Source: Planctomycetota bacterium (GTDB lineage: Bacteria > Planctomycetota > Planctomycetia > Pirellulales > Pirellulaceae). From it: 64,000 bases of DNA. A model generated the notes under the pieces. The model saw only the letters and a list, made by a program, of their open reading frames with translations, made no database searches and was not told where the DNA came from. The stretch covers positions 1 through 64,000 of the forward strand of contig JAPLNL010000011.1 of the NCBI GenBank assembly GCA_026692905.1, read 5' to 3'. The position numbers were made by a program, and so were the translations under genes. Shown piece after piece: positions 1-64,000 of this stretch. Positions within the stretch are counted from its first letter, which is position 1. Each line of letters starts with the position of its first letter.

Positions 1-79
1 GTTTTTGATAACGATCCCTATTGGGAGCGTTAGAGAGTGAAGAGCAAAAAGCAAATGGTCTATTCTGAATACTGAACAA

Positions 80-421
80 ATGTCCGATGATATTCTTGAT
101 CGATTGATGGCCGAGCTTCATCATCGAGTTGCAGAGCTGCCCGAGGGGTCCTACACAACAAAACTACTTCAGGGTGGTATTCCTAAGATGGGAAGCAAAA
201 TCCTGGAAGAGGCCAATGAAGTGATCGAAGCCGCTGGCGAACCTGGTGATGCTGGTGTCGAGCATACGATTCGTGAAGCATGCGATGTGCTGTTTCATTT
301 GTGGGTACTGTTGGCCAGTCGTGGCATCGATGTCGATTCGCTACGTCGCGAGTTGGAACGACGCGAAGGGGTTTCGGGATTGGAAGAAAAACGTAGACGT
401 GGTCAGGGGAGTGCATCGTGA
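80..421 (+). CDS. hisE: Phosphoribosyl-ATP pyrophosphatase
   Basis: This enzyme hydrolyses phosphoribosyl-ATP to phosphoribosyl-AMP and pyrophosphate, the second step of histidine biosynthesis. The 113-residue length is usual for a stand-alone HisE. The sequence carries the family pattern GSYTTKLLQGG (about residues 23-33), then KILEEANEVIEAA with the metal-binding E-E-x-x-E cluster, and a second acidic helix EACDVLFHLWVLL. It overlaps the next gene, hisG, by four bases (GTGA), so the two are almost certainly translated together. No HisI domain is fused to it. Confidence 0.93.
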   Translation: MSDDILDRLMAELHHRVAELPEGSYTTKLLQGGIPKMGSKILEEANEVIEAAGEPGDAGVEHTIREACDVLFHLWVLLASRGIDVDSLRRELERREGVSGLEEKRRRGQGSAS

Positions 422-1281
422 ACGCAGAGGTAAATCATCTTCGAATTGGTATTCCGAGCAAAGGTCGATTGAGTGAGCTTGCGACGGAATTGCTTTTGCA
501 GGCCGGACTCAACTTTCGCCGTCAAGATCGATCGCTGTTTGCTCGTGTCAGCAGTATGCCGGTCGAAATCACATTCTTACGCACGGACGACATACCGACT
601 CTCTGCGCCGAGGGTGCAATTGACTTAGGAATCACCGGTAGCGATTTGGTTCAAGAAGCGAACGCCGAGGTTCAAGTCCGTATGAAGCTTGGCGTGGGAC
701 GCTGCCGACTTGCCATTTGTGTGCCGACACATTCCGACGTGCAGCAGCCAAGTCAGCTTGCAGGCAAAAGGGTTGCAACGAGCTTTCCAAGCACAACCCA
801 ACGATTCCTTGAACAACACGGTGCACCTGTGCATTTAGTAAAGCTCAATGGGTCGGTGGAAGTCATGATTTCATTGGGGGTCGCGGATGCGATCGTGGAT
901 TTGGTTGAAACGGGCAGCACACTTGCTGCGAACCAATTGCGAATTCTTACTGAGATTGGTCAGTACGAGACGGTGTTGATTCAGAGTCCTGCATGCAAGG
1001 ATCAAGTGACTGCGGACCGCATTGTTCGTCGATTGGAAGGGGTCGTGATTGCTCGCGATTATTCGTTGCTAGAGTACAACATTCCGCGGGAAAAATTAGC
1101 TGCAGCGGAAGCGGTCACGCCCGGCTTTACTTCGCCAACGGTAACGAGTTTAGAAGATAGCGGCTGGTGTGCGGTGCGCGCTATGGTCAAGAGCAGCGAC
1201 GTGATTCCTATCATGGAAAAGCTGGAGGCGCTGGGAGCGTTGGCGATTTTAGAAATGTCCATCAACAACTGCCGGCTGTAG
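418..1281 (+). CDS. hisG: ATP phosphoribosyltransferase, long form
   Basis: HisG joins ATP and PRPP, the committed and feedback-inhibited first step of histidine synthesis. At 287 residues it is the long form, with a C-terminal ACT-like regulatory domain from about residue 215 that ends in EMSINNCRL, so no HisZ partner is needed. The PRPP-binding signature reads VDLVETGSTLAANQL at about residue 159. The start is GTG, overlapping the hisE stop by four bases. Another histidine gene, hisC, lies far away at 47938-49005 on the other strand, so the pathway is dispersed. Confidence 0.94.
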   Translation: MNAEVNHLRIGIPSKGRLSELATELLLQAGLNFRRQDRSLFARVSSMPVEITFLRTDDIPTLCAEGAIDLGITGSDLVQEANAEVQVRMKLGVGRCRLAICVPTHSDVQQPSQLAGKRVATSFPSTTQRFLEQHGAPVHLVKLNGSVEVMISLGVADAIVDLVETGSTLAANQLRILTEIGQYETVLIQSPACKDQVTADRIVRRLEGVVIARDYSLLEYNIPREKLAAAEAVTPGFTSPTVTSLEDSGWCAVRAMVKSSDVIPIMEKLEALGALAILEMSINNCRL

Positions 1282-1287
1282 TCGTTT

Positions 1288-1347
1288 AACAGTCAGCCGT
1301 AGTAGGCGTACTGCGTTCTTTTGGTAGTACGCCTACGGCTGACTGTT
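1288..1347. repeat. Palindrome, AACAGTCAGCCG family
   Basis: Two arms, AACAGTCAGCCG and its complement CGGCTGACTGTT, enclose GTAGTAGGCGTAC/GTAGTACGCCTAC and so form a long hairpin directly after hisG. A related, more degenerate arm lies at about 58010-58060. It may act as a transcript end for hisEG, but there is no T-run. Confidence 0.6.
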
Positions 1348-1385
1348 CAACGAGAGTTCTCACCGGACGGCTCGCGTTGTGCCGC

Positions 1386-1632
1386 TACAGGAGGGCGAGG
1401 CCACCGCTGTAAACATCTTTGCAAAGTCAATTCCATTGAAAACCTTAGGGAGGGCGAGGCTCCTGCCGAGCCAACGGTGCAAAGGTTCGGCAGGAGCCTC
1501 ACCCTCCCGAGCAATGAATTGCTTAGGTAAACTTGTTGGAAACATGTTTACAGCGGTGGCCTCACCCTCCCGAGCAATAAATTGCTTAGGTAAACTTGTT
1601 GGAAACATGTTTACCGTGGTGGCCTCACCCTT
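1386..1632. repeat. Dispersed GGAGGGCGAGGC / CCTCACCCTCCC repeat cluster
   Basis: This stretch between hisG and kup has no credible gene. It holds several head-to-head copies of a module of about 70 bases. Typical parts are GAGGGCGAGGCCACC, AGCAATGAATTGCTTAGG, AACATGTTTAC and CGGTGGCCTCACCCTCCC. Two copies at 1500-1630 are nearly identical direct repeats. The same module recurs at 50748-50850, and a fragment lies at 17608-17632. Confidence 0.7.
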
Positions 1633-1769
1633 TCGAGTAGCAAATGCCGGAATTTGGCCAGAAAAGCCCCCTCTTGCGGGTTAGCCTATTGCGTTCAGGC
1701 CTTTGTAGTAGAATGATGTTTCGGTAGCGGAATCATCTGCACGCCCATTTCCTTTGGAAAAATTGCATC

Positions 1770-3996
1770 GTGAGCGAATCGGACGTTAGTCCTGGATCAC
1801 ATGGGGATGCTCCCCAACCATCAACAAACTCTCTAAACAACGAAAATGAATCTCTTCAGATAGTCAGCGATGATTCTCATGCCTCGGGTATGTTCACGAA
1901 AATTCGTGAAGCTTCGGGTACGGTTTATGGCGATATCGGAACTTCGGTTCTTTATACCGTGATGGAGTTGACTCGCGAGACGATACGCCTCAAGAATCAT
2001 CATTTGCCGACGGATCAATTCAATGCCATCGTAGCGCAAGGTGGACCCGATTTAATTGCGGACGATGAAGCGCTTGGCAGTTTAAGTTTGATCTTTTGGG
2101 CGTTGGTATTTCTGACTGTAAAATATGATCTGCTCATCATGAGGGCGGACAATCGGGGTGAGGGTGGTGACTTCGCGCTGTGGGGTTTGTTGCGTGGTCA
2201 TACAGGCAAAATTTTCGGGATAACACTGTTGAGTTTTTTGGTCGCTTCTGCGGCTGGACTTCTTGCCGCGGATGGCATTATCACCCCTGCCATGAGCATG
2301 CTTGGGGCTTATGAACCACTAGGTGATCCTTGGGCGATCATTGCAACACTGGCTAGTCTGTTTGTACTCTTTAAGTCGCAGTGGCGTGGGACGAGCAAGG
2401 TCGGTGGCCTCTTTGGTTGGTTCATGCTGCTCGTTTGGTTTCCCTGGATCGCAGCCAAAGGTTTGCCCTGGGTTCTTTCAACAGTTTCCGGCCATGGGAA
2501 TGTTGGCGATCTTTGGTGTGGTGGTTTTGGCGATCACTGGCGGTGAAGCCAAGTACGCGGACATTGGGCATTTTATGCGCCGCACAAAGAAGCAATGCTG
2601 CGACGGCATGAGTATCGATCCAGAGGATTCAGGCCGAAGACCGGTGATGCTGGCATGGTACTATATTGTGATGCCTTGCCTGTTGATTAACTATGCCGGA
2701 CAAGTCGGCTTTTTGTTGTCAAATGGAGTGCCGCCGAGGGCTAGTACTTTCTTTGCCATGACTCCCAAAATTGTGGGAGCTCCTGCTGCGAACCACCTCA
2801 TCGACATAGCTGACTTGTGCATCGCGGCCTGTGCTGCGTTTATCGCCTCGCAGGCCCTCATCACGGGGATGTTTTCCATCGTCAAGCAAGCGATTGCATT
2901 GGGCTTTGCGCCGCGTCAACTGGTCAGGTACACGAGTCACGAAGCAGAAGGCCAAGTTTACATCCCATCTGTCAACTGGGCCCTCTTTGCAGGCTGTGTC
3001 TTCGCAACCTTGTCGTTTCGGACCGCCAGCAATCTTGCGTCTGCATATGGTATCGCTGTGACAGGCACGATGTGGATCACCACGGTTATGTTCGGATACG
3101 TAGCCTACTATCGTTGGGACTGGAAACTGTGGCATGTCTTGGCAATATGCTTACCGATTCTCACGATTGATATGCTCTTTTTCTTTAGCAACTTGACCAA
3201 GTTTGCGAGCGGTGGCTATTTCCCAATCGCAATCGCAACGGTGCTCGTCGTCATCATGGTCACATGGCAGTGGGGACGCTCGCAAATGGCGAAAGCGTTT
3301 TATGACTTTGGTTTTCGCGAAGGCAAGAAGATCGACTGGCTCGTGATGCTTCGAGATAAAGTCGATGAGATTCAAATCGCAATCGATGAAAACTTGCCTT
3401 TGGCCAGGACGCTTATCCAAGGGAGACGTCGATTGGTTGAGAGCGATCGAGCGGCCGTCTTCCTGTGTTCGCAACCGATTCGGACGCTCGAGGATTACAC
3501 GCCAGTGACGCTGCGAGTGTTCCTCAAAAAGTATGGCGTGCTTCCATCACATGTGACTCTATTTCATATCAATCAAATTTCAAGTTCGACCTATGACAAT
3601 GCGAATCGCTATGAAGTCATTAAGCTTGGCAACGATATTTATGCTGTCAATGTTACCTACGGTTACATGGAGCAGACCGATATTCGAGGAGCCTTAAAGG
3701 ATTTGCAAAGGCGAGGAAAAATCAATATTGCGGCAGAACGTTGGATTGTCGAAGTGGGCGAAGAAGAAATCATCAGTCAACCCGATCTGCCATTGCTCCA
3801 AGCCATACGGATCGAAATGCTTCGTTGGGTGCTGCGTTTGTCAGCTCCAGCTCACAAATACTACGGACTAACCTACGACGCGGGCGTTTCGAAGGAGTTG
3901 ATTCCGATTGTGTTTGGACGCAATGGAGTTCGTATCCGACTGCCAGAGCTTGAGGTTATGTCGGACCAGAATCCGACCCAGAGCGTAATGATTTAG
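1770..3996 (+). pseudogene. kup: Kup-family potassium uptake transporter, interrupted by a frameshift
   Basis: Kup proteins are multi-pass membrane K+/H+ symporters. The N-terminal part reads in one frame (1770-2546) and carries the family segment GTVYGDIGTSVLYTV, the pattern RADNRGEGG and ADGIITPAMSML. The rest reads one base later (about 2470-3996), with VVLAITGGEAKYADIGHF, multiple membrane segments and the hydrophilic C-terminal domain. The switch lies within GGTTTGCCCTGGGTTCTT (about 2460-2477). Removing one G from the GGG run would join the frames as LPWFFQQFPAMGM. The joined protein would be about 741 residues with all expected parts, so either the break is recent or it is a base-calling error. 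The GTG at 1770 gives a hydrophilic N-terminal tail of about 45 residues. Confidence 0.85.
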
Positions 3997-4463
3997 CCGA
4001 TAGGCGCTAGCCCCGGTTCTCGACGAAGGTCGAGCAATTAAAAAACCGAGGCTAACACCCAACGGATAATTGAACGGTAAGCAGTGATCGTCACTGGCCA
4101 CTCAACCCAAGTGGAAATGCCGTCGCTTTGCGACTCTCGTTTCGTATGGTTATCCCTCTCCACGGATTGCATCCGTGGCTATCAAATGCCACTGCTCCGC
4201 AGTTCAAGACCATTCACATTAGCCGCACGGCGTTAGACGCGGTTCTCATCGCATGTCGAGCGATCAACGACCATCGGGTTGTTTGCGTGGCATTTTCATC
4301 CTCAAAAAAATGGGAATTGCCGCTTTCCGGGTTGACGGTGGTCCGTTACTCTGACAATTGCGGCCGGGCAAAAAGCGATCCCGACCTGCATGAAGAATTC
4401 GCAAAGTAAATGATTTCCCGAATGCTCGGTTTCGTAAGGCCGGCCAACGACTGAAAGAGATTT
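3997..4463. other. Intergenic stretch with imperfect inverted repeats
   Basis: I see no gene here. At about 4006-4055 an inverted repeat pairs GCTAGCCCCGGTT with AACCGAGGCTAAC, and could act as a terminator for kup. Related fragments (GGCGCTAGCC, GGCTAACGCCC) occur at about 42133 and 34290. Around 4125-4185 lies CGTCGCTTTGCGACTC followed by CACGGATTGCATCCGTGG, a pair of small palindromes. A related stretch lies at about 10950-11010. Confidence 0.5.
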
Positions 4464-6788
4464 ATGAAATTCAAGTTCCCAATTGTGATCATCGACGAAG
4501 ATTTTCGGTCCGGCAATGCGTCGGGACTAGGAATCCGGGCGTTGGCGGAAGCCATCGAACGCGAGGGAACTGAGGTTGCTGGCGTGACCAACTACGGAGA
4601 TCTTTCCCAATTTGCACAGCAGCAAAGTCGGGCTTCGGCCTTCATCCTCTCCATTGACGATGATGAATTCGCATCGGACGAAACGATGAAGTCGGCGCTG
4701 GAAAACTTGCGCAAATTCATTGCGGAAATCCGGTTCAAGAATTCGGATATTCCAATCTTTCTTTACGGCGAAACACGGACTTCACGGCACATCCCAAATG
4801 CGATTCTTCGTGAGCTCCATGGTTTTATCCATATGTTTGAGGATACGCCTGAGTTTGTAGCACGACACATCTTGCGAGAGGCCAAGGCATACACGGACGG
4901 GTTGGCGCCTCCCTTTTTTCGAGCCTTGGTGGATTACGCACAAGATGGATCGTATTCTTGGCACTGTCCCGGCCACTCCGGAGGCGTGGCTTTTCTCAAG
5001 AGCCCAGTGGGGCAAATGTTCCACCAGTTCTTCGGCGAGAACATGTTGCGAGCCGACGTCTGCAACGCGGTCGAAGAGCTCGGTCAACTGCTTGACCACA
5101 CCGGCCCCGTCGCCGCCTCCGAGCGAAACGCAGCTCGAATTTTTGGAGCAGACCACTGCTTCTTTGTAACCAACGGTACCTCAACTTCCAACAAGATTGT
5201 TTGGCACTCGACCGTTGCCAGCGGTGACATTGTGGTCGTCGACCGTAACTGCCACAAATCGATTTTGCACTCGATCATCATGACGGGTGCAGTGCCTGTG
5301 TTCCTAACCCCAACGCGAAACAACTTGGGGATCATCGGTCCGATTCCGCTCGATGAATTTCGGCTGGAGAATATCCAAAAGAAAATTGAGGCCAATCCGT
5401 TTGCGCGCGAAGCACAAGCCAAGCACCCAGACCGTAAGCCACGTATCCTAACGATCACGCAAAGCACCTACGATGGAATCATCTACAACGTAGAAACGCT
5501 GCGCAAGTTGTTGGATGGCCAAATCGGCACGCTTCATTTCGACGAAGCCTGGTTGCCTCATGCGGCTTTCCATGAGTTCTACAAGGATATGCACGCGATC
5601 GGTCCAAACCGACCGGCTCCTTCGGATTCGATGATCTTTGCGACCCACTCGACCCACAAACTCTTGGCTGGTATTTCCCAAGCCTCGCAGATTTTGGTGC
5701 GCGAGCCGACCAACAAGAAGCTTGACCGCAACACGTTCAACGAAGCCTACCTGATGCACGTTTCCACTTCGCCGCAGTACGCGATCATCGCATCCTGCGA
5801 CGTGGCAGCCGCCATGATGGAACCACCTGGAGGAACAGCTCTGGTTGAGGAGTCGATCATGGAAGCGATCGATTTCCGCCGAGCCATGCGCAAAGTTGAC
5901 GATGAATGGGGCAGCGATTGGTGGTTTAAGGTCTGGGGACCAGATCAGTTGGTAGAAGAAGGGATCGGCGAGCGCGAAGACTGGATGCTCCGAGCCGATG
6001 AAAATTGGCATGGCTTCGGCAATCTTGCATCTGGCTTCAACATGCTCGACCCGATCAAGGCGACGGTCATCACGCCTGGCCTCGACGTCTCAGGTCATTT
6101 TGCGGAAACAGGTATCCCTGCATCGATCGTGACTAGGTACTTGGTCGAGCATGGTGTTATCGTCGAAAAGACCGGCTTGTACTCGTTCTTTATTATGTTC
6201 ACGATTGGTATTACCAAGGGACGTTGGAACACGTTGCTCAGTTCCTTGCAGCAGTTCAAGGATGACTACGACAAGAACCAACCGATGTGGAAGATCTTGC
6301 CTGAGTTCTGCCAGCAGTATCCACGCTACGAAAAGACCGGTCTGAAGGAATTGTGCCGACAGATTCACGAAACCTACAAGAAACATGACGTGGCGCGGGT
6401 GACCACCGAGATGTACTTGTCGCCGATGCAACCCGCCATGAAGCCATCGGATGCATTCGCAATGATGGCCCACGATGAAATCGACCGAGTGGAAATCGAT
6501 GACCTAGAAGGACGAGCGACCGCGGTCTTGTTGACACCATATCCACCGGGGATCCCGCTATTGATTCCGGGCGAGAGGTTTAACAAAACGATTGTTGAGT
6601 ATCTTCAGTTTGCGAGCATGTTCAACGAAAAGTTCCCAGGCTTCGACACGGACATCCACGGATTGGTCGAGGAAGAACTCGAAGGTGGCAAGCGTCGGTA
6701 CTACGTCGACTGCGTTCGCATCGACGAACCCTTGCCGGTTTCCAAGAAATCGGAAAAGGAAAGAGAAAAGATCGCACTCAAGGTTTGA
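4464..6788 (+). CDS. Orn/Lys/Arg decarboxylase, arginine-decarboxylase-like
   Basis: This is a fold-type I PLP-dependent decarboxylase of the large bacterial Orn/Lys/Arg family, acting in the cytoplasm to make a polyamine or agmatine. Residues 1-140 form the receiver-like wing domain. The PLP lysine is K399 in THSTHKLLAGISQ, and the upstream GTSTSNKIVWHS and VVVDRNCHKSI match the cofactor pocket. The C-terminal domain continues to residue 774, in the range of AdiA, CadA and LdcC. By memory of those sequences the core reads most like AdiA (arginine), but substrate specificity cannot be fixed by eye. No antiporter gene of the acid-resistance type is adjacent, which favours a biosynthetic role. 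The start has upstream GAAAGAG at good distance. Confidence 0.88.
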   Translation: MKFKFPIVIIDEDFRSGNASGLGIRALAEAIEREGTEVAGVTNYGDLSQFAQQQSRASAFILSIDDDEFASDETMKSALENLRKFIAEIRFKNSDIPIFLYGETRTSRHIPNAILRELHGFIHMFEDTPEFVARHILREAKAYTDGLAPPFFRALVDYAQDGSYSWHCPGHSGGVAFLKSPVGQMFHQFFGENMLRADVCNAVEELGQLLDHTGPVAASERNAARIFGADHCFFVTNGTSTSNKIVWHSTVASGDIVVVDRNCHKSILHSIIMTGAVPVFLTPTRNNLGIIGPIPLDEFRLENIQKKIEANPFAREAQAKHPDRKPRILTITQSTYDGIIYNVETLRKLLDGQIGTLHFDEAWLPHAAFHEFYKDMHAIGPNRPAPSDSMIFATHSTHKLLAGISQASQILVREPTNKKLDRNTFNEAYLMHVSTSPQYAIIASCDVAAAMMEPPGGTALVEESIMEAIDFRRAMRKVDDEWGSDWWFKVWGPDQLVEEGIGEREDWMLRADENWHGFGNLASGFNMLDPIKATVITPGLDVSGHFAETGIPASIVTRYLVEHGVIVEKTGLYSFFIMFTIGITKGRWNTLLSSLQQFKDDYDKNQPMWKILPEFCQQYPRYEKTGLKELCRQIHETYKKHDVARVTTEMYLSPMQPAMKPSDAFAMMAHDEIDRVEIDDLEGRATAVLLTPYPPGIPLLIPGERFNKTIVEYLQFASMFNEKFPGFDTDIHGLVEEELEGGKRRYYVDCVRIDEPLPVSKKSEKEREKIALKV

Positions 6789-6924
6789 TGTTGGAGCGTA
6801 GCCTTTCGGCGGCCGATTTCGTGGAAGTCGGTTTAGCACATCAAGAATGTTGCGACCGTTGGGCACAAGGCCCTCGTTCGCTCTAGCCCGAGCAGCTAGA
6901 ACGAAAAGAACACTTCGGATAAAG

Positions 6925-6957
6925 AAAAAACCCTGTAGTTCTCAAGGTAAAACAGGG
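6925..6957 (-). terminator. Intrinsic terminator downstream of tRNA-His
   Basis: On the minus strand CCCTGT pairs with ACAGGG across a loop of about 15 bases and is followed by TTTTTT. It sits 12 bases past the tRNA 3' end. The A-rich other side also lets it serve the plus-strand decarboxylase transcript weakly. Confidence 0.6.
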
Positions 6958-6968
6958 CTTTTACCAAG

Positions 6969-7043
6969 GGTGATAGAGGGGGCTCGAACCCCCGACCTGC
7001 GGAACCACAATCCGCCGCTCTAACCAACTGAGCTACTACCACC
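6969..7043 (-). tRNA. tRNA-His (anticodon GTG)
   Basis: On the minus strand a full cloverleaf can be drawn. The acceptor is GTGGTAG/CTATCAC, the D-arm begins GCTCAGTTGG, the anticodon arm is GCGGA-TTGTGGT-TCCGC, and the T-loop is GGTTCGAGCC. The anticodon is GTG. The extra 5' G (position -1) opposite discriminator C73 is the identity element of bacterial tRNA-His. The CCA end is not encoded; the next bases read CTT. Confidence 0.95.
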
Positions 7044-7170
7044 ATGTCTCGAAAAGTTTAGTAGGTTCAAGCAAGTCCGTCAACTGCTAGCCCCCAAAGC
7101 AAACCTGGGCGGAAGCCCACGGCCTCCGGAAAAAATGCTGCAACGCGGCTATCATAATGCCCCCGTTGGG

Positions 7171-7393
7171 GCAACGCTGTAAAGTATTTCAGGACGGCTG
7201 GGGCTTGCCCCTCCGTCCGCAGCTTTGGTGTTCTAGATTCACTCCGCCCGACCTCGCACCTCCGGATTCGTCGCAGCGGCTTTGGCGGTGCGACGAAACC
7301 GGAGGTGTCATTTTCATCACTCGGCCAATTAGAACACCAAAGCGGTGTCCGGTCGGGACGAGCCCGAGCCGGACAAAGCGACAAATATCAAAA
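7171..7393. repeat. Long dispersed palindromic repeat, copy A
   Basis: An element of about 220 bases begins GCAACGCTGTAAAGTATTTC and ends CGACAAATATCAAAAG. It contains nested complementary segments: CTTTGGTGTTCTA with TAGAACACCAAAG, and CACCTCCGGATTCGTCGC with GCGACGAAACCGGAGGTG. Copies lie at 33786-34146 (same orientation, with an insertion) and 46210-46402 (inverted). It sits just upstream of the large cytochrome gene. Open frames through it are by-products of the repeat. Confidence 0.75.
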
Positions 7394-7641
7394 GCGAACC
7401 CAGGGCTATCGGCGTGTGTGCCGTTGGCACATTTCAAAAAACGCCGCAATGCGGCGATCATAATGCCCCCACGGGGCTCTTCACCCTCCCCTCGCTTCGT
7501 TCGACACTCCCAGGGGGATGGTTTCTCAACCTGATGATCTCCAAGACCTTACGATCTCCGAGGGTGGGTAGAGTATACTTTTCCATCAGGCCTTCCCATC
7601 AACAAAGCCGACGAATGCTTCCCTTCTCAATCATCGTTTCT

Positions 7642-10600
7642 ATGAACTTACGCAAATCCAACCTCGTGAACTTTTGCTTTGTTTTCTTCGTCGCATTTGT
7701 TGTTTTTCAGCAAAATGCTTTAGCGCAATCGCTCGAACAGGACCTAAAGCGTTTTTCGATCAAAGAACTTGCGGAAATGGCAAAACGCCATGGCGATCCA
7801 GCACGCGGTGCCATCACGTTTTTCCAACCCTCCATGTCGTGCTCCAAATGCCACTCCGTCGGCGAGGGTTTGCAAATCAGCCTGGGGCCAAATCTCGCCA
7901 ATGCCAAAGAACCGCTCTCAAACGAAGGCATCGTCGAAGCCGTTCTCGATCCCTCCAAGTCCATCCGAAAAGGATTCGAATCCGCCAGCGTCTTAACGGC
8001 GGACGGCGAAACTATTACCGGCTTGCTAGTCGAGCGAAGCGAATCCAAAGTCGTCTTGCGCGATGGCAACAATCAACTGCTTACCGTCCTCAAGAACGAT
8101 ATTGAGAGCTTTGTCAATCAAACGCAATCGATCATGCCAGCTGGACAAATCAATCAGCTTGGCAGTCGCCAGCAATTTTTCGATCTGATTGGTTACTTGA
8201 TTGAGATTCGAGATGGCGGTATCCAACGCGCCAAAGAATTGCAACCATCCGAGTCACTCATCACATTGAAACTGCCTGAATACGAAGACCATATCGACCA
8301 CGCAGGCTTCATTCGAGATCTAGACGACAAGTCCCTGAAACGTGGAGAAGCCATCTATCAACGAGTCTGTGGTAACTGTCACGGTACCAAAGAGCAAGCT
8401 GGTTCGCTCCCAACCGCCATGCGATTTGCAGAGGGCAAGTTCAAGAACGGTAGCGATCCTTTGTCCATGTATCGCACTTTGACGCGAGGATTCGGTTTCA
8501 TGCCAGCGCAAACTTGGATGGTGCCATCGCAAAAATACGACGTGATCCATTATCTTCGAGAAACCTATCTACGACCTCATAATCCTTCCCAGCTCGCGCC
8601 GATAGATTCAGCCTATCTCGCTGCGTTGCCCAAAGGAGACACGCGAGGACCAGAACCGAGCAAAATCGAAGCGTGGAGCGCAATGGACTATGGTTCGAGC
8701 TTAACTCACTGCTACGAGACTCCGGTCGGTTCCCTCAACATCGCTTACAAAGGGACCGCGGTCAGACTCAATTCAGGGGCAGGTGGTGTCTCTCGCGGTG
8801 ATCAGTGGATGATTTTCGATACCGATACGCTTCGAGTTTCGGCAGCGTGGCATGCCGTAGAAGGGGACAAAGGTTCGCGGTTCATCGACTGGCGAGACAT
8901 CCAGCTCAACGGCGAGCATCAGATCCATCCAAAGGTTAGTGGGCATGTCGTGTTGGCCAACGGAAACGGTCCAGGCTGGGCAGAACCAGTGTCCGGATCG
9001 TTTGTTGATGATCAACGCGTTGAGGGACGCGATAAACGACGCTATGGACCACTGCCAAAGCAATGGGGCAAATACCATGGCCAGTATCACTATGGCGCCA
9101 AAGTCGTCTTTGCGTATTCGATTGGAAATACGGAATTGCTTGAGTCGCCAAGTTCGCTTGCTGCTGCCGATGGCAAGCGGAACGTGGCCTTTTTGCGAAC
9201 GTTCAATATCGGCCCACGCGATCGCGATCTTGTACTGCAACTTTCCGAGACCGCGGAGAACGGTTTCAAGGAAACCATTGGCGACAAAGCAACGCCGATG
9301 GCAGTACTCACATCGAACTTGGCCGCAGGCGTTTCACCGGTCACTCAGAAAATCTCGTGGTCCAATGAAGATCAACGGTTGAAAGTAACGATCCCAGCAG
9401 GCCGAGAAGCCATCCAATTTTCGCTCTGGATAACGGAGTTTGAACCGGAGACGAAAACCAACTTTAACACACTCGTAAAGTCGCTAGCAGCAGAACTCGC
9501 GGATGCCTCGCTGGATCTTTCTGCGTTGACGCGTGGCGGACCAGCCAGTTGGCCTCAAATATTGGAGACCAAGGTTGTTACGTCGTTTGACAAGGGCCCA
9601 TTTGCAGTCGATGTCTTAACGGCTCCTGATTCGAACCCGTGGTTGGCTCAAATGCGTTTCTCCGGACTCGATTTCTTTGCCGATGATAGCATGGCCATTT
9701 GCACATGGGATGGAGACGTTTGGCACGTGCGGTTTGCGGACGATGGAGTCTTAAAGTGGCACCGTATCGCATCGGGTCTCTACCAACCTCTTGGCTTGAA
9801 GATCATTCGTGAAAAGATTTATCTGACGTGCCGAGACCAGCTAGCAATTTTGCATGATTTGAATGGTGATGGCGAAACCGACTTTTACCAATGCTTTAAC
9901 AATGACCACCAAGTCACCGAGCACTTTCATGAGTTTGCGATGGGGTTGCAAGTTGACGAGGCGGGTAATTTTTACTACGCCAAGTCGGGTCGACATGCTT
10001 TGGTCGCTGTGGTTCCTCAACATGGCACGTTGCTTCGTGTGCCACCGGACGGATCACGTACCGACATTATTGCGACGGGCTTTCGTGCGGCCAACGGTGT
10101 CTGCCTCAATCCAGATGGTTCGTTTGTCGTAACCGATCAGGAGGGCTTCTGGAACCCGAAGAACCGAATCAATTGGGTAACACTTAATCCATCAGGCAAA
10201 CCCAACTTTTATGGCAACATGTTTGGCTATCACGACGTAACCGACGAATCCGATTCCGCGATGGAGCCTCCCTTGTGCTGGATTACTAATGCGTTTGATC
10301 GTTCGCCGGCGGAGTTGCTTTGGGTTGATAGTCCTCGGTGGAAGTCGCTCAACGGCAGTTTACTCAACTTGTCCTATGGCTATGGCAAGGTGTTTTCTGT
10401 TTTGCATGAGCAAGTTGATGGCAAGCGACAAGGCGGCATGATTGAGTTGCCAATTCCGGCGTTTCCAACGGGAGTCATGCGAGGTCGTTTTCGTTCCCAA
10501 GACCAGCAGTTGTATCTGTGCGGGATGTTCGCATGGGCCGGGAACGCAACGAGCCCTGGTGGGCTTTATCGACTGAGAGCTACGGATCAACCGATGGTCT

Positions 10601-10926
10601 TACCGGTGGCCATGCACGTCAAGGAATCCGGATTGCATTTGACCTTCGCGGAACCCATTTCCCCTGTTTCGGTCAAGCCAGAGAACATATCGATCAAGTC
10701 CTGGTCGCTCAAGCGGTCGAAGAAGTATGGCTCCGACCATCTCAACGAAAAGATGCTTCAGGTTAGCTCGGCAGTCGTTTTGGAAGACGGCAAAACGGTT
10801 CGCATTGCCGTGGACGAACTGATGCCAACATGGTGTATGGAAGTAAAGTTTGCTTTTCAAACGAGCTCAGGAACGCCGACCGAGGGAGTCGTTCACAATA
10901 CGATTCATTCGGTGAAAAAAGAGTAG
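7642..10926 (+). CDS. Large secreted multi-domain c-type cytochrome with beta-propeller region
   Basis: This is a predicted periplasmic oxidoreductase of 1094 residues. A signal peptide covers about residues 1-30 (hydrophobic FCFVFFVAFVVF, then ALAQS). A first heme site CSKCH (67-71) opens a TIGR02603-type domain with LGPNLANAKEP, VLDPSKSIRKGFES, DGETITGLLV and IMPAGQ. A second heme site CGNCH (243-247) begins a cytochrome c domain. The middle region resembles DUF6797. From about residue 640 a propeller of the glucose/sorbosone dehydrogenase kind follows (DLNGDGETDFY, PDGSRTDIIATGFRAANGVCLNPDG). I chose ATG 7642 because the upstream codons run through the palindromic repeat and would bury the signal peptide. 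Related planctomycete and verrucomicrobial proteins are thought to oxidise sugars; the substrate here is unknown. Confidence 0.85.
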   Translation: MNLRKSNLVNFCFVFFVAFVVFQQNALAQSLEQDLKRFSIKELAEMAKRHGDPARGAITFFQPSMSCSKCHSVGEGLQISLGPNLANAKEPLSNEGIVEAVLDPSKSIRKGFESASVLTADGETITGLLVERSESKVVLRDGNNQLLTVLKNDIESFVNQTQSIMPAGQINQLGSRQQFFDLIGYLIEIRDGGIQRAKELQPSESLITLKLPEYEDHIDHAGFIRDLDDKSLKRGEAIYQRVCGNCHGTKEQAGSLPTAMRFAEGKFKNGSDPLSMYRTLTRGFGFMPAQTWMVPSQKYDVIHYLRETYLRPHNPSQLAPIDSAYLAALPKGDTRGPEPSKIEAWSAMDYGSSLTHCYETPVGSLNIAYKGTAVRLNSGAGGVSRGDQWMIFDTDTLRVSAAWHAVEGDKGSRFIDWRDIQLNGEHQIHPKVSGHVVLANGNGPGWAEPVSGSFVDDQRVEGRDKRRYGPLPKQWGKYHGQYHYGAKVVFAYSIGNTELLESPSSLAAADGKRNVAFLRTFNIGPRDRDLVLQLSETAENGFKETIGDKATPMAVLTSNLAAGVSPVTQKISWSNEDQRLKVTIPAGREAIQFSLWITEFEPETKTNFNTLVKSLAAELADASLDLSALTRGGPASWPQILETKVVTSFDKGPFAVDVLTAPDSNPWLAQMRFSGLDFFADDSMAICTWDGDVWHVRFADDGVLKWHRIASGLYQPLGLKIIREKIYLTCRDQLAILHDLNGDGETDFYQCFNNDHQVTEHFHEFAMGLQVDEAGNFYYAKSGRHALVAVVPQHGTLLRVPPDGSRTDIIATGFRAANGVCLNPDGSFVVTDQEGFWNPKNRINWVTLNPSGKPNFYGNMFGYHDVTDESDSAMEPPLCWITNAFDRSPAELLWVDSPRWKSLNGSLLNLSYGYGKVFSVLHEQVDGKRQGGMIELPIPAFPTGVMRGRFRSQDQQLYLCGMFAWAGNATSPGGLYRLRATDQPMVLPVAMHVKESGLHLTFAEPISPVSVKPENISIKSWSLKRSKKYGSDHLNEKMLQVSSAVVLEDGKTVRIAVDELMPTWCMEVKFAFQTSSGTPTEGVVHNTIHSVKKE

Positions 10927-11132
10927 AACGATGCATGATGACAATGAGCTGCCGTCGCTACGCGACTCATGCCAAATCAGTGCTATGCGTACCACGGATT
11001 GCATCCTCATCTTTACCAACATTTTGATTCAATCTGCAAATCTAATTCCCTTGAAATCAAACGAAAACCCTGCGATTCTCTCCCCCTCGCCCCGTTTCGG
11101 GTGCCTCATGGAAAGTCACATCGAGCGAGTTT
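10927..11132. other. Non-coding spacer between convergent genes
   Basis: About 200 bases with no gene. It contains the stretch CCGTCGCTACGCGACTC ... CACGGATTGCATCC, which resembles 4125-4185, and CTCCCCCTCGCCCCGTTTCGG, which is also found at about 33768. Confidence 0.5.
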
Positions 11133-11196
11133 AGGCAGAAAGATCGAACGCAGAAAGATAAGTCGCACAATTTTTCTGCGTTCGATCTTTCTGCCT
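11133..11196. repeat. Solitary hairpin of the AGGCAGAAAGATCGAACG family
   Basis: A perfect 24-base inverted repeat starts AGGCAGAAAGATCGAACG and closes CGTTCGATCTTTCTGCCT, around a 16-base loop. It is the same hairpin that flanks and follows the GxxExxY nuclease gene 14 kb away (25051-26722), but here no nuclease gene is adjacent. It lies between the convergent cytochrome and TPR genes. Confidence 0.85.
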
Positions 11197-11220
11197 TGGC
11201 CTTTGCGCTCTTGCAGAATA

Positions 11221-12615
11221 TTAGGGTCGATTTTTTTCTAAAAGTGCCTTGGCTTTGTCGAGGTATCCTTTTGGGACGGGGTCTCCCGGGGATAGCTTAA
11301 CGGCTGCGTCCATCGCCTTAACCGCTTGCTCCAGTTTGCCTTGCTTCTGCAATGCCAAGCCGAGTCCTAAGTGGGCACGAGCTAGCCGTGTGTCGCTTTG
11401 GATAGCAAGCCGGTAGGATTGGATAGCTTGATCCATATCGCCATCGCGTTCTGCTGAAATTGCGAGGGCAAAGTGTGCTTCTGCAAAGTCTGGTTTCAAG
11501 CGAACGGCTTCTTCGCGTTCGCGTCTGGCAGCTTCGAGCTGTTGTGAGCCCTCCAATGCATAACTGTAGGCGTAGTGCGCTCGTGCATCTTCGGGAAAGA
11601 GTTGCACGGCCTCTTTCAATGTAGTCAATGCGAGAGGTGCTTGACCTGATTGCAAAAACACGGATGCCAGATTGAGTCTCGGCCGCACCATCTCAGGCCG
11701 TTGCTTGATCAGCGCAACATAACCTTCGGCTGCGGCCTGGAGATCGCCTTTTGCGGCTGCGGAGTCTGCCTGCATTGCAGCAAATCGAGCCGCAACTTCT
11801 TGCTCATTGATCGCGCTGTAAATCTCATCGGGCATAGTATCGTATCGTTGGCCGGACAAAATCGCCGACTGCTCCGCTTGACCTAACATCGGATTGACTC
11901 CGAGCAACATGCGCGATCTCGTCAATTCGACGAGCACTTCTCGATTTTTGGGCGCGACACTTTTAGCTTGCTCAAGCAGTTCGGTAGCCATCTTCCAATT
12001 CTCTCGGACACCTGCAATTCGAGCCAATGCGATGAGTGGGTACGGTTGGTTCTTGTCGGCTACCAATGCCTTTTTGAACGAAGTCTCCGCTTCGTCGGTT
12101 CGGTTTAGGCCAAGCAGTGTATTGCCTCGGCGCATCCACAAGGGAGCATATCCTGAGGACAGTCCCGTTGCGATATCGTACTTAGCGAGAGCGAGAGTCG
12201 GGTCCTCTCGCTCAAGCAAAATAGCGGCCAGGTAGGGCCAACGCATTTCCTTGGGATTGAGTTTGGCGGCTTGGTCGAAGCAAATCAATGCTTCCGAATT
12301 CCATTCGTGTGCCATCAAGATTTCGCCGTATTGCCCCCATGCTTCGGCGGAGTTGGGTTTGTCCTCGACTGCTTTGAGCAGTTGGGCCGTGGCATGGGCG
12401 ACGTTGCTATTGGCGGTTGTGAAATCGGGCTTGGGAACCTTGGGCATTGCGTTGAGGTTTTGGCTTATCCACCAAATGGCAGCGGATACGCCGACGGCAA
12501 CAAGCAAAAATAACATGGGCCAATTCTCCCAGGCCTTTTTCGGCACAGAAGGACTGGTCGAAACAGGCTCCGGTAAATCTATTTGTTTTTCTATTTCAGG
12601 CGTTTCGTTACTCAT
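11221..12615 (-). CDS. Membrane-anchored TPR protein
   Basis: A 464-residue protein with one membrane segment at about residues 33-50 (MLFLLVAVGVSAAIWWI) after a short proline-rich cytoplasmic tail. The rest is a run of tetratricopeptide repeats, with recognisable ends such as AHLGLGLALQKQGKLEQAV and HYAYSYALEGSQQLEAARREREEAV. TPR domains bind partner proteins; the partner is not visible here. The start codon overlaps the stop of the upstream CRTAC1-family gene by four bases (ATGA), so the two form an operon and probably work together at the cell surface. Confidence 0.88.
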   Translation of the reverse strand: MSNETPEIEKQIDLPEPVSTSPSVPKKAWENWPMLFLLVAVGVSAAIWWISQNLNAMPKVPKPDFTTANSNVAHATAQLLKAVEDKPNSAEAWGQYGEILMAHEWNSEALICFDQAAKLNPKEMRWPYLAAILLEREDPTLALAKYDIATGLSSGYAPLWMRRGNTLLGLNRTDEAETSFKKALVADKNQPYPLIALARIAGVRENWKMATELLEQAKSVAPKNREVLVELTRSRMLLGVNPMLGQAEQSAILSGQRYDTMPDEIYSAINEQEVAARFAAMQADSAAAKGDLQAAAEGYVALIKQRPEMVRPRLNLASVFLQSGQAPLALTTLKEAVQLFPEDARAHYAYSYALEGSQQLEAARREREEAVRLKPDFAEAHFALAISAERDGDMDQAIQSYRLAIQSDTRLARAHLGLGLALQKQGKLEQAVKAMDAAVKLSPGDPVPKGYLDKAKALLEKNRP

Positions 12616-14354
12616 CGTGTATCTCCCGCAAGGATTCGGCCACTGCCACGTTTTACAGTGATAGTCTGGTTGCTATCTCCACCAGGGAATTCCTCGATCT
12701 CGGTGCCTCCATTCGGCCAATAGACTCGAATCGCGTCGTAGCGCGCCGCTTTGCCAAGTCCTACGTGCACTCGCATATCATTGCAGCCTAAATATCCCGT
12801 TGATGGATTCAGGTCCCGAGTGATGACCCGCTCTCCGACTTGGATTTGAATTTCAGCGCCGATCGCCGACCGTTTTAGCAGCGGATCGATTGCCGATATG
12901 CTAAGCCAATTTCCAAGCTTGGGAAAATCGTTTCGATAGAGTCTGGCCGGACCTGCACAGTTGGTGACGAGGAAGTCGACATCGCCATCATTATCAACAT
13001 CGCCATGGATAAGACTTCGGGAGACTTCCGTGCGTTCGGTGAAGTCGCTGCCACCGAGTCGTCGCTGAGATTCGAAGCCACCTTTGCCGTCGTTGAGGTA
13101 GAATTCATTGCGTTGGGCGTAGTCGCTCCAAAACGCATTGACATCTTTTGTTTCGGCGCGGCGTCCGCGTTTCACACCACCGTTTGCGATCGCCAGATCG
13201 ACATCTCCATCGTGATCAAAGTCGGCGGCGGCAACACCAAACCCGGTAAACGGCAAACTGCTTAGCGATAGCCCAGCGGCAACCGTCCTATCGCTAAACT
13301 GTCCGACCTGGGATGCTTGAAAAAGGGTGTTGTATTCTCCGGCCAAGTGAGTCACAAACAGGTCGCTCAAGCCGTCGTTATTAAAGTCCTCCGAGACCAC
13401 TCCCATATTCGCTTGCGCCTCGCCGAATCGATTCAATGCGACCCCGCGAAGGATGGCTTCGTTGCTGAACATTTGATTTTCGTATTGAACCCAAAGAAAG
13501 TTTTCTTCGCCATCGTTGGCGACGAAGATATCCATCAAGCCATCGCCGTTGAAGTCTTTGCAGAGTACGCCAAGTCCCTTGCCGACGCGACGAGCGATAC
13601 CTGAAGGGACGGTTATGTCCTCAAATTGGGAATGAACCGTATCGGTAGCTGGCTTGCCAAGGTTTCGATAGAGTCGACCGACGGTGCCTGCCAGAGATTC
13701 TGGGCCGCAAAAGTCACGGCGTCCCGACCCATCTTCGCAGACGCTTCCCGGGTAGAAATCGACATAATTTGCGATGAACAAATCGAGCCAGCCATCGCGA
13801 TCGAAATCAAAGAAGCTGGCTGCAGTACCCCATTGGAGATTTGTGATTCCGGCCTTTTCCGTGATGTCGTCGAACCTTCCATCGCCTCTATTTTGGAATA
13901 GCCGATCAGCACCATAGCGGGTGAGAAAAAAATCGAGGTCACCGTCGTTGTCGATATCGCCAACAGCCACTCCCATTCCGTAGCCTCCCGTTGCGATTCC
14001 TGCCCATTCCGTGATATCAGCAAATTTCCCGCCCGCTTCTTGTCGATAAAGTCGATCACCGCCGGCGCGTTCTTTGGCTCCCGGTTGTTTTCCGCCGATC
14101 AAAAGCAAGTCGAGATCTTGGTCGCCGTCGATGTCCAAGAATGCCGCACCGGAGCCCATGATTTGAGGCATCGAAAAACCGTCCAAGTCCCCGGGGTCGT
14201 GCACAAAGTTGAGCGACGACAATTTGGTGATATCGACCAGACAGGGTTGTTGGTAAGGATCCGTGCCAGTTGATTTCGTGGGATTGCCTTGAGGCAGTTT
14301 TGAGGAGCAACCGGCCAGCACAAGAAACAAGATTAGGTATGGAAGTAGGTGCAT
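12612..14354 (-). CDS. CRTAC1-family lipoprotein (FG-GAP/VCBS repeats, ASPIC/UnbV domain)
   Basis: A 580-residue exported protein. The lipobox reads LVLAGC at the end of a short hydrophobic leader (residues 1-16). Many FG-GAP calcium-binding loops follow: DIDGDQDLDLLLIGG, DIDNDGDLDFFLTRYG, DFDRDGWLDLFIANYVD, DFDHDGDVDLAIANGG. The C-terminal ASPIC/UnbV domain includes GAEIQIQVGERV and PSTGYLGCNDMRVHVGLG. Such proteins are probably beta-propellers that bind other proteins or glycans outside the cytoplasm; no enzymatic role is established. It is the first gene of a two-gene operon with the TPR protein at 11221-12615. Three paralogues lie within 11 kb. Confidence 0.9.
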   Translation of the reverse strand: MHLLPYLILFLVLAGCSSKLPQGNPTKSTGTDPYQQPCLVDITKLSSLNFVHDPGDLDGFSMPQIMGSGAAFLDIDGDQDLDLLLIGGKQPGAKERAGGDRLYRQEAGGKFADITEWAGIATGGYGMGVAVGDIDNDGDLDFFLTRYGADRLFQNRGDGRFDDITEKAGITNLQWGTAASFFDFDRDGWLDLFIANYVDFYPGSVCEDGSGRRDFCGPESLAGTVGRLYRNLGKPATDTVHSQFEDITVPSGIARRVGKGLGVLCKDFNGDGLMDIFVANDGEENFLWVQYENQMFSNEAILRGVALNRFGEAQANMGVVSEDFNNDGLSDLFVTHLAGEYNTLFQASQVGQFSDRTVAAGLSLSSLPFTGFGVAAADFDHDGDVDLAIANGGVKRGRRAETKDVNAFWSDYAQRNEFYLNDGKGGFESQRRLGGSDFTERTEVSRSLIHGDVDNDGDVDFLVTNCAGPARLYRNDFPKLGNWLSISAIDPLLKRSAIGAEIQIQVGERVITRDLNPSTGYLGCNDMRVHVGLGKAARYDAIRVYWPNGGTEIEEFPGGDSNQTITVKRGSGRILAGDTR

Positions 14355-14536
14355 TTGGAAACTCAGGGAGGGAGATAAGCTGCGGTGCTACTAGGCTTTG
14401 TAGCAAATCCAGGTTAACGTGTGCATGAATGGCAGCTCATTGCATTTAGATTTTAGCGAGAATCCAGGAATCGTACTGGCTGATCCTGCGAATCCCATCC
14501 GAAAACAAGTTGCTGACGAAATCAGTAGGTCATCGC

Positions 14537-17470
14537 ATGTTCCAATCCCTCCGTCTTCGAAGATTATTGTTGATTTCGATTTTCGCATCCCTATTCGTAG
14601 TCATTGCAATTCAGTTTTTTTTGCCCACGATCAAATTGGATACAGCAGTGATGCTGGCGGAGTCCAGGAGTTTGATTGAGCAAGGGCAAGTTCCGAAGGC
14701 TGGCCTAGTTCTCGACCAAATCTTGCAGGCCGAACCTGACAACGCCGAAGCTCTATTTGAACGTAGCAAACTCTGGCTTCGGATGGGGGAGCGGGAAAAC
14801 GCCGTTTCGGATCTGCAAAATATTCGAAAGACGGGAGTATCCGTCCAGTTAAACAAGCTCTGCAGCGACGCTTGTTATTTAGAAGGTACACTTCATTTGG
14901 AGCTGCATCGGGCTCGCGATGCTGAGAAGTGTTTCTTAGAATCTTGGAAACGGAATACCGATAGTCTTCAACCGTTGGAACACGTTTTGCGATTGTACAC
15001 GCTGCAAATGCGCCGAAAGGATGTTTTGAACATTCTTGACCAAATTGAAAAACGACGGTCACTGCTGTTGGAAGAAATGGTTCTGCGAGTCGATGCAGGA
15101 TTACCGATCATCGATGAGAAAGATGCAATCGCCAGACTGACTCAATTTGTTGCGGGTGATCGACAAGACGAGTGGAGTTGGAGCGCAATGCTGAGGTACT
15201 ACATTGTCGGTGAACGGTATGACGAAGCCAAGGATTTGGTTTCGTCCATTCCGAATACGCTAGCCGCAAAAAGTCATTTCATCGGTCTGAAAACGATTGG
15301 TCAATTGCAATCCTCCTTGATGGAGGAAGCGACCGCGACCATGAATATTGCGAGCACAGACTCTCCTCCTGATTACTGGTGGTGGCTAGCTGCGGGGAAT
15401 TTAGCGGAAGCAAAAAAACAATATCAGATCGCAAGCGACGGTTATCGCCAAGCAGTCGATTTGCAACCTGAATCTGGCTATGCACGTTATCGATTGGGGA
15501 TTGCCCACGAATCGAACGCTGCTGCTGAATTGGCATTTCCTCAGCTAGAAGCTGCGGCTAGTATCGACAGACTGCATCAGCTCACGGGAGTCATCACTCG
15601 GATGGTCGGAATGCCCAATCGCGAATTGGGAAACGCGATGATTCGAATCGCCTCGATTTGCGACGAGCTTAACCAAGTGGAAGACTCAAAGCGATGGAGG
15701 AACCTCGCTCTCCAAATTGACCCAGAAAACGATCTCGCCAGCAAAGCCGTTGCAAGAGCAAGTCGACCAACTCCCTTTGCTGGCAGTTCCATCTCAAGAA
15801 GTCCTCTTTTGGTTCAAAAAGAGATACAGCAATGGCTGGCCGCTTCCGTTGCCCATACGAATCCAAAGGATGCGACGGCCGATAGCCCGCCGGTCAATCG
15901 TTTGCAGATGGAAGACGTTCATGAACGAGTCGGATTGGACTTTCAGTACTTCAATGGCAACACAGGCAAAAAGTACCTTATCGAAGCCATGGGGGGCGGG
16001 ATAAGTATCTTGGATTTCGACGGTGACGGCTGGCCAGACTGCTACTTCCCTCAAGGAAGTAGTATACCTAGCAATCCATCGGACTTTGGTCAGATAGATC
16101 AACTGTATCGGAACGTAAATGGTGAGCGTTTTGTCAACGTAACCCAAAGTTCGGGAGTTCTTGAAAACGGCTATTCGCAAGGGGCTGCAACGGGTGACAT
16201 TAACAACGACGGATTCCCAGACATCGTTGTCGCCAATTTTGGTAAGAATCGCCTTTTTATGAATCAGGGCGATGGGACTTTTCGGGACGCGACGGATCAA
16301 TGTGGTTGGACAGAATCAGAAATGAGTTCGAGTGTGGCACTTGCCGACTTTGACAATGATGGCAACCTCGATTTGTATGTTACCAATTACGTGGACGGGA
16401 TTCGCGTTTGTCGGGATGCGAATGGCAACATCGCCACGTGCAATCCACAGAATTTCACGGGAGTGCAAGATCGCCTTTTTCGCAGCACAGGTGACGGCGT
16501 GTTTGTGGATGCAACCATTGGCAGCGGACTTGAAGCGATCGATGCCAAGGGGCTTGGTGTGGTTGCGACCGACTTAGACGATGACGGCTTGGTCGATATC
16601 TATGTAGCCAATGACACAACACCGAATCAACTTTTCAAAAACCTTGGCGGACTTCGCTTTCAGGATATCTCATTCGAATCTGGTACCGCCTTGAGCCCTG
16701 AGGGGCATGCGCAAGCGGGCATGGGCATTAGTGCAGCCGACTACAATGGTGATCTTAAGACGGATTTGTTGGTAACGAACTTTTACAATGAGTCCAATAA
16801 CTTGTACACCAACCTTGGCTCGATGAACTTCACCGATAGCGCGCAGGCTGCTGGCCTAAGTCGTCCGTCCAAGTTCATGCTGGGGTTCGGAGCACAAGCA
16901 GCGGACTTGGACCTAGATGGAAATTTGGATCTGATCGTTGCGAATGGTCATATTGATGATGTTCGTTGGAAAGGCGAGCCATGGACGATGCCAACGCAAC
17001 TTTTCCACAATCAAGGGAACGGACGTTTTCAAGAACCCAGCCAATTATCGGGCGACTATTTTAATGAAAAGCAACTAGGTCGTGGCGTTGCGAGCCTTGA
17101 TTGGAATCGCGATGGACGTCGCGACTTCCTTGTGGTTCACCAAGATCGCCAAGTGGCTTTGCTTGAAAACCAAACCGACACAACCTATCGAAGTCTCTCG
17201 ATTCGACTCATCGGTAAGAAGTCGAACCGAAATGCAACAGGTGCTCGCGTCGTAGTTGAGTCGGGAGGAATTCGTAGGAGGATGGATCTAAACGGCGGCG
17301 ATGGTTTCTACTGCACTAATGAACGAACCATGTGTTTTGGACTTGGCTCAAGTTCTAAAGGCCAGTTGCAGATATCTTGGCCGTCGGGTGTTACGCAATC
17401 GATTTCTTTTGATGGTGAAACGACACTTACGGTCGTGGAGCCCGAGAGCGAGCGGCAGCATGCAAACTAA
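14537..17470 (+). CDS. TPR plus CRTAC1-family fusion protein
   Basis: A 977-residue protein. A membrane or signal segment lies near the N-terminus (LLLISIFASLFVVIAIQFF). TPR-like helices follow (about residues 30-400: GLVLDQILQAEPDNAEALFE, SGYARYRLGIAHESNAAAEL). The C-terminal half is a CRTAC1 module with FG-GAP loops (DFDGDGWPDCYFP, DINNDGFPDIVVANFG, DFDNDGNLDLYVTNYV) and an ASPIC/UnbV end (GARVVVESGGIRRRM, YCTNERTMCFGLG). ATG 14537 was preferred to a TTG 27 bases upstream. It combines in one chain the two activities that the divergent operon at 11221-14354 splits into two genes. Confidence 0.88.
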   Translation: MFQSLRLRRLLLISIFASLFVVIAIQFFLPTIKLDTAVMLAESRSLIEQGQVPKAGLVLDQILQAEPDNAEALFERSKLWLRMGERENAVSDLQNIRKTGVSVQLNKLCSDACYLEGTLHLELHRARDAEKCFLESWKRNTDSLQPLEHVLRLYTLQMRRKDVLNILDQIEKRRSLLLEEMVLRVDAGLPIIDEKDAIARLTQFVAGDRQDEWSWSAMLRYYIVGERYDEAKDLVSSIPNTLAAKSHFIGLKTIGQLQSSLMEEATATMNIASTDSPPDYWWWLAAGNLAEAKKQYQIASDGYRQAVDLQPESGYARYRLGIAHESNAAAELAFPQLEAAASIDRLHQLTGVITRMVGMPNRELGNAMIRIASICDELNQVEDSKRWRNLALQIDPENDLASKAVARASRPTPFAGSSISRSPLLVQKEIQQWLAASVAHTNPKDATADSPPVNRLQMEDVHERVGLDFQYFNGNTGKKYLIEAMGGGISILDFDGDGWPDCYFPQGSSIPSNPSDFGQIDQLYRNVNGERFVNVTQSSGVLENGYSQGAATGDINNDGFPDIVVANFGKNRLFMNQGDGTFRDATDQCGWTESEMSSSVALADFDNDGNLDLYVTNYVDGIRVCRDANGNIATCNPQNFTGVQDRLFRSTGDGVFVDATIGSGLEAIDAKGLGVVATDLDDDGLVDIYVANDTTPNQLFKNLGGLRFQDISFESGTALSPEGHAQAGMGISAADYNGDLKTDLLVTNFYNESNNLYTNLGSMNFTDSAQAAGLSRPSKFMLGFGAQAADLDLDGNLDLIVANGHIDDVRWKGEPWTMPTQLFHNQGNGRFQEPSQLSGDYFNEKQLGRGVASLDWNRDGRRDFLVVHQDRQVALLENQTDTTYRSLSIRLIGKKSNRNATGARVVVESGGIRRRMDLNGGDGFYCTNERTMCFGLGSSSKGQLQISWPSGVTQSISFDGETTLTVVEPESERQHAN

Positions 17471-17472
17471 CT

Positions 17473-17556
17473 TAGCACGACGCGCAAGCTAGTGAATAGC
17501 ACGACGCGCAAGCTAGTGAATGGGAGAGTAGATTCACTAGCTAGCGCGTCGTGCTA
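17473..17556. repeat. Palindrome, TAGCACGACGCGCAAGC family, copy 1
   Basis: The left arm TAGCACGACGCGCAAGC-TAGTGAA occurs twice in tandem (24-base period), then the complementary right arm ends in GCGTCGTGCTA. Further copies lie at 36145-36204, 49343-49402 and, as a single arm, 60127-60151. It starts just after the CRTAC1 stop codon and may form its transcript end. Confidence 0.8.
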
Positions 17557-17960
17557 GGTACGTCGCTCTGGGGATATTGGACCATCTCCGGCCTAGCTGG
17601 CCACGCAATGGCTCGGCAGGAGCCTTGCCCTCCCAAGAGATGAAATCCCCAGCCCAACTGAATGAATAGAGTGAAAAAGGCTGGTTACCAGAGTGAAAAA
17701 GGCTGAAAATCGTGAGAATCGCATAGCTCTATCCTTCGATCAACGACCCTAATGCGGCGTATCACCCCACAAAAAACCCATTTAGGGGGCGTGAGCGGCA
17801 ATAAAATCTCGAAAAAAATGCTGAAAATAATTTTTTCTCCCGCCAAAGCAGACGAAATGTTTGTTAAGCTCTGTCTTACGGGACGACAATCACCGTTAGC
17901 GGTCCTTAGCAACCGTTAGTCCTCTTTTTTCGATCTATCCTTGTTCTTGGGAGACTAGAA
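17557..17960. other. Long upstream region of the DUF1559 gene
   Basis: No gene is supported. It carries a fragment of the GGCAGGAGCC-CCTCCC repeat (17608-17632), a direct repeat AGAGTGAAAAAGGCTG (about 17668 and 17690), and nearby GTTAGCGGTCC/GTTAGTCC repeats at about 17894-17920. The AT-rich stretch at 17820-17850 may hold the promoter. Confidence 0.45.
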
Positions 17961-19061
17961 ATGTTCATTTCGTTGAGTAGAAAACCCTTTCGTCGAGGTT
18001 TTACCCTCGTCGAATTGCTGGTGGTCATTGCAATCATTGGTATCCTTGTCGGCTTGCTACTGCCAGCGGTTCAGGCTGCGCGCGAAGCTGCACGCCGTAT
18101 GTCCTGTTCGAACAATCTCAAGCAAATTGGGTTGGGGTTGTTGAACTACGAGAGCGCTTCCAGGGCTTTCCCGGCAGCTGCGGTTTGGAAGAGCGGAAGC
18201 ATGGGCAGCACCGCTGTTCCAACAGCTGGCCAACAGCGAAACTTCTCATGGGTTTGCGGTGTGCTTCCTTACACCGAAAACCAAACGATTTTTAGCGCGA
18301 TCAATTTCAATTTGCCGCTGGCTGGTCCAAACGCTACGGACGCGGCTAATGCAACTTTGGCAAATCCGCTAGGCTACCAAATGTTGTCAGATGGAACGCC
18401 TATTGTTTCAAAGAAGATCCCAATGTTCTTGTGTCCATCCGACCCTGGCTTCGGTGGTCCTACTAATCGGTACAACATTGCATGGAACAACTATGCAGGT
18501 GCCGAAGGCTACGATTGGTGGAAACGTGCAAATCACCCACTAAGCGGTTTCTTCAACTTGAACACCTATACGACAATTTCGTCGATCTCTGATGGAACAT
18601 CCAACACGCTGGCTGTTGTTGAGGCATCGACTCAAGCTTTCGAGCCAAAACCTGGCATCGCTGGTCACCAGAAGAATGGTGGTGGACAACCACGTGGTGG
18701 TGGATCGGATAACGCTGTTTTCCGTACACTGTTAGTATCGGCAAACACGGCAGGGGATGTATCAGGTGTTTGGAATCTGCCTAGACCTGATGGAGCAACT
18801 ACGGGTTTCTGGTGGGCAGGCGGTCCATTCACGATGCAGCCAACCTTTTTGCATTGCTTCGGCATCAACAACAACTGGCCAGGTGCTAGCAGCCGACATA
18901 CGGGCGGTGCACAAGCTGTGTATGCAGACGGGTCCGTTCACTTCCTATCGGAAACGATTGACTATCCTGGTGAACAGACCAATGGTTACGCACGAGGAGC
19001 TGGAGTTTGGGGAGCAATCAATACGATTACGGGTGGTGAAACCGTACAAGTTCCTGAATAG
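17961..19061 (+). CDS. DUF1559 pseudopilin-like protein
   Basis: A 366-residue exported protein of the large planctomycete DUF1559 family. Residues 12-35 carry a type IV prepilin-like cleavage and methylation motif (RRGFTLVELLVVIAIIGIL), followed by the near-invariant PAVQAAREAARRMSC and SNNLKQIGLGLLNY. Near the C-terminus is the H-X9-DG signature (HTGGAQAVYADGSVHFL). The function is unknown; the motif suggests processing by a prepilin peptidase. A small lipoprotein gene follows 31 bases downstream and then a terminator, so the two are one transcript. Confidence 0.95.
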   Translation: MFISLSRKPFRRGFTLVELLVVIAIIGILVGLLLPAVQAAREAARRMSCSNNLKQIGLGLLNYESASRAFPAAAVWKSGSMGSTAVPTAGQQRNFSWVCGVLPYTENQTIFSAINFNLPLAGPNATDAANATLANPLGYQMLSDGTPIVSKKIPMFLCPSDPGFGGPTNRYNIAWNNYAGAEGYDWWKRANHPLSGFFNLNTYTTISSISDGTSNTLAVVEASTQAFEPKPGIAGHQKNGGGQPRGGGSDNAVFRTLLVSANTAGDVSGVWNLPRPDGATTGFWWAGGPFTMQPTFLHCFGINNNWPGASSRHTGGAQAVYADGSVHFLSETIDYPGEQTNGYARGAGVWGAINTITGGETVQVPE

Positions 19062-19092
19062 TTGAAGCACATTAAAAACGAAGGAGTTAAGA

Positions 19093-19272
19093 ATGCGAAA
19101 GTTTTGCCATGTCGGCTTGGTTTGTTTCGGATTGTTTTTGGTCATAGGTTGTGGTCCTTCCAAACCGACTCCTCCATCTGAGGAGAAGATCAAGGAAATG
19201 AACGCAGCGATGGACACCGACATGAAGAGCATGATGGGTAACATCCCCAAGAAACCCGGTGGTGGTAAGTAG
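19093..19272 (+). CDS. Small lipoprotein (59 residues) behind DUF1559
   Basis: A gene of 59 codons with a clear ribosome-binding site (AAGGAG, 6 bases before ATG). The leader MRKFCHVGLVCFGLFLVIGC ends in a lipobox with Cys20. The mature part is short, proline-rich at first and then Lys/Met-rich, ending in KKPGGGK. It shares a transcript with the DUF1559 gene and is closed by the terminator at 19301-19336. Such tiny lipoproteins behind DUF1559 genes seem to be a recurring planctomycete pairing; the role is unknown. Confidence 0.82.
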   Translation: MRKFCHVGLVCFGLFLVIGCGPSKPTPPSEEKIKEMNAAMDTDMKSMMGNIPKKPGGGK

Positions 19273-19300
19273 TTTTGGCAACTCTTGCCTCGAACTCAAA

Positions 19301-19336
19301 GCAATCCGAGATCGCATCTCGGATTGCTTTTTTTTT
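19301..19336 (+). terminator. Intrinsic terminator after DUF1559 and lipoprotein
   Basis: GCAATCCGAGAT and ATCTCGGATTGC form a 12-base stem with a very short loop, followed by nine Ts. It separates the DUF1559 unit from the next CRTAC1 gene, whose ATG comes 21 bases later. Confidence 0.9.
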
Positions 19337-19356
19337 GTACCTTCTGGAATACCTCT

Positions 19357-21216
19357 ATGACACGAATCAAGTATGTCGTTGCAGCTCTTGCTCTATCCAT
19401 ACTCGCTTTCGAGGTGGTACGGCAGGCTGGAAAGGAACGTGTGCCTGTGGCGGTGAGCGAGCGAGTCCCAACCCCTCTATCTTCTCCGACGACCGAACAC
19501 TCCAAAGAGTCTTGGTTCACTGATGTTTCTGATGCAGTCCATTTGGATTTCGTCCAAGCGGTAGGGCCCTTCGGGACGCATTTCATGCCAGAGATCAACG
19601 GCTCTGGCGGCGCACTTTTTGATTGCGACCGGGATGGCGATCTCGATTTATTCCTCGTCAACCTTGGGAAATCCCCTAAAGCATCGCGTGATTTCCCACC
19701 GGACGTTAACCTTTCACACAGACTCTATCAACAACAGGCGAATGGCGTTTTTTTGGATGAGACGAAATCATTCGGTTTAAGCAAGACCAGCGGTAGCCTA
19801 GGCAAGACACAATTGGGAAACGGCTGTGCCATTGGCGACGTCAACAATGATGGCTTTCCTGATATCTACATCACCAACTACGGTCCAGATCAACTCTATA
19901 TGAATCAGGCAGGGACCCAATTTGTCGATGTGACAACTGCTTCAGGACTTGGTTGTGCCGATTGGGGAACAGCTGCGGCCTTTTTCGATTACGATCGTGA
20001 CGGTTGGCTCGATTTGATTGTCGTCAACTATTGCGCTGACCCTCGCTATGATCACTCCATCGCCTGTGGATTTACCAAAAGTACGGTCAGCTACTGCGGA
20101 CCTCAGAAATTTGAGACCACCATTGATCGCTTGTATAGAAATGAAGGAGCTGCATCGATTCAAGATGGAGTACCAAAGTTTACCGATGTGACCGATGCGT
20201 CAGGCTTTGGTGCAAAATCTACGTATGGGCTAGGCTTAGCCATCGGCGACTTTGATGGCAACAAGTGGCCGGATGTCTTTATCGCAAACGACATGGGAGA
20301 GAATCGTCTATGGATGAACCAAGGGAATGGTACTTTTCTTGAGGAAGCGATGGAACGTGGTGTCGCGTTGAACGGTGATGGCGTGAAGCAAGGGTGCATG
20401 GGAGTTGCCTGCGCCGACTTTGACCACGATTCTGATTTCGATCTCTTGGTGACGAATTTGGTGACCGAGGGAGCTACTCTCTATGAAAATGCGGTGAACG
20501 GGTTTTTCGTGGATAAGTCGCAGTCAGCGGAGCTCTTTAGGCTCACCAGGCGACACACGGGTTGGGGCGTGGCTTGGGTTGACCTCGATCTTGACGGTAC
20601 GCTCGATCTGCCGATGGTAAACGGCTTTGTGGTTCCGGATGGCTCCATGTTTCCTCCTCATGGCGAGGACACCTTTCAAAACAAAGTGGTCGAAGTAGCC
20701 AACGATGAGGGCTTTTTGAAAAGATACCATGACAAGAACCAGCTGTTGTTAGGTAACGCAAAAGGAACCTATTCGGACCAAAGCAACTTTGCCGGCGGAT
20801 TCACGCGTTCTGCAAATTCCACCCGCGGTCTCATCTTCGGCGACGTAGATCAAGATGGTGACATTGACTTAATCACAACGGCAATCGGTGATCGGGCCCG
20901 AATGTACCGCAATGAAGTTCCACGCCATGGACACTGGCTGAAAGTCGATTGTCGGTTGCCGGTCTCGGGACGGGATGCGATCGGTGCGATCGTACGCATC
21001 CGAACGGACAAGGGCTCGTGGACTTCTCAAATCGCACCATCGACGAGCTTTTTGTCGAGCAATGAACCCTGCATTCACTTCGGTCTCGGCAATGTCGAGC
21101 GGATCGAGCGGATCGAAGTGGATTGGCCAGATGGCACGTCCGAATTTTTTCCTGGCGTGCTTGTTGATCAGCGGGTGTCGCTGGTCCAAGGAACCAGTGC
21201 TTCCAACTCAAAGTAG
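19357..21216 (+). CDS. CRTAC1-family secreted protein (FG-GAP, ASPIC/UnbV)
   Basis: A 619-residue protein. A signal or anchor segment YVVAALALSILAFEVV is followed by FG-GAP loops (DCDRDGDLDLFLVNLG, DVNNDGFPDIYITNYG, DYDRDGWLDLIVVNY, DLDLDGTLDLPMVNGFV) and an ASPIC/UnbV end (GAIVRIRTDKGSWTSQI, CIHFGLGNVERIERI). ATG 19357 was chosen because earlier start codons would lie inside the terminator hairpin of the previous transcript. The next gene, Amt-like, starts 13 bases after the stop, which implies co-transcription. The domain plan closely matches the lipoprotein at 12612-14354. Confidence 0.9.
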   Translation: MTRIKYVVAALALSILAFEVVRQAGKERVPVAVSERVPTPLSSPTTEHSKESWFTDVSDAVHLDFVQAVGPFGTHFMPEINGSGGALFDCDRDGDLDLFLVNLGKSPKASRDFPPDVNLSHRLYQQQANGVFLDETKSFGLSKTSGSLGKTQLGNGCAIGDVNNDGFPDIYITNYGPDQLYMNQAGTQFVDVTTASGLGCADWGTAAAFFDYDRDGWLDLIVVNYCADPRYDHSIACGFTKSTVSYCGPQKFETTIDRLYRNEGAASIQDGVPKFTDVTDASGFGAKSTYGLGLAIGDFDGNKWPDVFIANDMGENRLWMNQGNGTFLEEAMERGVALNGDGVKQGCMGVACADFDHDSDFDLLVTNLVTEGATLYENAVNGFFVDKSQSAELFRLTRRHTGWGVAWVDLDLDGTLDLPMVNGFVVPDGSMFPPHGEDTFQNKVVEVANDEGFLKRYHDKNQLLLGNAKGTYSDQSNFAGGFTRSANSTRGLIFGDVDQDGDIDLITTAIGDRARMYRNEVPRHGHWLKVDCRLPVSGRDAIGAIVRIRTDKGSWTSQIAPSTSFLSSNEPCIHFGLGNVERIERIEVDWPDGTSEFFPGVLVDQRVSLVQGTSASNSK

Positions 21217-21229
21217 TAGACCAGCGATC

Positions 21230-22765
21230 ATGCGTACGTTCCAGCTTCACCTTTGGACCACTTGCATTCATTTCGGTTTCTTGAGTTTGTTACTGCTCAC
21301 GCATGCATCGACTCTTTTTGCTCAGGAACCCGTGCCCGCACCACCACCGTTATTACAAGAAGCGGCACCCCCTCCAATTACCGATCGCACAGAGGATCAG
21401 GTCGAAAGATTTCTTGCTAATGTTCCAACCTCAGATCCATATGGACCAGTGCCTGGGCTTCGCGTTTGGCGGTCCGAAGTTTTTCGGTCTGGCGACATTC
21501 TCACCGTGGTTGTAGCCATATGTGTTGCACTTTGTTTGATAGCGCCAGGTGTCTACGTGTTTTATTCTTCGTTGCAAAGTGCATCGTTGAATTTGGAGAG
21601 CCTCAGTAAAAGCGTCAGCCTGTTGTGCATTTTGGCGATGGCTTGGGTTTTGTTGTTTTATTCGCTCGCCTTTTCTCGAAATGCCCACACATATGGAGTT
21701 CTGGACAGGGAGGTCGATGTCATGGATCGCAAAATAGCGCCTGGCAACATCTACATTGGTGAGCTAACTCATTCAGCCTTTGGCGGCCTCGGTTCGATGT
21801 GGGCCGCGGGCAACGTGCAACATCCTTTGAGGCGCATTGGTGATCAAGTTCCACACATCTTGTTTATGACCTTTCAAATGATGATTTATTTGCAAGCCAT
21901 CGTGCCTCTTTGCATCGTTGCCAGCAAAGGGATTGGGGAATGGGCTGCGATTCCATTTTGGTTGCTTTGGAGTGTCGGCGTCTATGTGCCGCTTTGCTAT
22001 TGGACACAGGGTGGCGGATGGCTTGCGGAGTGTGTCGATGCGAGCAGCGCAATTCCGGTGCATTTAGCCATAGGGTTCACCGCTTTAGGGCTTTGGTGGA
22101 TCAAAACGCCATCAAATGCGCTGGTCGAAAAAGCTTCTCATCCGATAGGGTTAGTGACCGGATGGCTACTGTGGATTGCGGGGATGCTGGTGCTGGGGGG
22201 TTGTCGAACGCTAATGGACCCTGGCTGGACACCTGACTTACCCAATTTCTTTCTAGCTGGGTGCATGGGCCATTTGACATGGGCCGGTTTGCAATTCAAG
22301 GCGTCTGGCAACCGAGGTAGTTTGCTTTGGCTGTTTGGTCCGATAACGGGAATGGTGGCCATATCGTCTGGTAGTGCGAGCGTATCTCCCGAGTTCGCCA
22401 TCGTGATTGGTTTTTTGGGGTCCTTAGCAGCACGACTTACACTCCTCATCAAGAAGAACGAACCTGTAAGCCTGCTGTGGCTCGTGTTTGCGGTTCATGG
22501 CGTCAGTGCCTTAGCGGGACTGATTCTGACCGGCGTATTTGCAAGTGCGGAAGTAGCAGGGAACGATATTTCTGGCAAACCCATTGTTGGGTTGTTCAAT
22601 GGGAACGTCGAGTTGCTGCGGGTCCAATTGCTGACCGGTGCGGTTTCGGGGGTCGTAGCGTTCATTGGTGGTATTCTTATAATGCCCTTAGCTAGTTTTT
22701 TCGGGGCGATTTTGAAGCGATTCTTCAAGCATTCGATTGCGGGTGTCTCAAGTGATTCAATCTGA
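21230..22765 (+). CDS. Divergent ammonium-transporter (Amt)-like membrane protein
   Basis: A 511-residue protein with a signal peptide (about residues 1-30), a Pro-rich periplasmic stretch of about 60 residues, then about 11 hydrophobic segments. Two Amt hallmarks are visible. The first is GGGWLAECVDASSAIPVHL with H278; the second is WLVFAVHGVSALAGLILTG with H423. These fit the twin histidines of the AmtB pore, with similar spacing (145 residues). FQMMIYLQAIVPLCIV fits the FQMMFA segment. Elsewhere the sequence is far from standard AmtB, so ammonium transport is not certain; gas conduction or sensing are alternatives. It lies in an apparent operon between two CRTAC1 genes, and the downstream one overlaps its end. 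No glnK/PII gene is adjacent. Confidence 0.75.
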   Translation: MRTFQLHLWTTCIHFGFLSLLLLTHASTLFAQEPVPAPPPLLQEAAPPPITDRTEDQVERFLANVPTSDPYGPVPGLRVWRSEVFRSGDILTVVVAICVALCLIAPGVYVFYSSLQSASLNLESLSKSVSLLCILAMAWVLLFYSLAFSRNAHTYGVLDREVDVMDRKIAPGNIYIGELTHSAFGGLGSMWAAGNVQHPLRRIGDQVPHILFMTFQMMIYLQAIVPLCIVASKGIGEWAAIPFWLLWSVGVYVPLCYWTQGGGWLAECVDASSAIPVHLAIGFTALGLWWIKTPSNALVEKASHPIGLVTGWLLWIAGMLVLGGCRTLMDPGWTPDLPNFFLAGCMGHLTWAGLQFKASGNRGSLLWLFGPITGMVAISSGSASVSPEFAIVIGFLGSLAARLTLLIKKNEPVSLLWLVFAVHGVSALAGLILTGVFASAEVAGNDISGKPIVGLFNGNVELLRVQLLTGAVSGVVAFIGGILIMPLASFFGAILKRFFKHSIAGVSSDSI

Positions 22766-25031
22766 TCGGAAAAAGACAAGGCGTTACGGATGGTTAGGTG
22801 CAGCGATTTGTTTGGCGTTGGGAGGCTGCAACTCGAAACCATCCGACTCGGCATCTGGAACCATTTCGAAAGGAAACGACAGGAATCCACCGAAGAGCCT
22901 GACAGCGCCGGCTCCGCAGCCCAAAACAGAGCCCGTCCCTTTGGACGAATTTCAGCAAAGTCATGAACGCATGTTGGCAACGCTAAAGGCAGTCGATAAG
23001 CAATCGCAACTAGATCACCCTTTCCTCGGCGTACGGCCGCTCAAGATGGCTGAGCTCGCATTGAAGACCAGCGGACCAAGCGCCTCCGCATGGGACAAAA
23101 GTGTCATGCATGGCCTCTATGGCCAGCAGTTGTTGCGAGCAGGGAGGACCAAGGAAGCTCTCGTGCAGATGCAAACGTCCACCGACTTGGTCGATAGCCT
23201 GGGTGATTCCATCAAGCTCGATGTAAAGCAACAGATCTACTATCTTCTGGGGGTCGCTTATCTCCGTGACGCGGAAACCGTCAACTGCGTTCACTGCATC
23301 AATGGAGAGCGTTGCTTGTTCCCAGTTAGCGGAGAAGGTGTTCATGAGGACAAATCGAGCAGCATGGGCGCCATTCGGTACTTCGAAAAAGCCCTTGAGC
23401 TTGCCCCGGGGGATCTCAAGGCCCGCTGGCTGCTCAATGTGGCTTACATGACCATCGGCGAGCATCCGAGCAAAGTGCCGGAGCAATATCTCATTGATCC
23501 AACCAAGTTTTCAGGAGGGCAATCGCCTGTTGGAGAGTTTACCAACAAAGCAAAGGAACTGAATGTCAACATCAAGGGCTGCGCGGGCGGAGTCATTGTC
23601 GATGATTTTGACGGCGATCTGGATTTGGACGTTGTCTTCTCGACTTGGGAAACCAACGGTTCACTGCGTTATCTTGTGAACAATGGCGACAACACCTTTC
23701 GCGACGAAACAGAGCAAGCCAATTTGAGCGGGATCTTGGGCGGCCTTAACTTGGTCCAAGCGGATTACGATAACGATGGCGATATCGATATTCTCGTTCT
23801 GAGGGGAGCATGGCTAGAAAATCACGGCCGACATCCCAAGTCGCTGCTTCGCAATGATGGCAAGGGTCATTTTTTGGATGTCACCTACGCGGTTGGATTG
23901 GGCAACGAGATGTATCCCACTCAGACTGCTTCCTGGGCAGACTTCGATCATGACGGCGATTTGGATTTGTACGTCGGCCACGAGGGTTTCCCGAGCCAGT
24001 TGTTTCAAAACGATGGAGCAGGAAGATTCAAGGATATCGCACCTGCGGCTGGAGTTGTGAATGGTCTACCGACCAAAGGGGTGGCTTGGGGTGACTACGA
24101 CGGCGATAGCTGGCCCGATATTTACGTGTCCAACTTGGGTGGCCGAAACTCGCTCTATCGCAACCAGCGCGATGGAACCTTTGTCGATATGGCTACCGAG
24201 CTAAAAGTCGATGGCCCCTATTACAGTTTCCCAATTTGGTTTTGGGATGCGAACAACGATGGTTTGTTAGATTTGTACGTTTCAAGTTACAAGCCCGGAG
24301 TGGAACATGTCGTTCGGGACTACCTCGGTCAAGCGGACGAGAACGAACCGGATGCATTCTACTTCGGTACTCCCGATGGAAAATTCGAGGAACGCAGAGA
24401 GTCGTTGGGCTTTAGCCGTGTGACGCAACCCATGGGGATCAATGCTGGGGATATCGACAACGATGGTTTTCTCGACATGTACCTTGGAACTGGTTACGTG
24501 GACTACGAAGGATTGATTCCAAATCTTATGTTCCACAACCAGCAAGGGAAGAAATTGGTCGACATCACCTTTTCAGCTCGGGTCGGGCACTTGCAAAAAG
24601 GACATGGCGTTGCCTTCGCCGATTTCGATCATGATGGTGACGTTGATATCTTTGCGGTCATGGGCGGTTGGTTTTCAGGGGACGCATTTGCGAGGGCCGC
24701 ATTCGTCAATCCTGGTACGGACAATCACTGGCTTTACGTTCGTTTGGTTGGAACCGAATCAAACCGATTCGGTGTCGATTGCCGGGTCCGAGCAACACTG
24801 AAGAATAGCGACGAAACCAAACGAAACGTCTATCGTTGGATGGACTCTGGAGGAAGCTTCGGCGCCAATCCACTTCGTATTCATTTGGGACTGGGCAGCA
24901 ATGAAACGATCGAGGAATTGGAAGTGTTCTGGCCAAAGACCGGCAAGAGCCAAATCCTAAAAGACATCCCGGCAAATCAGTTTATTGAAATTACCGAAGG
25001 GAGCGATAGCTGGCGAACTCTGAAGTACTGA
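22752..25031 (+). CDS. TPR plus CRTAC1-family lipoprotein
   Basis: A lipoprotein of about 759 residues. The leader ends in LALGGC. Residues to about 250 hold TPR-like helices (HGLYGQQLLRAGRTKEALVQ, AIRYFEKALELAPGDLKARW) and a cysteine pair pattern CVHCINGERC. FG-GAP loops follow (DFDGDLDLDVVFS, DYDNDGDIDILVL, DFDHDGDLDLYVGHEG, DIDNDGFLDMYLGTGYV) and an ASPIC/UnbV end (RIHLGLGSNETIEELEVFWP). Start codons are all non-ATG: GTG 22752 is preferred, while GTG 22743 and TTG 22737 are alternatives. All overlap the Amt-like gene, so translation is probably coupled. Confidence 0.87.
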   Translation: MIQSDRKKTRRYGWLGAAICLALGGCNSKPSDSASGTISKGNDRNPPKSLTAPAPQPKTEPVPLDEFQQSHERMLATLKAVDKQSQLDHPFLGVRPLKMAELALKTSGPSASAWDKSVMHGLYGQQLLRAGRTKEALVQMQTSTDLVDSLGDSIKLDVKQQIYYLLGVAYLRDAETVNCVHCINGERCLFPVSGEGVHEDKSSSMGAIRYFEKALELAPGDLKARWLLNVAYMTIGEHPSKVPEQYLIDPTKFSGGQSPVGEFTNKAKELNVNIKGCAGGVIVDDFDGDLDLDVVFSTWETNGSLRYLVNNGDNTFRDETEQANLSGILGGLNLVQADYDNDGDIDILVLRGAWLENHGRHPKSLLRNDGKGHFLDVTYAVGLGNEMYPTQTASWADFDHDGDLDLYVGHEGFPSQLFQNDGAGRFKDIAPAAGVVNGLPTKGVAWGDYDGDSWPDIYVSNLGGRNSLYRNQRDGTFVDMATELKVDGPYYSFPIWFWDANNDGLLDLYVSSYKPGVEHVVRDYLGQADENEPDAFYFGTPDGKFEERRESLGFSRVTQPMGINAGDIDNDGFLDMYLGTGYVDYEGLIPNLMFHNQQGKKLVDITFSARVGHLQKGHGVAFADFDHDGDVDIFAVMGGWFSGDAFARAAFVNPGTDNHWLYVRLVGTESNRFGVDCRVRATLKNSDETKRNVYRWMDSGGSFGANPLRIHLGLGSNETIEELEVFWPKTGKSQILKDIPANQFIEITEGSDSWRTLKY

Positions 25032-25050
25032 CCTCCAACGACTAAAAATT

Positions 25051-25114
25051 AGGCAGAAAGATCGAACGCAGAAAAATAAATGCGGCTCATCTTTCTGCGT
25101 TCGATTTTTCTGCC
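25051..25114. repeat. Hairpin H1, upstream flank of the GxxExxY gene
   Basis: The left arm is AGGCAGAAAGATCGAACG-CAGAAA. The right arm is TTTCTGCGTTCGA-TTTTTCTGCC with one G:T wobble against it. It lies 24 bases before the nuclease start codon and belongs to the same family as the solitary copy at 11133-11196. Confidence 0.85.
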
Positions 25115-25138
25115 CCTAAATTCGGTATTGAATCAACC

Positions 25139-25954
25139 ATGCCCATTCAATGCAGCATTCCCATCATGACCATGACTCAGGATGAATTCAGCGCCCTGGA
25201 CTACAAGGTTATGCAACATGCGTTCGATAGCCAAAATTCAATCGGCAGTCTTGCCGATGAACGGGTTTATCAGGCAGACTTCGCAACACGGCTAATTCAT
25301 GCGGGTTTCCACGTTGCTCGAGAGGTCGAGATTTCTTTATCTCATAAATCATTTCAAAAGTCTCTCTACTTAGATCATGTCATTGATCGCAGAGCAGTAT
25401 ATGAACTAAAGGTAGTAAAGGCACTATCAGATGCCCACCGAGGCCAGCTCCTTACATACCTGAATCTTCTCAACTTGGAACGAGGGAAACTTATCAACTT
25501 CGCCTTTCAAAAGGTCGAAGCCGAGTTCGTCAATGCAGCAATACCTTTCGACGCAAGAAGATCGTTCGACGTGGATCGATCGTGTTATCTTGGTCCCGAA
25601 TTTTTCATTAACTTGATTGTAGAGCTAATTCGAGACTGGGGTACTTCTTTAAGTATCAACCTCTACCTTGAAGCCGTGACTGCCTTGCTTGGAGGATTGG
25701 GGAAAGTGGAAGTGATGCTTCCAACGAAACGTGCCGGAATTGAGCTTGCATCTCAACGATTTCTGCTCGCCTCGCCGGACGATGCATTTCAGATAACAGC
25801 GATCACCAAGACTAACTCAGGATACGCTTCCCACCTGCAACGATTGCTAAGCATAAGTCCTCTGAGGCAGCTTCATTGGGTGAACATCGCTCGCCATCAT
25901 GTGCAGTTCATTACGATTCGAAATGAGGCAGAAAGATCGAACGCAGAAAAATAA
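25139..25954 (+). CDS. GxxExxY-type protein, PD-(D/E)XK nuclease-like
   Basis: A 271-residue protein. About residues 20-130 match the GxxExxY family (TIGR04256/PF13366-like): GSLADERVYQ in place of GxxLLExxY, then LDHVIDRRAVYELKVVK (the D...ExK nuclease pattern), QLLTYLNLLNLERGKLINF. An extra domain of about 130 residues includes LIRDWGTSLSINLYLEAV. No function has been proven for GxxExxY proteins; the fold suggests DNA or RNA cleavage. The gene has hairpin H1 24 bases upstream, and its last eight codons are the left arm of hairpin H2, so the repeat and the coding sequence are physically merged. Partial copies of its 3' end follow at 26280-26420 and 26518-26658. Confidence 0.8.
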   Translation: MPIQCSIPIMTMTQDEFSALDYKVMQHAFDSQNSIGSLADERVYQADFATRLIHAGFHVAREVEISLSHKSFQKSLYLDHVIDRRAVYELKVVKALSDAHRGQLLTYLNLLNLERGKLINFAFQKVEAEFVNAAIPFDARRSFDVDRSCYLGPEFFINLIVELIRDWGTSLSINLYLEAVTALLGGLGKVEVMLPTKRAGIELASQRFLLASPDDAFQITAITKTNSGYASHLQRLLSISPLRQLHWVNIARHHVQFITIRNEAERSNAEK

Positions 25955-26722
25955 ATGCAACTCATCTTTCTGCGTTCGATTTTTTTGCCTAATCTGTTTT
26001 GGGATTGGCTAAACGTCGCTCGACATCAAGTTCAGTTCGTGACGATTCGAAATGAGGCAGAAAGATCGAACGCAGAAAAATAAATGCAACTCATCTTTCT
26101 GCGTTCGATTTTTTTGCCTAATCTGTTTTGGGATTGGCTAAACGTCGCTCGACATCAACTTCAGTTCGCTACGATACGAAATGAGGCAGAAAGATCGAAC
26201 GCAGAAAAATAAATGCAACTCATCTTTCTGCGTTCGATTTTTTTGCCTAATCTGTCTTGGAATTGGCTAAGGGCGGATATGTTTCAGATAACAGCGATCA
26301 CCAAGACTAACTCAGGATACGCTTCTCACCTGGAACGATTGCTAAGCATAAGTCCTCTGAGGCAGCTTCATTGGGTGAACATCGCTCGCCATCATGCGCA
26401 GTTCATTACGATTCGAAATGAGGCAGAAAGATCGAACGCAGAAAAATAAATGCAGACTCATCTTTCTGCGTTCGATTTTTCTGCCAAATCTGTCTTGGAA
26501 TCGGCTGAGGGACGATATGTTTCAGATAACAGCGATCACCAAGACTAACTCAGGATACGCTTCCCACCTGCAACGATTGCTAAGCATAAGTCCTTTAAGG
26601 CAGCTTCATTGGGTGAACATCGCTCGCCATCATGTGCAGTTCATTACGATTCGACATGAGGCAGAAAGATCGAACGCAGAAAAATAAATGCAACTCATCT
26701 TTCTGCGTTCGATTTTTTTGCC
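25926..26722. repeat. Hairpin array H2-H6 with copies of the nuclease gene's 3' end
   Basis: Five hairpins of about 64 bases lie at 25926-25990, 26055-26119, 26184-26248, 26421-26485 and 26659-26722. All start AGGCAGAAAGATCGAACG and end in TTCGATTTTT(T/C)TGCC. H2 to H3 and H3 to H4 are 129 bases apart. H4 to H5 (237) and H5 to H6 (238) are longer because each spacer contains a copy of about 140 bases of the nuclease gene's end (from TTTCAGATAACAGCG to CATTACGATTCGA). The short spacers keep only the last part of that copy (CGTCGCTCGACATCAA), so they look like deletion derivatives. Small open frames in the array are remnants, not genes. Confidence 0.9.
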
Positions 26723-26753
26723 AAATCTGTTTTGGGATTGGCTGAGGGACGAC

Positions 26754-28466
26754 TTAGTCGTCGTTCTGTGGCTGGATTTTTCCAGCCGCTGGGACTTTGT
26801 TGCTGACCGAGTCTTTATTGCTCTTGTCTCCGGATGGCGGACCGATTTCAAGGCCACCCTTTGTTTCGCTGGACGACTTACCTGCAGGTGCGGGCAGGTC
26901 AGCCACTTCGGCTTCTGGCTTTTTCGATTCAATTTCTTGGGCTGGTCCTTTTTCTGGCTTGATCGGCTTTGTCGCACCGGCTGTAACCACTGCACTGGAA
27001 TCGACGACTGGCAAGCTCGTAACAACTGATCCATCGTAGTCCGCAGGGACGCGTGTCCAGTATGTCTTGTATACCGTACGCATTTCAGTGTAGGGGACCG
27101 ATCGAGCAATTCGCTGAGGGACTTGGACTTTCTGTACGACTCTTTCCATAATCGGGGTACGAATCGTTACGTCTTGCGTTACCACTTCTGGTTTGTAGGT
27201 AACCGTCTGAGTCTGGACTGGGCGGACGTGTGTCTCGGGCACATACTCGATTCGTTCACGTGGCACTTTGCGAGTGACAGGTTTTTGAACGGTTGTTGGC
27301 ACCATGACTTTCTCTTGAACAGCTTCCATGCGTTGAGTCTGCACGGGGACCTGCTGCGAGACAACTTGATTTTCCATTCGGGTCGTGGTGATTGGCACTT
27401 GCTGCTGAACCATTTCGGTCTGCATGCGTGTGCTAGTAACAGGCACTTGTTGCGAAACAATTTGGTTTTCCATGCGTGTCGTCGTGACTGGGACTTGCTG
27501 TTGAACCATTTCCGTTTGCAAACGAGTCGACTGCACAGGGACTTGTTGGGAAATCGTTTGAGGCATAAAGCTCTGTTGTGGAATCGCAACTTGCTGATAG
27601 TTGGGTTGATATTGCAACTGAGCAAAAGATTGCGATGGTGCTTGGTAAGGGACCCAACCGAGGCCCCCGCGCTGATAGTTTTGGTATCCGTTATAAGGAT
27701 TGGTATCGTAGCCACCTCGCTGCCAACGTAAGTGATAGCGAACGTCACCCGGCTGCACGTACTGTTGCGCGACATAGCCGCCGGCATCGACCACCGCTGG
27801 TTGATAGGTCGTTACGGGCTGAAACGCAGTGTAGTTTTGCGTCTGGTACGTTGTTTCGGTAACCGGACGTTGAACCGAGTAGTTTTGTGTTACCAGCGCC
27901 GTTTCGGTAACGGGGCGCTGCACCACCTGCTGTTGGGTTTGCATTGTGGTTTCGGTGATTGGCCGTTGGACCATGTAGTTCTGTGTTTGGTAAACCGTCT
28001 CTGTTACCGGCTTTTGAACAATGATGTGCTGAGTTTGGTATTGTGTATCCACGACGGGACGCATGGTCGTGACGATCTGCTCAACTTGAGAAGTCTCATT
28101 GACGTAAGTCGTCTCGTCAACCATCTCGGTTTTGACGACTTGTTTGTAGACGGTGTAGGTTTCGTTGCGTGTCGCGGTTTCCGTGACGGGTCGTTGAACG
28201 GTGTGCTGTCTCTGCTCGACTCGCGTTTGTTCAGACGGACGATAGCTGACGATCTCCCGTTCCAGCATTCGGTCTTCGTATTCGATCCTATAAGATGTGA
28301 ACGGGACCTGCTCCTCGACCGTCACCTTTTGGAGACGAGTCGTAGTAACGGGATCGCAGCACTGAGCGTTGGCCTGCTCGCCAGCAAAAAAAGCCGCTCC
28401 CGAAACAGCCATTGCCGATCGAAGGAGGAATTGAAAAGCCTGTCGCTTGTGAAATCTTGAGTCCAT
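26754..28466 (-). CDS. YTV-repeat surface protein
   Basis: A 570-residue secreted protein. A signal peptide (AMAVSGAAFFAGEQANAQ, about residues 18-35) precedes a long series of imperfect 11-15-residue repeats of the type QNYSVQRPVTETTYQT, then a glutamine-rich middle (QQQVPVTTTRMENQ repeated), then KVQVPQRIARSVPYTEM. These repeats match the planctomycete YTV family (PF07639-like), found in proteins linked to the protein cell wall of Rhodopirellula. The C-terminus is acidic and proline-rich. The stop lies 31 bases beyond the last hairpin of the nuclease array, on the opposite strand. Confidence 0.85.
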   Translation of the reverse strand: MDSRFHKRQAFQFLLRSAMAVSGAAFFAGEQANAQCCDPVTTTRLQKVTVEEQVPFTSYRIEYEDRMLEREIVSYRPSEQTRVEQRQHTVQRPVTETATRNETYTVYKQVVKTEMVDETTYVNETSQVEQIVTTMRPVVDTQYQTQHIIVQKPVTETVYQTQNYMVQRPITETTMQTQQQVVQRPVTETALVTQNYSVQRPVTETTYQTQNYTAFQPVTTYQPAVVDAGGYVAQQYVQPGDVRYHLRWQRGGYDTNPYNGYQNYQRGGLGWVPYQAPSQSFAQLQYQPNYQQVAIPQQSFMPQTISQQVPVQSTRLQTEMVQQQVPVTTTRMENQIVSQQVPVTSTRMQTEMVQQQVPITTTRMENQVVSQQVPVQTQRMEAVQEKVMVPTTVQKPVTRKVPRERIEYVPETHVRPVQTQTVTYKPEVVTQDVTIRTPIMERVVQKVQVPQRIARSVPYTEMRTVYKTYWTRVPADYDGSVVTSLPVVDSSAVVTAGATKPIKPEKGPAQEIESKKPEAEVADLPAPAGKSSSETKGGLEIGPPSGDKSNKDSVSNKVPAAGKIQPQNDD

Positions 28467-28731
28467 AACGCCACTACCTTTAAGAAATTCGGAAACGAGT
28501 CATGCTATTGTGGTTTATTAGGACAAGTCTTTCAAATAAGAAACCGAATCCTTACGGATAATTCCCGTTACAAGTGCTTAGCGTGTCGATCTTTAGGGAA
28601 AGTGCATTTTTTGAAACCTTAACGGGAACTTGGTTGCCGTCACAGTCCTTGTAATCCGCATACACTACACAAAGCAACACGCCCCACATCCCAAACAACC
28701 CAAACAACCCAAACCGCCAGATTCCGAACCA

Positions 28732-29643
28732 ATGATTGCACCTGAGTCCGAACGCTCACCAAACTACCAAAACACACCCGAAGCCGGCCACCTTCGACAG
28801 CACTGGTGTGCATTTCGGGAGGAATTAGGGAGTGTTTTGGTGGTTGGACATGGCACTCGCAACCCGAGTGGAGCGAGGCAACTTTTGGAATTGGTCGCTC
28901 ATATGCAGGCTAAGGAGCCGAACGCCAACATTTGCGGCTGCTTCCTGGAACTCGCCGAACCGACGATCGAGCAAGCGATTGAGCGACTTCACGAGCTTGG
29001 AATCAAGAAGATACTTGTTGTGCCTGTCCTCCTCTTTACTGCCGCTCATGCATTGCAGGATATCCCTGACGCGGTTGCCGTGGCGGCTACCAAGTTTGGA
29101 ATCGAGGTGGTTGGTCAGACGGGCTCGCTCGGTACGCACGAGTCCGTTGTCGCACTTTCTCAAACTAGATATTCCGAAGTGACGTGCCTTGAACAAGGCT
29201 GCGTGTGTCCAGAGAACGGCTGTGCTCAGGTGCAATGCCCGTCCGGTCGATGCGAGGGACAAGGCAAACAGATGGGTCGTATCGGACTGGCGATGGTGGG
29301 ACGTGGGACGAGTGACCCGTTGGCCCTCGACCATATGCGTCAGTTGACACAGTTAAAAATCAAGCAACTTTCCACGGTTGCAAACCAAACCGGATTCTTT
29401 GCTGGCGGGAAACCTAACGTCGATGGGCTTCTTGAGGAAGCGTCCCAATGGGAGTGCGATACCGTCTTGGTTCAGCCTCATTTGCTCTTCGAAGGGGAAT
29501 TGATAGAACAACTTCGAAGCAAGGTACGGCAATGCCAAGTACAATTTCCAGACAAGCAATGGTTCGTATCGCGAACGCTCGGCGCTGACCCAAAACTGGC
29601 CGATGTCTTTTTGGCGTTGGCAAGTGAACAACTACAGCGTTAA
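28732..29643 (+). CDS. CbiX-like sirohydrochlorin cobaltochelatase or ferrochelatase
   Basis: A 303-residue class II chelatase that would insert Co or Fe into sirohydrochlorin in the cobalamin or siroheme pathway. It has two CbiX halves. The first includes VVGHGTRNPSG and LFTAAHALQDIP (metal-binding histidines). The second includes MVGRGTSDP and VQPHLLFEGEL. Between the halves is an unusual cysteine cluster, six Cys in 23 residues (152, 157, 159, 164, 169, 174), which could bind a metal or Fe-S centre. ATG 28732 is preferred; a TTG at 28630 would add a proline-rich tail. No other cobalamin genes are adjacent. Confidence 0.82.
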   Translation: MIAPESERSPNYQNTPEAGHLRQHWCAFREELGSVLVVGHGTRNPSGARQLLELVAHMQAKEPNANICGCFLELAEPTIEQAIERLHELGIKKILVVPVLLFTAAHALQDIPDAVAVAATKFGIEVVGQTGSLGTHESVVALSQTRYSEVTCLEQGCVCPENGCAQVQCPSGRCEGQGKQMGRIGLAMVGRGTSDPLALDHMRQLTQLKIKQLSTVANQTGFFAGGKPNVDGLLEEASQWECDTVLVQPHLLFEGELIEQLRSKVRQCQVQFPDKQWFVSRTLGADPKLADVFLALASEQLQR

Positions 29644-29678
29644 GGCAGAGCACGACATCTAAAACAAGGCACTACGCA

Positions 29679-30944
29679 ATGCTTACTTGGTACCAAATCA
29701 CTTGCACCGTGATGGGTTTGCTGATCGTGTTTGCAGCGGATCGCAAATGGACGTATTCGCAGGATGAACCGGTTGCTGAACTTGATGAGCCCGCGACAAA
29801 ATTCGAGCTTCCGCAAGATCCGCCCGATACCGCTGCTGGAGAACTGATCGAGTGGGAGGGGTGGTCCTTTCGTTGGCAGTTTCGCAACATCGAAGGGCTC
29901 ATGCTTAACGATGTCTACTTCCAAGGACGCAAGGTTCTCAAGTCGATTAATTTGGCGGAGATCTACGTGCCTTATGCCCCCGGAGCACCGCGTCCCGAAG
30001 ATTTTTCGTTAGGTGGTTTCAAGGCAAACCCGATGCCGTTGCAAGTCGGCCGCGATTGCAATTCTGCCGGAACAGGCTGCAAGCCGTTTAACCGAGATGG
30101 CACGCCATCCACGGGACCGACCGCAGACGTCATGCTGCACGAGGAGCCCATTGGTTTTTCATACGCAGGAGTCAACGGGAGAGCACCTGGCAAGATGCTG
30201 GTCCTCTGGAGCATGGTCCATTTCAAGGGAACGGACGATGGCTATACCTACGTGCTGCGGTGGAAATTCAGAAACGACGGTAGTTTGTGCCCAGAAGTGG
30301 GAGCGACTGGCGGTCTGCAGCATTTGGGAATAGGAGCAGGATCGGACGCGGGACTTGTGGTTGGTAAAAAAGAAAATGGTGAGGCCGTCTTTGCTCCATC
30401 GCACGTTCACAATTTTTACTTCCGCATCGATTTCGATATCGACGGGGCGGAGTCCAATGTTGCAGAGGAGTTCAGTTACGAAGCGGACCCGGAGGATCGG
30501 CAAGCAGCCCGCGGGCTGTGGCGTCCGTTCGAACGGGAAGCGGGACGAGTGCTCTCCGAAAATGTATTCCGATCCTGGCGAGTCAAGAACACGAAGTCCC
30601 TAAACGCGATGGGCCGAGCAAGGTCCTATCATTTGATGCCGGGAGGGCATGGCGCATGGAAGGACGGTGGGTTTCCGGTATGCACTGGCGATTTTTTTAT
30701 TACCAAGTATCGGCCCAACGAGTTCCCTTACTCAGCAACCGACAATCGCAGAATGCTCTCAGCCCTGGCGAACTACTTGAACGATGAGCCGGTCTTGGAA
30801 ACCGACGTAGTCGCGTGGTATCGACTATCGTTTGTGCATCATCCTCGCACCGAAGATTGGTCCGCACAACCCATCGTCTGGAACAGTTTCGAACTTATGC
30901 CCAGAGACTTTTTGGACTCAAGCCCGTTGAAGCCGAAGAAGTAG
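29679..30944 (+). CDS. Copper-amine-oxidase-like secreted protein with altered cofactor site
   Basis: A 421-residue exported protein with an N-terminal hydrophobic leader (TVMGLLIVFAADR). It matches the catalytic domain of copper amine oxidases. The segment AEIYVPYAPGAPRPED is there; the two copper histidines are H242 and H244 in HVHNFYFRIDFDIDG; SWRVKNTKSLNAMGRA follows; and the third ligand H387 is in HHPRTEDW. However, the T-x-x-N-Y-D/E site that yields topaquinone reads TDDGYTY (Y189), lacking both Asn and Asp/Glu, and the usual catalytic Asp region reads DFSLGGF. The N-terminal domains of typical enzymes are missing. It may be a copper-binding protein without oxidase activity. Confidence 0.75.
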   Translation: MLTWYQITCTVMGLLIVFAADRKWTYSQDEPVAELDEPATKFELPQDPPDTAAGELIEWEGWSFRWQFRNIEGLMLNDVYFQGRKVLKSINLAEIYVPYAPGAPRPEDFSLGGFKANPMPLQVGRDCNSAGTGCKPFNRDGTPSTGPTADVMLHEEPIGFSYAGVNGRAPGKMLVLWSMVHFKGTDDGYTYVLRWKFRNDGSLCPEVGATGGLQHLGIGAGSDAGLVVGKKENGEAVFAPSHVHNFYFRIDFDIDGAESNVAEEFSYEADPEDRQAARGLWRPFEREAGRVLSENVFRSWRVKNTKSLNAMGRARSYHLMPGGHGAWKDGGFPVCTGDFFITKYRPNEFPYSATDNRRMLSALANYLNDEPVLETDVVAWYRLSFVHHPRTEDWSAQPIVWNSFELMPRDFLDSSPLKPKK

Positions 30945-31260
30945 CCGTGGGATAGGCTTCCAGCCTGTCGATCTTGCTACGAAACACGCGAATCATACGA
31001 AAATGTCGTAGCGAAACTCGTCAAGAGTTTCGGTCGTTTAGGCTATGCAACCGAAAGTCTTGACGACTTTCGCTACACCAAAGTCTAATTTGGCAGAGCA
31101 AGAAGCTTCACAGCGTTGCCAACTCTCTCAAAGCTCTTTTTTTGGATCATAATCCGTACGGTGGTCTGTTCCGAACAGTACAATCGAAGTTTGCTGATTC
31201 TTCCTGTCGTTGGTTATCTTGCGACACCAGCGTTAAACCTTCCACGACTTAGGTGGCTCT
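30945..31260. repeat. Two hairpin repeats before the 169-residue gene
   Basis: At 30947-30972 lies one arm (GTGGGATAGGCTTCCAGCC) of a palindrome that is complete at 40783-40839. At 31008-31076 an inverted repeat pairs GTAGCGAAACTCGTC with GACGACTTTCGCTAC (imperfect). No gene is seen in this stretch; a promoter for the next gene probably lies at about 31180-31230. Confidence 0.6.
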
Positions 31261-31770
31261 ATGAAGCGACACTTGATTTTGTGTTTGTGGATTCTTTCTT
31301 CGACACTTTTGATTCCGATGGCGAATGCGGACGAGGTATCGATGAAAGACTCCAATTTTGTAGAAACAACCCGACTGATTGTTCATCTATTAAAAAACGG
31401 AAACGCCGCTTTCGTTGACAAGTTGCTTGCTTCTTTATCCGCTACACCGTACCTGAATTCCGAAGCCTATCGAGAGTTGTTGAAGTGGAAAAACGATCAG
31501 AGACCCGCTGCAGAAAAAATTCAGGTTGCGACCAAGGAGCAAGAGACAAAATTGCTTCAAGACAAAGACATCCAAGAGTCGATTGGCAAGTTGCGTTCCG
31601 CAGTCAAAGCGGAGAACTATGCAAATGGAACCAAACTCCTGCTACATCTAGAAGAAAAACACAACATCAAATTTGCCGATGTCTTTTTTGCTCAAGAAGA
31701 AATGAAAGGCTATGTGAAGTCTTCCGAGTACCAACTGTACCTGGAAAAACGGCCTCAAGCGCGTCCTTAG
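31261..31770 (+). CDS. Secreted protein of unknown function
   Basis: I do not recognise this 169-residue protein. A signal peptide is clear (HLILCLWILSSTLLIPMANA, cleavage near residue 24). The mature part is mostly charged helices, rich in Lys, Glu and Leu (KEQETKLLQDKDIQESIGKL), with no cysteines. It is flanked by repeats and has no operon partner. Confidence 0.65.
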   Translation: MKRHLILCLWILSSTLLIPMANADEVSMKDSNFVETTRLIVHLLKNGNAAFVDKLLASLSATPYLNSEAYRELLKWKNDQRPAAEKIQVATKEQETKLLQDKDIQESIGKLRSAVKAENYANGTKLLLHLEEKHNIKFADVFFAQEEMKGYVKSSEYQLYLEKRPQARP

Positions 31771-31958
31771 GCAAGTGGCAGTTTGGAGCCAGCGTTATTG
31801 ATTCGTGCAAAAATGTCACCGAGTTACTCGGTAGGCCCACGAGGCAAAGCCATTGCCTCGTCCTTAACTGCGGAGCAGTGGTTCGTATCGCATTGGTTTG
31901 CTTATTGATGTTCAATGCATTCAACCACGATTCCTGGAATAAACCACCAGTGCCCGCG

Positions 31959-31986
31959 AAGCGATTGAGGACAATCGCTTTACACT
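31959..31986. repeat. CGATTGAGGACAATCG palindrome
   Basis: A short perfect palindrome AAGCGATTG-AGGA-CAATCGCTT followed by TACAC. Related copies lie at 33893-33920 (degenerate), 34005-34031, 36096-36120 (inverted) and 36267-36296. It is located between convergent genes. Confidence 0.75.
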
Positions 31987-33542
31987 GGGGGCAAATCGAT
32001 GCTCCATAGATTCTTTCCGGCTGTGTTGTAATGGGTTACCGTCATGGCCCGGGTCTTGGCATCGATCTTGACCAAACCGAAGAACTGGAAGCCGTCCGAT
32101 GGTGGTCGATTCCCTTTCATGCCGTCGGGAATACCCTTGAATTTCAACTGAGGACCGAAGGTGTTATCAAACTCGCCCGGTCCGAATGTTCCAGCATGAA
32201 GCGGGCCACTCACAAACTCCCAAAACGGATCGAAATCTTGGAAGACGGCTTTGCTCGGATCGTAGTAGTGCGAAGCCGCATAGTGTACATCCGCCGTCAA
32301 CCAAACGGTGTTTTTGATCTGGTTGGCTTTGATGAAGCTCAGCAGATCGGCAATCTCCAGTTCACGACCGAGCGCCGGGCCGTCGCCGTTTGCTCCGTTC
32401 TCGAAGTCCGCCTTGCCATCGCGTACCAGCAACCCGATCGGCATGTCGCTGCAGATGACTTTCCAGGTCGCTTGACTCGCTTTGAGTTTTGCCTTGAGCC
32501 ACTGCAATTGCTGTTTTCCCATATAAGCCGATTCGTCGTTCATCTCCGTCTGACGGTTCGGTGAGTTTGCACCGCGATAGGAACGAAGATCGATGAAGAA
32601 GACCTCTAACAGCGGTCCATAGGGAATCGTTCGGTAGATGCGAGACATGCCATCGTTGGTTGCATGGATCGGAAGATAGTCTAAGAACGCTTGACGCGCC
32701 CGAGCCGAAAGGAGGGAGACACTCTTAACGGTATAGCGGTCATCTTGAAGCTGCTGGCCGGGGTACCAGTTGTTGAGCGTTTCGTGATCGTCCCATTGCA
32801 CAAACGAAGGCACCTCGGCATTCAATCGCCGCACGTTGGCATCCATCAAATTATATCGGTAGTTTGAACGGTACTCTTCCAAGGACTCGGCCACTTTGGC
32901 CTTACCCTCGATGACTACATTCTTCCAAATCGAACCGTCATCCAATTTCAACTCGCTAGCGATCGGATTGTCGGCGTAACAGACGTCGCCTGAGTTGACA
33001 AAGAAGTCAGGAGAGTGGGTTCGCATCGTTTCGAAGGTGGTCATGCCACCGCGGGCAAGGTCGATACCGTATCCTTGGCCGGCCGTATCGCCCGACCAAG
33101 TGAACTTAATATCGCGTGGTTCGGTAGAGGGAGTCGCAAATCGACCGGTGGCAGGCGCGCTGATTTTGGACGAGTCGTTGAGATCTTGAAAACGAACGCG
33201 GTAAAATTGCGGCTCGCCCGGCTTTAAGCCGAACAATCGAAGTTTCGCGGTAAAGTCGGAATGTTCAAATGCATCTGGCCCAACAATCCGTCTTACGTTC
33301 TTAAAGGCCTCGTTGTTCGAGAGTTCGACGATCATCCGGGACGGCCGGTCGGCACGGCTCCAGATGGTGGCGGCATTGTGCGTGACGTCGCCCGATGCAA
33401 CTCCGCTGGTGATATTGGGAAGCAAGCGGTCCTGCGTGATCTCATCGCTGAAAAGCGAGCGGCTTCGGGTCGCAACGTATGCACCTACGCTAAGCTTGGC
33501 CAACATCGCATTAAAACGGCGTCGCTCTATCGAAATCGTCAT
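31980..33542 (-). CDS. PhoD-like alkaline phosphatase/phosphodiesterase
   Basis: A metallophosphatase of the PhoD family, 520 residues, exported folded. The N-terminus has a twin-arginine-like signal (RRRFNAMLAKLSVGAY). An N-terminal Ig-like domain covers about residues 35-130 (SGVASGDVTHNAATIWSRAD). The catalytic domain includes FTWSGDTAGQG, DFFVNSGDVCYADNP, VQWDDHETLNNW and VWLTADVHYAASHYY, which carry the expected metal-binding Asp/His residues. ATG 33542 puts the twin-arginine motif near the N-terminus; an in-frame start at 33614 would precede it with 24 extra residues. It probably scavenges phosphate from diesters. No Pho-box was identified. Confidence 0.88.
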   Translation of the reverse strand: MTISIERRRFNAMLAKLSVGAYVATRSRSLFSDEITQDRLLPNITSGVASGDVTHNAATIWSRADRPSRMIVELSNNEAFKNVRRIVGPDAFEHSDFTAKLRLFGLKPGEPQFYRVRFQDLNDSSKISAPATGRFATPSTEPRDIKFTWSGDTAGQGYGIDLARGGMTTFETMRTHSPDFFVNSGDVCYADNPIASELKLDDGSIWKNVVIEGKAKVAESLEEYRSNYRYNLMDANVRRLNAEVPSFVQWDDHETLNNWYPGQQLQDDRYTVKSVSLLSARARQAFLDYLPIHATNDGMSRIYRTIPYGPLLEVFFIDLRSYRGANSPNRQTEMNDESAYMGKQQLQWLKAKLKASQATWKVICSDMPIGLLVRDGKADFENGANGDGPALGRELEIADLLSFIKANQIKNTVWLTADVHYAASHYYDPSKAVFQDFDPFWEFVSGPLHAGTFGPGEFDNTFGPQLKFKGIPDGMKGNRPPSDGFQFFGLVKIDAKTRAMTVTHYNTAGKNLWSIDLPPV

Positions 33543-33785
33543 GATCGAACTCTGGAAGTGATACGTGAGGTAGGGAGGCAAAACAAGAATCGTAGTAGCC
33601 TTAGCATGGCACAACTTGACTCGCGTTGCGATGGCTGAGAAGTCCTATTTTGCTTTAAATTTCAGTGAAGAAAACGGAGCGTGATGCTAAAAAGAATTTG
33701 GGCAGAAGTCTTAGAGTGAGTAAACCATTAGCCGTACTTCGGTAGCCGCGAAGCCAATGCGATTTCTCCCCCTCGCCCCGTTTCG

Positions 33786-34146
33786 GCAACGCTGTGAAGT
33801 ATTTCAGGACGGCTGGGGCTTGCCCCTCCGTCCGCAGCTTTGGTGTTCTAGATTCACGCCGCCCGACCACACACCTCCGGATTCGTCGCGCAGTGTAGAG
33901 CGCTTGTCTCAATCGCTTGGCGGGCACTTTAGGCCCCATCCCGCTGGACAAAGAAGCCACGACTTGAAGGTGCAATTGGAATGCGATTGCGGTCTGCACT
34001 TCCGAAACGATTGAGGACAATCGTTTTACACTCGCCTTTGGCGGACGAATCCGGAGGTGTCATTTTCATCACGCGATCAATTAGAACACCAAAGCGGTGT
34101 CCGGTCGGGACGAGCCCGAGCCGGACAAAGCGACAAATATCAAAAG
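33786..34146. repeat. Long dispersed palindromic repeat, copy B, with nested insertion
   Basis: Same orientation as the copy at 7171-7393, from GCAACGCTGTGAAGTATTTC to CGACAAATATCAAAAG. About 140 bases are inserted in its centre between CACCTCCGGATTCGTCGC and CGAATCCGGAGGTG. The insert carries two CGATTGAGGACAATCG-type palindromes (33893-33920 and 34005-34031), so one repeat family sits inside another. Confidence 0.75.
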
Positions 34147-34400
34147 TCAATGTCGGCAAAAGTGACTTTCCAAAATCCGTACCTCTTCGACACGACTATT
34201 GAAACGTAGCCAATGTTTTCGTTGTTTGAAATGCTTCACAGCGTTGCCTTAGAGGGGCGAGGGAAGCAAAGTCAAAAAGATGTGGGTAATGACAAGGCTA
34301 ACGCCCGACGGCAAATTGCCCGGTCAAACAAGTGACTCTTCGCCTCAGTATTTAGGCGAGAATTTTCGTACGCAGAGATGCGGATGTCGCAGAGAGTCGA
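34147..34400. other. Spacer without recognised gene
   Basis: It contains the phrase GTCAAAAAGATGTGGGTAATG (about 34273), also present at about 44011 beside a CCTCCC repeat, and a GGCTAACGCCC fragment. I see nothing else. Confidence 0.4.
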
Positions 34401-34703
34401 TCATCCCTGTTTTACAGAAACAACTCGCACACGATCGTACCAGCCGAGCAAGCAGACTTCGCCGATGTTTGCCCAGTGAGCGTTTTTGGACCAGAGCGAC
34501 TGGCCGCAACTCGGGCACTGCGGGTCGTCTGCGTCCGGCTTGCGCGATACCCTTTCTTGCAGCGACGGGTCGGTCCAGACGGCTTCGCATTCGTCGCACA
34601 GCACGCAGCCGGTCAGACGCTGGTCGGTGATGCAAACGCGTATTCGGCACAGGCCGTCGCCACAGACGGGACAGGATTCGACATAGATCAAAGGTGCGGT
34701 CAT
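34401..34703 (-). CDS. Small zinc-ribbon-like protein
   Basis: A hypothetical protein of 100 residues with cysteine pairs in the style of zinc ribbons: CPVCGDGLC near residue 11, CVLCDEC near residue 33 and CPSCGQSL near residue 63. No signal peptide or membrane segment is seen. Function unknown; it could bind metal or nucleic acid. The run of regularly spaced CxxC pairs makes it likely a real gene despite its size. Confidence 0.6.
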   Translation of the reverse strand: MTAPLIYVESCPVCGDGLCRIRVCITDQRLTGCVLCDECEAVWTDPSLQERVSRKPDADDPQCPSCGQSLWSKNAHWANIGEVCLLGWYDRVRVVSVKQG

Positions 34704-34780
34704 GTTAGTTGCGTGTCGTTGGAAACAATCAGAGTAAGGCGGACTGGCAATGATGGGAAAACGAAATCAGCGACGCACCA

Positions 34781-35638
34781 TCAAAATGGAAATGCGGTGA
34801 TAACGTTGCTGCCCCTTACAACCAACCGCAATTTTTTCGTTGCTGGATTTTTTTTTCGTCCGCCAGCTTCTCCGCCGATGAACCCGATGGCCTTGTCAAA
34901 TGTTATCTCGTAAACCATGGAGCCGTCATCCTCTTTTTTTGTGGTCCCCTTTGCACCCTTCTTTGCCCGAACGTAACCTTCGTCGATCGTGGTCAAAAAA
35001 GGCTTCATGCCTCCTTTGAAAACACCGTGGGAACCGGGTCGGTTTGGTTGATCCTCGAGGTGGCGTGCAATGTGCTTGAGCCGATGCCCCTCTTCGGAAC
35101 CTGGCCCGTAAACGAGACCGGCAGGTGATTCGTAGCGATTGCGGCCGACTTCGGTAAGGAATCCGTAGAGAGGGTCCGTGTCGTCGGATTCGTTCTTTGG
35201 TTTCGTTGCGGTTTTGGCCGGTTGCGATGGATTGTTGTTTTCGGATTTGCCAGATGTGTTGATTGGTTGATCGCGTTCCTCATCGGCCTCATCGACAATT
35301 TTGGTTTTTTCAGCAGGTTTCTTTTTTGAAGAAGCAGTTTCCTGTTTGCTTTCCTTTTCTAAATCCGGTTCGACATCCTTTCCCTTTTTCGCGGGTTTTG
35401 AGGTTTCATTTTTGTTGGTGTCGTTATTGGTACTCTCGCCTTTTTTATGGGTCGCTTTTGCTGGTTTTTCGTCCCCGACCATACTGGCAACGCTTGGCAA
35501 TCTCCAACCGAACCATTGATTGAGTCGCGGTTGCAAAACGACGTAGACAATCAATATTCCAAGAAGAATGACCGCCCATTTAGTGGGTATCATGCGTAGA
35601 GCGTTTACCGCAGACTCGCTTCGTGGTTTTGTCGCCAT
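34781..35638 (-). CDS. Membrane-anchored protein with BECR-toxin-like C-terminal domain
   Basis: A 285-residue protein. Residues 18-40 form one membrane segment (WAVILLGILIVYVVLQP). A Lys/Glu/Asn-rich disordered linker of about 100 residues follows (KPAKKGKDVEPDLEKESK). The C-terminal 120 residues begin at GFLTEVGRNRYES and contain GHRLKHIARHLED, KPFLTTIDEGYV, YEITFDKAIGFIGGE and end LRLVVRGSNVITAFPF. The layout of an early His pair, a central strand, and a terminal T-A-F-P resembles BECR-fold RNase toxins (EndoU, colicin E5/D and relatives), but this is an inference by eye. No immunity gene is evident next to it. Confidence 0.6.
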   Translation of the reverse strand: MATKPRSESAVNALRMIPTKWAVILLGILIVYVVLQPRLNQWFGWRLPSVASMVGDEKPAKATHKKGESTNNDTNKNETSKPAKKGKDVEPDLEKESKQETASSKKKPAEKTKIVDEADEERDQPINTSGKSENNNPSQPAKTATKPKNESDDTDPLYGFLTEVGRNRYESPAGLVYGPGSEEGHRLKHIARHLEDQPNRPGSHGVFKGGMKPFLTTIDEGYVRAKKGAKGTTKKEDDGSMVYEITFDKAIGFIGGEAGGRKKNPATKKLRLVVRGSNVITAFPF

Positions 35639-35744
35639 GGTCTATGAAATATTTAAGAAAAGCGGGAGGAACGGGAAAGACGGTGACAAGTGTACCGAAG
35701 GGAGAACCACGAAACACACCAAACACACGAAAATTTAGAGGACA
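35639..35744. other. Upstream spacer
   Basis: Contains a tandem-like stretch AAACACACCAAACACACGAAA and the likely promoter of the minus-strand gene; nothing else is seen. Confidence 0.35.
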
Positions 35745-35990
35745 ATGAGCGACTCGCTCAGTCTTGAGCAGACCGCACAGTTTGAAGGCCATCTTGCAGG
35801 ATGCCCAACCTGTCAAGCGATGTTAGTCGAAGTAGCTGGCGGAAAGGAAACGTTGGATGCTGCGGCCGCGCCCTCGATTCGGCTTTGCGTCGCAACGTGG
35901 CTTTGAAGGTACTCGATCCGTCACTGGCAAATATCACTGGCAAATATCGCTGCGGCTCGCCAAGCTTCCCCCCATCAGGACTGCCAATGC
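35745..35990 (+). pseudogene. Fossil of a planctomycete Ser/Thr protein kinase
   Basis: Two fragments in different frames. From ATG 35745: LSLEQTAQFEGHLAGCPTCQ, the zinc-finger-like cap typical of the start of planctomycete Pkn-type kinases. Then from about 35857 in the next frame: GRALDSALRRNVALKVLDPS, matching the glycine-loop exit and the VAIK strand (subdomain II) of the kinase domain. The stretch between is missing most of the glycine loop, and the kinase is lost after LANI. A short direct repeat (GGCAAATATC at about 35929 and 35940) marks one of the scars. It cannot make a kinase. Confidence 0.6.
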
Positions 35991-36095
35991 TCAATCGCAC
36001 CCTGAAAGGACTCGAATTAGGTCCTGCCTCCCCAGCAGCCCCGCCTGCGATTATCCCGCCAACGGCAAAGTAGCATCACAGAGCCTAAAGCTAGA

Positions 36096-36120
36096 GTAAA
36101 GCGATTGTCCTCAATCGCTT
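36096..36120. repeat. CGATTGTCCTCAATCG palindrome, inverted copy
   Basis: GTAAAGCGATTG-TCCT-CAATCGCTT, the reverse complement of the copies at 31959 and 36267. Confidence 0.75.
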
Positions 36121-36144
36121 GTCAGGCACCTAGCACGACACACC

Positions 36145-36204
36145 TAGCACGACGCGCAAGCTATTGAATCGACAATCCAATTCACTAGCTTGCGCGTCGT
36201 GCTA
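36145..36204. repeat. Palindrome, TAGCACGACGCGCAAGC family, copy 2
   Basis: Left arm TAGCACGACGCGCAAGC and right arm GCTTGCGCGTCGTGCTA enclose about 26 bases. A truncated extra arm (TAGCACGACA) sits 14 bases before it, like the duplicated arm of copy 1. Confidence 0.8.
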
Positions 36205-36266
36205 AGGTAGTTTTCATTCTTCCGCTAGTGCACAACCTACGTCGCCGATATGTCGCCGCAGCTCCC

Positions 36267-36296
36267 AAAACGATTGAGGACAATCGTTTTACACTG
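36267..36296. repeat. CGATTGAGGACAATCG palindrome
   Basis: AAAACGATTG-AGGA-CAATCGTTTT followed by ACACTG. It lies immediately before the terminator-like hairpin at 36301-36325. Confidence 0.75.
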
Positions 36297-36300
36297 ACTA

Positions 36301-36325
36301 AAGCCCGCTAGCGGTGGCTTTTTTG
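36301..36325 (+). terminator. Terminator-like hairpin upstream of hppA
   Basis: AAGCCCGC and GCGGTGGCTT can fold into a short stem (with one bulged base) followed by six Ts. It stands about 130 bases before the hppA start. It could end a transcript from upstream, or act as a leader element of hppA. Confidence 0.45.
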
Positions 36326-36455
36326 TTCTTTAAAGCGTCTTAAAAGCGAACAAAACACCCGAAACCCCCATATGCCGTGTTGAAGGTTCATTAAGGAATC
36401 GTTAGGTTTACGCCTAATACAACTTGGATTCCCTCGTTTTTAGGAAAAAAGACCA

Positions 36456-38954
36456 ATGCACAATCGTGGAATGATTGCAAAGGCAATCGGCGCACTTGCC
36501 CTTGTTTTAATAGGCGGATTTTTGCTCTCGGCAAGCGTTTTTGGCCAAGCTGCCGAGGCGACTTCACCTGCACCGGTGGAAACGGCAACGCATGCACCCG
36601 GTGGCGAAGCAAATTTAATTCTTCCAGACATTGGCAAAGTTCCTTTCTTCGGTATCCCAGGGACGTACTTGCTGTATGCAGGACTGTTGGTCTGCGTTGC
36701 CGGCTTGTACTTTGGGATGCGGATCTACCGTGAGCTTCAAAATATGCCTGTTCACTCGACCATGCTCGAGGTCTCCGAGTTGATCTATGAGACGTGCAAA
36801 ACGTATCTGATCAATCAAGGCAAATTCATGGCCGTCCTCTGGGCCTTCATCGCGATTGTGATCGTAATGTACTTTGGTTGGCTCTCCGAAATGACACCAT
36901 TCAAAGTCGGAATCATCGTCTTTTTCAGTATCGTCGGAATCTTGGGCAGCTATGGTGTGGCATGGTTTGGAATCCGCGTCAACACGTTCGCCAACTCGCG
37001 AACGGCTTTTGCAAGTCTCAAAGGGCTGCCTTATCCGGTTTACGCAATTCCAATCAAAGCGGGGATGAGCATCGGAATGATGCTGATCAGCGTCGAGCTG
37101 TTGATCATGCTCTGCATTTTGTTGTTCATTCCTAGAGAGTACGCGGGCTCTTGCTTCATCGGCTTCGCCATCGGTGAAAGCCTCGGAGCCGCTGCGTTGC
37201 GAATCGCGGGTGGTATTTTCACGAAGATCGCCGACATCGGCTCCGACTTGATGAAGATCGAATTCAAAATCAAAGAAGACGATGCTCGCAATCCAGGGGT
37301 CATCGCAGACTGCACCGGCGACAACGCGGGCGACTCGGTCGGGCCAAGCGCCGACGGATTCGAAACGTATGGTGTTACCGGCGTGGCTTTGATCACCTTC
37401 ATTCTGCTGGCGGTGACCAAGAAGGCTGGCGATGACTACGAAACCATTCAAGTGCAATTGCTGGTCTGGCTGTTCGTGATGCGGGTCATGATGATCGTCG
37501 CCTCGTTTGTTTCTTACTACATCAACGAAAAATGGACGCAAGCCAAGTACGCGACGGCTGCCAAGATGGACTTCGAAATGCCTCTGACCCGTTTGGTTTG
37601 GATCACCAGCCTCATTTCCATCGCGATTACCTATGCCGTGTCGTATCTCATGATTCCTTCGTTGTCTGGGAACAATCAGCTTTGGTGGCAACTATCGACG
37701 ATCATTTCGTGTGGAACGTTTGCAGGCGCTCTGATTCCGGAACTGGTCAAAGTCTTTACCTCGACAAGTTCGAAGCACGTGAAAGAAATCGTGACTTCGA
37801 GCCGCGAGGGTGGTGCATCGCTGAACATCCTTTCCGGATTGGTGGCGGGCAATTTCTCTTGCCTTTGGCTGGGTGCGGGTATCGTTGGTTTGATGGCCAT
37901 TTCCTATGGAATTTCAACGCAAGGGCTCGGTAAGCTCATGGAGGCCGAGGCGGTCTTTGCGTTCGGTTTGGTTGCCTTCGGATTCCTCGGCATGGGGCCG
38001 GTGACCATCGCGGTGGATTCGTATGGACCAGTCACCGACAACGCGCAAAGCGTCTTCGAACTATCCCTCATCGAGCAAGTGCCCAACATTCACGCCCAGC
38101 TAAAATCGGAGTATCAAATCGATGCGAACTTCGAAGAAGCCAAGTACTTGCTCGAAGAGAACGACGGAGCCGGGAACACGTTCAAGGCGACAGCCAAGCC
38201 CGTGCTGATCGGAACGGCAGTGGTCGGCGCGACCACGATGATTTTCTCGATCATCATGTCGTTGACACATGGTCTGACGACACACCAAGAGAAGCTGTCG
38301 TTGCTTTACGCTCCGTTCGTGTTGGGACTCATCTCCGGTGGCGCCATTATCTATTGGTTCACAGGTGCATCCATTCAAGCGGTGACCTCGGGAGCGTATC
38401 GAGCGGTCGAGTTTATCAAAGCCAATATCAAACTGGATGGCGTCACCAAAGCATCCGTAGAAGACAGCAAGAAGGTCGTCGCAATCTGCACTCGGTTTGC
38501 CCAATTGGGGATGTTCAACATTTTCATGGCCGTCTTCTTCATCACGCTAGGCTTAGCTTTTATCGAACCTTTCTTCTTTGTTGGCTACCTATTCTCAATC
38601 GCAATTTTCGGGCTCTATCAAGCGATCTTCATGGCCAATGCGGGTGGAGCTTGGGACAATGCCAAGAAGATTGTGGAGGTGGAGCTCAAGCAAAAGGGGA
38701 CTCCATTGCACGACGCGTGCGTGGTCGGCGATACGGTCGGCGATCCGTTCAAGGACACTTCGAGCGTGGCATTGAATCCGGTGATCAAGTTCACCACCCT
38801 CTTCGGCTTGTTGGCAGTCGAACTGGCGGTTAAGCTCAAGGAGGTCAAGGGGCCTGAGCTCGGTATGTGGCTGGCAATCGGTTTTTGCAGCGTCGCAACG
38901 ATCTTCTTTTGGCAATCCTTTTACGGTATGCGAATCAAGAGCGAGAAAAAGTAA
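36456..38954 (+). CDS. hppA: Membrane-bound pyrophosphatase (ion-pumping)
   Basis: An 832-residue membrane protein with about 16 hydrophobic segments that couples pyrophosphate hydrolysis to H+ or Na+ pumping. Recognisable parts: GGIFTKIADIGSDL, EDDARNPGVIADCTGDNAGD, GGAWDNAKKIVE and VVGDTVGDPFKDTSS. Usual enzymes read DVGADLVGKVE at the first site; here it is DIGSDLMKIEFKIKEDD, so it belongs to a divergent subfamily. The Lys in GNTFKATAK at the A/K position fits a K+-independent pump. An extra signal-like N-terminus (ALALVLIGGFLLSASVFG) precedes the usual core. AGGAAAAAAG lies before the ATG. The HDAC gene follows after 3 bases. Confidence 0.9.
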   Translation: MHNRGMIAKAIGALALVLIGGFLLSASVFGQAAEATSPAPVETATHAPGGEANLILPDIGKVPFFGIPGTYLLYAGLLVCVAGLYFGMRIYRELQNMPVHSTMLEVSELIYETCKTYLINQGKFMAVLWAFIAIVIVMYFGWLSEMTPFKVGIIVFFSIVGILGSYGVAWFGIRVNTFANSRTAFASLKGLPYPVYAIPIKAGMSIGMMLISVELLIMLCILLFIPREYAGSCFIGFAIGESLGAAALRIAGGIFTKIADIGSDLMKIEFKIKEDDARNPGVIADCTGDNAGDSVGPSADGFETYGVTGVALITFILLAVTKKAGDDYETIQVQLLVWLFVMRVMMIVASFVSYYINEKWTQAKYATAAKMDFEMPLTRLVWITSLISIAITYAVSYLMIPSLSGNNQLWWQLSTIISCGTFAGALIPELVKVFTSTSSKHVKEIVTSSREGGASLNILSGLVAGNFSCLWLGAGIVGLMAISYGISTQGLGKLMEAEAVFAFGLVAFGFLGMGPVTIAVDSYGPVTDNAQSVFELSLIEQVPNIHAQLKSEYQIDANFEEAKYLLEENDGAGNTFKATAKPVLIGTAVVGATTMIFSIIMSLTHGLTTHQEKLSLLYAPFVLGLISGGAIIYWFTGASIQAVTSGAYRAVEFIKANIKLDGVTKASVEDSKKVVAICTRFAQLGMFNIFMAVFFITLGLAFIEPFFFVGYLFSIAIFGLYQAIFMANAGGAWDNAKKIVEVELKQKGTPLHDACVVGDTVGDPFKDTSSVALNPVIKFTTLFGLLAVELAVKLKEVKGPELGMWLAIGFCSVATIFFWQSFYGMRIKSEKK

Positions 38955-38957
38955 TCG

Positions 38958-39905
38958 ATGCTACTTTATCACCACCCCGACTTTGCATTGCATGACACCA
39001 AGAGCCATCCAGAATCGGTGGCTCGCATTACCCGTGTCAATCAAATGCTAACGGACTCTGGGTGGATAGGTAAATGCACGCTTCCAGCTTGGAAACCGGC
39101 GACCGCCGAGCAATGCGAGCGAAATCATCCTCAAGCCTATTTGAAGGAGCTTGAGGATTGGTGCAAGCATGATGCAGGCCGAGTGGAGGTGGACACCGTC
39201 GTTTCCACAGGGTCATGGACTGCCGCCACGTTGGCTGCGGGTGCCGTTTGCGATGCCGTGCAGCGGGTGGTTGCGGGCGAGGACACGACGGCCTTCTGTG
39301 CCATTCGTCCTCCAGGGCATCATGCCATGCCAAACTCGGCCATGGGCTTTTGTTTGCTCAACAACATTGCGATAGGGGCATTGCAGGCACGTGCCTTGGG
39401 ATTGAACAAAGTTCTTATAGTCGATTGGGATGTCCATCATGGCAATGGGACTCAAGCGACATTCTGGGAAGAGCCCACCGTGGGCTTTGTATCTATCCAT
39501 CGTTTCCCGTTCTATCCAGGGACCGGAAAGGCCGAGGAAACAGGAAGTGGCCGAGCCCTCGGTACGAAGGTCAATATCCCGGTTGCGGCAAGCGTTCCGC
39601 CCGAAGAGTTTCTGAAGCGACTGTACGATTCAACAGAGAAGCTCGCCAATGCGATGAAGCCGGATTTGATTTTGCTCAGCGCAGGCTTCGACGCGCACCG
39701 CAACGATCCAGTTGGCGGACTAACATTGGAAGCGGAACATTATCGGCAAGCTGGTGAGTGGATCGCACAATTGGCTCGTCACCACTGTGGTGGCAAAATG
39801 GTTTCCATCTTAGAAGGTGGCTACCATCTCAAGCACATGCCCGAATGCGTCGACGCTCATCTGCAGGGTATGCTTTTTGATTTTGCTCCCCTCGCCCCTT
39901 TTTAG
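38958..39905 (+). CDS. Histone deacetylase-family amidohydrolase
   Basis: A Zn-dependent deacetylase of the HDAC/AcuC/acetylpolyamine amidohydrolase class, 315 residues. Motifs: HHPDFALHDTKSHPES at the start, RPPGHHAMPNSAMGFC with the catalytic His pair, VDWDVHHGNGTQ (Zn ligands Asp and His), SAGFDAHRNDPVGGL (Zn ligand Asp), and the catalytic Tyr in LEGGYHLKHMP. The substrate could be an acetylated protein or polyamine. It starts three bases after hppA, so one operon. Its last codons (PLAPF and stop) lie in a dispersed CCCCTCGCCCC repeat, so the natural C-terminus may have been replaced. Confidence 0.9.
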   Translation: MLLYHHPDFALHDTKSHPESVARITRVNQMLTDSGWIGKCTLPAWKPATAEQCERNHPQAYLKELEDWCKHDAGRVEVDTVVSTGSWTAATLAAGAVCDAVQRVVAGEDTTAFCAIRPPGHHAMPNSAMGFCLLNNIAIGALQARALGLNKVLIVDWDVHHGNGTQATFWEEPTVGFVSIHRFPFYPGTGKAEETGSGRALGTKVNIPVAASVPPEEFLKRLYDSTEKLANAMKPDLILLSAGFDAHRNDPVGGLTLEAEHYRQAGEWIAQLARHHCGGKMVSILEGGYHLKHMPECVDAHLQGMLFDFAPLAPF

Positions 39906-39924
39906 GGGAGAGGGGCTGGGGGTG

Positions 39925-40732
39925 AGGGGTTTTGCACTCGGGTGGCTTCTAAATCTTGGTCTTAATTGCCTAGATCGTTTCAGAAGTCTAAACAAATCGA
40001 TGGCCAGGAGACTTACGAGGCCAATGACAAACGGCGCCAAGATTCCTTGGTCTTGAGTGGTCGTAATGGCGATGATTCCAGTCGTGATTCCGATTAGAAA
40101 AATTAGCGGTTGGACTCGGGTGCGACCAGCGAGACTTGCCGAAAACCAGCCAAGCAACGGCTGCTAAAACCCAGCTTCCAAAAAGACCGCATAGCATCGG
40201 AAGCGAATATAAAGAATCTACGTTGTTTCGCAGTTGATAACAGCAAAATGCAACCAAGAGGCCGGAACAAATTGCAAAGTCCACCCAACCATGCGGATGC
40301 AATTTGGAACATATACGGAGCCAAACGACACTGCAAAAGCCGAACTTTGCGTTGGCACGTAATTGGCGACGACTTCACCGGAACGACCGTCCCGAACTGC
40401 AATCGAAACGCCATCGTCGAGCAGGCTCAAGATATACGACTTCATCGTCGGAGCTCATACAAGAACCGCTTTTGGGTTCCTGCGCTAGATGGAAAATTCG
40501 GTTCTGTCACCAAAAAGCTCTTCGTATCTTTGATATGCTCCAGTCTTATCGGAGGGGGAGTTGGACATGGAATGGAATCCACAGTTGTTCCGCTAAAGAA
40601 ATCGTCTGAGTCCATTTTCCCTGGTCGTAACCGAATGGCATGCTTGTCTACTATGCATAGCGATTCACTATACTCCTGATTCGAAAGCTGGATCTCTCGA
40701 GTCTGCATTGCGTCGCTGGCTTTCATGTCCAT
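39925..40732 (-). pseudogene. Decayed or frameshifted small membrane protein
   Basis: On the minus strand, successive frames carry pieces that look like parts of one or two small genes. 40732-40442 is a hydrophilic piece. 40445-40218 (overlapping it by ATGA) begins SYILSLLDDGVSIAVRDG. Another frame (40302-39988) has FAICSGLLVAFCCYQ and CGLFGSWVLAAVAWLVFG. A third (40157 downward) continues PLIFLIGITTGIIAITTT and FVIGLVSLLAIDLFRLLKR. Reading them in turn gives four hydrophobic segments interrupted by at least two frame changes, at about 40290 and 40140. Function unknown. Confidence 0.4.
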
Positions 40733-40782
40733 CCATTGCCAAACGACTTGATCGTCCGGTTTTGGTTTTTGCGTCTCAAACG

Positions 40783-40839
40783 GTGGGATAGGCTTCCAGC
40801 CTGTCGATTCAGTCGAGACAGGCTGGAAGCCTATCCCAC
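40783..40839. repeat. GTGGGATAGGCTTCCAGCC palindrome
   Basis: Perfect arms GTGGGATAGGCTTCCAGCC(TGTC) and (GACA)GGCTGGAAGCCTATCCCAC around a loop of about 11 bases, followed by TTTTTT on the plus strand. A single arm occurs at 30947-30972. It may also end upstream transcription just before the aroF leader promoter. Confidence 0.8.
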
Positions 40840-40854
40840 TTTTTTGTATGGCTC

Positions 40855-40883
40855 TTGCGTTTCCCGACTGCGTGAACCATAAT
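40855..40883 (+). promoter_or_regulatory. Predicted sigma70-type promoter of the aroF leader
   Basis: TTGCGT (40855-40860) and CATAAT (40878-40883) are 17 bases apart. The -10 matches the consensus in 5 of 6 places, the -35 only in TTG. Transcription would start at about 40890, directly at the ATG of the leader peptide, giving a leaderless or nearly leaderless leader ORF. Confidence 0.5.
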
Positions 40884-40890
40884 CACTCGC

Positions 40891-40971
40891 ATGATTCACA
40901 GCTTCGCAAACTTTTCGTTCTACTACTTTACCGAGTCCCGTTCGGGCCTGTGGAGTTTTGTCGGTAGCTAA
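40891..40971 (+). CDS. Aromatic-rich leader peptide of an attenuator
   Basis: A 26-codon ORF. Residues 5-13 read FANFSFYYF, and W21 and F23 follow before the TAA, so eight of 26 residues are Phe, Tyr or Trp. It lies 106 bases upstream of DAHP synthase, the entry enzyme for aromatic amino acids, and is followed after 24 bases by an intrinsic terminator. Such composition and position are those of leader peptides that sense charged aromatic tRNAs by ribosome stalling. No clear Shine-Dalgarno sequence precedes the ATG. Confidence 0.75.
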   Translation: MIHSFANFSFYYFTESRSGLWSFVGS

Positions 40972-41029
40972 GCGAATCGAACCAAAACAATTCCCAACCT
41001 CAAGGCCAAACACCTTGAGGTTTTTTTTT
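40945..41029 (+). promoter_or_regulatory. Attenuator: antiterminator and terminator of aroF
   Basis: The terminator is AACCTCAAGG (40996-41005) paired with CCTTGAGGTT (41013-41022), then a T-run to 41029. An alternative pairing joins GGCCT (945-949), GAG and TT (to 40957) with AACCTCAAGGCC (40996-41007), and so captures the 5' arm of the terminator. The upstream strand of the antiterminator begins 16 bases after the FYYF codons. A ribosome stalled there leaves it free; a ribosome that reaches the stop codon covers it and lets the terminator form. Confidence 0.7.
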
Positions 41030-41077
41030 GCTCTGAACGACCTTGCTCGTTCTCCTTCCAATTGGAGTTAGTCGAAA

Positions 41078-42094
41078 ATGATCGTCGTGATGGAAAAGTC
41101 GTCGTCAGACCAACAAATCGAACACATTGCCAAACGCATCAGTGAACTTGGCCTCAAATCACACGTCATTCGAGGAACCGAACGGACTGTGATCGCCGCC
41201 GTGGGTGACGACCGCAAAATCAAAGTTGAATCGTTTGAGAGCTATCCAGGCGTTTCCGAAGTTCTCCCTATTTTAGCGCCGTACAAGATGGCTTCGCGCG
41301 AAGTGCGTGCGGACGCTTCGCAAATCAAAGTTCTCAATTTCCGAGCTGGCAACGGAGCGGTCGGTGTCATGGGCGGCCCATGCTCAGTGGAAAGCGAAGA
41401 ACAAATCATTGCCTCCGCGCGAGCCGTTCGAGATGCTGGCGGAACCGCACTTCGCGGTGGTGCGTTCAAGCCTCGAACGAGCCCCTATGCATTTCAAGGT
41501 ATGAAGGAAGATGGCTTGAAGTTGTTGGCCCTAGCTCGCCAAGAAACCGGCTTGGCGGTTGTGACTGAGGTCATGAGCCCAGAGGATGTCGAGTTGGTGG
41601 CCAAGTATGCGGACATTCTCCAAATTGGCGCCCGCAACATGCAAAACTATCGGCTACTCGAAGCGGTCGGAAGATCGGGCCGTGCGGTGTTGCTCAAGCG
41701 AGGACCGAGCGCCACGATCGAAGAGTGGTTGCTGGCGGCGGAATACATTCTCAACGAAGGCAACCCGGACGTCATGCTCTGCGAACGCGGTATTCGCACT
41801 TTTGAATCGCACACGCGATTCACGTTGCCACTCGCAACGGTCCCTTACTTGCATCGCAAAACGCACTTGCCAGTCATCGTCGACCCAAGTCATGGTACGG
41901 GTCACTCGTATCTTGTTACCGACATGGCAGCGGCCAGTGTCGCCGCAGGTGCGGATGGTTTGATCGTCGAAATGCACCCGAACCCCGAGAAGGCATTGAG
42001 TGACGGCTATCAGTCTTTGGACTTCGCCCAGTTTCATGCGATGATGAAAAAATGCAAAGTCATCGCAGATGCCTTGGGCAAGCAATTCGGCTAG
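41078..42094 (+). CDS. aroF: 3-deoxy-7-phosphoheptulonate (DAHP) synthase
   Basis: It condenses phosphoenolpyruvate and erythrose-4-phosphate, the first step of the shikimate pathway. The 338-residue protein has the N-terminal ferredoxin-like regulatory domain ([17 protein letters not shown] to about residue 70) that in the Thermotoga-type enzyme mediates feedback by Tyr/Phe. The barrel then carries [12 protein letters not shown] (about residue 98), [44 protein letters not shown] and VDPSHGTGH. Expression is probably controlled by the attenuator just upstream, so both transcription and enzyme activity may respond to aromatic amino acids. Confidence 0.93.
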
Positions 42095-42205
42095 AGGCAC
42101 ATCCCGATGTTATTTGCTATTCCATTGGCCGTTAGGCGCTAGCCTTGTCATTACTCACATTTTTTTACTAAGTTCCCTTCGCCCCTTGTAGCCTTCTCGG
42201 GGAGA

Positions 42206-42337
42206 GCGACCGGTCTAGACACCCTCCCGCTGGGAGGGTCGAACTTAGCGAGGGGAGGGTGAAGTGCCAACAACGATTGCAAAAGGCAGTTCACCCTCCC
42301 CGGGCCGAAGGCCCGACCCTCCCCGAGGGAGGGTGAC
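42206..42337. repeat. CACCCTCCC dispersed repeat, copy 1
   Basis: A composite of palindromes: ACCCTCCCGCTGGGAGGGT, then GGGAGGGTGAAGTGCC ... GGCAGTTCACCCTCCC, then CGGGCCGAAGGCCCG and CCTCCCCGAGGGAGG. Parts recur at 43901-43967 (inverted) and 55203-55285. It fills the gap between aroF and the DNA glycosylase gene. Confidence 0.75.
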
Positions 42338-42360
42338 TTTTAATCTCCGGGATTGCAGCA

Positions 42361-43014
42361 TTGACGTTCTATCCGGTTCCGATTGGAGCATTCAATAAAA
42401 AACTCCGCTTGGCTGAAAAACACTTGAGCACCTCGTGTCCTAAGTTGAGCGATTGGATTGCGGAAGTCGGGCGATGTGAGTTGGAGCCAGTGTGGGATCG
42501 CGAGCCCTTTGAGTCTTTAGTACGCGCCGTAGCGCATCAACAACTGCACGGCAAGGCAGCCGAATCCATTCTTGGTCGGTTGATTGCCAAGTTTCCTGAC
42601 CAGCCGTTTCCGACTCCGTTGCAACTATCCCGAATGCGAGTGCACTCGTTTCGTAAATGCGGTTTTTCGCTGGCCAAAACAGAGGCGATTCAAGGTATCG
42701 CCAAAGGCACGATCAAGGGATTAGTACCTACCCGTGAAGCAGCCAATCGCATGAGCGACGAGGCTTTGACTGAAACGCTTACGGAATTGCGAGGCATTGG
42801 AAAGTGGACGGTCGAGATGCTGTTGATCTTCACGATGGGGCGACTTGACGTCATGCCAGTAGACGACTTCGGAGTTCGCGCTGGCCTCAAGCATCTCTAT
42901 GGTTTTGAGGACTTGCCGAAGAAAATGGAATTCCCAAAATGGACCGATGCGTGGCAACCATACCGAAGCATTGGCGCTTGGTATTTGTGGCGGTTAGCGG
43001 ACGCGCGTAAGTAG
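42361..43014 (+). CDS. DNA-3-methyladenine glycosylase (AlkA-like, HhH-GPD)
   Basis: A base-excision repair glycosylase of 217 residues that removes alkylated bases. The helix-hairpin-helix reads LTELRGIGKWTVEMLLIF, and the catalytic Asp is in MPVDDFGVRAGL. FESLVRAVAHQQLHGKAAES is the family's N-terminal helix. The AlkA N-terminal beta domain is lacking, as in the shorter Mag/AlkA relatives. The start TTG 42361 lies just after the repeat; no ATG is available near it. Confidence 0.87.
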   Translation: MTFYPVPIGAFNKKLRLAEKHLSTSCPKLSDWIAEVGRCELEPVWDREPFESLVRAVAHQQLHGKAAESILGRLIAKFPDQPFPTPLQLSRMRVHSFRKCGFSLAKTEAIQGIAKGTIKGLVPTREAANRMSDEALTETLTELRGIGKWTVEMLLIFTMGRLDVMPVDDFGVRAGLKHLYGFEDLPKKMEFPKWTDAWQPYRSIGAWYLWRLADARK

Positions 43015-43385
43015 ATTCGGGCGAGCATGGCAGATGGCACGCGTACCCTGCAGTGCGGGAAGCCCGAGTTTGCGAAGGGCAGCGACTGGCAGCGACTGGT
43101 GGGCTTGTCCTACCGAAGTCGCAAATGCTTGGCGTGCTACTGTGCGCAGCGCGTGCTTGTCGGTTCTAGCACACCAAGCATGTTGCGAACGTTGGGCACG
43201 AGTTCGCTTTGGCACGACAGCTTAGTTCGCATTGGCACAAAGACGCTATGGTGCCCATCGGGTGCCCAACGTAGCCATGCGATTTCGGCGACAATCAGCT
43301 ACAATCACAGCTTGATCTTAATAAATTTTGCGACGCTACGGCTTCCCAAAACTTAGGAAATTCAACATGCAAAGGAGTAGGTTCG
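43015..43385. other. Spacer without recognised gene
   Basis: A direct repeat GGCAGCGACT occurs twice in tandem at about 43078-43098. I see no protein with family motifs; the probable promoter of the next gene lies in the AT-rich part around 43300-43350. Confidence 0.4.
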
Positions 43386-43838
43386 ATGGCATTGAGCGCT
43401 AAAAAACTGCAGGAAGTAATGAAGGAGAAAAGGCGACGGGACAAGCTGCCGCCTCGGCCAGTGATTGTGGAACCGCTGTCGTTGACATTGAAACCTCGCG
43501 AACTGAGCAAAATTACGGAGCGGTGTTCCAATGTTCTGTTGGCCATCGAAACCACGTTGGTTCAAAGTGCTCGCGAGCTCTCGCAAGTCGATGACTTGGT
43601 GGTCAAGCAAGCACTTACCTCATTGATTCGCCAAACACCAGCCACCGACGAACCGGTGGCATGGGTTGTTTCACAGCTGGTCGCTAAGCGTGCAACGCTT
43701 GCAGTCAGCGACGAAGACTGGTCTGACTCTCTACGCGCGATATGCAACTCTGTTATCCAACACAGCAAAAGCAATGCGGGCTCGTTTCGTTACCTAACCC
43801 ACGCACGAGCTTTTTTGATCAAAGCGCGTGCTCTTTAG
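43386..43838 (+). CDS. Conserved-looking hypothetical protein
   Basis: A 150-residue cytoplasmic protein I do not recognise. The first 30 residues are strongly basic (KKLQEVMKEKRRRDKLPPRP); the rest is predicted helical (SVLSQVDDLVVKQ-like segments, HSKSNAGSFRYLTHARAFL). It has no membrane segment, and cysteines are few. The start is preceded by AGGAGTAGG at suitable distance. Confidence 0.6.
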   Translation: MALSAKKLQEVMKEKRRRDKLPPRPVIVEPLSLTLKPRELSKITERCSNVLLAIETTLVQSARELSQVDDLVVKQALTSLIRQTPATDEPVAWVVSQLVAKRATLAVSDEDWSDSLRAICNSVIQHSKSNAGSFRYLTHARAFLIKARAL

Positions 43839-43900
43839 CTTGGAGCCGTGGTGAGTAGTACAAAAGTTATGTCATACCCTTGGGGGTTGGAATAGTTGTT

Positions 43901-43967
43901 GGCACTTCACCCTCCCCTCGCTACGCTCGACCCTCCCAGCGGGAGGGTGTCTAGACCGGTCACTCTC
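43901..43967. repeat. CACCCTCCC dispersed repeat, copy 2 (inverted)
   Basis: GGCACTTCACCCTCCC-CTCGC, then ACCCTCCCAGCGGGAGGGT and GTCTAGACCGGTC. It is the reverse complement of 42206-42270. It is followed by GTCAAAAAGATGTGGGTAATG (about 44011), shared with 34273. Confidence 0.75.
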
Positions 43968-44058
43968 TCCTAGGGGGCTTCATGGGTTACGAGGGGCGCG
44001 GGGAGCTAAGTCAAAAAGATGTGGGTAATGGACAAGGGGGGCGCTAGGCAAATGACCG

Positions 44059-44859
44059 TCACTTCGCAGTCCAACCTCCATCGACCGTCAACAAACTACC
44101 GGTACAGTAACTGCTCGCTTGGCTCGCTAGGAAAACGACAGCACCTTGGATTTCTTCTAGCCGGCCCCAGCGTTCAAGTGCGGTTGCTCCGAGGATATTG
44201 CGTTTGGCATCTTCGGTGTCCGCAATCGGCTCGTTCATTGGAGTTAAAAATGGGCCCGGGCAAATCGCGTTCACCGTGATTCCATCCTTGGACAACTCGA
44301 TGGCAAGCGATCGAGTCAATTGCACGACTGCACCTTTGCTGCTGGCATAAGGTGTTCGATTGGCCAATCCCACACAGCCGAGTGTGCTCGCCAGATTGAC
44401 GATTCGGCCATACTTCTGCCGCTTCATGTGTGGAACGACGTGTTTGGCGACGTACCAAACTCCGGTAACGTTCACGTTGCTCACGTTTCGAAAGTCTTCG
44501 AGCGAGAGCGATTCGATGGGCCCGCGAATGTTGATACCGGCGTTGTTGATGAGAATATCGACGCCGGATAGTTTCTCGACCGCTTGTTCGACAAACCTCG
44601 GGATCGATTCGGTTTCTGCGATTTCCAACGCCATCCCATGCACTTTTTGGCCGGTAGCAGCTGCGATAGAATCGGCGACCCGTTCCGCATCGACGGATTT
44701 TCTGGAGGTCAGCAGCACCGTTGCGCCGCAGCTTGCCAGTGCGGTTGCCATGGCGGTTCCCAGTCCACGCGAGCCGCCTGTGACGATCGCTCGACGACCT
44801 GTCAGATCGAACATTCGAGGGCCTAAAAGCCAAGATTCCGGGATTGTTGTCATGAACAT
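44059..44859 (-). CDS. Short-chain dehydrogenase/reductase
   Basis: An NAD(P)-dependent SDR of about 266 residues, in the FabG/gluconate-5-dehydrogenase style. The cofactor loop is [10 protein letters not shown], then [12 protein letters not shown], the catalytic Ser in [10 protein letters not shown] and Tyr/Lys in [13 protein letters not shown], and the C-terminal [16 protein letters not shown]. The substrate is not defined. Start choices are 44859, 44853 or 44814 ([14 protein letters not shown]); the last gives the usual SDR N-terminus. Confidence 0.88.
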
Positions 44860-45030
44860 TCGCAGTGAAGAGGCAATAAAACGGTCGAGAGTCGATGCTT
44901 GGACGCGGGTTGCACTTCCGACTGCGGCGATCTGGACTAGAATTCAGCGGCCCTTAGATTAGCGTTCGGACGTGTTTTTTGCGACCGACTCAACCTTGAA
45001 AACTGATGACCAGAAAGAAGATTCCAACCG

Positions 45031-46050
45031 ATGCGTGACTATGACGTTTGTGGCCTAGGAAATGCCATCGTCGATATTTTCTTAGAATTGGACGACGCGG
45101 AATTCGCAAGCCTCGATTTCGAACGCGGCACCATGCGGCTTGTCGAAGCGGACGATCAACGCAAATTGTTGCACCAATTTTCAGAGAGCAATCGCGAGCT
45201 TCGCCTGGTGAGCGGCGGTTCGGTTGCCAACTCCGTGATCGGCGTCTCACAATTGGGTGGCCGATCGGCATTCATCGGCTGTGTCGGCGACGATCGCTAC
45301 GGACTGCACTATGCCGAGGAATTCAACGCCCTCAAAATCAATATTGGCAACCCGATCATGGTGGGTCAAACAACAGGAACTTGCATCGCGTTGATCACCC
45401 CTGACGCAGAGCGAACGATGCGAACTTGCCTGGCCGTCTCCAGTCATTTGGCGGCAAAGCATGTTGATGCTCCTCGCATTGCCAACTCGACTTGGTTATT
45501 TATCGAAGGGTATGTGTTTGCGAATCCATCGACGGGCCAAACCGCAATTCGCGATGCCATCAAGGCCGCCAAAGCTTCGGGCACCAAGATCGCGTTGACC
45601 TGCTCCGATGCCTTTATACCTGAGGTTTTCGGCGAGGCATTCTTGGCAGCGCTGGCCGAAAGCGATTTGCTGTTTTGCAATGCACCAGAATCGATCGCCG
45701 TGACCAAGGCGGCGAATAGCGAAGAGGCTTTTGCAGCTCTCAAATCGTTAGTACCAAACTGCGTTGTGACAGACGGACCGCATGGCGCGTTCATTCGATT
45801 CGACGGAGAGGAATCGCACGTACCAGCTTTTGCATGCCACCCAAAGGACTTGACTGGTGCCGGCGATATGTTTGCAGGCGCTTTCCTCTATGGAATTACC
45901 CACGGCTATGCACCGGCCATCGCAGCTCGCGGCGCTAACTTCATGTGCATGAACGTCATCACTCAAGTCGGGGCTAGGCTTCAACAAGACGCGAAAGCGC
46001 TCTGGGAACAGGGGCTGGAAGATCACCGCGCCGACGACGTCGGCGGGTGA
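45031..46050 (+). CDS. PfkB-family carbohydrate or nucleoside kinase
   Basis: A 339-residue kinase of the ribokinase/adenosine kinase type. Motifs: VCGLGNAIVDIFLEL at the N-terminus, SGGSVANSVIGVSQLGG, and DLTGAGDMFAGAFLYG with the catalytic base D279. The overall reading resembles the adenosine-kinase-like branch that is common in planctomycetes; the substrate cannot be fixed. It is divergently transcribed from the SDR gene, with a spacer of 171 bases. Confidence 0.87.
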   Translation: MRDYDVCGLGNAIVDIFLELDDAEFASLDFERGTMRLVEADDQRKLLHQFSESNRELRLVSGGSVANSVIGVSQLGGRSAFIGCVGDDRYGLHYAEEFNALKINIGNPIMVGQTTGTCIALITPDAERTMRTCLAVSSHLAAKHVDAPRIANSTWLFIEGYVFANPSTGQTAIRDAIKAAKASGTKIALTCSDAFIPEVFGEAFLAALAESDLLFCNAPESIAVTKAANSEEAFAALKSLVPNCVVTDGPHGAFIRFDGEESHVPAFACHPKDLTGAGDMFAGAFLYGITHGYAPAIAARGANFMCMNVITQVGARLQQDAKALWEQGLEDHRADDVGG

Positions 46051-46139
46051 TTAGGGGTAGACTATGGGGTTTCCTCCCCCTCGCCCCGACGGGCGAGGGT
46101 TAGGATTAAATCAACAGCCCGCGAGCCCCGCAGCTACGA

Positions 46140-46180
46140 ACTGTCACCGTTACACGGCTACACGGCTACACGGCTACACA
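46140..46180. repeat. Short tandem repeat (TACACGGC)
   Basis: GGCTACAC is repeated three to four times at about 46150-46178. It may be a slippage product. Confidence 0.6.
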
Positions 46181-46209
46181 CATTTCCCCAACAAAGCGAG
46201 ATGGCCTCC

Positions 46210-46402
46210 TTGTCCCGACCGGACACCGCTTTGGTGTTCTAATGAGGCCGCGTGATAAAATGACAACTCTGGTTTCGTCGCACCGCCCTCGGCGGTGCGA
46301 CGAATCCAGAGTTGTACGATCGTGTGACGTGAATCTAGAACTCCAAAGCTGCGGACGGTGGGGGCAAGCCCCAGCCGTCCTGAAATGCTTTACAGCGTTG
46401 CC
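46210..46402. repeat. Long dispersed palindromic repeat, copy C (inverted)
   Basis: The reverse complement of the copies at 7171-7393 and 33786-34146, from TGTCCCGACCGGACACCG to TTTACAGCGTTGCC. Its centre is a perfect hairpin with TCGTCGCACCGCC and GGCGGTGCGACGA, within matching arms ACAACTCTGG/CCAGAGTTGT. The arms differ in sequence from copy A but pair with each other, i.e. compensatory change. Confidence 0.75.
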
Positions 46403-46533
46403 TTACGCCCTTCGGTCAATATCGTGAAATAGATAGTGTTTTTTCTATCTCTTAAAGCCTAGACTAACAGACCGCATTTCGCCTGAGTTTGGCTTTTGAT
46501 ACGAATGGGCAGAAACGATTTAGAGGGCAAAAC

Positions 46534-47901
46534 ATGACGCAAAACAAAAATCGAAAAGCCATGGGTTTCCGTTTTCTCTTTGTTTGCTTTGTCGCTATCT
46601 CAACCAACTACTTTGCGAGCCGTGGCAATGCCGACGATTCGACGGCTGGTATTGGTGGTACCAAATCGGACCAACTCTCGGAAAGCTCACAAGAAGAAAA
46701 GAAAGCCACATTGGATCTAATCCGGAATGGCAAGAGCAGCGAAATCACTGACGATCGTGCTGAAAAGTTTGTCACGATGATGCGGGCTCAGTTCCCCTAT
46801 GAGTCACTCCGTCCCAGATTGGCCTACGAAACAAAATTAACAAAACCACAACGCGTTCGAAAACTGAGTCAAGTTGTTGTGTCCGACTTGATTGACTATG
46901 AATCCAAGAAAGGAAAAGGTCACCGGACCAGCGGTGAACATGTTCGACCGAATTCATTGGAGTTGCTGCACAAAGAAACGGTTCGAGATTTTGTTGCGAG
47001 AGATGGAAACGGATTCGGGCGGACTCCTCCACCGAGCGCAATCTATTTGGAACTCACTTGCAATCCACCCATTCCGTTCGATTCGGTTTCCGACACATCC
47101 AAAACCAACACCGCAGGTCAGCTAGTCAAAGAAGACTCGTTTTCTGGTGATTTCCCTTCACCGTATCGGAGCATTGAAGGTGACGAACGAAGAGGTTCCC
47201 TTGCCGCCCACGTTGCAAATGACATCAAGAGATTTGCCATAGAGTTTCCTCTGATGATCCCTAGTCGAAAGTTTTTTGATCGATTGTACCAAAGCACTCG
47301 CGACGAATTCGTTTCACCACGTAGATCCGGTCATGTCATGTCGGTCGATCAGGTCTCAGGCTTTGTGCCACATCGACTTGATCGGCGTCCTCAGATCGAA
47401 CCTTGGGATTACAGATCAAGTATTCTCTTTCGAGACATGCATCTTGAGAAACCTGGAATGGGCATTCGAGGTAACGACAAGATTGACAAGGAGGATCTCG
47501 ATGCATTCCGCGAAATCGATCGGACGGCGCCAAAGGATGCCGTTTGGTTGCTCCGTAGTTTAGAGCTTGTCAGTCTATTACAACACGATACTCCAGTTGC
47601 TTATGTTTCAAGCTATCTTCCAGACATGGAAAAACTAGCAAACGTGGAGACTCGCCCATTGCATTCTTTTGAAAAAGAGTCACTGCCGAAGCTTGAGTTC
47701 GACGAAGATTTAGTGATTGCCGCGAGAACAAACGAGATACGACTCTTGGGTTCAATCCGGGCATCCGCAAGCTGTTTGAAGTGCCATGAGGTTGAAACCG
47801 GGACGTTGCTAGGAGCGTTCTCGTATCATCTGACTCGCGCTTTACCGATGAAAGATCGAACTTCGCCTCAACGAGGCCAGCAAGTTGAACGTAAGCCGTG
47901 A
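46534..47901 (+). CDS. Secreted protein with C-terminal single heme site
   Basis: A 455-residue protein I do not recognise as a whole. A signal peptide is clear (FRFLFVCFVAISTNYFASRGNA). The body is hydrophilic. Near the C-terminus lies CLKCHEVETGTLLGAFSY, a CXXCH heme-binding site. ATG 46534 has AGAGGGCAAAAC upstream, which decides the start against an ATG-like codon at 46489. It may be a periplasmic monoheme electron carrier or sensor. Confidence 0.75.
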   Translation: MTQNKNRKAMGFRFLFVCFVAISTNYFASRGNADDSTAGIGGTKSDQLSESSQEEKKATLDLIRNGKSSEITDDRAEKFVTMMRAQFPYESLRPRLAYETKLTKPQRVRKLSQVVVSDLIDYESKKGKGHRTSGEHVRPNSLELLHKETVRDFVARDGNGFGRTPPPSAIYLELTCNPPIPFDSVSDTSKTNTAGQLVKEDSFSGDFPSPYRSIEGDERRGSLAAHVANDIKRFAIEFPLMIPSRKFFDRLYQSTRDEFVSPRRSGHVMSVDQVSGFVPHRLDRRPQIEPWDYRSSILFRDMHLEKPGMGIRGNDKIDKEDLDAFREIDRTAPKDAVWLLRSLELVSLLQHDTPVAYVSSYLPDMEKLANVETRPLHSFEKESLPKLEFDEDLVIAARTNEIRLLGSIRASASCLKCHEVETGTLLGAFSYHLTRALPMKDRTSPQRGQQVERKP

Positions 47902-47937
47902 GCTGGGCCGAGCATGGAATGTGCCGTCCACCGGTCC

Positions 47938-49005
47938 TTAACTCGCCAACAAATCCCTAAGCACAACCAGCATCGCGTCGATCTGTTCGTCGCTGCCGAC
48001 GCTGATCCTCAGGCCGTCGCTCCAGCCTGGGTAGTTCATGTAACGAATGAGGATACCGTTCTTCTTGAGCGATTCGTATAACGGCTTCAATGGCCGATCG
48101 GTTCGAGTGCACCACAAGAAATTAGCATGCGATTCGATCACGTCGAATCCGAGATTCCTCAAAGCCAGTAACATCCGCGAGCGCGTAGCAATGATCCGAG
48201 CTACGTTATTTTCGAGCCAAGCTTGATCGGAGATCGCAGCCGTGGCCCCTGCCAGCGAAAGCATGTCCGTATTGTACGAGTCCTTGACCTTGCGCAACGT
48301 CTGGACAATTTCTGGATGAGCGACCAAGTAACCGAATCGCAGGCCAGCTAATGCGTACGATTTACTGAGCGTTCGCGTGATAATGATCTTCGGGTTTTGT
48401 TGGATGAGCGAGATACAGTTCGTCGGCGCAAAATCTACATACGCTTCGTCGACGACCACTGGGCAATCGACGCTATCGGCCAATCTCAAAATGGAATCGT
48501 GGTCGAGCAGCGTTCCGCTTGGGCTATTTGGGTTCGGCAAGTAAATCAGTTTGAGCGATTCGTCGTTGCCGTAGAAACGTTCCGAAAGTCCAAAATTCTT
48601 GTCGAAGGCAACTTCTTCGAATTGGGCCGATTGAAGTTCCGCGAGCGTGCGATAAAGGATGTAGCTTGGGTACGGGAGTCGGAGCTTCTGACCATCTCCG
48701 ACGAACGCTCGGGTTAGGACGGTCAGACAGTCATCGCTGCCGTTGCCACAAAGAATCATCTCTGGATCGACACCCAGCACATCGCCCGCAGCCCGTCGAA
48801 AGGACGTACCCAGCGGGTCTGGGTAACGTTCTAATTTTGAGGTCGCTTGATGAATCGCATCGATCACCCGAGGTGAAGGCGGGTAGGGATTCTCGTTCGT
48901 ATTAAGCTTGATCGCCTTACCCGTTTGAGGCTGTTCGCCTGGGGTATAAGGACTCATCGACGCGATTTCGCTGCGAAAGAGTTTTTGAATAGAGTCGTTA
49001 GTCAT
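47938..49005 (-). CDS. hisC: Histidinol-phosphate aminotransferase
   Basis: A PLP fold-type I aminotransferase for the seventh step of histidine synthesis, 355 residues. Motifs: LNTNENPYPPSPRV, ILCGNGSDDCLTVL, PNPNSPSGTLL, VDEAYVDFA and the PLP lysine in TRTLSKSYALAGLRFGY. The C-terminal arginine that holds the substrate carboxylate is in GLRISVG. ATG 49005 fits the family start; an upstream in-frame start would add 40 residues. It is not linked to hisE/hisG in this window. Confidence 0.93.
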   Translation of the reverse strand: MTNDSIQKLFRSEIASMSPYTPGEQPQTGKAIKLNTNENPYPPSPRVIDAIHQATSKLERYPDPLGTSFRRAAGDVLGVDPEMILCGNGSDDCLTVLTRAFVGDGQKLRLPYPSYILYRTLAELQSAQFEEVAFDKNFGLSERFYGNDESLKLIYLPNPNSPSGTLLDHDSILRLADSVDCPVVVDEAYVDFAPTNCISLIQQNPKIIITRTLSKSYALAGLRFGYLVAHPEIVQTLRKVKDSYNTDMLSLAGATAAISDQAWLENNVARIIATRSRMLLALRNLGFDVIESHANFLWCTRTDRPLKPLYESLKKNGILIRYMNYPGWSDGLRISVGSDEQIDAMLVVLRDLLAS

Positions 49006-49342
49006 CAAGTCTTTGGGTTCAGAGGGTCTATTTGTGCGGAAGAGGCCCTCGCACAAGAGTACGACACTTATGGCTGCTCCACTTAAGTCCTGACCCGGTT
49101 CGCGCTTCCCCCTCGCGAGAGCCACTTCCGCACAAATTCAGAAACTCTCTAGGGGCGAAAGTTTCTGGACCTACGAAAGTATTGCAGCGCATAGGAGGAT
49201 AGGAAAGGGGCTTTTTCCAATTAATTGTTCGGCGAATAGAATTCCCGCAGTTCCTCGGGCTAGTTCACCGTTCGTCTGGCTTTGACATCTCCTGGGATTG
49301 CGTTTGGTCTACAATGAGCCGAGCGGCAGGTTCTGATAAACC
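49006..49342. other. Spacer between hisC and gdhA
   Basis: No gene is supported. The GGGGCGAAAG and GGAGGATAGGAAAGG stretches are purine-rich. Promoters of both divergent genes should lie between 49130 and 49490. Confidence 0.4.
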
Positions 49343-49402
49343 TAGCACGCCGCGCAAGCTAGTGAATTGGAACGTAAATTCACTAGCTTGCGCGTCGTGC
49401 TA
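49343..49402. repeat. Palindrome, TAGCACGACGCGCAAGC family, copy 3
   Basis: The left arm TAGCACGCCGCGCAAGC differs by one base from the consensus; the right arm GCTTGCGCGTCGTGCTA is intact. It lies about 90 bases before the gdhA start. Confidence 0.8.
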
Positions 49403-49493
49403 CGGGGGTTTCCGTTCTGCCGTTCGCCTTAAGACAAAACCGCCGAAATCTTGGTTCGGCATCAGAGCTCAATATTCAATCATTTCCGATACT

Positions 49494-50732
49494 ATGCGAC
49501 CTAGCGAATCCACCACACTTTACTTCAATCAAGCCGCGGACCAGCTCAAGACGCCGCAATGGCTTCGAAAATTGCTCATCACTCCTAAACGCGAAGTGAC
49601 CGTTCAAGTCTCGTTCGAGCGAGATAACGGGGACGTTGAGACGGTTCTCGGCTATCGAGTTCAGCACGATAATTCTCGTGGCCCGATGAAGGGCGGTTTG
49701 CGTTACCACCCTGCCGTCGATTTGGACGAAGTCCGGGCGCTCGCTTCGCTGATGACCTGGAAAACCGCTGTGGTGGACTTGCCGTACGGGGGAGCAAAAG
49801 GAGGAATTGGGATCGACCCGAAGACCCTTTCCAAGAAAGAGCTTGAAAGGATGACTCGCGCGTTCGTCGACCAGATCCACGAGATCGTTGGCCCCGATAG
49901 CGATATCCCGGCGCCTGACATGGGGACGAACCACGAAGTCATGTCTTGGTTCCGAAATCAATGGGAGAAATACCACGGCTTCAATCCGGCTGTCATCACG
50001 GGCAAACCGGTCGAAGAGTATGGTGCCAAGGGACGGGAGGAAGCGACCGGACGCGGCGTCGGAATTCTGGCCGTAAAATTGCTCAAACGAATCAATGTGC
50101 GGCCCGATCAATGTCGAACCATTATTCAGGGATTTGGAAACGTCGGATCGCATGCGTCGAAGTTCTTGTTCGAGTCCGCTTTTCCGGTGATTGCAGTCGG
50201 TGATGTAAGCGGCACCTACTTCAATCCAAAGGGTCTGAACATTCCAGAAATGTTCTCGTACTCGATCAAGAACAACAACCGACTTGAAGGCTACGCGGGA
50301 GCTGAGAAGCTGCCCAGTGAAGCGTTGTTGGAATTGGAGTGCGACCTGTTGATTCCGGCTGCTCTGGGGGACGTGATCACCAAAGAGAACGCGGACAACA
50401 TAAGGGCCAAAACCATTATCGAGGCAGCCAATGGTCCAGTCGATCCAGAAGCGGACGAAAAACTCGCGGCACGCGGTATCATGATATTGCCCGATATTCT
50501 TGCCAACGCCGGTGGGGTCACGGTGAGTTATTTCGAGTGGGTGCAAAACCGGCAGCATTACCGCTGGAGCCTCGACCGAGTTCGACAAGAGTTAGATCGG
50601 ACGCTAACCGAAGCGTTCGAAAATGTTTGGCAGCAGTCAGCGACCCATTCGGTGTCTCTGCGAACAGCCGCGTTTATGCTGGCCATTTCCAGGGTCCAGC
50701 GAGCGACCGAACTCGCCGGCGGAACGGGCTGA
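49494..50732 (+). CDS. gdhA: Glu/Leu/Phe/Val dehydrogenase (glutamate dehydrogenase)
   Basis: A 412-residue NAD(P)-dependent glutamate dehydrogenase linking ammonia and 2-oxoglutarate. PMKGGLRYHP is the substrate site, the catalytic Lys is K102 in LPYGGAKGGIGIDP, PAPDMGTNHEVMSW follows, and the Rossmann loop is IQGFGNVGSHASKF. The later AANGPVDPEADEKL and LPDILANAGGVTVSYFEW are diagnostic for the GdhA hexameric class. ATG 49494 matches the usual family start; upstream codons run through the palindrome. Confidence 0.93.
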   Translation: MRPSESTTLYFNQAADQLKTPQWLRKLLITPKREVTVQVSFERDNGDVETVLGYRVQHDNSRGPMKGGLRYHPAVDLDEVRALASLMTWKTAVVDLPYGGAKGGIGIDPKTLSKKELERMTRAFVDQIHEIVGPDSDIPAPDMGTNHEVMSWFRNQWEKYHGFNPAVITGKPVEEYGAKGREEATGRGVGILAVKLLKRINVRPDQCRTIIQGFGNVGSHASKFLFESAFPVIAVGDVSGTYFNPKGLNIPEMFSYSIKNNNRLEGYAGAEKLPSEALLELECDLLIPAALGDVITKENADNIRAKTIIEAANGPVDPEADEKLAARGIMILPDILANAGGVTVSYFEWVQNRQHYRWSLDRVRQELDRTLTEAFENVWQQSATHSVSLRTAAFMLAISRVQRATELAGGTG

Positions 50733-50747
50733 GTTTGTACGTCATTG

Positions 50748-50850
50748 TTTGGGAGGGTGAGGCCACCGCGGTAAACATGTTTCCAACGAGTTTACCTAAG
50801 TCATTCATTGCTCGGGAGGGTGAGGCTCCTGCCGAACCTTTGCACCGGAT
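50748..50850. repeat. GGAGGGTGAGGC dispersed repeat, second locus
   Basis: GGGAGGGTGAGGCCACCG ... AACATGTTTCCAACGAG ... CATTGCTCGGGAGGGTGAGGC, the inverse of the modules at 1500-1632. Confidence 0.7.
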
Positions 50851-50912
50851 ACTCTATTACAATGTGAGGTCTCCGATCCTCTAAGTCTGCCATTTCTTTC
50901 GGTTCACGTCCC

Positions 50913-52102
50913 TTGAATATCCAACCATACGGAACACCTGAAGGCCAATGGCCACCGCTTATGACCCCATGGTGGTTTCGACTCACCGGCCCAATGCGCC
51001 GACGCGCTCTTCAAAAGCAAAAGATCGTTCGTGTCGATGTACAAGGCATCGAACATTTGAAACAAGCCATTGCAAACAATCATGGCGTCATGCTTACTCC
51101 CAATCATTCTTTCCATTGGGACTCGTACTGTTTGATCGATGCCACCAAAGAATTGCGGACACCGTTTTACATTATGACGGCGTGGCAGGTCTTTGCGATG
51201 AGCAAGTCGTTCGAGCGTCACTCCATGCAGCGCTGCGGTTGCTTCAGCGTGGACCGAGAAGGCTCTGATGTCCAGTCGCTAAAAACAGCCGTCGATGTCC
51301 TTCAAAATCAGAAGCATCCTCTATTGATATTTCCCGAAGGGGACGTCTACCACATGAACGATCGAGTGACTGCGTTCCGAGACGGAGCAGCCGCGATCGC
51401 TATCTTGGCAGCAAGAAAGGCGTTGCGGCCAATTTCCATCCTACCCGTTGCGATGAAACGCTGGTACACACAAGATCCAACGCCAAGTTTATTGCAAACT
51501 ATTGGACGCCTAGAAAAGCGACTCTATTGGCGTCCGCAATCCTCAATGCCGATCAAGGAGCGGGTTCTGCATGTTGCCAAAGGTTTGCTGTCGCTCAAAG
51601 AAATGGAGCATCTGCGCATGCCCCAAACCGGCTCGCTCAGCGAACGGGTTGAGCGACTCTCTTCAACATTGTTGGTCGACAGCGAAGCGCGTTACGGGCG
51701 ACAAGCCAAGCAAGCCTTGATCCCGGAAAGGGTCAAAGAAGTGCGACGGGCCATCATCGAAGCTCGTGAGACGGCAGCTGGCTCTGCCACACCAGAACAA
51801 GAAACGCAATGGACTGCAGACATGGATAACAATTGTATAGCTACCCAGGCAACTACCTAGAAGAAAACCCGACCATCGAACGCCTCGCTGAAACACTCGA
51901 TAAACTCGAGGAAGATGCCCTCGAAGCGTCCTACCCCACCGTCCATGCGGATCGCGAAGTACTCGTCCGTTTTGACCAACCGATCGAGCTAGCACCTGGT
52001 AAAGAAAAACGCATGGTGGCCGCGGAACTCACCGACCGAATGGAAGAACGCGTCCAGTCGATGCTCGACGAAATGAACGCCCAACGTGAAAAGCAGAATT
52101 AA
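50913..52102 (+). pseudogene. Lysophospholipid acyltransferase (PlsC-like), frameshifted
   Basis: A 1-acyl-glycerol-phosphate acyltransferase-like protein. The H-x4-D active site is in TPNHSFHWDSY, with FPEGDVYHMNDRVTAFRDG as the glycerol-phosphate motif. The first frame (50913-51860, 315 residues) ends shortly after QWTADMDNN. The expected continuation of planctomycete members, LYSYPGNYLEENPTIERLAE, appears immediately in another frame (51833-52102, 89 residues). One missing base at about 51830 would restore a protein of about 395 residues. Start TTG 50913 keeps the family-like YGTPEGQWPP; ATG 50961 is an alternative. The first part has all catalytic motifs and could still be active. Confidence 0.78.
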
Positions 52103-52108
52103 TTCGCC

Positions 52109-52840
52109 ATGTTTTCATTGAACAACGTTTCGAAATCCTTTGGCAACCTGCAGGTGCTGAAACCAACCACGGTCGACTTTCACACGGGCGAATCCACCGT
52201 CTTGATCGGGCCGAGCGGTTGCGGTAAAAGCACCTTGCTCCGGATTTTGGTCGGATTGATCGACGCGGATGCGGGTACCATCCTCTTCGATGGAACGCCG
52301 CTAACCGTGCAGAACATCCAACAACAGCGTCAACGGATGGGATACGTCATTCAAGATGGCGGTCTCTTTCCACACTTGACCGCCAGACAAAACGTCGGAC
52401 TACTAGCTTCGCATCTCGGTTGGGATCAAGCCAAAGTCAAGGCTCGAGTGGAAGAGTTGGCTGAGCTAACCCGACTGCCACGCGTCGCACTCGATCGGTA
52501 CCCTTCGCAAATCTCAGGCGGTCAGCGTCAGCGTGTTGGTATCATGCGAGCGTTGATGTTGGACCCAGCGGTCATGTTGCTGGACGAGCCGATGGGCGCC
52601 CTCGATCCGTTGGTGCGATTCGATCTCCAAGAAGACTTGCGAAAGATCTTTCGAACGCTCGGCAAAACCTCCATCATGGTGACACACGATATGGGCGAAG
52701 CTGCCTTCTTTGGCGACCGAGTCATGATGTTGGGTGAAGGTGAAGTGGTTCAAGAAGGACGGCTCGAAGAGTTGATCCAAAACCCAACCAACGAATATGT
52801 CGCTCGATTCATCAACGCCCAACGAATACCACAATCATGA
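52109..52840 (+). CDS. ABC transporter ATP-binding protein, osmoprotectant type
   Basis: A 243-residue ATPase of the glycine betaine/choline/carnitine class. The Walker A is GPSGCGKST, the signature SGGQRQRVGIMRAL, the Walker B VMLLDEPMGALD, and the switch His is in VTHDMGEA. No C-terminal CBS domain is present. It overlaps the following fused permease/binding-protein gene by four bases (ATGA), and lies 6 bases after the acyltransferase. Confidence 0.9.
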   Translation: MFSLNNVSKSFGNLQVLKPTTVDFHTGESTVLIGPSGCGKSTLLRILVGLIDADAGTILFDGTPLTVQNIQQQRQRMGYVIQDGGLFPHLTARQNVGLLASHLGWDQAKVKARVEELAELTRLPRVALDRYPSQISGGQRQRVGIMRALMLDPAVMLLDEPMGALDPLVRFDLQEDLRKIFRTLGKTSIMVTHDMGEAAFFGDRVMMLGEGEVVQEGRLEELIQNPTNEYVARFINAQRIPQS

Positions 52841-54372
52841 AAAGTCTCCTCGCTGTCGTTTTCGTACTTGGGTGCGCAAGCTGGCTTTGTTCGAATGCCC
52901 AAGCTCAAGAGAAGCCAAAAGTTCGCGTTGGTTCCAAGAGTTTTACCGAATCGGTCATCCTGGGTGATCTGCTGTACCACTTGGGGAACCAAGCGGGGGC
53001 AGACATGGAACATCTTTCGGAACTAGGTGGCACGCAAGTCCTATGGAAGGCCCTGGTCAAAGGAGACATCGACGCCTACGTCGACTACACGGGTACGATC
53101 CAGGAACTGCTATCGAAGCTCGTTGAGCCTGGAGTCGAGGTGCGAACGGAAGCGGACATGCGAGCCGCTATGGACAAGCTGGATATTGTCATGACGGATC
53201 GAGTAGGTTTCAATAATACGTACGCGCTGGGTATGCGAGACGCTATCGCTGAAAAGCTCGGCATTACCAAGATCAGCGATCTGCGAGGCCATCCCGAGTT
53301 AAAGTTCGGGATTAGCGATGAGTTTATGGAGCGAAACGACTGCTGGCGACAGTTGCCAGCCAAGTATCGGTTGCCCCATAAAGACGTTCGAACCATGGAC
53401 CACAATTTGGCTTACCGAGGCCTCGCACACAACTCGATCCAAGTGACCGACTTGTATACGACCGACGCAGAGATCGAGTTTTACAAATTGCGAGTATTAG
53501 AAGACGACAAAGGATTCTTCCCAACTTACTACTCGGTCATTCTCATGCGAAAGGATTTGGCGAAACGAGCTCCCAAGGTTGCTGAGGCCTATTTAAAGCT
53601 TGAGAATGCGATCGATTCTAAGGCGATGACGGGAATGACGGCCAAGGTGAGGCTGGATCGGCTATTGGAGGCAAATGTGGCGGCCGAATTTTTGAACGAA
53701 AAGATGAACCTATCGATACCGTACCAAGGAATTGGCCCGCTGGCCGAATGGAAGCGGTTCCTTGGGCGATTTACCAAGACGACATTGGAACACCTTTTTC
53801 TTGTTGCTGTTTCGCTGACCCTGGCGATTGCGACCGCCATTCCGCTTGGTATTTTGTCTGCAAGAAATGAAGCATTTGGTCAGACGATTTTGGCTGTGGT
53901 CGGCGTTATCCAGACATTGCCCTCCATGGCGATTTTGGTTTTCATGATTCCGTTGTTTGGCCTGGGTGCTTATCCAGCGATCGCCGCTTTGTTTTTTTAT
54001 AGCTTGCTACCGATCGTGCGAAACACATACGCCGGCTTAACACAAATACCCAAGGCAACGATCGAATCCGCCGACGTGTTGGGGCTGGGGCGGCGAGCAC
54101 GATTGAGATTGGTTGAGCTGCCCTTGGCCTTGCCCTCGATCTTGTCGGGCGTGAAGACGGCGGCCGTGATCAATGTCGGAACGGCAACCATCGGCGCGTT
54201 TATTGGTGCGGGTGGCTATGGCGCACCGATTTTGACAGGCATCCGTTTGTCGAGCATCCCGCTCATCTTGCAAGGGGCGGTACCTGCGGCTTTGTTGGCA
54301 CTGATTGTGCAATATGGCTTTTCGATCGTAGAACGCCGCTTCGTATCGCCGGGACTTCAGAGCCGGTTGTAA
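52837..54372 (+). CDS. Osmoprotectant ABC transporter, fused binding protein and permease
   Basis: A 511-residue fusion. After a signal peptide (VVFVLGCASWLCSNAQAQ) the OpuC/ProX-type substrate-binding domain runs to about residue 295 (RVGSKSFTESVILGDLL, YVDYTGTIQELL, FGISDEFMERNDCWRQLP, VTDLYTTDAEIEFYKL). The permease domain follows with several membrane segments (LFLVAVSLTLAIATAIPLGI) and the coupling loop IESADVLGLGRRARLRLVELP. In most bacteria these are separate genes. Together with the ATPase it makes a complete importer for compatible solutes such as glycine betaine. Confidence 0.9.
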   Translation: MKSLLAVVFVLGCASWLCSNAQAQEKPKVRVGSKSFTESVILGDLLYHLGNQAGADMEHLSELGGTQVLWKALVKGDIDAYVDYTGTIQELLSKLVEPGVEVRTEADMRAAMDKLDIVMTDRVGFNNTYALGMRDAIAEKLGITKISDLRGHPELKFGISDEFMERNDCWRQLPAKYRLPHKDVRTMDHNLAYRGLAHNSIQVTDLYTTDAEIEFYKLRVLEDDKGFFPTYYSVILMRKDLAKRAPKVAEAYLKLENAIDSKAMTGMTAKVRLDRLLEANVAAEFLNEKMNLSIPYQGIGPLAEWKRFLGRFTKTTLEHLFLVAVSLTLAIATAIPLGILSARNEAFGQTILAVVGVIQTLPSMAILVFMIPLFGLGAYPAIAALFFYSLLPIVRNTYAGLTQIPKATIESADVLGLGRRARLRLVELPLALPSILSGVKTAAVINVGTATIGAFIGAGGYGAPILTGIRLSSIPLILQGAVPAALLALIVQYGFSIVERRFVSPGLQSRL

Positions 54373-54380
54373 TTAAGGTG

Positions 54381-54403
54381 GGTCACTCTTGCCGAGAGTG
54401 ACC
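54381..54403 (+). terminator. Hairpin after the osmoprotectant operon
   Basis: GGTCACTCT and AGAGTGACC form a perfect nine-base stem around TTGCC-type loop bases, 9 bases past the stop codon. There is no T-run, so it is a stabilising or factor-dependent end at best. Confidence 0.45.
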
Positions 54404-54559
54404 TTGCGCTAAGAACCCTGGCGGCGGCCAAGCGACATCGCGATGACATGTTCAGCATTAGCTGAAAGCCGAACTATCCACAGGCCAAGCCTGCCGGATT
54501 TAGACGAAGGGAATTCAATGTACAATGGGAATACGTACTGACCCAATGTCTCCAACTGT

Positions 54560-55198
54560 TTGAGTGAGTCCACCATCAAAAGCTACTGGCGACTCCTAGT
54601 CGACGCATTGATCATCGTCTTAACGTTGATTGGTGGGTACTTGGCAGTACAGTCTGGCCGACAACGGGCTTCGCTTTCCTCGCAAGTTGCTCGCATTGAA
54701 AAGCGTATCGGCACGCTCCCCATTTCCGACCCAAGGCTGGTCCACATTCAAGCCCTGGAAACGGAGAATCCCTTAGAGTTCAAATGGAGAGTTTATTTGC
54801 CTGCCAACTTCAAAATGACACAAGTCGTACACTCGGATTCGTCTGCTTCCACTCGGGGCAGAATGCACCTCTCAGATCCGAAAGAGTTGATTGCTAAAGT
54901 CCAATTTCGAGAAAACAACGGACGGATTGAATGTTATAGCGATTTTGGGCCAGCTTTCTCAGTGATGGAGTTTCCGCAGTCAATGCATGCCGCTGTGCTT
55001 CGTGAAAAAGTGGATCAACTGCAAATTGAGCAGTTGGGGAAAAATGGACTTGTGACGTTTGAGCCCGACGAGGAGTTTACGATCCTGCGTATCACGGTAC
55101 CCATCGAATTGCAGGAATCGATGAAGTCGAGATTCGATAATCTCCAGCAAGGAAGTGAAAGCGATGAAACAGGACTTGGCATTGCAAAGATGTTTTAG
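54560..55198 (+). CDS. Membrane-anchored hypothetical protein
   Basis: A 212-residue protein not recognised. One membrane segment near the N-terminus (LLVDALIIVLTLIGGYLAV), then an extracytoplasmic domain with charged and beta-like stretches (FKWRVYLPANFKMTQVV, FTILRITVPIELQ). The start is TTG. The CACCCTCCC repeat lies directly after its stop. Confidence 0.55.
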   Translation: MSESTIKSYWRLLVDALIIVLTLIGGYLAVQSGRQRASLSSQVARIEKRIGTLPISDPRLVHIQALETENPLEFKWRVYLPANFKMTQVVHSDSSASTRGRMHLSDPKELIAKVQFRENNGRIECYSDFGPAFSVMEFPQSMHAAVLREKVDQLQIEQLGKNGLVTFEPDEEFTILRITVPIELQESMKSRFDNLQQGSESDETGLGIAKMF

Positions 55199-55202
55199 GC
55201 GG

Positions 55203-55285
55203 TGGGGTGAAGTGCCGACTGCAAATGCACAAGTCAGTTCACCCTCCCCGGGCCGAAGGCCCGACCCTCCCCGAGGGAGGGTGAC
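55203..55285. repeat. CACCCTCCC dispersed repeat, copy 3
   Basis: GGGGTGAAGTGCC ... TCAGTTCACCCTCCC, then CGGGCCGAAGGCCCG and CCTCCCCGAGGGAGG. It matches 42255-42337 almost exactly. Confidence 0.8.
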
Positions 55286-55295
55286 TTTGCCAATA

Positions 55296-57020
55296 CTATT
55301 TGCCGGAATCCGTTGTATCGCGGTAAGCAGCGTTGGCGAGCCGAGATAGCCGATCGACGACATCGTGCTCTTCAAAGAGCACAAACGAGTACTCGCGTGA
55401 GCTTACTATTTTGCGCTGCTGAAGCTCGCGTTGCGTGGCCTCGAGTTTCGCCAGAGCCGTACGCTTTTTGGGTTCAATTGCAATTTCGATCTGTTGCTTC
55501 AGATTTGCCATTTCCCTGTGCCAGGCAAGCTTCTTTCCCCGTTCTGGAATGCTTGCGATTTTCTGCGAGTGTGCTTCGGCCAAGATGCGTTGAGAGTCGA
55601 TGGCTCGATCGAGATAGCGTTCGGGTACGGAGCGCATTAAATGCAGTGCTCGCTCGATAGAATTCCTGCTCGCGGTCGGTTCAATCGCTTCGCTTTCTTG
55701 GTTTACCTTCAGAGGCAAATGCAAGGATGCGGAACTGGTCAAATAGATGGGAGGATCTATGCCAATCCAGGCCATAATGATGTCGTCAGTGAGCTCATCG
55801 TAAGTTCCTCCGCCAATACCGTGAACGAATAGGTCCGCCACAAAGCAACGCAAATACAGCGTTGTCATCAATGCCCTGGGGCGAATGCAAATACCGCGTT
55901 CAGCAATCTTCCCCCACGCCTCTGCGAGCTGCTCTTCGGCAAGAGGCACGATTGCTGAGACGGTGGCTTGGTCTGGTTGCGCATGATCGCACAGGAGCAT
56001 TTGATTGTCGGGTAGCGAACTGGCCCACATGCGTTTTCGCTCGACGACCGGTTGATTCTCTTGATAGATCCAGAAGGGCAATTCAATCGAGCTCTGATTG
56101 CGTAGCAATTCAAGAACGGGCTGACCCTGATTGCGAATGCGATGGCGCGCTCGATAGGCGTCGCGACAGCGGTTGTAGGAGCTCCACAGCGACTCCGCAT
56201 TACGAACACAATGCTGTAAGAAAAATCCTAACGCGGAATCGGAACACAAATACCCTAGCGGAACTTCGAGATTAAAAACGCCGTGGGACATCTCAAGTCG
56301 ATGCCGAAACTCCGAAAAGGCGTCGCCAATGTTCTTTTGCGATGCGATGCAATTCTTGAGGAGCTCTTGATGACGGTGTATTAACGGTTCGGCAAGTCCG
56401 CAGGATGTCGCGGACTGTTCGATGTTGGCCAGCGTCCTCTTCCATGACTCGGGATCGGCATAGCGAGTGAGCGTAGAGTGCCAGGGCATGCGAGGCTGCG
56501 ATTCACCGCGAATGGGCAGCGTTATGGATCGCTGAGCCAGTTCCGATTCAGTCCGGTGTGAAGCATTTATAGATCGAATCGGGTTTGGAGACTGGAGATA
56601 AGGGACTCGCAACGAGTCGGACCGAGCCACATCGTGATCGACGATCACTTGCATTCCAATGGAGTCGGTTTGTTTACCGATCTCCGACATCAAGAAGTTC
56701 TTGAACCAAACGCCGGGATGAAACAACTCGGGTTGATGGCCGCCGACAATCCAATGCTTTGCATTAAGATCGCTGACGGAAATAAAATCCGCCAGTGCGG
56801 GCGCGTAGCTCGACATGTAGGATTTCGAGGCTGTCAACGCTTGAGTTCGCGCGAGCGTTCTAAGCTCTCGAAACCAGACAGGGAGAGCACGATGCGACAG
56901 AATAACTTGATTTCTCTGAAGCAGTTGTTTCGAATCGCTTGCGGGTGGCCAGCAAAGAAAGCGATTGTTTTCTTTTGGAACTTTAAGCGATGGCCGATTT
57001 TGTGGCACCGAGTGCGACAC
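55296..57020 (-). CDS. Conserved hypothetical protein, distantly BshC-like
   Basis: A cytoplasmic protein of about 574 residues. WIVGGHQPELFHPGVWFKNF and VIVDHDVARSD are reminiscent of the nucleotide-binding-like start of BshC (bacillithiol ligase). FVADLFVHGIGGGTYDELTD near residue 410 and a C-terminal coiled coil (REMANLKQQIEIAIEPKKRT) complete the picture. No other bacillithiol gene is apparent except the glycosyltransferase next door, which is not BshA-like. All start codons are non-ATG: GTG 57020, just beyond the preceding gene's stop, is preferred; TTG 57071 and GTG 57008 are alternatives. Confidence 0.6.
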   Translation of the reverse strand: MSHSVPQNRPSLKVPKENNRFLCWPPASDSKQLLQRNQVILSHRALPVWFRELRTLARTQALTASKSYMSSYAPALADFISVSDLNAKHWIVGGHQPELFHPGVWFKNFLMSEIGKQTDSIGMQVIVDHDVARSDSLRVPYLQSPNPIRSINASHRTESELAQRSITLPIRGESQPRMPWHSTLTRYADPESWKRTLANIEQSATSCGLAEPLIHRHQELLKNCIASQKNIGDAFSEFRHRLEMSHGVFNLEVPLGYLCSDSALGFFLQHCVRNAESLWSSYNRCRDAYRARHRIRNQGQPVLELLRNQSSIELPFWIYQENQPVVERKRMWASSLPDNQMLLCDHAQPDQATVSAIVPLAEEQLAEAWGKIAERGICIRPRALMTTLYLRCFVADLFVHGIGGGTYDELTDDIIMAWIGIDPPIYLTSSASLHLPLKVNQESEAIEPTASRNSIERALHLMRSVPERYLDRAIDSQRILAEAHSQKIASIPERGKKLAWHREMANLKQQIEIAIEPKKRTALAKLEATQRELQQRKIVSSREYSFVLFEEHDVVDRLSRLANAAYRDTTDSGK

Positions 57021-57021
57021 C

Positions 57022-57789
57022 CTAAGTGCACTCCCCGCAGCACTGTGTGGTTTCACAAGGCGCGGTTTCAAAAGGCAAACGAAAACCTCGCTCGTGCATG
57101 GCTTGGATGCTTTGCTCGATCACTTGGTTGTAGTATGCCAATCGAACGCTGCCGTCGTCCAGAGCACCGCCAAAGGAGCGTTTTTCGTCCAAGTAGATGA
57201 GCGGCACTGGAACCTCGAGGATTCGCAATCCTAACATGGCCGCTTGTGCCCATAGCTCAAGCGGCATCGCGTAGCCATCGACGGTGATGTTGAGTTTCGC
57301 GATAGCTTCGGTCCTATATGCTTTGAAGCCACAAAATGTGTCCGTTAAATTCCATTGAAACAGGTCGTTGATGGATTTCGTGATCTGCTTGTTGATTTGG
57401 AGACGCTGAGCGGGTGGCACGCTATCGCCGTCATATTTCTTCAGATACCTAGAACCGGAGACGATATCCACATCTTTGCAAGCCGCAACAAATTCAGGGA
57501 TGCGTTTAGGCTGGTGCTGGCCATCGCAATCCAAAGTGACGATAACGTCGTATCCTTCATCAATGGCATACTGAAATGCAGTTCGAAGCGCGGCGCCGTA
57601 TCCGAGATTTTTCTCATGATGGAGGACCGTGATGTCCGTTCGATGATCGAGAAGTTCGCGGGTGCCATCGTTGGAGCCGTCGTTTACAGCCAAGACGTCG
57701 GAAGCGTACTTTAAGACTTCATCCAGAACGCCATTGACATACCCAACTTCGTTATAGACAGGGAGTGCAGCCAACCATCGGTTCGTCAT
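57022..57789 (-). CDS. Glycosyltransferase family 2
   Basis: A GT-A-fold transferase of 255 residues similar to dolichol-phosphate mannose or glucose synthases. The N-terminus is LAALPVYNEVGYVNGVLDEV; the nucleotide and metal motifs are VLAVNDGSNDGTRELL and VTLDCDGQHQPKRIPEF; SGSRYLKKYDGD follows. No membrane segments are present, so it would be peripheral. ATG 57789 gives the family-typical N-terminus; a further 46 in-frame codons upstream are not needed. The gene ends two bases before the preferred start of the BshC-like gene. Confidence 0.88.
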   Translation of the reverse strand: MTNRWLAALPVYNEVGYVNGVLDEVLKYASDVLAVNDGSNDGTRELLDHRTDITVLHHEKNLGYGAALRTAFQYAIDEGYDVIVTLDCDGQHQPKRIPEFVAACKDVDIVSGSRYLKKYDGDSVPPAQRLQINKQITKSINDLFQWNLTDTFCGFKAYRTEAIAKLNITVDGYAMPLELWAQAAMLGLRILEVPVPLIYLDEKRSFGGALDDGSVRLAYYNQVIEQSIQAMHERGFRLPFETAPCETTQCCGECT

Positions 57790-57927
57790 TATATTTTGTG
57801 CCCTGGACCGGGGGGTCTCAGCAAATTGCCTCGTAGAAAACACCATCAAGGGGCTACCCCAGCGGGCAGTTCCGAGCTCTGGCATTGTAGACCGAGGCAA
57901 GTCCAGGTCAACGGTTTTAGATTCCAA

Positions 57928-58083
57928 GCTGGAAAAACATGGGCCGAACGCAGCATGTAATGCTGCCTAGTTGAAGTTTTCGGGCCCTGGTTAGGATTGA
58001 AAATTCGTTTAACAGTCAGCCGCAGGCGTACTTCGAGCTGTGCCGCCTTCGGCTAACAGGTAAACAAATAAACAAATCCTTGA
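57928..58083. other. Spacer with a fragment of the CAGTCAGCCG repeat
   Basis: Around 58010-58060 lies GTTTAACAGTCAGCCGCAGGCGTAC, of which parts match the palindrome at 1288-1347. Nothing else is seen. Confidence 0.4.
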
Positions 58084-58440
58084 TTATGCGTTGGCGGTTT
58101 CCATGGCGGTATTGGACGAAACTTGTGGAGCTGCGTGGGTTGCCTCTCGCACGTACCCTAGATCTCGAATGACTTCGAGAATTTCGCTGCAGGTTGGGAA
58201 CATTCGACCATTTTTTCTCTTATAAGCATCCATGGCTTGCATGAACTGTACTTCGTCCCCTGAGTAATCGCGTTCGCATGTGGTGGGGTCGATTTGCCGA
58301 CGACGCTGGGTTTTGGTTCTCTTTTTCTCTTCCGCGATAATTGCTCGCACTTGGAGTTCAGACGCATCCATCGTTCGTCGTTTTTCAACTCGACGATCCA
58401 ATGTAACAATCTTTTCACCCGCAGTTTCCACTTTGGCCAT
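58084..58440 (-). CDS. Small planctomycete-type conserved protein
   Basis: A hypothetical protein of 118 residues. A basic, Lys/Arg-rich N-terminal half (IIAEEKKRTKTQRRRQI) is followed by the compact stretch CERDYSGDEVQFMQAMDAYK and RMFPTCSEILEVIRDLGYV, which I recall as recurring in planctomycete proteins of unknown role. No signal or membrane segment. It may be a DNA- or RNA-associated protein, but that is speculation from charge only. Confidence 0.65.
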   Translation of the reverse strand: MAKVETAGEKIVTLDRRVEKRRTMDASELQVRAIIAEEKKRTKTQRRRQIDPTTCERDYSGDEVQFMQAMDAYKRKNGRMFPTCSEILEVIRDLGYVREATHAAPQVSSNTAMETANA

Positions 58441-58810
58441 TCTAAACCTCGAAGTCTTTGTGATGCGTCTTATCGAACTCTCCGACAGATATCTCCCGCC
58501 CAGATAACTTTACGCCAACGTTGCACTCAAGACGAAAAAGTTTACTCAATCGCGACATTTTCCCAACTCGAACGCTCGACCGGGCCGTTTGTGCGGGTTG
58601 AAGGGAGGGATGAGAAATCTCGCACTGTCGCCAACGCGGTGCCGCCAACACCCGAGTAAAGCAAGGCAACCTAGGCTGAGTTTCAGGCTTATAACGAAAG
58701 CTCTGAGGATTCCGCGTCTAACGGCTCGATAAACCTTTTCGAGTAGTGCAACCCCGAGGTCAACCCGATTGACTTTGGTTGTCCCAAGAACTGTAAAGGA
58801 ATTTTCATTC
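58441..58810. other. Spacer between divergent genes
   Basis: 370 bases without a supported gene. The promoter of the next gene probably lies between 58660 and 58780. No repeat family of the window is present. Confidence 0.4.
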
Positions 58811-60094
58811 ATGCCAGCGCATGTCAAGCCGAAACAGAAACCCAAAAGCACGTCTCTTGCTCGAATGCTTGCTCACATCACTTTTGGTTTTGGGATCACC
58901 ACAGGTGCGACACTGTTTGCTCCTTCGGCTTTTGGCCAAGCTTGTGACAAATGTTCCGGAATGAGCGCGCCTAGCTGTGGTTGCGAATTGTCGAGCAGCA
59001 AGCACTCCGCGCCCAAGCACTCCGCGCCCAAGCACTCCGGGCCCAAGCCATGTTCCTGTGTTCGCAAGCCTTCCGTCGGTGAGTTGATCCTTGATCATTT
59101 TGATCGAGTCGGTGACCAAATCGAAGCTCGCGGAAAGCAGCGAGAAAAAGGGGCAACATCTGTCTACGATTCACCTCAAGGACCAAGATATGGATGCGAA
59201 TCCGTTCAAGGGACAACCTGTGGTTGCAAAGCTCCGAAAAGCCCAAGTTGTGGATGTGAAGTCTGTTCTCCTACAGACCACTTTCCTCGCACAAACCACG
59301 TTCAGAGCGTTCCTGCCCAGTTACCACCAATTCAATCTGCCTCGCTCAGCCCCAACGTTGGACCGACTGCCCCAGCGGCAAAAGGTGTATTGGTCGACAA
59401 ACAAAACAATGTCTCGGCCCACCCGATTGCAAAACAGCCTCTCGTGGGAAAACAGGATTTGAACACATCCGACCATGCCGTCGAGCATTCTGAACCCAAA
59501 GTTCAAAGAGTCCCGTTTGAAAATAGGACACTACCCGCCAATCCTATAAACCGCAACGCGGACATCGAAACTGGTAACAACACAACCACTCCTTCGATTA
59601 CCAATGTGTTGAAACCTGTCCCTTTGGATACTCCTCCAGCATGGACCCCCAATGCGATTCCTCCAAAAGCAACGACCACAGATCCAATCGATTCCGAACT
59701 GCCGGATGTTTTCGTCGATCCATTCAAAGACGACGTAAGCTCCAAGGGCAAAAACAAATCGTTGATTCAGCTGACAAGCGACCGGCAAATCTCAACCAAT
59801 ACGCTCAGGTCTGGACTATCAAACTATTCGGACGCAGATCCACAAGATTCGCTTACTATCGAACGGCCAGCCAAGCTAACACCGAAACAAAAGCGGTCAA
59901 CATCGCAAGAATCAGCCTCAGTAAGTTTGCAGTTCGAAGCTTCTGAGTCCACTTCGAACGCAGAAGCCAAGGTTGTGTCATCAAGTTATTTGCATAGTAC
60001 ACCGGCACCGGTTGTCGTGCGAAAAGCCTCCACACTCGACAAGCCGACCGGAGCTCCAACCGTCTCGAAAGTACGAGTTCCAACCAAACGTTAG
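58811..60094 (+). CDS. Secreted cysteine-rich, low-complexity protein
   Basis: A 427-residue exported protein of unknown function. A signal-type segment HITFGFGITTGATLFAPSAFG is followed by CDKCSGMSAPSCGCEL and CGCKAPKSPSCGCEVC, giving two Cys clusters. Between them lie three tandem copies of KHSAP/KHSGP, encoded by a perfect 15-base DNA repeat (about 58999-59045). The C-terminal 250 residues are Pro/Thr/Ser-rich and probably disordered. AAAGGA precedes ATG 58811. It is similar in composition to the Cys-rich start of the porin-like gene at 61717. Confidence 0.65.
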   Translation: MPAHVKPKQKPKSTSLARMLAHITFGFGITTGATLFAPSAFGQACDKCSGMSAPSCGCELSSSKHSAPKHSAPKHSGPKPCSCVRKPSVGELILDHFDRVGDQIEARGKQREKGATSVYDSPQGPRYGCESVQGTTCGCKAPKSPSCGCEVCSPTDHFPRTNHVQSVPAQLPPIQSASLSPNVGPTAPAAKGVLVDKQNNVSAHPIAKQPLVGKQDLNTSDHAVEHSEPKVQRVPFENRTLPANPINRNADIETGNNTTTPSITNVLKPVPLDTPPAWTPNAIPPKATTTDPIDSELPDVFVDPFKDDVSSKGKNKSLIQLTSDRQISTNTLRSGLSNYSDADPQDSLTIERPAKLTPKQKRSTSQESASVSLQFEASESTSNAEAKVVSSSYLHSTPAPVVVRKASTLDKPTGAPTVSKVRVPTKR

Positions 60095-60126
60095 TCACAA
60101 AAAAGTAAGAACAAGCCGGGCAGCGG

Positions 60127-60151
60127 ATTCACTAGCTTGCGCGTCGTGCTA
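60127..60151. repeat. Single arm of the TAGCACGACGCGC palindrome
   Basis: ATTCACTAGCTTGCGCGTC-GTGCTA without its partner, overlapping the end region of the iron alcohol dehydrogenase gene. Confidence 0.75.
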
Positions 60152-61336
60152 AGCCAACGCCGCCTGATACATCGCAAGAAAATCGGACTCAGTAACGGTT
60201 CTTGGGTTGAAAGTCGCTGTCCACTGTTTGGATGCGGACAGCGATAGTGCTTGAAGCAGTTCTTGAGTCTGATTGGCGTCCCCCCGCAAGTCCGCGGGCC
60301 ATTGCTTGAGCCCCTCAAGTTTTGTCGCCAAGCCCGCCTTTTGCATCCACTTTATAAAGATGGACGCTATTCGTTCCGAGCCTGTCAGGTTATCGGAAGC
60401 AATCTGGGCATCGGGCAAAAGCTTCGCAAGCTCTCGATACCGATCTTCTACGATTTGGGAATTGAATCGCACGACGTGCGGCATCATCAGGCCGACAGCT
60501 TGGCCATGCGTAACCCCCAGCATTGCAGTCAACGGATTTGCTAGCGAATGGGCGGCACCTAACATGGAAGCTTCGATGGCCATGCCGGCAAAACACGCGC
60601 CCAATTGCATACGGCCACGAGCGTCCACATCGCCTGGAGACTCAATCACCTGTGGAAAACCCAGTGAAAGCAATTGCCAAGCTTCGCGCGAGTAGCATTC
60701 TGACATCGGAGTTCGCTTGTTGCAAACAAAAGTCTCGAGCGCGTGCGTAATGGCGTCAATTCCCGTAAGCGCCGTAACTGAGGCGGGTTGGGTAGTCGTT
60801 AAGGCTGGATCGAGCAATGCGATTCGGCATGCAGCCCGAGAATCGCCGCATGCCATTTTCACATGGCTTTCTGCGTCACTGATCAAAGCAAACGACTGGG
60901 TTTCACTACCCGTACCGGAAGTGGTCGGCACTGCGATCATAGGAAGCATGGCTCTCGTCGCTTTCCCCACTCCCCAATAATCATGTATTCTGCCACCGCA
61001 AGAATAAACGAAATTGATCCCTTTGGCACAATCCATGCTGGAACCGCCCCCAATCCCAATCAGCAAATCCGGCTCAAAGTCTTTGGCGGCCAATACACCG
61101 CGCTCGACATGGCGATTGGTTGGGTTCTCTGACAAATCGTGAAACCCACGGACTTGAATTCCGGAGTCTAGCAGACTCTTTTCGCCGGCTCCGAAGAGCC
61201 CAGCACGGACAACTCCTGGGTCACTGACCACGAACGCTTTGGAACATCCCAACTCTTGAGCCAGCATTCCCAATTTTGCGACAGCCCCAGAGCCAAAGAT
61301 GATTCTGGGGCGAAGCTGGTAGTCAAAATCCTGCAT
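60149..61336 (-). CDS. Iron-containing alcohol dehydrogenase
   Basis: A 395-residue group III dehydrogenase that interconverts alcohols and aldehydes with NAD(P). The nucleotide site is GIGGGSSMDCAKGI and VPTTSGTGSETQSFALI; the iron-binding histidines lie in AHSLANPLTAMLGVTHGQAV, with Asp earlier in GIDAITHALETFV. It starts RPRIIFGSGAVAKLG, typical for the class. It has no operon partner. Confidence 0.92.
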   Translation of the reverse strand: MQDFDYQLRPRIIFGSGAVAKLGMLAQELGCSKAFVVSDPGVVRAGLFGAGEKSLLDSGIQVRGFHDLSENPTNRHVERGVLAAKDFEPDLLIGIGGGSSMDCAKGINFVYSCGGRIHDYWGVGKATRAMLPMIAVPTTSGTGSETQSFALISDAESHVKMACGDSRAACRIALLDPALTTTQPASVTALTGIDAITHALETFVCNKRTPMSECYSREAWQLLSLGFPQVIESPGDVDARGRMQLGACFAGMAIEASMLGAAHSLANPLTAMLGVTHGQAVGLMMPHVVRFNSQIVEDRYRELAKLLPDAQIASDNLTGSERIASIFIKWMQKAGLATKLEGLKQWPADLRGDANQTQELLQALSLSASKQWTATFNPRTVTESDFLAMYQAALA

Positions 61337-61716
61337 GAATTCCTGTTTTCGTCAATTTTGAGAGAGTTGGGCTCGTCTTGAACAGTATAGGCATGTTGGT
61401 AAGGCAAACGCAAATGCAACGTTTTGAACGCCTCCCGGCAATACCATTTACCCAGCCGGAACAGCTTACCAAGCGGAGCACTTCCGATTGTATTAGTCCT
61501 GCTGGCATGTGATCTTCGGATTAATTTTTGCTGGCAGCCACACCGATAAATCCCTTGACTAGCGTTCACGGATGGACGATCGGAATACTCTCAACCGGGG
61601 GGCAAGATGCTTCACCGTCTATCCGTGGGTGCTAAATAAAACGAATGGCCCTTGTGTTTTGGCCGTTTCAAACGCTTAAGCGTTCCACCCTTGTTCAGGA
61701 TAGGAGTTCCAGAACT
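61337..61716. other. Upstream region of the porin gene
   Basis: 380 bases with no supported gene. It should contain the porin promoter in the last 100 bases; a strong ribosome-binding site AGGAGTTCC lies at 61703-61711. Confidence 0.4.
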
Positions 61717-63159
61717 ATGAAAATGAGCAAATTTGCGCTAACTGCAATGATTGCAAGCGCTTGCTGTGCGGGGACGGCCTTTGGTCAGACTAACCGAACA
61801 GCTCCCAAGTATTACCCAGCATCCTACTACAGCTACTACCAAGACGGCGCTGCTGCACCAGCAGCAGCCGCTCCTGTGTCTTCGGCGAGTGATGCAAAAA
61901 CGTCGACAGCTGCAAACTGCGACAAGAGCCCAGCCTGTGACGTAGCCGATCTTTGCAATGGCAAAGGCAGCTGCGACAGTCTCGGAAGCTGTGGCTGCGG
62001 CAACGGCATGTGTGATGGCGGTTGTGACAGTGGATGCGGCGGCGGCTGTGGTGGAGGGCTACTCGGCCTCGGTTTGCTCGGAGGCAACTGCAACATCGGC
62101 GAGCCATGGAAACTGGCACCCAACGGCATTGCTGGTATCAATGTAGGCGGCTGGACAAGTGTAGGCTATCACAGCAAAGCCAATCCCAATAGCTTCAACA
62201 CCTATGCTCGCCGTGTCCAACTCGGCCAACAATGGCTTTGGGCTGAAAAAATTGCGGATGGAAGCGAAGGCCTCGGAATCGGTGGACGAGTTGACTATGT
62301 ATATGGTACAGACGCGCCAGATACCCAGTCCTTTGGTATTCCCAACAATCACTGGGACAACGGTTGGGACAATGGTCCTAACAATCTTGGCTACGGCCAT
62401 GCAATGCCACAGTTGTACGGTGAAGTTGCAATGGGTGATTTGAGCGTCAAGCTCGGACACTTCTTCACCATCGTTGGGAACGAAGTCGTTCAATCGACTG
62501 GAAACTTCTTCTACAGCCGTCAGTTCACCTTCTACAACGCTGAACCGTTTACGCATACCGGTGCCTTGACCACTTACAACGTGGACGCGGATACCCAGCT
62601 GTACAACGGATACGTCATGGGATGGGACAGCGGATTCGAAGACAACGGCGATGCCTACCTGGGCGGTTTCAAGAAGAAGCTAAACGATACCTTTACGCTT
62701 CTCTACACAACATGCGTAGGTCGATTTGGCGACGGCAACCGTGCAGTCGGCGAGCGAGGGAACATTCAGAATGTGATTTTGACTGCGGCTCTAACGGAGA
62801 AGCTGACCTACATTTCGCAAACCGACGTTCTGTACACTCACAACAACACGGGTGCGACTCAACGAAATACGTACGGCAACATCAATTACTTGATCTACAA
62901 GGTCAACGATTGTGTGTCCTTCGGTCAACGCTTCGAATGGTTCAATTACAGCGGTGCTGGGTTTAACAACGCGAAGAATGACGACAACCTTAACTACACT
63001 GCTGGTTTGAACCTTCGCAGGAATGCGAACTTGACCTTCAGACCAGAAATTCGTCAAGTTTGGGATCGTACAGGAACGGGTGCTCCTGGATTTGGATTCA
63101 ACGAGAACAATTCAAGAAGCCAAACGTCGGTTGGCGGCGACATTCTCTTTACGTTCTAA
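61717..63159 (+). CDS. Outer-membrane porin-like beta-barrel protein with Cys/Gly-rich N-terminus
   Basis: A 480-residue protein. A signal peptide (KFALTAMIASACCAGTAFG) is followed by an Ala/Pro/Tyr region and then a remarkable Cys/Gly segment (CNGKGSCDSLGSCGCGNG, CDGGCDSGCGGGCGGG). From about residue 140 aromatic beta strands follow (GINVGGWTSVGYHSK, LYGEVAMGDLSVKLGHFF, VGGDILFTF), ending in Phe as for beta-barrel proteins. It resembles the BBP2/OprB-like porins of planctomycetes. The Cys-rich part may crosslink to other Cys-rich wall proteins. It ends in a strong terminator. Confidence 0.82.
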   Translation: MKMSKFALTAMIASACCAGTAFGQTNRTAPKYYPASYYSYYQDGAAAPAAAAPVSSASDAKTSTAANCDKSPACDVADLCNGKGSCDSLGSCGCGNGMCDGGCDSGCGGGCGGGLLGLGLLGGNCNIGEPWKLAPNGIAGINVGGWTSVGYHSKANPNSFNTYARRVQLGQQWLWAEKIADGSEGLGIGGRVDYVYGTDAPDTQSFGIPNNHWDNGWDNGPNNLGYGHAMPQLYGEVAMGDLSVKLGHFFTIVGNEVVQSTGNFFYSRQFTFYNAEPFTHTGALTTYNVDADTQLYNGYVMGWDSGFEDNGDAYLGGFKKKLNDTFTLLYTTCVGRFGDGNRAVGERGNIQNVILTAALTEKLTYISQTDVLYTHNNTGATQRNTYGNINYLIYKVNDCVSFGQRFEWFNYSGAGFNNAKNDDNLNYTAGLNLRRNANLTFRPEIRQVWDRTGTGAPGFGFNENNSRSQTSVGGDILFTF

Positions 63160-63195
63160 GTCCTACTAGGACGAACGAGAAGAAAAAACTCCAAG

Positions 63196-63225
63196 AACAC
63201 CCTGCCGATCGGCAGGGTGTTTTTG
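63196..63225 (+). terminator. Intrinsic terminator after the porin gene
   Basis: AACACCCTGCC and GGCAGGGTGTT form an 11-base stem with a GATC loop, followed by TTTTT. Confidence 0.9.
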
Positions 63226-63252
63226 TTTGCGCTTTGCTGCAATAATGCGGCG

Positions 63253-63993
63253 ATGAACAAAATCACGAAAGGCTTGATTGCAGCCGCAAAGAAACTTCGT
63301 TCCCAGCTGGATTTGCTTCGATTCTCCTCTCCAGCGACCTGGGTCTACAATCCACTCCACTACGCGTGGTCCGCTCATGAAAAATACATGAAGCTGTATA
63401 CCGGCGGTCCGTGTCGTGTGTTTTTACTAGGTATGAATCCAGGTCCCTGGGGGATGGCGCAGACCGGGGTTCCATTCGGTGAGATCGATGCGGTTCGAAA
63501 CTACCTTAACATCGAAACCGATATCGGTAAGCCAGAGCGTGAACACGCCAAACGACCTATCGAAGGATTCGCTTGTAAGCGCAGCGAGGTCTCGGGAAAG
63601 CGATTGTGGGGGCTCTTTGCAGATCGATATCCAACTGCTAACGATTTCTTTGCTGAGCACTATGTCTCAAATTATTGCCCCTTGGTCTTCATGGATGACG
63701 GCGCCCGAAACGTAACACCTGACAAATTGCCGGCAGCTGAAATGAAGGAGCTGGATACCCTGTGCGATGAACACTTGCATAAATCGTTGGTATTGCTCAA
63801 ACCAGAGTTTGCGGTGGGTGTTGGCGCTTACGCTCAAGACTGCCTCAACCGAGTCTGCCGTTCCGACCCAAAGCTCGATTCGATTTCGGTTTGCAAGATC
63901 CTACATCCCAGTCCCGCTTCTCCATCGGCCAACCGAGGCTGGGCAGAACAAGCCACAAAACAATTGAAAGACGCTGGGATATGGATTGAGTAA
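63253..63993 (+). CDS. Single-strand-selective uracil-DNA glycosylase (SMUG1-like)
   Basis: A DNA-repair glycosylase of 246 residues that removes uracil and oxidised pyrimidines. The SMUG1 active-site motif reads GMNPGPWGMAQTGVPFGE (about residue 60), followed by SNYCPLVFMDDGARN and the second motif HPSPASPSANRGW. These differ from UNG-type motifs and match animal SMUG1 very closely. The family is rare in bacteria outside a few groups, planctomycetes among them. ATG 63253 starts downstream of the terminator of the porin gene; an earlier in-frame start would lie inside it. Confidence 0.9.
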   Translation: MNKITKGLIAAAKKLRSQLDLLRFSSPATWVYNPLHYAWSAHEKYMKLYTGGPCRVFLLGMNPGPWGMAQTGVPFGEIDAVRNYLNIETDIGKPEREHAKRPIEGFACKRSEVSGKRLWGLFADRYPTANDFFAEHYVSNYCPLVFMDDGARNVTPDKLPAAEMKELDTLCDEHLHKSLVLLKPEFAVGVGAYAQDCLNRVCRSDPKLDSISVCKILHPSPASPSANRGWAEQATKQLKDAGIWIE

Positions 63994-64000
63994 AGTCTCA

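Follow-up and report, generated by a model that had tools for sequence, protein, structure and literature searches.

The question raised by this locus is whether a planctomycete adjusts its DAHP synthase to the supply of aromatic amino acids by means of a translated leader. The window (the whole analyzed stretch of 64,000 nucleotides, from a member of the Pirellulaceae) contains, immediately upstream of aroF, a short open reading frame (ORF) rich in aromatic codons and an intrinsic terminator. With a probability of about 90 %, and judged from sequence, aroF is proposed to be under the control of a ribosome-mediated (leader-peptide) transcription attenuator. The controlled gene and its translation signal are the following:

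41064..41067, + strand: GGAG, Shine-Dalgarno-like site of aroF, read from the sequence; 57 of 73 sequences under comparison have a Shine-Dalgarno-like match ahead of aroF
41078..42094, + strand: aroF, DAHP synthase (3-deoxy-7-phosphoheptulonate synthase) with ferredoxin-like domain (NF006421, TIGR01361, PF00793, PF18152)

The attenuator candidate thus precedes a gene of the matching pathway, the aroF product scoring above the cut-offs of both NF006421 (486 bits, cut-off 335) and TIGR01361 (380 bits, cut-off 268) and combining a PF00793 domain with an N-terminal ferredoxin-like domain (PF18152). Among DAHP synthases other than the plant type, a search of the own genome (5.96 Mb, 148 contigs) found no further close homologue and a single other relative, 33 % identical. 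Further upstream (36456-39905), the window harbours a gene for an H+-pyrophosphatase, directly followed by a gene of the histone deacetylase family.

The region between promoter and aroF comprises the following elements:

40891..40971, + strand: leader ORF of 26 codons, MIHSFANFSFYYFTESRSGLWSFVGS, probably leaderless; read from the sequence, with an aromatic leader recurring in relatives
40918..40929, + strand: control codons Phe-Tyr-Tyr-Phe; an aromatic run occupies the same place in leader-bearing relatives
40925..40931, + strand: segment 1, pairing with 40950-40956 (1:2 anti-antiterminator); predicted in the minimum-energy fold, with weak comparative support for the equivalent helix
40945..40957, + strand: segment 2, antiterminator strand; comparative support, in the window alone not above chance
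40996..41007, + strand: segment 3, comprising the terminator's 5' arm (40996-41005) and two bases of the loop that are drawn into the antiterminator helix as well
41013..41029, + strand: segment 4, made up of the terminator's 3' arm (41013-41022) and the T-run (41021-41029)

Coordinates of the 26-codon ORF and its count of eight aromatic residues (F5, F8, F10, Y11, Y12, F13, W21, F23) agree with the original prediction. The terminator was likewise recovered where it had been placed (40996-41029), with a stem of 40996-41005/41013-41022, a loop of 7, nine T and a stability of -13.9 kcal/mol. It is the only one in a scan of 40500-41400, a region whose shuffled versions yield a mean of 1.1, and its T-run ends 48 nt before the DAHP synthase gene. 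Also correct is the distance of 16 nt between the Tyr/Phe codons and the antiterminator strand, since FYYF ends at 40929 and the strand opens at 40945. The late Trp and Phe are a different matter. W21 (40951-40953) lies on the antiterminator strand and F23 (40957-40959) at its edge, so that a ribosome stalled there would mask the strand; the two codons are therefore not plausible as sensing codons, even though they belong to the count of eight. An ORF with aromatic codons, an intrinsic terminator and a pathway gene are present in the window, and an antiterminator is supported across the relatives.

Transcription of the leader is attributed to two hexamers:

40855..40860, + strand: -35-like hexamer TTGCGT, 17-nt spacer, 3 of 6 positions as in the consensus; its TTG is kept in relatives
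40878..40883, + strand: -10 hexamer CATAAT, separated from the leader ATG by 7 nt; the spacing is kept in relatives and predicts a start point on or beside the ATG

A generic sigma-70 scan of 40500-41400 reported no promoter. The -10 box and its 7-nt distance to the leader ATG were nevertheless found as predicted, and their position is shared by relatives: 53 of 73 leaders have a -10-like hexamer whose end lies 6-7 nt from the start codon, compared with 5.7 % of other positions and with 15 of 274 other ATGs of the same regions at the same spacing. Of these 53 leaders, 52 carry TTG 16-18 nt upstream of the box, whereas each of three control spacings gives 3 or 4. Shine-Dalgarno-like matches (GGAG, GAGG, AGGA or AAGG, 4-16 nt before the start) precede only 2/73 leader starts as opposed to 57/73 DAHP synthase starts. 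From the promoter spacing, transcription is expected to start at or next to the leader ATG, and the leader of the window is probably leaderless. By kinship, the -10 spacing is found with 13/14 leaders of the genus, 31/40 of the order and 1/22 of other orders of the class; predicted leaderlessness is therefore a trait of the order and not of the class. Just upstream of the promoter (40783-40845) lies a long palindrome, GTGGGATAGGCTTCCAGCCTGT...ACAGGCTGGAAGCCTATCCCAC, and after it a T-run; its arm is seen again at 30950-30968 of the window and near a trpE-like gene (L270).

Whether the arrangement is more than a local coincidence was assessed with orthologues drawn from four levels of kinship (genus, family, order and class). 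An ORF counted as a leader if it measured 8-60 codons, lay no more than 450 nt upstream and had at least 5 F/Y/W in 9 residues; a terminator had to follow. Leader plus terminator precede the DAHP synthase gene in 14/22 same-genus genomes, 36/52 from the other genera of the order and 18/38 from other orders of the class (leader rule alone: 14/22, 40/52 and 22/38, respectively). Upstream of a roughly 50 %-identical paralogue the combination was found in 0/19 regions and a leader by the rule alone in 2/19, and none of the reverse complements of the genus, order, class and paralogue sets passes the leader rule. Grouped by protein identity, 166 upstream regions differing in their last 200 nt comprise 113 with at least 62 % identity to the window protein and 52 with 40-62 %, one region below 40 % being excluded. 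At least 5 F/Y/W in 9 residues are encoded by 73 of the 113 orthologue upstream regions, versus 1/113 reverse complements and 14/565 shuffles; at least 6 in 9 by 58/113, versus 0 reverse complements and 1/565 shuffles. The 40-62 % group, a mixture of the paralogue and other phyla, passes in 17/52 cases (reverse complements 4/52, shuffles 10/260). A chance ORF can be dismissed on account of this recurrence (73/113 orthologue upstream regions versus 14/565 shuffles). Close relatives are counted separately in these figures, the 73 leaders falling to 63 upon collapse at 85 % identity, and leader choice was automatic with some starts possibly wrong (e.g., L003, L038).

The leaders contain on average 4.1 F, 2.1 Y and 1.1 W, and 58 of the 73 have all three residues. 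The order of residues within the run varies while the F/Y/W class is kept, and the N-terminal flank varies as well. Conservation of the aromatic class with variable order would be expected if the leader, placed before the gene for the first and shared reaction of the pathway, sensed charged aromatic tRNAs. The same pattern bears on the proposal that the terminator is a constitutive, partial one ending a short upstream transcript, the aromatic ORF being incidental or encoding a micropeptide, in either case with no regulatory role. A micropeptide would not be expected to retain a residue class in shifting order, and leader, terminator and spacing recur together over order and class but are absent as a combination at the paralogue. 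In favour of a simple partial terminator are four same-genus genomes (L018-L021) that keep the terminator in the absence of an aromatic run, and the weakness of the antiterminator in the window itself (see below). Weighing in the pairing data described next, this explanation is considered very unlikely.

Two observations were made beyond the orthologue set. Aromatic leaders with terminators are also found outside the class, before DAHP synthases of Geobacteraceae, Desulfuromonadales, some other Deltaproteobacteria and Thermodesulfovibrionales (L117, L119, L123-L127, L129, L131, L133, L136, L148); those of Geobacter and relatives include FYFWFGFYFRPSARG, and several have a TTGACA placed for a transcription start near the ATG. 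In other genera (L053, L060, L063, L064 and L069), the roughly 50 %-identical paralogue sits after an ORF ending in WIESFPI...FFVELEGH, which we take to resemble the ACT domain of prephenate dehydratase. In view of this location behind a prephenate dehydratase-like ORF end, the two DAHP synthases may be under separate kinds of control.

Three helices of the leader RNA were evaluated in a structural alignment of 39 leaders, hand-picked from 50 for alignability, so that counts from it lean towards typical members. The terminator is paired in 90.1 % of its cells (at most 57.1 % when slid), has compensatory changes in 11/13 pairs, and its covariation score was reached by 0/500 shuffles; it is also the only helix that RNAalifold predicts from the alignment. 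The antiterminator is paired in 69.7 % of cells versus 28-53 % when slid, and its covariation score was reached by 4/500 shuffles. Two of its five covariation measures are unremarkable, i.e., doubly changed pairs and pair types (reached by 178/500 and 241/500 shuffles, respectively), and sliding by +1 gives 29 doubly changed cells as compared to 26 in place. For the 1:2 helix, 27/500 shuffles reach the covariation score and a -1 slide scores higher. The alignment thus points to strong covariation of the terminator, moderate covariation of the antiterminator and weak covariation of the 1:2 stem.

Pairing energies were calculated, without recourse to this alignment, for 63 leaders (of the 73, four have no terminator by the rule applied and one has it inside the ORF; the remaining 68 were collapsed to 63). 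Between the stretch following the aromatic run and the 5' arm of the same leader's terminator, the mean pairing energy is -20.2 kcal/mol, compared with -14.1 kcal/mol after shuffling (n=63, p 1e-11) and -16.4 kcal/mol when segments are swapped between species (n=63, p about 1e-7), these p-values being optimistic because the sequences are related. Segments 2 and 3 hence on average fit their own partner better than those of other species, which argues against a terminator that merely happens to follow an aromatic ORF. Leader by leader, at most 5/100 shuffles match the own pairing in 41/63 cases, and more do so in the other 22. When the first nine bases past the aromatic run are taken as covered and the 3' arm as still absent, the terminator 5' arm is paired upstream with a mean probability of 0.59 versus 0.44 for shuffles (p 3e-8, n=63), 21/63 leaders standing out individually.

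In the window copy, the pairing of 40945-40957 with 40996-41007 postulated by the original prediction amounts to -11.2 kcal/mol, with 43/100 shuffles as good (283/1000 for slightly different segments; 15/60 by pairing probability). This pairing is thus backed across relatives, where it surpasses shuffled and swapped segments, but is at chance level in the window taken alone. The 1:2 helix of the window is predicted in the minimum-energy fold. With 40945 onward free and the 3' arm absent, the RNA folds at -18.1 kcal/mol; once the 3' arm is present, the terminator fold is favoured at -25.3 kcal/mol. Since the terminator fold prevails over the antiterminator at equilibrium, the switch would have to be decided kinetically.

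A covariance model built from the 39 leaders (R1) matches the window with 79.6 bits (E 1.7e-19), the window itself being a training row. The best R1 match reaches E <=1e-9 in 74/117 genomes of the order, a count that includes the training genomes and, for unfetched genomes, matches irrespective of whether they lie before aroF. At E 0.01, 17/117 genomes have no match, and 13 of these 17 belong to a single family (f8).

The conservation in close relatives on which the original prediction depended holds for 14/22 same-genus genomes but is not universal, since 8/22 orthologues lack a leader that passes the threshold. In two of them, L008 and L014, the aromatic run is weaker and reaches 4 in 9, and L012 and L013 show neither leader nor terminator, the upstream stretch reading like the end of another ORF near aroF. 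In L018-L021, -10 box and terminator are kept and the aromatic run is absent; all four have an ORF that begins with a GTG placed 7 nt behind the -10 box, extends across the terminator and finishes in an ATGA that overlaps the start of aroF. This variant may represent either a degenerate or a different switch. On the whole, the alignment of relatives for conserved aromatic leader codons and covarying stems mostly bore out what had been predicted, and the reading as a Phe/Tyr leader-peptide attenuator before aroF is supported by the comparative evidence.

In the proposed mechanism, RNA polymerase would start at or next to the leader ATG, as suggested by the promoter spacing, and a ribosome would load on the 5'-terminal AUG with no need of a Shine-Dalgarno site. 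If charged Phe- and Tyr-tRNA are ample, the ribosome would reach the stop codon and cover segment 2, leaving the 3:4 terminator to halt transcription about 140 nt from the start. If charging of Phe- or Tyr-tRNA falls short, the ribosome would stall on Phe-Tyr-Tyr-Phe and cover segment 1; segment 2 could then pair with the terminator 5' arm before the 3' arm is made, resulting in readthrough into aroF. In case of no translation, 1:2 and 3:4 would form and transcription would end. Translation, stalling and the direction of regulation are deduced steps of this scheme.

Two other kinds of sensor may be considered for the same leader. In an arrest-peptide sensor, exemplified by TnaC, a free amino acid is bound in the ribosome tunnel; here, the nascent peptide would bind free Phe, Tyr or Trp, and its arrest, instead of uncharged tRNA, would determine termination. 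The part of the peptide that follows the run (often GRGAGG) does recur across families. The stretch coding for GRGAGG is also the antiterminator strand, however, so that RNA pairing explains its recurrence; moreover, residues of the run are interchangeable among F, Y and W, the N-terminal flank is variable, and the sign of regulation would presumably be unusual for a biosynthetic gene. Peptide-dependent arrest is accordingly rated as even less probable than an unregulated terminator. A T-box (tRNA-binding) element or a metabolite riboswitch would conform to the position of a terminator in front of an amino acid synthesis gene. No aptamer-like fold was found upstream, RNAalifold giving the terminator only. 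An Rfam search of the window stretch returned no family at gathering score; the six matches up to E 10 concern unrelated families and all stay below half of the gathering scores. T-box and riboswitch were rejected on this ground and have hardly any likelihood left.

Elements resembling the leader-peptide attenuator of aroF were encountered before genes of other amino acid pathways. Around secondary or atypical R1 matches, 20 further stretches were chosen, 19 in other genomes and one in the own genome. A Leu-rich leader precedes a terminator in 17 of these 20 (in L246 via an alternative start), all from other Pirellulales (L239-L243, L245-L249, L251-L257; e.g., MPNLLLSLLLLLPPSSRP). The next long ORF is isopropylmalate synthase-like (leuA-like) in 13/17, as judged by eye with a family check on one; that of L252 lies 450 nt away. 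Such leaders before leuA-like genes are probable leucine attenuators. One R1 match (L244) consists of a terminator alone before an unrelated ORF.

The stretch from the own genome (L238/L271; G000:C61:12389-12536, minus strand) is a second, weaker R1 match (E 2.7e-5), in which the leader MNPKSTYFPQVIMIPHRD and a terminator precede a citramalate synthase-like gene; this assignment relies on TIGR00977 as best match of a 255-residue fragment, below the full-length cut-off. Relatives among L272-L294 share an IIIP leader, a GGCCTTGGGG-like stretch past the stop codon and a CCCCTGAAGCC-type terminator. Of 26 citramalate synthase loci in the genus, 24 were counted (one is short, one partial). An ORF with at least 3 Ile in five residues, typically IIIP before the stop, is present in 17/24 (16 without L280, where the counted ORF is not the expected one), a terminator in 23/24; the own-genome copy scores two Ile. 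The IIIP-leader element is regarded as a candidate isoleucine attenuator. In each case the leader residue matches the pathway, i.e., Leu for leuA and Ile for citramalate synthase.

In the own genome, stretches of 901-1101 bases around leuA, ilvB, pheA (PDT) and two trpE-like starts contain no product-rich leader with a strong terminator. Weak hairpins occur at ilvB and at the two trpE-like genes, and several of these positions have short ORFs in which some Leu, Ile or Val is encoded. The leuA element of other Pirellulales is therefore not seen at the leuA gene of this genome. One may tentatively speculate, although the odds are rather against it, that the Pirellulales possess a network of attenuators with leaderless ORFs as a rule, in which one RNA architecture (an AUG at the very 5' end, sensing codons, a G-rich strand for the antiterminator and a CCCC-type terminator) is re-keyed by exchange of its sensing codons (aromatic ones before aroF, those for leucine before leuA and those for isoleucine before citramalate synthase), leaderlessness having been measured on aroF leaders only. 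In such a network, an ORF that begins at the 5' end could tie ribosome loading to the position of the polymerase and thereby set the timing of the switch.

If the proposal is true, amino acid attenuation coupled to translation operates in a phylum for which open-access literature yielded no published case. Planctomycetes have an unusual cell plan, which makes coupling of transcription and translation of interest in this group. A promoter anchored on the start codon in most leaders of the order would moreover render leaderless translation testable by mapping of 5' ends, and together with the leuA and citramalate synthase candidates the regulation of amino acid synthesis in planctomycetes becomes directly testable.

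The original prediction knew of no description in planctomycetes, and a search of open-access literature, which covered few subscription papers, likewise found no published planctomycete leader-peptide attenuator. In their accessible parts, PMC12125101 names none of this kind, PMC4833913 deals with leader-gene distances and names no planctomycete attenuator, PMC2864571 lists a Rhodopirellula-1 motif in a table, and PMC1262725 describes actinobacterial attenuators.

The other comparisons with published systems likewise draw on the accessible parts of the papers concerned. In the attenuators of E. coli pheA, pheST and trp, segments pair as 1:2, 2:3 and 3:4, stalling takes place at codons of the product amino acid, and the leader is preceded by a 5' UTR with ribosome-binding site. 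The aroF leader has the three-segment switch in common with them, but the target genes are others and the ribosome-binding site in a 5' UTR sets the E. coli leaders apart; the latter are covered as leader-peptide attenuators in PMC11802643. Closest with respect to the target gene is the aroR leader attenuator upstream of aroF in Corynebacterium glutamicum (Neshat et al. 2014 as cited in PMC4046766, PMC11802643), where a leader peptide with Phe-Tyr-Phe attenuates a DAHP synthase gene, albeit in another phylum and with a shorter aromatic run (FYF). In Acholeplasma, attenuation was proposed for the uORFC-13-1 motif upstream of aroF (PMC8632094, which also mentions an older hypothesis on E. coli aroF). 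This motif agrees in having a short ORF with Phe codon(s) and then an intrinsic terminator; it differs by its ribosome-binding site, its narrow range (Acholeplasma and environmental sequences, 24 representatives) and its demand for at least one Phe, as opposed to the mixed F/Y/W run reported here. For Shewanella aroF, an "attenuator sensing tyr-tRNA" is listed in a table from cited literature (PMC2659441), i.e., attenuation at a DAHP synthase gene was proposed there as well, in an entry that gives no structure.

Leaderlessness, originally considered unusual for an attenuator, is predicted for most leaders of the order and has precedents: the attenuator leader ORF of Sinorhizobium meliloti trpL is located at the 5' end of the transcript (PMC7298713), and the ilvBNC attenuator of C. 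glutamicum is discussed as a leaderless mRNA (PMC11857589). Both differ from the present case in amino acids, genes and phyla, and the attenuated RNA and the peptide of S. meliloti trpL have the additional feature of also acting in trans. The mechanism as such is therefore known, and so are attenuators of aroF (Corynebacterium, Acholeplasma) and attenuators of the leaderless type (Corynebacterium, Sinorhizobium); new are the phylum, the recurrence across the class and the sister candidates with Leu before leuA and Ile before citramalate synthase.
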